A DNA stretch of 15,475 nt, taken from the NCBI GenBank assembly GCA_021204375.1, contig JAJPZL010000429.1:1-15475 (forward strand), written 5' to 3'. The notes under the pieces are model-generated. The model saw only the letters and a list, made by a program, of their open reading frames with translations, had not been told where the DNA came from and did no database searches. This DNA comes from Bacteroides sp. Lineage in GTDB: Bacteria > Bacteroidota > Bacteroidia > Bacteroidales > Bacteroidaceae. Made by a program: the position numbers and the translations under genes. Positions 1 through 15,475 of the stretch are shown piece after piece; the first letter of the stretch is position 1; every line of letters begins with the position of its first letter.

Positions 1-23
1 TTTAATTGCTAATAAAGAACACT

Positions 24-2387
24 ATGCAGAAAAACCTTGTCATTGTCGAATCTCCGGCTAAAGCAAAAACGATCGAGAAGTTTTTGGGTAAGGATTTTAA
101 AGTTCTTTCCAGTTACGGACATATCCGCGATTTGAAGAAAAAAGAGTTCAGTATTGAGATTGAAGAGAAGAAGCAGGACTCTTTTGACTTTACTCCGGAG
201 TATGAAGTACCGGCTGATAAGAAGAAGCTGGTTGCCGAGCTGAAAGCCGAGGCCGCAGATGCAGACACCGTATGGTTAGCTTCCGATGAAGACCGGGAGG
301 GAGAGGCTATTTCCTGGCATTTGTATGAAGTGCTTGGACTCCAGCCTGAGAAGACCAGACGAATTGTTTTCCATGAAATTACCAAGAACGCTATTTTAAA
401 GGCTATCGAAGAGCCCCGAAATATTGATTTTAACCTGGTAAATGCCCAGCAGGCACGGCGGGTACTGGACCGTATTGTAGGTTTCCAGCTCTCTCCGGTG
501 TTGTGGAGAAAAGTAAAATCTGCCCTCTCTGCCGGAAGGGTACAGTCGGTTGCTGTACGCCTTATTGTAGAAAGGGAAAGGGAGATCCAGACCTTTCAAA
601 GCGAAGCCTCTTACCGGGTTACGGCTGTTTTTGGTATTACCGATGAAGATGGAAAACCCGCCGAGCTGAGAGCGGAACTGGCTCACCGGCTGAAGACGGC
701 TCAGGAGGCCGAAGAGTTTTTAAAGAGTTGTAAAGATGCTCTTTTCACTATTGAGGATATCAGTACGCGTCCGGTTAAAAAGTCTCCGGCTGCTCCTTTT
801 ACGACCTCTACCCTCCAACAGGAGACGGCTCGTAAATTAGGATTTACAGTCGCTCAGACCATGATGGTGGCTCAGAAACTGTATGAATCGGGAAAGATCA
901 CTTATATGCGTACCGATTCTGTAAACCTTTCCGGGTTTGCGATCAATGGTTGTAAAGATGCCATTACCTCTATCATGGGGGATAAGTATCTCAAAGTACG
1001 TCAGTTCACCACTAAGACCAAAGGGGCGCAGGAGGCTCACGAAGCCATTCGTCCTACCTATATGAATGATCAGAAGATCGAAGGTACTTCTCAGGAGAAG
1101 AAGCTTTATGACCTGATCTGGAAAAGAACGATTGCATCGCAGATGGCAGATGCCGAGCTGGAAAAAACAACAGCTACGATTGGTATCAGTACTGGTGATG
1201 ATAAATTTGTTGCTGTGGGTGAGGTGGTGAAATTTGATGGTTTCCTTCGAGTGTATAAAGAGTCGTATGATGATGATACAGAGCAGGAGGATGAGAGCCG
1301 GCTGTTACCTCCGCTTTCGGTGGGACAGAAACTGGCCCGTCAGGAGATTGTGGCTACCGAGCGCTTTACGCAACGTCCGCCCCGTTATACGGAAGCGAGT
1401 CTGGTGCGTAAGCTGGAAGAGCTGGGGATCGGACGTCCTTCTACCTATGCACCTACTATCTCTATCATTCAGCAACGGGAGTATGTGGAGAAAGGAGATA
1501 AAGAGGGAACGGAAAGAAAGTATCAGGTATTTACCCTGAAAGAGGATAAACTCTCTTCCGCTACCAAAAAAGAGGTAGTGGGTACAGAAAAATCGAAGCT
1601 TTTCCCGACGGATATAGGATCAGTGGTTAATGACTTCCTGACTGAATATTTCCACAGTATTCTTGACTATAACTTTACAGCGAGCGTAGAGAAGGAGCTC
1701 GATGATATTGCTGATGGCGAAAAGGAGTGGAAGAATATTATCAGTGAGTTCTATAAGGACTTTCATCCGCTGGTAGAGAGTACGTTGGCTGCCAAAATGG
1801 AGCATAAAGTAGGGGAGCGTATATTAGGTACCGATCCTAAAAGCGGTAAACCGGTCTCTGTAAAGATCGGCCGTTTTGGTCCGGTGGTACAGATCGGTAC
1901 GGCCGACGATGAAGAAAAACCTCTCTTTGCCCAGATGAAGAAAGATCAGTCTATGGAGACCATTACGCTGGACGAGGCGTTGGAACTCTTTAAACTTCCC
2001 CGTAATCTGGGAGAATATGAAGGGGAGACGATTACGATCGGTGCCGGTAAATTCGGACCTTATATACGCCATAACGGTAAGTTCATCTCTCTTCCCAAGG
2101 AGGCAGATCCGTTGACCATTACGCTGGAAGAGTCTGTAGAGCTGATTGAAGAGAAGCGAAAGACAGAGGCACAGAAGGTGATCAAGTCTTTTGAGGAAGA
2201 GCCTGAGTTGCAGATCCTGAACGGACGGTATGGTCCTTACATTGCTTTTAAAGGCAAGAATTATAAGATCCCTAAAGAGGTAGTATCGCAGGACCTGAAT
2301 CTGCCTACCTGTTTTGAGATCATTCGTCTGCAAGACGAGAAACCGGCTACTCCCCGAAAGGGTAAGTATGCGCGGAAAAAAGGATAA
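24..2387 (+). CDS. topA: DNA topoisomerase I (type IA)
   Basis: This is a type IA topoisomerase that relaxes negatively supercoiled DNA through a transient 5'-phosphotyrosine link. The N-terminal Toprim domain opens with a VIVESPAKAKTIEKFLG motif, and its acidic triad lies in SDEDREGE (residues 87-94). The catalytic tyrosine is Tyr294 in TYMRTDS, with Arg296 two residues later. The region after about residue 590 carries three C-terminal topoisomerase repeats (GRFGP, GKFGPYI and GRYGPYI cores) and a Lys/Arg-rich tail. No Cys4 zinc fingers are present, as is usual in Bacteroidota. The ATG at 24 gives MQKNLVIVES, the normal family start; a TTG at position 6 in the same frame would add six unlikely residues. 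The protein is 787 aa and intact. Only 23 bases precede it here, so its promoter is not visible. It converges on the small repeat-protein gene downstream. Confidence 0.97.
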   Translation: MQKNLVIVESPAKAKTIEKFLGKDFKVLSSYGHIRDLKKKEFSIEIEEKKQDSFDFTPEYEVPADKKKLVAELKAEAADADTVWLASDEDREGEAISWHLYEVLGLQPEKTRRIVFHEITKNAILKAIEEPRNIDFNLVNAQQARRVLDRIVGFQLSPVLWRKVKSALSAGRVQSVAVRLIVEREREIQTFQSEASYRVTAVFGITDEDGKPAELRAELAHRLKTAQEAEEFLKSCKDALFTIEDISTRPVKKSPAAPFTTSTLQQETARKLGFTVAQTMMVAQKLYESGKITYMRTDSVNLSGFAINGCKDAITSIMGDKYLKVRQFTTKTKGAQEAHEAIRPTYMNDQKIEGTSQEKKLYDLIWKRTIASQMADAELEKTTATIGISTGDDKFVAVGEVVKFDGFLRVYKESYDDDTEQEDESRLLPPLSVGQKLARQEIVATERFTQRPPRYTEASLVRKLEELGIGRPSTYAPTISIIQQREYVEKGDKEGTERKYQVFTLKEDKLSSATKKEVVGTEKSKLFPTDIGSVVNDFLTEYFHSILDYNFTASVEKELDDIADGEKEWKNIISEFYKDFHPLVESTLAAKMEHKVGERILGTDPKSGKPVSVKIGRFGPVVQIGTADDEEKPLFAQMKKDQSMETITLDEALELFKLPRNLGEYEGETITIGAGKFGPYIRHNGKFISLPKEADPLTITLEESVELIEEKRKTEAQKVIKSFEEEPELQILNGRYGPYIAFKGKNYKIPKEVVSQDLNLPTCFEIIRLQDEKPATPRKGKYARKKG

Positions 2388-2409
2388 TATCTTTAAAGTA
2401 ACTATACAG

Positions 2410-2448
2410 AAGCGGCCCTCTCCACAAAGAAAGGGCCGCTTTTATTTC
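2410..2448 (+). terminator. Rho-independent terminator after topA
   Basis: A 10-bp perfect stem (AAGCGGCCCT at 2410-2419 with AGGGCCGCTT at 2432-2441) closes a 12-base loop and is followed by a T-rich run (TTTTATTT). It starts 22 bases after the topA stop codon and lies between two convergent genes. The T-run is on the plus-strand side only, so it chiefly serves topA. Confidence 0.85.
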
Positions 2449-2481
2449 TTACCGGAACCTTCAACGTCCCATTGCTCTGCC

Positions 2482-2890
2482 TTTATAAAAGGATCTCCAG
2501 GTATCTTCCGCATAGCCATTGCCTGTATATTTGAAGGAGTTGGCGGATGCCTCTTTGACCACTTCTCCTTTATAAAATACTTTCCAGTTATCTTTTGCAT
2601 ATCCGCCTCCCAGGGATTGGAAGGAGTTAACGGATGCTTCTTTGATCACTTTTCCTTTATAAAATACCTTCCAGTTGTCTTTAGCATATCCATGATCTAT
2701 ATAACTAAATGAACTGGCAGAGGCTTCTTTAAGGGGGGGGTGCCCTTATAAAACACTTTCCAGTTATCTTTTCCATATTCTCCATCCAGGTAGGTAAAGG
2801 AGTTAGCGGATGCCTCTTTGATCTCTTTTCTATGATAAAAGACCTTCCAGGTATCTTTTGAATATCCGCCTCCTAAAATAGTTACTTTGT
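2482..2890 (-). repeat. Five tandem 87-nt coding repeats
   Basis: The plus-strand core TTTATAAAA (variants allowed) recurs at 2482, 2569, 2656, 2745 and 2832. Spacings are 87, 87, 89 and 87 nt. Each unit encodes one 29-residue module of the secreted repeat protein. The units have diverged at the DNA level, so the repeat is old. The single 89-nt interval contains the G8 tract and is the frameshift site. Confidence 0.85.
2733..2740. repeat. G8 mononucleotide tract at a frameshift
   Basis: Eight consecutive G on the plus strand (C on the coding strand) lie inside the second repeat unit of the minus-strand gene. With six C the unit would read KGTPLKEAS and match the 29-residue period; with eight it goes out of frame. 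Runs of this kind are typical slipped-strand sites. They can serve phase variation, mark decay, or be sequencing errors. Confidence 0.75.
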
Positions 2891-3061
2891 TTTGTGCAAC
2901 TTCCTGGTTGAAGTAGGTTTCAGTTGGGCTTCCGGCCGATAATTCAGGAACTGTAAAAACGAAGGCCCATGCAAGGGATAGGATCACTAATTTTTTCATG
3001 TCATCAGTTTTTATTAATCTGTTTAGTTTTAAAAAATAGTAGTTCTTTTCAGTAAGATAGC

Positions 3062-3069
3062 CAAAGATA
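3062..3069 (-). promoter_or_regulatory. Putative -7 element for the repeat-protein gene
   Basis: On the minus strand this reads TATCTTTG, an exact match to the Bacteroides -7 consensus TAnnTTTG, about 62 bases upstream of the ATG at 2999. I see no clear TTTG -33 element at the usual spacing, so the call rests on one short motif and its position. Confidence 0.45.
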
Positions 3070-3452
3070 GCAAATGTTTACCGGAGTTTTTTGTTTTTAT
3101 CCTCTATTTATACGACAGGGTCTTATATTCCCCCTTTATCTATCATTTTACCGGGAACTTTTTGTCCGGGAGTGGTTCTATGCGGATAGCCAGGGAGTGT
3201 ATGTCAGTTTGTGGAAAAAATGATCATTTTATTAAAATTATTATCTGTTTTCAGGTAAACCGAGGGAAATGGCTGGCTGAATATAGTTTCGGGTCTTTCT
3301 TTTCTTCCTGTTTCACCCGGCAACAAATTTGTACCTTATAAAGCAGAAATTCCACTTCTCTTTTTAGTGGATCCCCTTCCTTTGCATCTGTGAGTTTCTA
3401 TTTTATTAGGTAGAACACATCTACTTTTAGTTAATCAATAATTAGTAAAAGA
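3070..3452. other. Divergent intergenic region upstream of susC-like gene
   Basis: About 380 bases with no supported gene separate the divergent repeat-protein and SusC-like genes. A small hairpin (TCCACT at 3351-3356, AGTGGA at 3366-3371, loop mostly T) lies about 80 bases before the SusC-like start. TTTG at 3381-3384 followed by TATTTTAT at 3399-3406 loosely resembles a Bacteroidota -33/-7 pair, but the spacing is short and the last base does not match. No regulator gene (ECF sigma/anti-sigma, hybrid two-component or SusR-like) is present next to the operon. Confidence 0.4.
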
Positions 3453-6400
3453 ATGTCTGACAAATTGAAAAACATGCGTACCCTTTGCCTGCTCTTCTTT
3501 GCAGCTTTGTCAATAGGGATTTCCGCGCAAACCGTTAGCCTTAGAGGTAACGTTACAGATTCTTCAGGGGAGCCTGTCATAGAAGCTTCAGTTTTGGAAA
3601 AGGGGACAATGAATGGAGTCATTACTGATTTGGATGGTAATTTTCAGCTCAATGTTTCCGGAGATCTGCCTCTTGTTATTTCATACATAGGGATGAGAAC
3701 ACAGGAGATCACTGTCAAAGGAAAAACAACTATCCAGGTTATTTTAGAGGACGATGCCCAGGCATTGGATGAAGTGGTGGTTGTAGGATACGAGGTATCC
3801 CGCAAAAAAGACCTTACCGGTTCGGTATCTACTGTGGGTGGGAATGAACTGGCAAAGATCCCTGTTACTTCAGCCGCTGCTGCCCTGACCGGTAAGGTCG
3901 CCGGGGTCACCGTATCGTCTGCGAAAGGTTCTCCGGATGCAGAGGTAAAGATCCGTGTGCGTGGTGGAGGTTCTATTACTCAGGATAACTCTCCGCTCTA
4001 TATTGTGGATGGTTTCCCTGTTAATAACTTCAGCGTGTTTCCCTGGCGAATATTGAAACAATGACCATTTTGAAGGATGCCTCTTCGACCGCTATTTATG
4101 GTGCTCGGGGTGCTAACGGAGTAGTTATGATCACTACCAAACAGGGTAAAGAGGGAAAGACCAGTGTCTCTTTTAACTCTTACTGAGGAGTCAGGAAACT
4201 GGCTAAAACTCTGGATGTACTGGATCCGTATGAATATGTCTTGTGGCAATATGAGCTGGGAGGTGAATCCGGAACGACAGCTGATAACGTAAGATGTTTC
4301 TATGGAGATTATGGGGATTATGAACTCTATCAGAATCAGAAGGGTACTAACTGGCAGGAAGAGGTATTCGGCCGGAATGCATTTACCCAAAATTATAATG
4401 TGAATATTAACGGAGGGAACGAGCGTACCCGTTTTAGCTTAGGTTTGACCCGTGCGGACGAAGAGGGAATTATGATCCACTCCGGCATGGAGCGTAACAA
4501 TGTGAATTTTAATTTAAATACGAAACTGAATGATCACTGGAGTTTTGATTTCAATACCCGTTTTACCAATTATGTGGTGGATGGTAGCGGAACCTCTTCT
4601 TCCAACTCTACCAATGCGTTCCTGAGACACGCAATTCAGTATCCAACAACTTCGGGATTGGCAGATGTACTGGGAACAGATATTCCGGGAGCAGATATTG
4701 AAACGTATAACTCTTTGGTAAATCCGTTAGCGGTAATTAATGATACTTATCGTCAGTTGAAGCATAATACACTGGCTCTGAATGGGGGGGGGATTACCTT
4801 TAAATTCCTGAAGGATTTTACGATCCGCAGTGAATGTGGTACTGAGATACAGAACCAGAAGGAACGTAAATATTATGGTACTGACTCTCCTCAGACTTCC
4901 AATTACGGTTCTTTTCCGATGGTGATCGTTACGGATTATGAAGCAAATAGCTACCGTATTGCTAATACACTAACTTATCTCAAGGACATTATACCCAACC
5001 AGAGTTTGAATGTAATGATCGGCCAGGAGGTAACTTCGGCTAAAGCGAAAACGATCCAGAATGGAGTGCGCTATTTCCCGATGGGTACTACCATTGATAA
5101 TGCATTTGCTATAATGTCCCAGGGAACTGCACAGCCGCTTTACACGTATGAAGCGCCGGATAATAATATGGTCTCTTTCTTCGGACGTATCAACTACTCT
5201 TTAATGGACAGATATCTACTTATCGGAACTTTCCGTTCGGACGGTTCCAGTAAATTTGCCAAAGGGAATCAGTGGGGGTATTTTCCTTCTATTGCCGGAG
5301 TCTGGAGAGTCAGCGAAGAGGATTTTATGCAGCCTGTAGAGTGGGTCTCTAACCTGAAAGCCCGTTTGAGCTTTGGTATGGCCGGTAATAACCGTATTGC
5401 GGATAACCTGTGGAAAATGACCTACCAGAGTGATGCGGATAGGGAAAATTATACTTATAATAATGTCATACAGAACCAGCTGCGTCCGGGTAGTACACTT
5501 TCTAATCCGGATCTGAAATGGGAAACAACAGTAACCCGTAACTTGGGTCTGGATATGGGATTCCTGAATAACCGGTTGAATGCTGTGGTGGATCTTTACT
5601 GGAATACAACCAAGGACTTACTGATCCGGGCAGCTATTCCGGCCAGCACCGGATATACTGCACAGATGCAGAACATTGGTCAGACTTCTAATAAAGGATT
5701 AGAGATCTCTTTAGATGCCTTGCTGGTTAATAAGAAAGATTTTTCACTCTCTGCCTCTTTCAATATTGCATTTAATAAGAACAAGATCGAGAAGCTGGGG
5801 GCTGATAAGACGTTATTGTATGAATCCGGTTGGTATGGAACCCAGGGTCCTACCGGTGAATACCTGATACAGGAGGGTAAGTCAACCGGTTTGATGTATG
5901 GATATGTAACCGATGGCATGTACTCTTTTGATGATTTCAACTACGATTATAGTACAGGTGCTTATACCATCAAAGAGGAAGTGGCTTCCAATAGTGCACA
6001 AATCGGAGGTGGACGTTATTTTGGGCCGGGAGCGTTGAAGTTTAAAGACCTGGATGGCGATGGATATATTGACTCGGAAAATAATCGTACCGTGATCGGA
6101 AATGCGAATCCGAAACATACCGGTGGTTTTACGCTCAATGCTACTTATAAGAACTTCGATCTGACCGCACAGTTTAACTGGTCGTATGGGAACGATGTCT
6201 ACAATGCCAATAAGCTGAACTTTACCTCTTATCCGGGAACCCGGACCTTTCAAAATATCTACTCGATCATGAGTTCGGATAAACGCTTTATTACGTTTGA
6301 TAAAACAGGTGAATATACGGGGTAGCGGGTAGTTTTGTAAGCGATCCGGATATCCTGGCTAAGATGAATGAGAATGCTACGATCTGGAGTCCGATGATGA

Positions 6401-6681
6401 GTAGTCTGGTTATGCACTCCTGGGCAGTGGAAGATGGCTCGTTCCTGCGTCTGAATAACCTTACCATCGGATATACACTTCCGAAATCGGTTATGAATAA
6501 ACTTAAGATCAATAGTATTCGCATATATGCTTCCGGATACAATTTATGGACCTGGACCAAATATACCGGATACGATCCGGAAGTAGACGTTTTCAGCTCC
6601 AATCCTTTAACTCCTAATGTGGACTACTCTGCTTATCCGAGAAGCCGGACATTTGTAGGGGGGATAAATATCAACTTCTAA
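3453..6681 (+). pseudogene. SusC/RagA-like TonB-dependent transporter, disrupted
   Basis: This is the remnant of an outer-membrane SusC-family transporter that would import oligosaccharides with its SusD partner. Residues 1-25 are a signal peptide ending ISAQ, followed by a carboxypeptidase-regulatory-like domain (about 27-105), the TonB-box-like DEVVVVGYE, and a plug domain with IYGARGANGVVMI. The barrel ends in GGININF, the usual terminal Phe. There is no N-terminal STN signalling domain. Three lesions are visible. One base is missing at about 4035 (codon 195; adding a base restores NNFSDVSLANIET). An in-frame TGA lies at 4184-4186 (codon 245). One base is missing from the G run at 6319-6322 (codon 957; repair gives EYTGVAGSFVSDPD). 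Repaired, the length is exactly 1076 codons plus stop. The longest surviving fragment (4241-6325) lacks signal peptide and plug, so a working transporter is not expected. An alternative start is the ATG at 3474. Confidence 0.9.
4784..4792 (+). repeat. G9 tract inside the susC-like gene
   Basis: Nine consecutive G encode three glycines (ALNGGGITFKF) in the barrel region of the SusC-like pseudogene. The run is currently in frame. It is the longest G run in the window, and a one-base change would shift the frame. Confidence 0.8.
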
Positions 6682-6693
6682 TAACATGCAAAT

Positions 6694-6699
6694 AAGGAG
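6694..6699 (+). promoter_or_regulatory. Ribosome binding site of susD-like gene
   Basis: AAGGAG lies four bases before the ATG at 6704. It selects that ATG over the ATG at 6686 in the same frame, and the chosen start gives a clean lipoprotein signal peptide. Such a strong site is unusual for this phylum. Confidence 0.6.
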
Positions 6700-6703
6700 A
6701 ATT

Positions 6704-8574
6704 ATGAAAAACAAAATATTGAAATGGTTCTCGGTTATTGTAGCTGTACTTATATGCAGCAGCTGTGATGACTTTTTGGATACAGAATCCAAATCTACTT
6801 ATACACCTGATGTAGTATTTAGTTCTAAGGTATATACCAATGATGCGGTAATAGGGATCTATTCGGCCTTTATTGCAACGGAAGTATGGAACAACTTCTA
6901 TTACCCTTTCAATACGGATATCGAGATACAGGAGTTCAGTACCGGTTCTTATGATGATAATGAACGCCGTAGTATTGCTAACTATGTAGCAGAGTCGGGT
7001 AATATCGGTCTTGCTTCCTCTTACAATGCTTATTACAAAGCCGTAGAGAGAGCCAATCTTGTGATTCAGGGCATCCGTGAGAGCGCCTTGTATACCAATG
7101 AGAACCACGAGGATCATGAAGTGATGGCGCAATATCTGGGAGAAGCTCTTACACTCCGGGCTTACCTCTATATAGAATTAGTCCGTAACTGGGGAGATGT
7201 ACCTTTCAAGCAAGAGCCTACCAGCTCGGACGGGAGCAATTTCTATACCGGTAAAACCGATAGGGATGTGATCTATGATGCACTGATCGTAGACCTACAG
7301 GAGGCTATTGAACTATTGCCCTGGTATGGAGCGAACTCCAATGCCAGCCACATTGAACGGGTGACCAAAGGGTTTGCCAAGGGGCTTCTGGCTCAGATAT
7401 GTCTGAACCGGGGTGGATACTCGTTCCGTAAAAGCCTGAAAATAGAACGTGGAAGCGATTGGGAGAAGTATTATGAGATCGCCCGTTCGGAATGCCAGGA
7501 TATTATTGCCAACGGCATCCACTAGCTTACTCCTTCGTATGTAGATATCTGGAAAAAGTTGTGTGGTCTGCAGTATAATGACTATAATGAGAATCTGATC
7601 GAATTTGGCTTCGAAATAGGTGGAGCCGGTGAACAGGGATATATTGCAGGATGGAATTTAATACCAGTGATAAATATGGGTATGGTAACCAGGCCGGTAT
7701 TCGTACCACACCGGGCTTCCTCTATTCATTTGATCCGCAGGATAGCCGCCGTCTGGTATCGGTAGCTGTTGCCCAATATGATAATAACGGTGTGCAACAG
7801 ATCATTACCGATGCGGCTGCTCTGAATATCGGTAAATGGAACCGTAAATGGATGACCAGTGAATATATTGTCCGTATGCAGAGTGCAACAGGTAAGATGG
7901 TAACCGGTATTAACTGGGTACCTCTGCGTATGTCGAATATTTACCTGATGCTGGCAGAGGTAGAAAATGCGTTGCCCGGTAGAGATATTGGTGTGGCCAG
8001 AGAAGTCTTGCGGGTAGTAAGGAACCGCGCGTTCAGTGAAGCTGATCAGTCAACACGGACCCGCCTGGTCGACAATTATGTGAACGCTCTGTCAAAAGGA
8101 GATGATTTCCACGAAGCTATTATGCAGGAGAGAGCCTGGGAGTTTGCCGGTGAGAGTATCCGTAAATGGGACCTAATCCGTTGGAATAAATTGACTGAAA
8201 AGATCCAGGAGGCCAGAAAGGTAAATGAGCAGATCATCAAAAAAGAAGGAGAGTATGATTACATACCTGATTATCTGTTTGTAAAATGGAGTGCCTCAGA
8301 TGCGGTGGAGATTGATTATGATCAACTAAATCTGGATGAAGATCTGGGAACTACGGATATCTCCGGTTATACCCGTGTAAGCTGGTATTCGGCAACTTAT
8401 TCGGACGAGGAAGATGCTGCAGAATATGTTCAGCACCTGAATGCCTGGGGGTGTGGCTTGGATGGAGGAAATGGATTTAAGAGTATTTCTGTACAGGATC
8501 GTCATCTGCTTCCGCTTCCGCAGACTGCTATTGACTCTTCTGCCGGTACTTTGGTAAATGACTATGGGTTCTGA
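6704..8574 (+). pseudogene. SusD/RagB-like glycan-binding lipoprotein, disrupted
   Basis: This is the remnant of the SusD-family surface lipoprotein that caps the SusC barrel and binds glycan. It starts MKNKILKWFSVIV, with lipid-attachment Cys21 in LICSSC followed by DD, the acidic pattern typical of Bacteroidota surface export. TPR-like SusD segments follow (AYNAYYKAVERANLVIQGI, LGEALTLRAYLYIELVRNWGDVPF). The C-terminal domain contains ESIRKWDLIRWNKL and ends LLPLPQTAIDSSAGTLVNDYGF-style, as SusD proteins do. There are two lesions. A TAG at 7523-7525 (codon 274) interrupts NGIH-LTPSYVDIWKKL and may have been CAG. One base is missing near 7657-7659 (TTTT to TTT would restore GWNFNTSDKYGYG). 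Repaired, the length is exactly 623 codons plus stop. The gene begins 22 bases after the SusC-like stop and was presumably co-transcribed with it. Confidence 0.9.
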
Positions 8575-8603
8575 TAAATTGATAATATACAATGAATAGA
8601 CAT

Positions 8604-10230
8604 ATGAAAATTATATACTAAATCCGATAAAGCTTTTATTGCTGATAGCAGGCTTCTCGTTTGTGTTTACCGCCTGTTCTGATGATGACGATGGTAATGT
8701 GGTTCCCAATCGTCTGTTCCGGCCTCTTTTTGTTAACGATAGTATTTATGCTCACAATAACTCTTTGCATATTGTATGGTATGATATTAAAGATGCCCGT
8801 GGTTACCTGGCTGAGATCAGTCTGGATGATTTTACAACGGTTCTGGAAAGTGTGGAGACTACCGGTACGGTGGCCGACTTCAGGGGGCTTGAGTAGGAAA
8901 CTGCGTATGGTATCCGTGTAAAGGCTCTCCATGAAGACCCGGCGGAAGATTCTCATTATGCGGTTTTTGAGGGTAGATTGTCCACAGAAATGAAACCTGT
9001 TATCAATATGGGCAGGCCATTGGTTGATCTTTCACCCACTTCGGCTGTTATTGCTTGGGACGATTATCAAATGGGAGATGAGCTCTATGTGATAAGTAAA
9101 TTATTAGTTTACGAGGGTGAAACATTGATCAGTACCATTACTACCGGTCTGGCGAATAAAAGATATGAGTTAACGGGATTGACTCCGGATACTGAATATA
9201 CCGTTGTTCTGGGAGTAGAGGATGAGATGATGGGACAAATTGGCTCTGTTACCTTTACTACCTATCGTGCGGATATTATTATAGTGGGTGAGGGAGAAGA
9301 TCTGTATACGCTAATAAAGAGTGCTCCCGAAGGTTCTACTTTCCTTCTTCCGGCCGGCCGTACCCATGCAATGGCAACCACCGGTAATGTACCGATGGAG
9401 TATAGCTTTACCCTGATCGGTGGTGAAACCGGAGATGATAGCAAAGTACGTTTCTATGTAGATGGTGAGTTTGAACCGGTAGCCGGAGGAAGTGTGGATC
9501 ATATGCGTTTCAGGAATCTGGAGATCAATGGATTTGGTGATACCGACGGTGATTATCAAACCGGTATGTTTATCGCCGATGGAGGAAATGACTTTACACT
9601 GGGTACCCTTGAATTTACAGATTATGATATTAAACATGCACAGTGGGCATTTGTTTACCTGAAAGGTACGAATCAGGTAATTAATGAGGTCATTATTGAG
9701 AACTGTACACTGACCGATCTGGGTTCACAGTGGGGACAAGAAGCTCCGATCTGTGGCGTAGAAGCTGCTAACAGTGGTTATAATAGTGTTATTATGCGTA
9801 ATTCTACTCTCGCTGATTGTCCGGCAGGGGTAGTAACCAGTAACCGGAATGCTGCCGGAAGTATTACTATTGAGAATTATACGTTCTATAATACCATGCG
9901 TGCTCCTTTCATGCTGATCAATTATAAAACTTACAATGTAGCTGGTACCATTACTATTCAGAATAATCTCTTTGGAGAAATTATATAACCCGGGGACCTG
10001 AATATAGTACCCGTGGAGCAGTCGTTAATGATGCTGCACTGGCACAGTCACCGTTTATTTCTGATAACTATGCAACTACTGACTTTACGATGGAAGAGTA
10101 CCCGATACCGGGTATGGGTAGTGCAGGAGGAGATTCAGAAGCGGTATTCCAGGATACTCCGAACGGCGATCTTACTATTATTAGTAATACCATGAAGCGA
10201 TTAAAGGCAGGAGACCCCCGTTGGTATTAA
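8604..10230 (+). pseudogene. FN3/DUF4957/DUF5123-type surface lipoprotein, disrupted
   Basis: This is the third gene of the operon, in the position of SusE/SusF-like surface glycan-binding proteins. It begins MKIIY, then goes out of frame at 8619-8621 (codon 6). One added base joins it to NPIKLLLLIAGFSFVFTAC with lipid Cys25 and a DDDD stretch. Two fibronectin-III-like modules follow (about residues 30-215; SAVIAWDDY and LTGLTPDTEYTVVLGV are typical). A beta-helix-like region then resembles DUF4957/DUF5123 proteins and ends in the characteristic GDPRWY; the family names are from recognition, not a search. Lesions are the early frameshift, a TAG at 8894-8896 (codon 98, GLE-ETAYGIRVKA), and a missing base at about 9986 (codon 462), after which TRGPEYSTRGAVVND continues in the next frame. 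Repaired, it is 542 codons plus stop. An in-frame ATG at 8592 would add four residues. Confidence 0.82.
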
Positions 10231-10251
10231 AAAATTATAGTTAATTCATCC

Positions 10252-10285
10252 ATAAACCGGAACAAATCTCTCTGTTCCGGTTTAT
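10252..10285 (+). terminator. Terminator of the SusCD-type operon
   Basis: A perfect 13-bp inverted repeat (10252-10264 and 10273-10285) with an 8-base loop begins 22 bases after the last stop codon of the operon. The 3' arm ends in TTTAT. The terminator is intact although the genes before it are decayed. Confidence 0.75.
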
Positions 10286-10318
10286 CTGCTTACTTTGAGT
10301 TGTGGATGGTAAAGCCAC

Positions 10319-10355
10319 AAAAAACAGCCCGGTTATGTGAATAACCGGGCTGTTT
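10319..10355 (-). terminator. Rho-independent terminator of argS
   Basis: A perfect 15-bp stem (10322-10336 and 10341-10355) with a GTGA loop is followed on the minus strand by six T (A6 at 10319-10324). It starts about 27 bases after the argS stop. The structure is symmetrical and could also stop read-through from the plus-strand operon. Confidence 0.88.
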
Positions 10356-10381
10356 GTATATATACTATCGGAGTCTGTATT

Positions 10382-12178
10382 TTACATTCTTTCAGGAACC
10401 TCGATCCCCAACAGTCCCATACCGGTACGAATTACTTTTCCTACATTCTGCGAAAGCATCAGGCGGAATAGCTTCCGCTCGTTGTTCTCTTCACGGAGAA
10501 TGGAGTAGTCGTGGTAGAACTGGTTATACTCTTTTACCAGGTCGTAAGTATAGTTGGCAATGCCGGAGGGACTATAATCTTCACCGGCCTGCTTTACTAT
10601 TTCCGGGAATTCAGAAAGTGTCTGAATCAGGCCGTTCTCCTTCGGATTCAGTTCCGGGTTGCCGGTAAGTTGCTGCGGTATGGTAATTCCTTCTGCTGCC
10701 GCTTTACGAAGTACAGATTGGATACGGGCGTAGGTATATTGTATAAAGGGACCGGTATTCCCGTTAAAGTCAATAGACTCTTTCGGATTAAAGGTCATGT
10801 TCTTGCGGGCATCTACTTTCAGGATGAAGTATTTCAATGCTCCCAACCCTACGATACGGGCTGTTTCAGCCAGCTCTTCCCGGGAAGCGTTTTCCTGTTT
10901 ACCCAGTTCAACCGAGGTCTCCAGGGCGGTCCGGATCATCTCTTCTACCAGATCGTCCGCATCTACTACGGTCCCCTCGCGTGATTTCATCTTTCCTTCT
11001 GGAAGCTCTACCATACCATAAGAGAAGTGTACCAGTCCTTTACCCCATTCAAAACCAAGTTTATCCAACAGGATAGAGAGTACCTGGAAGTGGTAGTTCT
11101 GCTCGTTCCCTACTACATAGATCATTTTATTGATCGGATAGTCGTCGAAACGCAGTTTAGCAGTACCGATATCCTGTGTCATATATACGGAAGTGCCGTC
11201 TGCACGGAGCAGGAGTTTATGATCGAGTCCTTCGGCAGTAAGGTCAGCCCATACCGAACCATCCTCTTTCCGGTAGAAAATCCCTTTTTCAAGTCCTTCC
11301 AGGGCTTTATCTTTTCCAACCAGGTAGGTCTCTGATTCATAGTATATTTTATCGAAACTTACACCCAGCTTGCGGTATGTTTCATCAAATCCTTCGTATA
11401 CCCATCCGTTCATGGTAGCCCAGAGTTCCCGTACCTGCGGGTCACCGGCTTCCCATTTTACCAGCATTTCACGGGCTTCGTTCATCAGGGTTGAAGCGGC
11501 TTCTGCTTCCTCTTTGGTCAATCCTTTTTCCATCAGGGAAGCCAGTTCTGCTTTATAATGTTGGTTAAAAGCTACATAGTAATCTCCTACCAGGTGGTCT
11601 CCTTTTTTACCGGAAGAGGCAGGCGTCTCTCCGTTCCCATATTTCTGCCAGGCCAGCATAGATTTGCAGATATGGATACCCCGGTCGTTTACAATATTGG
11701 TCTTTACTACCTTATTACCATTGGCTGCTACGATATTGGCCAGTGCATTTCCAAGTAGGTTGTTCCGGATGTGTCCCAGGTGGAGGGGTTTATTGGTGTT
11801 GGGAGAGGAGTATTCGATCATTACCCGCGGAGCGTTCTCACCGGCATTTTTAATACCAAATTCCTGATCCTGATGGATGAAATGAAGCATCTCCAGCCAG
11901 GAGGGAGCAGCTATGGTGAGGTTCAGGAACCCTTTGATCACATTGAAAGAGGCAACCGAAGGTTCGTTCTCCTGTAGGTAAGCTCCTATTTCCTGTGCTG
12001 TCTGCTCCGGACTTTTACGGGAAATTTTCAGAAAAGGGAATACTACAAGTGTGTAATGTCCTTCGAATTCTCTCTTTGTTTTTTGTATCTGTATGGCAGA
12101 GGGGGGAACTTCCTGTACGTACAGGGACCTCAGTGCCTGTTCTACAGCATCCTGGATCTTTATTTCGATGATACTCAT
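10382..12178 (-). CDS. argS: Arginyl-tRNA synthetase
   Basis: This class I aminoacyl-tRNA synthetase charges tRNA-Arg with arginine using ATP. An N-terminal ArgRS domain (about residues 5-90, IQKTKREFEGHYTLVVFPFL) precedes the Rossmann catalytic core with SSPNTNKPLHLGHIRNN; the HIGH-type motif is HLGH at 133-136. The KMSKS-type loop is KMKSR at 396-400. A C-terminal DALR anticodon-binding domain (about 470-598) starts near GPFIQYTYARIQSVLRKA and ends GIEVPERM. The protein is 598 aa and intact. The ATG at 12178 (MSIIEIKIQD) is chosen because the family starts there and because a TATCTTTG promoter element lies between it and the only longer in-frame start, at 12241. The gene is monocistronic on this strand, with its own terminator. 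Confidence 0.97.
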   Translation of the reverse strand: MSIIEIKIQDAVEQALRSLYVQEVPPSAIQIQKTKREFEGHYTLVVFPFLKISRKSPEQTAQEIGAYLQENEPSVASFNVIKGFLNLTIAAPSWLEMLHFIHQDQEFGIKNAGENAPRVMIEYSSPNTNKPLHLGHIRNNLLGNALANIVAANGNKVVKTNIVNDRGIHICKSMLAWQKYGNGETPASSGKKGDHLVGDYYVAFNQHYKAELASLMEKGLTKEEAEAASTLMNEAREMLVKWEAGDPQVRELWATMNGWVYEGFDETYRKLGVSFDKIYYESETYLVGKDKALEGLEKGIFYRKEDGSVWADLTAEGLDHKLLLRADGTSVYMTQDIGTAKLRFDDYPINKMIYVVGNEQNYHFQVLSILLDKLGFEWGKGLVHFSYGMVELPEGKMKSREGTVVDADDLVEEMIRTALETSVELGKQENASREELAETARIVGLGALKYFILKVDARKNMTFNPKESIDFNGNTGPFIQYTYARIQSVLRKAAAEGITIPQQLTGNPELNPKENGLIQTLSEFPEIVKQAGEDYSPSGIANYTYDLVKEYNQFYHDYSILREENNERKLFRLMLSQNVGKVIRTGMGLLGIEVPERM

Positions 12179-12206
12179 AATCTTGAAAAGGTTTTTATTT
12201 GGTTTG

Positions 12207-12214
12207 CAAAGATA
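12207..12214 (-). promoter_or_regulatory. Putative -7 element of argS
   Basis: The minus strand reads TATCTTTG, an exact TAnnTTTG match, 28 bases before the argS ATG, implying a 5' leader of roughly 20 bases. The same octamer stands before the minus-strand repeat-protein gene. No clear -33 TTTG is seen, but the A-rich double repeat at 12261-12280 lies upstream. Confidence 0.6.
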
Positions 12215-12260
12215 TACATTCGTCTTTATTATTGAAGCCATCTTGACTTTTTATACTTCA

Positions 12261-12280
12261 TTCTTTTTTGTTCTTTTTTG
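12261..12280. repeat. Tandem 10-bp repeat TTCTTTTTTG x2
   Basis: TTCTTTTTTG occurs twice back to back. On the argS strand this is a double A6 tract about 50-65 bases upstream of the -7 element, one helical turn apart. That arrangement would bend DNA or act as an UP-like element; this role is inference. Confidence 0.6.
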
Positions 12281-12595
12281 CCCTTTTCTTACCAAAAATC
12301 TCAGCCATAGATTTACTATGTCTTCGGTTTTTGATAAAAAAATGACTAAAAAACAACTAAAAAATAATTTCGTAAAAAAGACAAGATAACTTCAATAAAA
12401 AAAGCGGATAGAAAGTCATTGCCGGTTCTCTGCAGTTTTTCTGACCGAGGAAAAGGCTAAACAAATACATACTCAATGTGTTAAAAGGTAGTAAAGAAGT
12501 TACCGGAGGATGGAGATTTCTTAAAAACAGAGGATGCTCCATCAAAAAAATATAATCAGTCTGGCTTTTTAAACCGGCTAACGGAATTATTTTCG

Positions 12596-12603
12596 TAATT
12601 TTG
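12596..12603 (+). promoter_or_regulatory. Putative -7 element of the rhomboid operon
   Basis: TAATTTTG matches the Bacteroidota TAnnTTTG element exactly and ends 43 bases before the first rhomboid ATG. No TTTG is present at the expected -33 spacing, although a T-rich stretch (12566-12570) lies slightly further upstream. Confidence 0.5.
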
Positions 12604-12646
12604 CCGGACGATTGTTTTCCTTAAAAAGGACAAAAACAGATTCATT

Positions 12647-13330
12647 ATGATGGGAATACCTACAGTTACCAAAAACCTGCTGATAATAAATGTTCTTTTC
12701 TTTTTTGGGTCCGTGGTGGCACTTAAGCATGGAATTGATCTGAACCATTGGCTGGGTTTGCATTTTTTTATGGGGAAGGACTTTTACCTTTTCCAGTTTT
12801 TCTCTTACATGTTCCTCCATGCTAATCTTACCCATCTTTTCTTCAATATGTTTGCTGTCTGGATGTTTGGGCGGGTATTAGAGTATGTCTGGGGAGGAAA
12901 ACGTTTCCTACTTTATTATATAGTATGTGGGGTAGGTGCAGGTATTGTACAGGAAATAGTACAATATATACATTATACCATAGAGCTTTCCAAATATACC
13001 AGTGTGAATACGGGCATGGGTGTTATTCCTATGATAGAATATCTTAATCTGCTTACTACCGTAGGGGCATCGGGAGCTGTCTTTGGGATCCTGCTGGCAT
13101 TTGGCATGTTGTTCTCCAACCAGTCTCTTTTTATATTTCCCCTGCCGATACCTATCCGCGCCAAATATTTTGTGATCGGATATGCAGCGATTGAGTTATT
13201 CCTGGGAGTAAGTAATAATCCCGGGGATAATGTGGCTCACTTTGCCCATCTGGGAGGAATGATCTTCGGGCTTATTCTGATTTTGTACTGGAAAAAAAAG
13301 AACAGAAATAATGGCACCTATTTTCAATGA
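12647..13330 (+). CDS. Rhomboid family intramembrane serine protease (first copy)
   Basis: This polytopic membrane protease should cleave transmembrane substrates with a Ser-His dyad. The nucleophile is Ser142 in TVGASGAVFG and the catalytic His is His201 in AHFAHLGG. The HxxxN oxyanion motif is HLFFN (His63-Asn67). Hydrophobic stretches fit about six membrane helices. A long linker of about 30 residues (about 104-135) before the active-site helix is an insertion relative to compact rhomboids. At 227 aa it is close to the minimal bacterial rhomboid size. Two adjacent ATG codons (12647, 12650) are both possible. Its 3' end overlaps the next gene by 20 bases, so the two are probably translationally coupled. 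Substrate unknown. Confidence 0.93.
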   Translation: MMGIPTVTKNLLIINVLFFFGSVVALKHGIDLNHWLGLHFFMGKDFYLFQFFSYMFLHANLTHLFFNMFAVWMFGRVLEYVWGGKRFLLYYIVCGVGAGIVQEIVQYIHYTIELSKYTSVNTGMGVIPMIEYLNLLTTVGASGAVFGILLAFGMLFSNQSLFIFPLPIPIRAKYFVIGYAAIELFLGVSNNPGDNVAHFAHLGGMIFGLILILYWKKKNRNNGTYFQ

Positions 13331-14198
13331 TCTTAAACTACAATTTAAGCAGGGGAATATTGTGAAAAGATTTCTTTTTATTAACATTGCCGTTTTTATT
13401 CTTTGTGTACTGGTGACGGTAGTGATGCAGCTGTTTAATTACAGCAGTGTCTCTTTTTTACGTTTTTTTGAACTACCCGCTTCTTTCGGAAAATGGCTGT
13501 GGCAACCCTGGTCGCTTTTCACCTATATGTTTATGCATGCGGATATCCTGCATATTCTTTTCAATATGTTGTGGTTCTATTGGTTCGGGCAACTTTTTCT
13601 GCTGGTTTTCTCTGAAAAGCATCTTCGCGGCTTGTATATTTTGGGTGGACTCTGCGGGGGATTGCTTTATATGATCTCCTATAATCTGTTTCCCTATTTC
13701 CGTCCGGTGGTCGAAGGGCCCTATCTGCTGGGAGCCTCTGCTTCGGTCCTGGCTATTGTGATGGCTGCTGCTTACCGCGAACCTAACTATATGATCCGGC
13801 TACTCTTTTTTGGAAATATACGGTTGAAATACCTGGCATTGGTGGTAGTCGTTACCGATCTGCTTTTTCTTACTTCTGCCAATGCAGGCGGACATATCTC
13901 TCACCTGGGTGGAGCTTTGGGAGGTCTCTGGTTTGCCTCTGCACTGGCAAAGGGACGGGATATGACGCACTGGATCAACCGGATACTGGATGCATTGAGC
14001 GGAAAAGGGTTTGGTAAAAAGCAGAAGTCTAAGATGAAAGTGCATTATAACCGCAGTCCTAAAGATTTTGAATACAATGCCCGGAAGAAAGCAGATACTG
14101 AAGAGGTGGACCGCATTCTGGATAAGATCCGGAAATCAGGCTATCAGAATCTTACTGCGGATGAGAAACAGAAGCTTTTTGATGCAAGTAAACGGTAA
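13311..14198 (+). CDS. Rhomboid protease with C-terminal cytosolic tail (second copy)
   Basis: This second rhomboid differs from its neighbour. The dyad is Ser143 in LLGASASVL and His198 in GGHISHLGG; the HxxxN motif is HILFN (His81-Asn85). After the last membrane helix (about residue 212) it has a soluble tail of about 80 residues that is basic in the middle (GKKQKSKMKVHYNRSP) and ends in a helical segment, ADTEEVDRILDKIRKSGYQN, followed by LTADEKQKLFDASKR. That end segment is common in Bacteroidota rhomboids and may be a regulatory or protein-binding module; this is inference. It is 295 aa and intact. The start overlaps the upstream rhomboid, and the stop lies two bases before the next start. 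Confidence 0.94.
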   Translation: MAPIFNDLKLQFKQGNIVKRFLFINIAVFILCVLVTVVMQLFNYSSVSFLRFFELPASFGKWLWQPWSLFTYMFMHADILHILFNMLWFYWFGQLFLLVFSEKHLRGLYILGGLCGGLLYMISYNLFPYFRPVVEGPYLLGASASVLAIVMAAAYREPNYMIRLLFFGNIRLKYLALVVVVTDLLFLTSANAGGHISHLGGALGGLWFASALAKGRDMTHWINRILDALSGKGFGKKQKSKMKVHYNRSPKDFEYNARKKADTEEVDRILDKIRKSGYQNLTADEKQKLFDASKR

Positions 14199-14200
14199 GG

Positions 14201-15301
14201 ATGAAGTTCTTCGGTAGCCTGCTCTATCTGATCCTGGGAATGGTGAATCTGCTGGTTGCAGGTTTACTGATCTTCTCAGCTTATAGTACGTGGATAAGTC
14301 CGGTAGAGTATCCGGTCCTTTCTGCGGTAGGACTCGCTTTCCCTGCTTTTCTGGCAGTAAATATTCTTTTTATTCTTTTCTGGCTTGTTTTCCGGAGAGG
14401 TTTTTCTCTTTTTTCATTCATTGCCATTCTTATCTGCTGGAGTGCAGTACGGACTTACCTGCCCGTCAATATGCCTTCCCGTGTACCGGAGAATGCTATC
14501 AAGGTGCTCTCCTACAATGTAATGGCTTTTAACAGCCAGGCACCCCATACACCGGGATCTCCCAATCCTATTCTGGAATATATCCGTAACAGCGAGGCAG
14601 ATATTATATGCCTTCAGGAGTTTGTATACTCTTCCGATAAGAAAAAACTGACGCTGGCGGATATTAATAAAGCCTGGGCGGACTATCCTTACCGGAAAGA
14701 GGTGAAACTGGGTGTGAAGAGGAAAAGTGGAAATGCCGTGGCCTGTTATTCTAAATTCCCTGTTCTTTCGGCCCGTTTGATCGATTATGAGAGCGGGTAT
14801 AACGGTTCAGCCCTTTTTACCTTGCTTATTAATGGCGATACGGTTTCAGTGATCAACAATCACCTGGAATCCAATAAGCTCACCTTAGAAGATAAAACTA
14901 TTTATAAGAATATGCTGAAAGATCAGCAGGGAAGTGATCTGCAGGGAGGTGTGAAACATCTGGTGAAAAAGCTGGCCGATGCCTCTTCTTTGCGGGCTCA
15001 TCAGGCGGACAAGATCAGGCAGGTGATCGACTCTATCGGGGATAACCCTCTTATTGTATGTGGTGACTTCAATGATAGTCCTATCTCTTATACCCACCGG
15101 GTGATCAGTAAAGGGTTTACGGATGCTTTCCGGCAGTCGGGGAACGGGCTTGGAATCTCCTACAATCAGAATTATTTTTATTTCCGGATCGACCATATCC
15201 TGGTCAGTAAGAACTATCGTTCCCTGGATTGTACCGTAGATCGTTCTATCCGGGATTCTGACCACTATCCGATCTGGTGTTACGTGGTAAATAAAAAGTA
15301 G
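14201..15301 (+). CDS. Membrane-anchored endonuclease/exonuclease/phosphatase family protein
   Basis: The N-terminal 90 residues contain about three hydrophobic helices, followed by an EEP-fold catalytic domain (about 100-366). All family motifs are visible: LSYNV (Asn106), CLQE (metal ligand Glu140), NNHLESN (His221), GDFND (Asp289, Asn291), RIDHILVS (Asp331) and SDHYPIW (Asp354-His355). EEP enzymes cleave phosphodiesters or phosphomonoesters in nucleic acids, inositol phosphates or lipids; the motifs do not reveal which. The helix count would place the domain on either membrane face, so this needs topology data. It is 366 aa, intact, and starts two bases after the second rhomboid, so it is probably the last gene of that operon. 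Confidence 0.92.
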   Translation: MKFFGSLLYLILGMVNLLVAGLLIFSAYSTWISPVEYPVLSAVGLAFPAFLAVNILFILFWLVFRRGFSLFSFIAILICWSAVRTYLPVNMPSRVPENAIKVLSYNVMAFNSQAPHTPGSPNPILEYIRNSEADIICLQEFVYSSDKKKLTLADINKAWADYPYRKEVKLGVKRKSGNAVACYSKFPVLSARLIDYESGYNGSALFTLLINGDTVSVINNHLESNKLTLEDKTIYKNMLKDQQGSDLQGGVKHLVKKLADASSLRAHQADKIRQVIDSIGDNPLIVCGDFNDSPISYTHRVISKGFTDAFRQSGNGLGISYNQNYFYFRIDHILVSKNYRSLDCTVDRSIRDSDHYPIWCYVVNKK

Positions 15302-15475
15302 ATGTTAATGTATCCTATTCTTACTATTTCCGGGAAAGTCATAATTTCAATGTTCCCCCTTCTTTTATTTTCTGTTTCTACCTCCTTTCCTGCCTTTTAA
15401 TACCGGAAAGATCAACTCTTTTCACCTTTTCAGAGAACCTGTTTTCTCTCTTTAGTAATCCTACTCTACCTATTA
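15302..15475. other. Noncoding end of window, pyrimidine-rich
   Basis: The 174 bases after the EEP gene contain no supported gene and no clear hairpin terminator. The plus strand is strongly C/T-rich from about 15350 onward. Confidence 0.4.

Follow-up and report, generated by a model that had tools for sequence, protein, structure and literature searches.

Bacteroides species are textbook generalists that carry dozens of glycan loci. In the SusC/SusD polysaccharide utilisation loci of Bacteroidetes, a SusC gene is followed by a SusD gene and then by a surface protein gene. The operon described here shares this gene order, the domains and the homologue lengths, and it differs in that each of its three genes is disrupted. 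Sodalis-allied symbionts are reported to show degenerating genomes rich in fresh pseudogenes (Oakeson et al. 2014, PMC3914690). We consider it very likely that the present operon was recently pseudogenised as one case of an ongoing, genome-wide erosion under relaxed selection.

The window, meaning the whole 15,475-nucleotide stretch analysed here, corresponds to contig C473 in the fragmented bin G000, which represents an uncultured Bacteroides and comprises 3.30 Mb in 506 contigs at 79% completeness. The nearest named relatives of its topA and argS are Bacteroides. No second assembly of the species was found (the SusC and TopA clusters contain the window only), and a search for RNA and tRNA features across the window returned none. 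Comparisons were made with a sister species (G109), two complete relatives (G112 and G026) and a control bin (G169); G112 and G169 served as the controls for SusD domains.

Lesions in the operon and the state of its neighbours

Table 1. Features of the window, with the evidence for each
Feature	Position	Strand	Evidence and state
topA	27..2387	+	open, reference neighbour; family confirmed
DKNYY-family repeat gene, between topA and the operon	2461..2999	-	PF13644 on both pieces; translations
SusC-type TonB-dependent receptor, pseudogene	3453..6681	+	pieces 3453-4064, 4241-6325, 6364-6681 (ORFs)
SusD-type glycan-binding protein, pseudogene	6686..8574	+	PF14322 and PF07980 on its two pieces
third gene, FN3 - beta-helix/DUF4957 - DUF5123 protein, pseudogene	8592..10230	+	ORFs, Pfam, alignment with G109
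argS	10382..12241	-	open, reference neighbour; TIGR00456 above cut-off
two rhomboid genes (12647-13330, 13311-14198)	12647..14198	+	open
endonuclease/exonuclease/phosphatase-family (EEP) gene	14201..15301	+	open

As in a SusC/SusD operon, a TonB receptor with a carboxypeptidase-regulatory-like domain and a plug (Pfam CarbopepD_reg_2 and Plug, both on the first piece) precedes a SusD gene, but these frames cannot yield the proteins, owing to eight lesions. Aligned with the sister species, the SusC pseudogene, whose homologues are 1071-1167 aa long, has one-base deletions at ~4036 and ~6322 and a nonsense codon at 4184-4186. The SusD pseudogene has a nonsense codon at 7523-7525 and a one-base deletion at ~7657. 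The third gene, where Pfam finds FN3 and DUF4957 traces, lacks one base at ~8607 and another at ~9978, and a nonsense codon stands at 8894-8896. In total, ~6.7 kb hold eight lesions, of which five are one-base deletions and three are nonsense codons. Three of the five deletions lie outside homopolymers and two in short A-runs, and the three nonsense lesions are single substitutions.

An earlier, sequence-only reading of the window had proposed five frameshifts and three in-frame stops in these three genes. All eight are borne out by the alignment, at places that coincide with those proposed or differ by up to about a dozen bases. The stop it put near 8619 is a consequence of the deletion at ~8607 and not a lesion at a site of its own; the total of eight stands. 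The genes are pseudogenes in that their inactivating lesions have no counterpart in the close relative. That the glycan-uptake operon is truly broken at eight places, and has lost its function, is well supported.

Near 4784, a G-run differs by three bases from the sister copy and keeps the frame; it was left out of the lesion count. The terminator, claimed to be intact, escaped a pattern scan of 10150-10450, and by eye a hairpin with a weak T-run can be made out at 10257-10280.

No lesion was found in topA, argS, the two rhomboid genes or the EEP gene, in agreement with the same reading. Its description of the surroundings as intact holds for these five named genes and fails for the DKNYY-family gene, which it had overlooked: this gene has a frameshift near the G-run 2731-2738, and the sister copy carries a stop at the same place. 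If lesions fell evenly, the chance of eight in the 6.73 kb operon and none in the 6.87 kb of the five neighbours would be ~0.004, a value to be read knowing that the stretch was picked post hoc, and genome-wide counts weigh more. In the sister species, argS has a TAA as well as a 603-aa open frame. Its 598-aa ORF starts downstream of the TAA, and matches to relatives mostly set in near residue 24 of the protein encoded in the window; the TAA and a one-base gap in that region are therefore placed upstream of the likely start.

The sister species and the age of the loss

Comparing sister genomes at the topA-argS locus was a check that the sequence-only reading had itself put forward. A topA search across 149 genomes of the genus yielded one very close sister, G109 (98% TopA), with the next at 78-80%. 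Contigs of G109 align collinearly with it, that is, with the sequence of the window, at 93.4% identity across 8.9 kb (operon and argS), 93.3% on the topA side and 89.7% on the rhomboid-EEP part. All eight lesion places are open in this genome, as are its SusD (629 aa; Pfam was run on this copy) and third gene (546 aa). SusC was lost differently: a stop peculiar to G109, at a codon open in the window, divides it into pieces of 465 and 587 aa. As the sister lost SusC only, and by another mutation, the three genes need not have gone together. SusC, the sole one of the three broken there, may be the gene lost first or most readily in the operon.

In a more distant relative, represented by proteins only, the third-gene homologue (P0242) is open, with 541 aa and 76% identity, and a SusC protein (P0002; 807 aa, 86%) starts within the gene, which may reflect an upstream break in that relative as well. 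Both proteins are given with a 14,368-base contig and thus probably belong to one contig. Among 80 argS loci of other relatives, many of which are truncated where a contig stops, any SusC match occurs at two (28-33% identity), and SusD or the third gene at none; from this near-absence, the operon at the argS locus looks particular to the clade of the window and G109. Transposon disruption was considered and rejected, as the operon has no insertion relative to G109.

Between G000 and G109, dN/dS of the broken frames is 0.067 for SusC, 0.064 for SusD and 0.159 for the third gene, and that of the operon overall is 0.082, close to its neighbours; the five intact neighbours range from 0.056 to 0.139 (topA 0.056, argS 0.075). 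Estimating dN/dS of the repaired frames had also been suggested beforehand, and the neighbour-like values of 0.064-0.159 point to recent loss, with selection holding the operon frames until recently. The neutral share of the G000 branch comes to ~0.001 to 0.05 for a background dN/dS of 0.08 to 0.056; being strongly sensitive to the assumed background, it is a rough sign of recency and no date. Amino-acid changes polarised by outgroup number 21 on the window branch to 11 on the G109 branch for SusC (6 unresolved) and 12 to 9 for the third gene (6). Relaxation special to the operon does not show on this measure: the intact topA (12:5, 2 unresolved) and argS (14:12, 6) also have more changes on the window branch. 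Other broken genes in decaying stretches have dN/dS of ~0.08 to 0.30, and those at 0.2-0.3 look as if decay had been staggered.

Broken genes across the genome

Beyond the window, ~31 kb can be aligned between G000 and G109. There, G109 has 21 ORFs with 150 codons or more, and 13 of these either differ from G000 by a frameshift or contain a G000 stop, the G000 stops numbering 20; the frames are those of G109, so that G109 stops are uncountable and a frameshift could be either genome's. ORF maps show G109 frames also split at places that are open in G000, and the two genomes appear to be decaying in parallel, with different lesions. The genes hit include GH2, GH99-like, GH9, fasciclin, SusC and SusD genes; Omp85, peptidase U32 and esterase genes are open in both.

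For a survey of breaks, the references were SusC proteins and proteins from an 800-kb sample of G112, a complete relative. A gene was called conserved at an identity of at least 55%, and the samples are contigs that cover parts of each genome. On 40 evenly spaced G000 contigs (235 kb), 55 genes were compared. None of the 15 conserved genes (18.2 kb) is broken, against 17 of the 40 others, that is, less conserved genes or SusC (47.0 kb). These 17 hold 32 lesions (23 stops and 9 frame changes), and under one common rate the chance of none in the 15 conserved genes would be 4e-6. On 20 further contigs, chosen for SusC, 34 of 47 genes are broken, including all three conserved ones, which sit on a single contig (C12) and match ribokinase, weakly a RhaT-like transporter, and a protein without clear family. 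With both samples joined, the conserved genes form a small set in which 3 of 18 are broken, versus 48 of 84 others (p = 0.003). The spared genes match ClpB, fructose-bisphosphate aldolase and glucose-6-phosphate isomerase, and another has a TolC-type match below the cut-off. Some genes often counted as core look broken as well: dprA, which carries stops in G000 and was found open in each of three further genomes, and, as described below, a GTPase of G000 and nrdD and nrdG of G109. A large share of the sampled genes is broken and the conserved ones are mostly spared: the decay of G000 is genome-wide and follows function.

In the sister species, 16 of 61 genes are broken, including 2 of 15 conserved ones (frame changes in nrdD and nrdG). 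The control bin G169 has 8 of 72 broken (conserved, 2 of 18), all by frame changes, one of them again in nrdD, and no stop in 86 kb aligned. Frameshift counts, which come from chained tblastn, are less reliable than stops, given the eight apparent changes and no stops in G169. The nrdD and nrdG changes in G109 and that of nrdD in G169 lie, wherever the sequence was read, within or close to runs of A or G, and together with the other G169 frame changes they suggest some floor of error in such bins or noise in the method.

Domain counts extend the pattern to SusC and SusD families. Among the matches listed, PF07980 (SusD_RagB) domains have in-frame stops in 12 of 35 in G000 (42 matches) and 5 of 49 in G109 (60 matches), against 0 of 28 in G112 (33) and 0 of 38 in G169 (46); versus the pooled 0 of 66 listed in the controls, Fisher p is 7e-7 for G000 and 0.012 for G109. 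Plug domains lie in frames shorter than 600 aa in 40 of 62 cases in G000 and, among the matches listed, in 19 of 37 in G109, 5 of 38 in G169 and none in G112 and G026 (shortest 644 aa), all counts being left uncorrected for contig ends. Among the matches listed outside G000 beside these Plug counts, an in-frame stop occurs in G032 only, in two entries. On 24 G000 contigs with Plug matches, the window included, 27 matches and 26 genes were examined. Three matches lie in frames of at least 850 aa, three reach a contig end and 21 are stop-bounded below 850 aa, 16 of the 27 in stop-bounded frames shorter than 600 aa; the other five stop-bounded frames measure 611-831 aa and may represent whole receptors that differ in size. 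Sulfatases show a weak pattern, with a stop in one of five G000 matches. There is no stop in ten GTP_EFTU matches of G000, where one GTPase (contig C150) is split across two frames, nor in four tRNA-synt_1 matches to three genes, which by size are probably IleS, LeuS and MetS.

Explanations and known systems

Could the lesions be errors in the consensus sequence of a fragmented bin? The many contigs and modest completeness of G000 make sequencing or assembly error a natural suspicion, as do the two operon deletions within short A-runs and the nrd frame changes that hint at errors in such bins. However, most of the operon deletions lie outside homopolymers and the remaining three lesions are single substitutions, the evenly spaced conserved genes and the five neighbours (18 kb and 6.9 kb) are free of breaks, and the control bin is stop-free over 86 kb. 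We regard error as unlikely, and error confined to this part of the genome, the alternative that the sequence-only reading had offered, fares no better, as the breaks run through G000 and are skewed by function. That the gene set stays functional through recoding, by a reassigned stop codon or programmed frameshifting, would suit the low dN/dS and the conservation of frames outside the lesions. Yet the 23 G000 stops at places open in G109 include all three codons (10 TAG, 7 TAA and 6 TGA), the sequences around the five deletions are unrelated to one another, and G109 keeps an open frame at every one, which makes recoding scarcely credible.

Bacteria often lose single accessory operons, and an isolated, ordinary loss of this one, or a strain-level polymorphism caught in a population consensus, would need no wider process; the commonness of such losses speaks for it, and no second assembly of the species was found. 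The counts of broken genes across the genome and in the sister species argue against it and leave it quite improbable. The earlier proposal of a recent collective loss of polysaccharide uptake accordingly keeps its first element, recent loss, and loses the second, a single-operon event between intact neighbours.

Under genome-wide erosion, the move into a host or a narrower niche would have lifted selection from many glycan-use functions, and one gene after another would then have acquired nonsense changes and small deletions, fixed by drift. We infer a change of niche, perhaps host restriction, as the cause. A wider reading, which we hold tentatively and at somewhat less than even odds, is that a clade of at least two Bacteroides species is in mid-transition to dependence on a host or partner, and that polysaccharide utilisation loci are disappearing from them in parallel, through point mutations and small deletions and not through insertion sequences.

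Should this wider reading be correct, the clade would offer a Bacteroides parallel to Sodalis, and relatives with intact genes could serve for comparison. If the sisters are losing different sets, the order in which loci are lost, and whether the outer-membrane receptor goes first, would become addressable. With ancestral frames still readable, the lineage could reveal which ecological change makes glycan loci dispensable.

Erosion of this kind is already known; in the open-access literature, as represented by titles and the starts of abstracts, no Bacteroides genome with comparable decay was found. SOPE and Sodalis, as reported, resemble G000 in their large genomes, in the many recent pseudogenes these contain and in having relatives whose gene sets are intact (PMC3914690). 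SOPE differs in its expansion of insertion sequences; G000 has one DDE_Tnp_1 match and G109 none, so that by this one transposase family no such expansion is seen in either. It differs further in that the named broken genes of G000 are mainly for glycan use and that a host is known for SOPE only. The Desulfovibrio ectosymbionts of termite-gut protists belong to a different phylum and have a known host, unlike G000 and G109, but they too are reported to comprise relatives at differing stages of reductive evolution, which proceeds in parallel (PMC7608387).

Disrupted genes in the window's own bin

Beside topA, the DKNYY-family repeat gene is disrupted in the window by a frame change; the copy in the collinear sister species G109 has a stop at the same site. 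Elsewhere in the bin, the dprA frame is interrupted by stops but is open in G109, the complete relative G112 and the control relative G169, and the broken translational GTPase is probably prfC, judging by its size.

Disrupted genes by genome (G000, the window's bin)
Gene	Location	Strand	State
DKNYY-family repeat gene	window 2461-2999	-	adjoins topA; disrupted
dprA (DNA recombination mediator)	G000, L123 (C482), about 1684-2838		in-frame stops
Translational GTPase	G000, C150, 841-1633		spread across two frames
nrdD and neighbour	G109, L193 (C250), 335-3192		frame changes in both
nrdD	G169, L247 (C93), 5089-7469		one frame change

Frame changes around nrdD

nrdD is commonly regarded as important for anaerobes; its neighbour in G109 is, from its position, presumably nrdG. 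Those frame changes inspected in the two relatives lie at or near A- or G-runs, and the changes reflect either assembly error or real gene loss.

Synonymous divergence along the contig

Between the window and G109, dS is uneven over 3453-10230 and 10382-15301: the operon's third gene has a value of 0.14 and the second rhomboid gene one of 0.42. This unevenness may reflect recombination between the two sister lineages.
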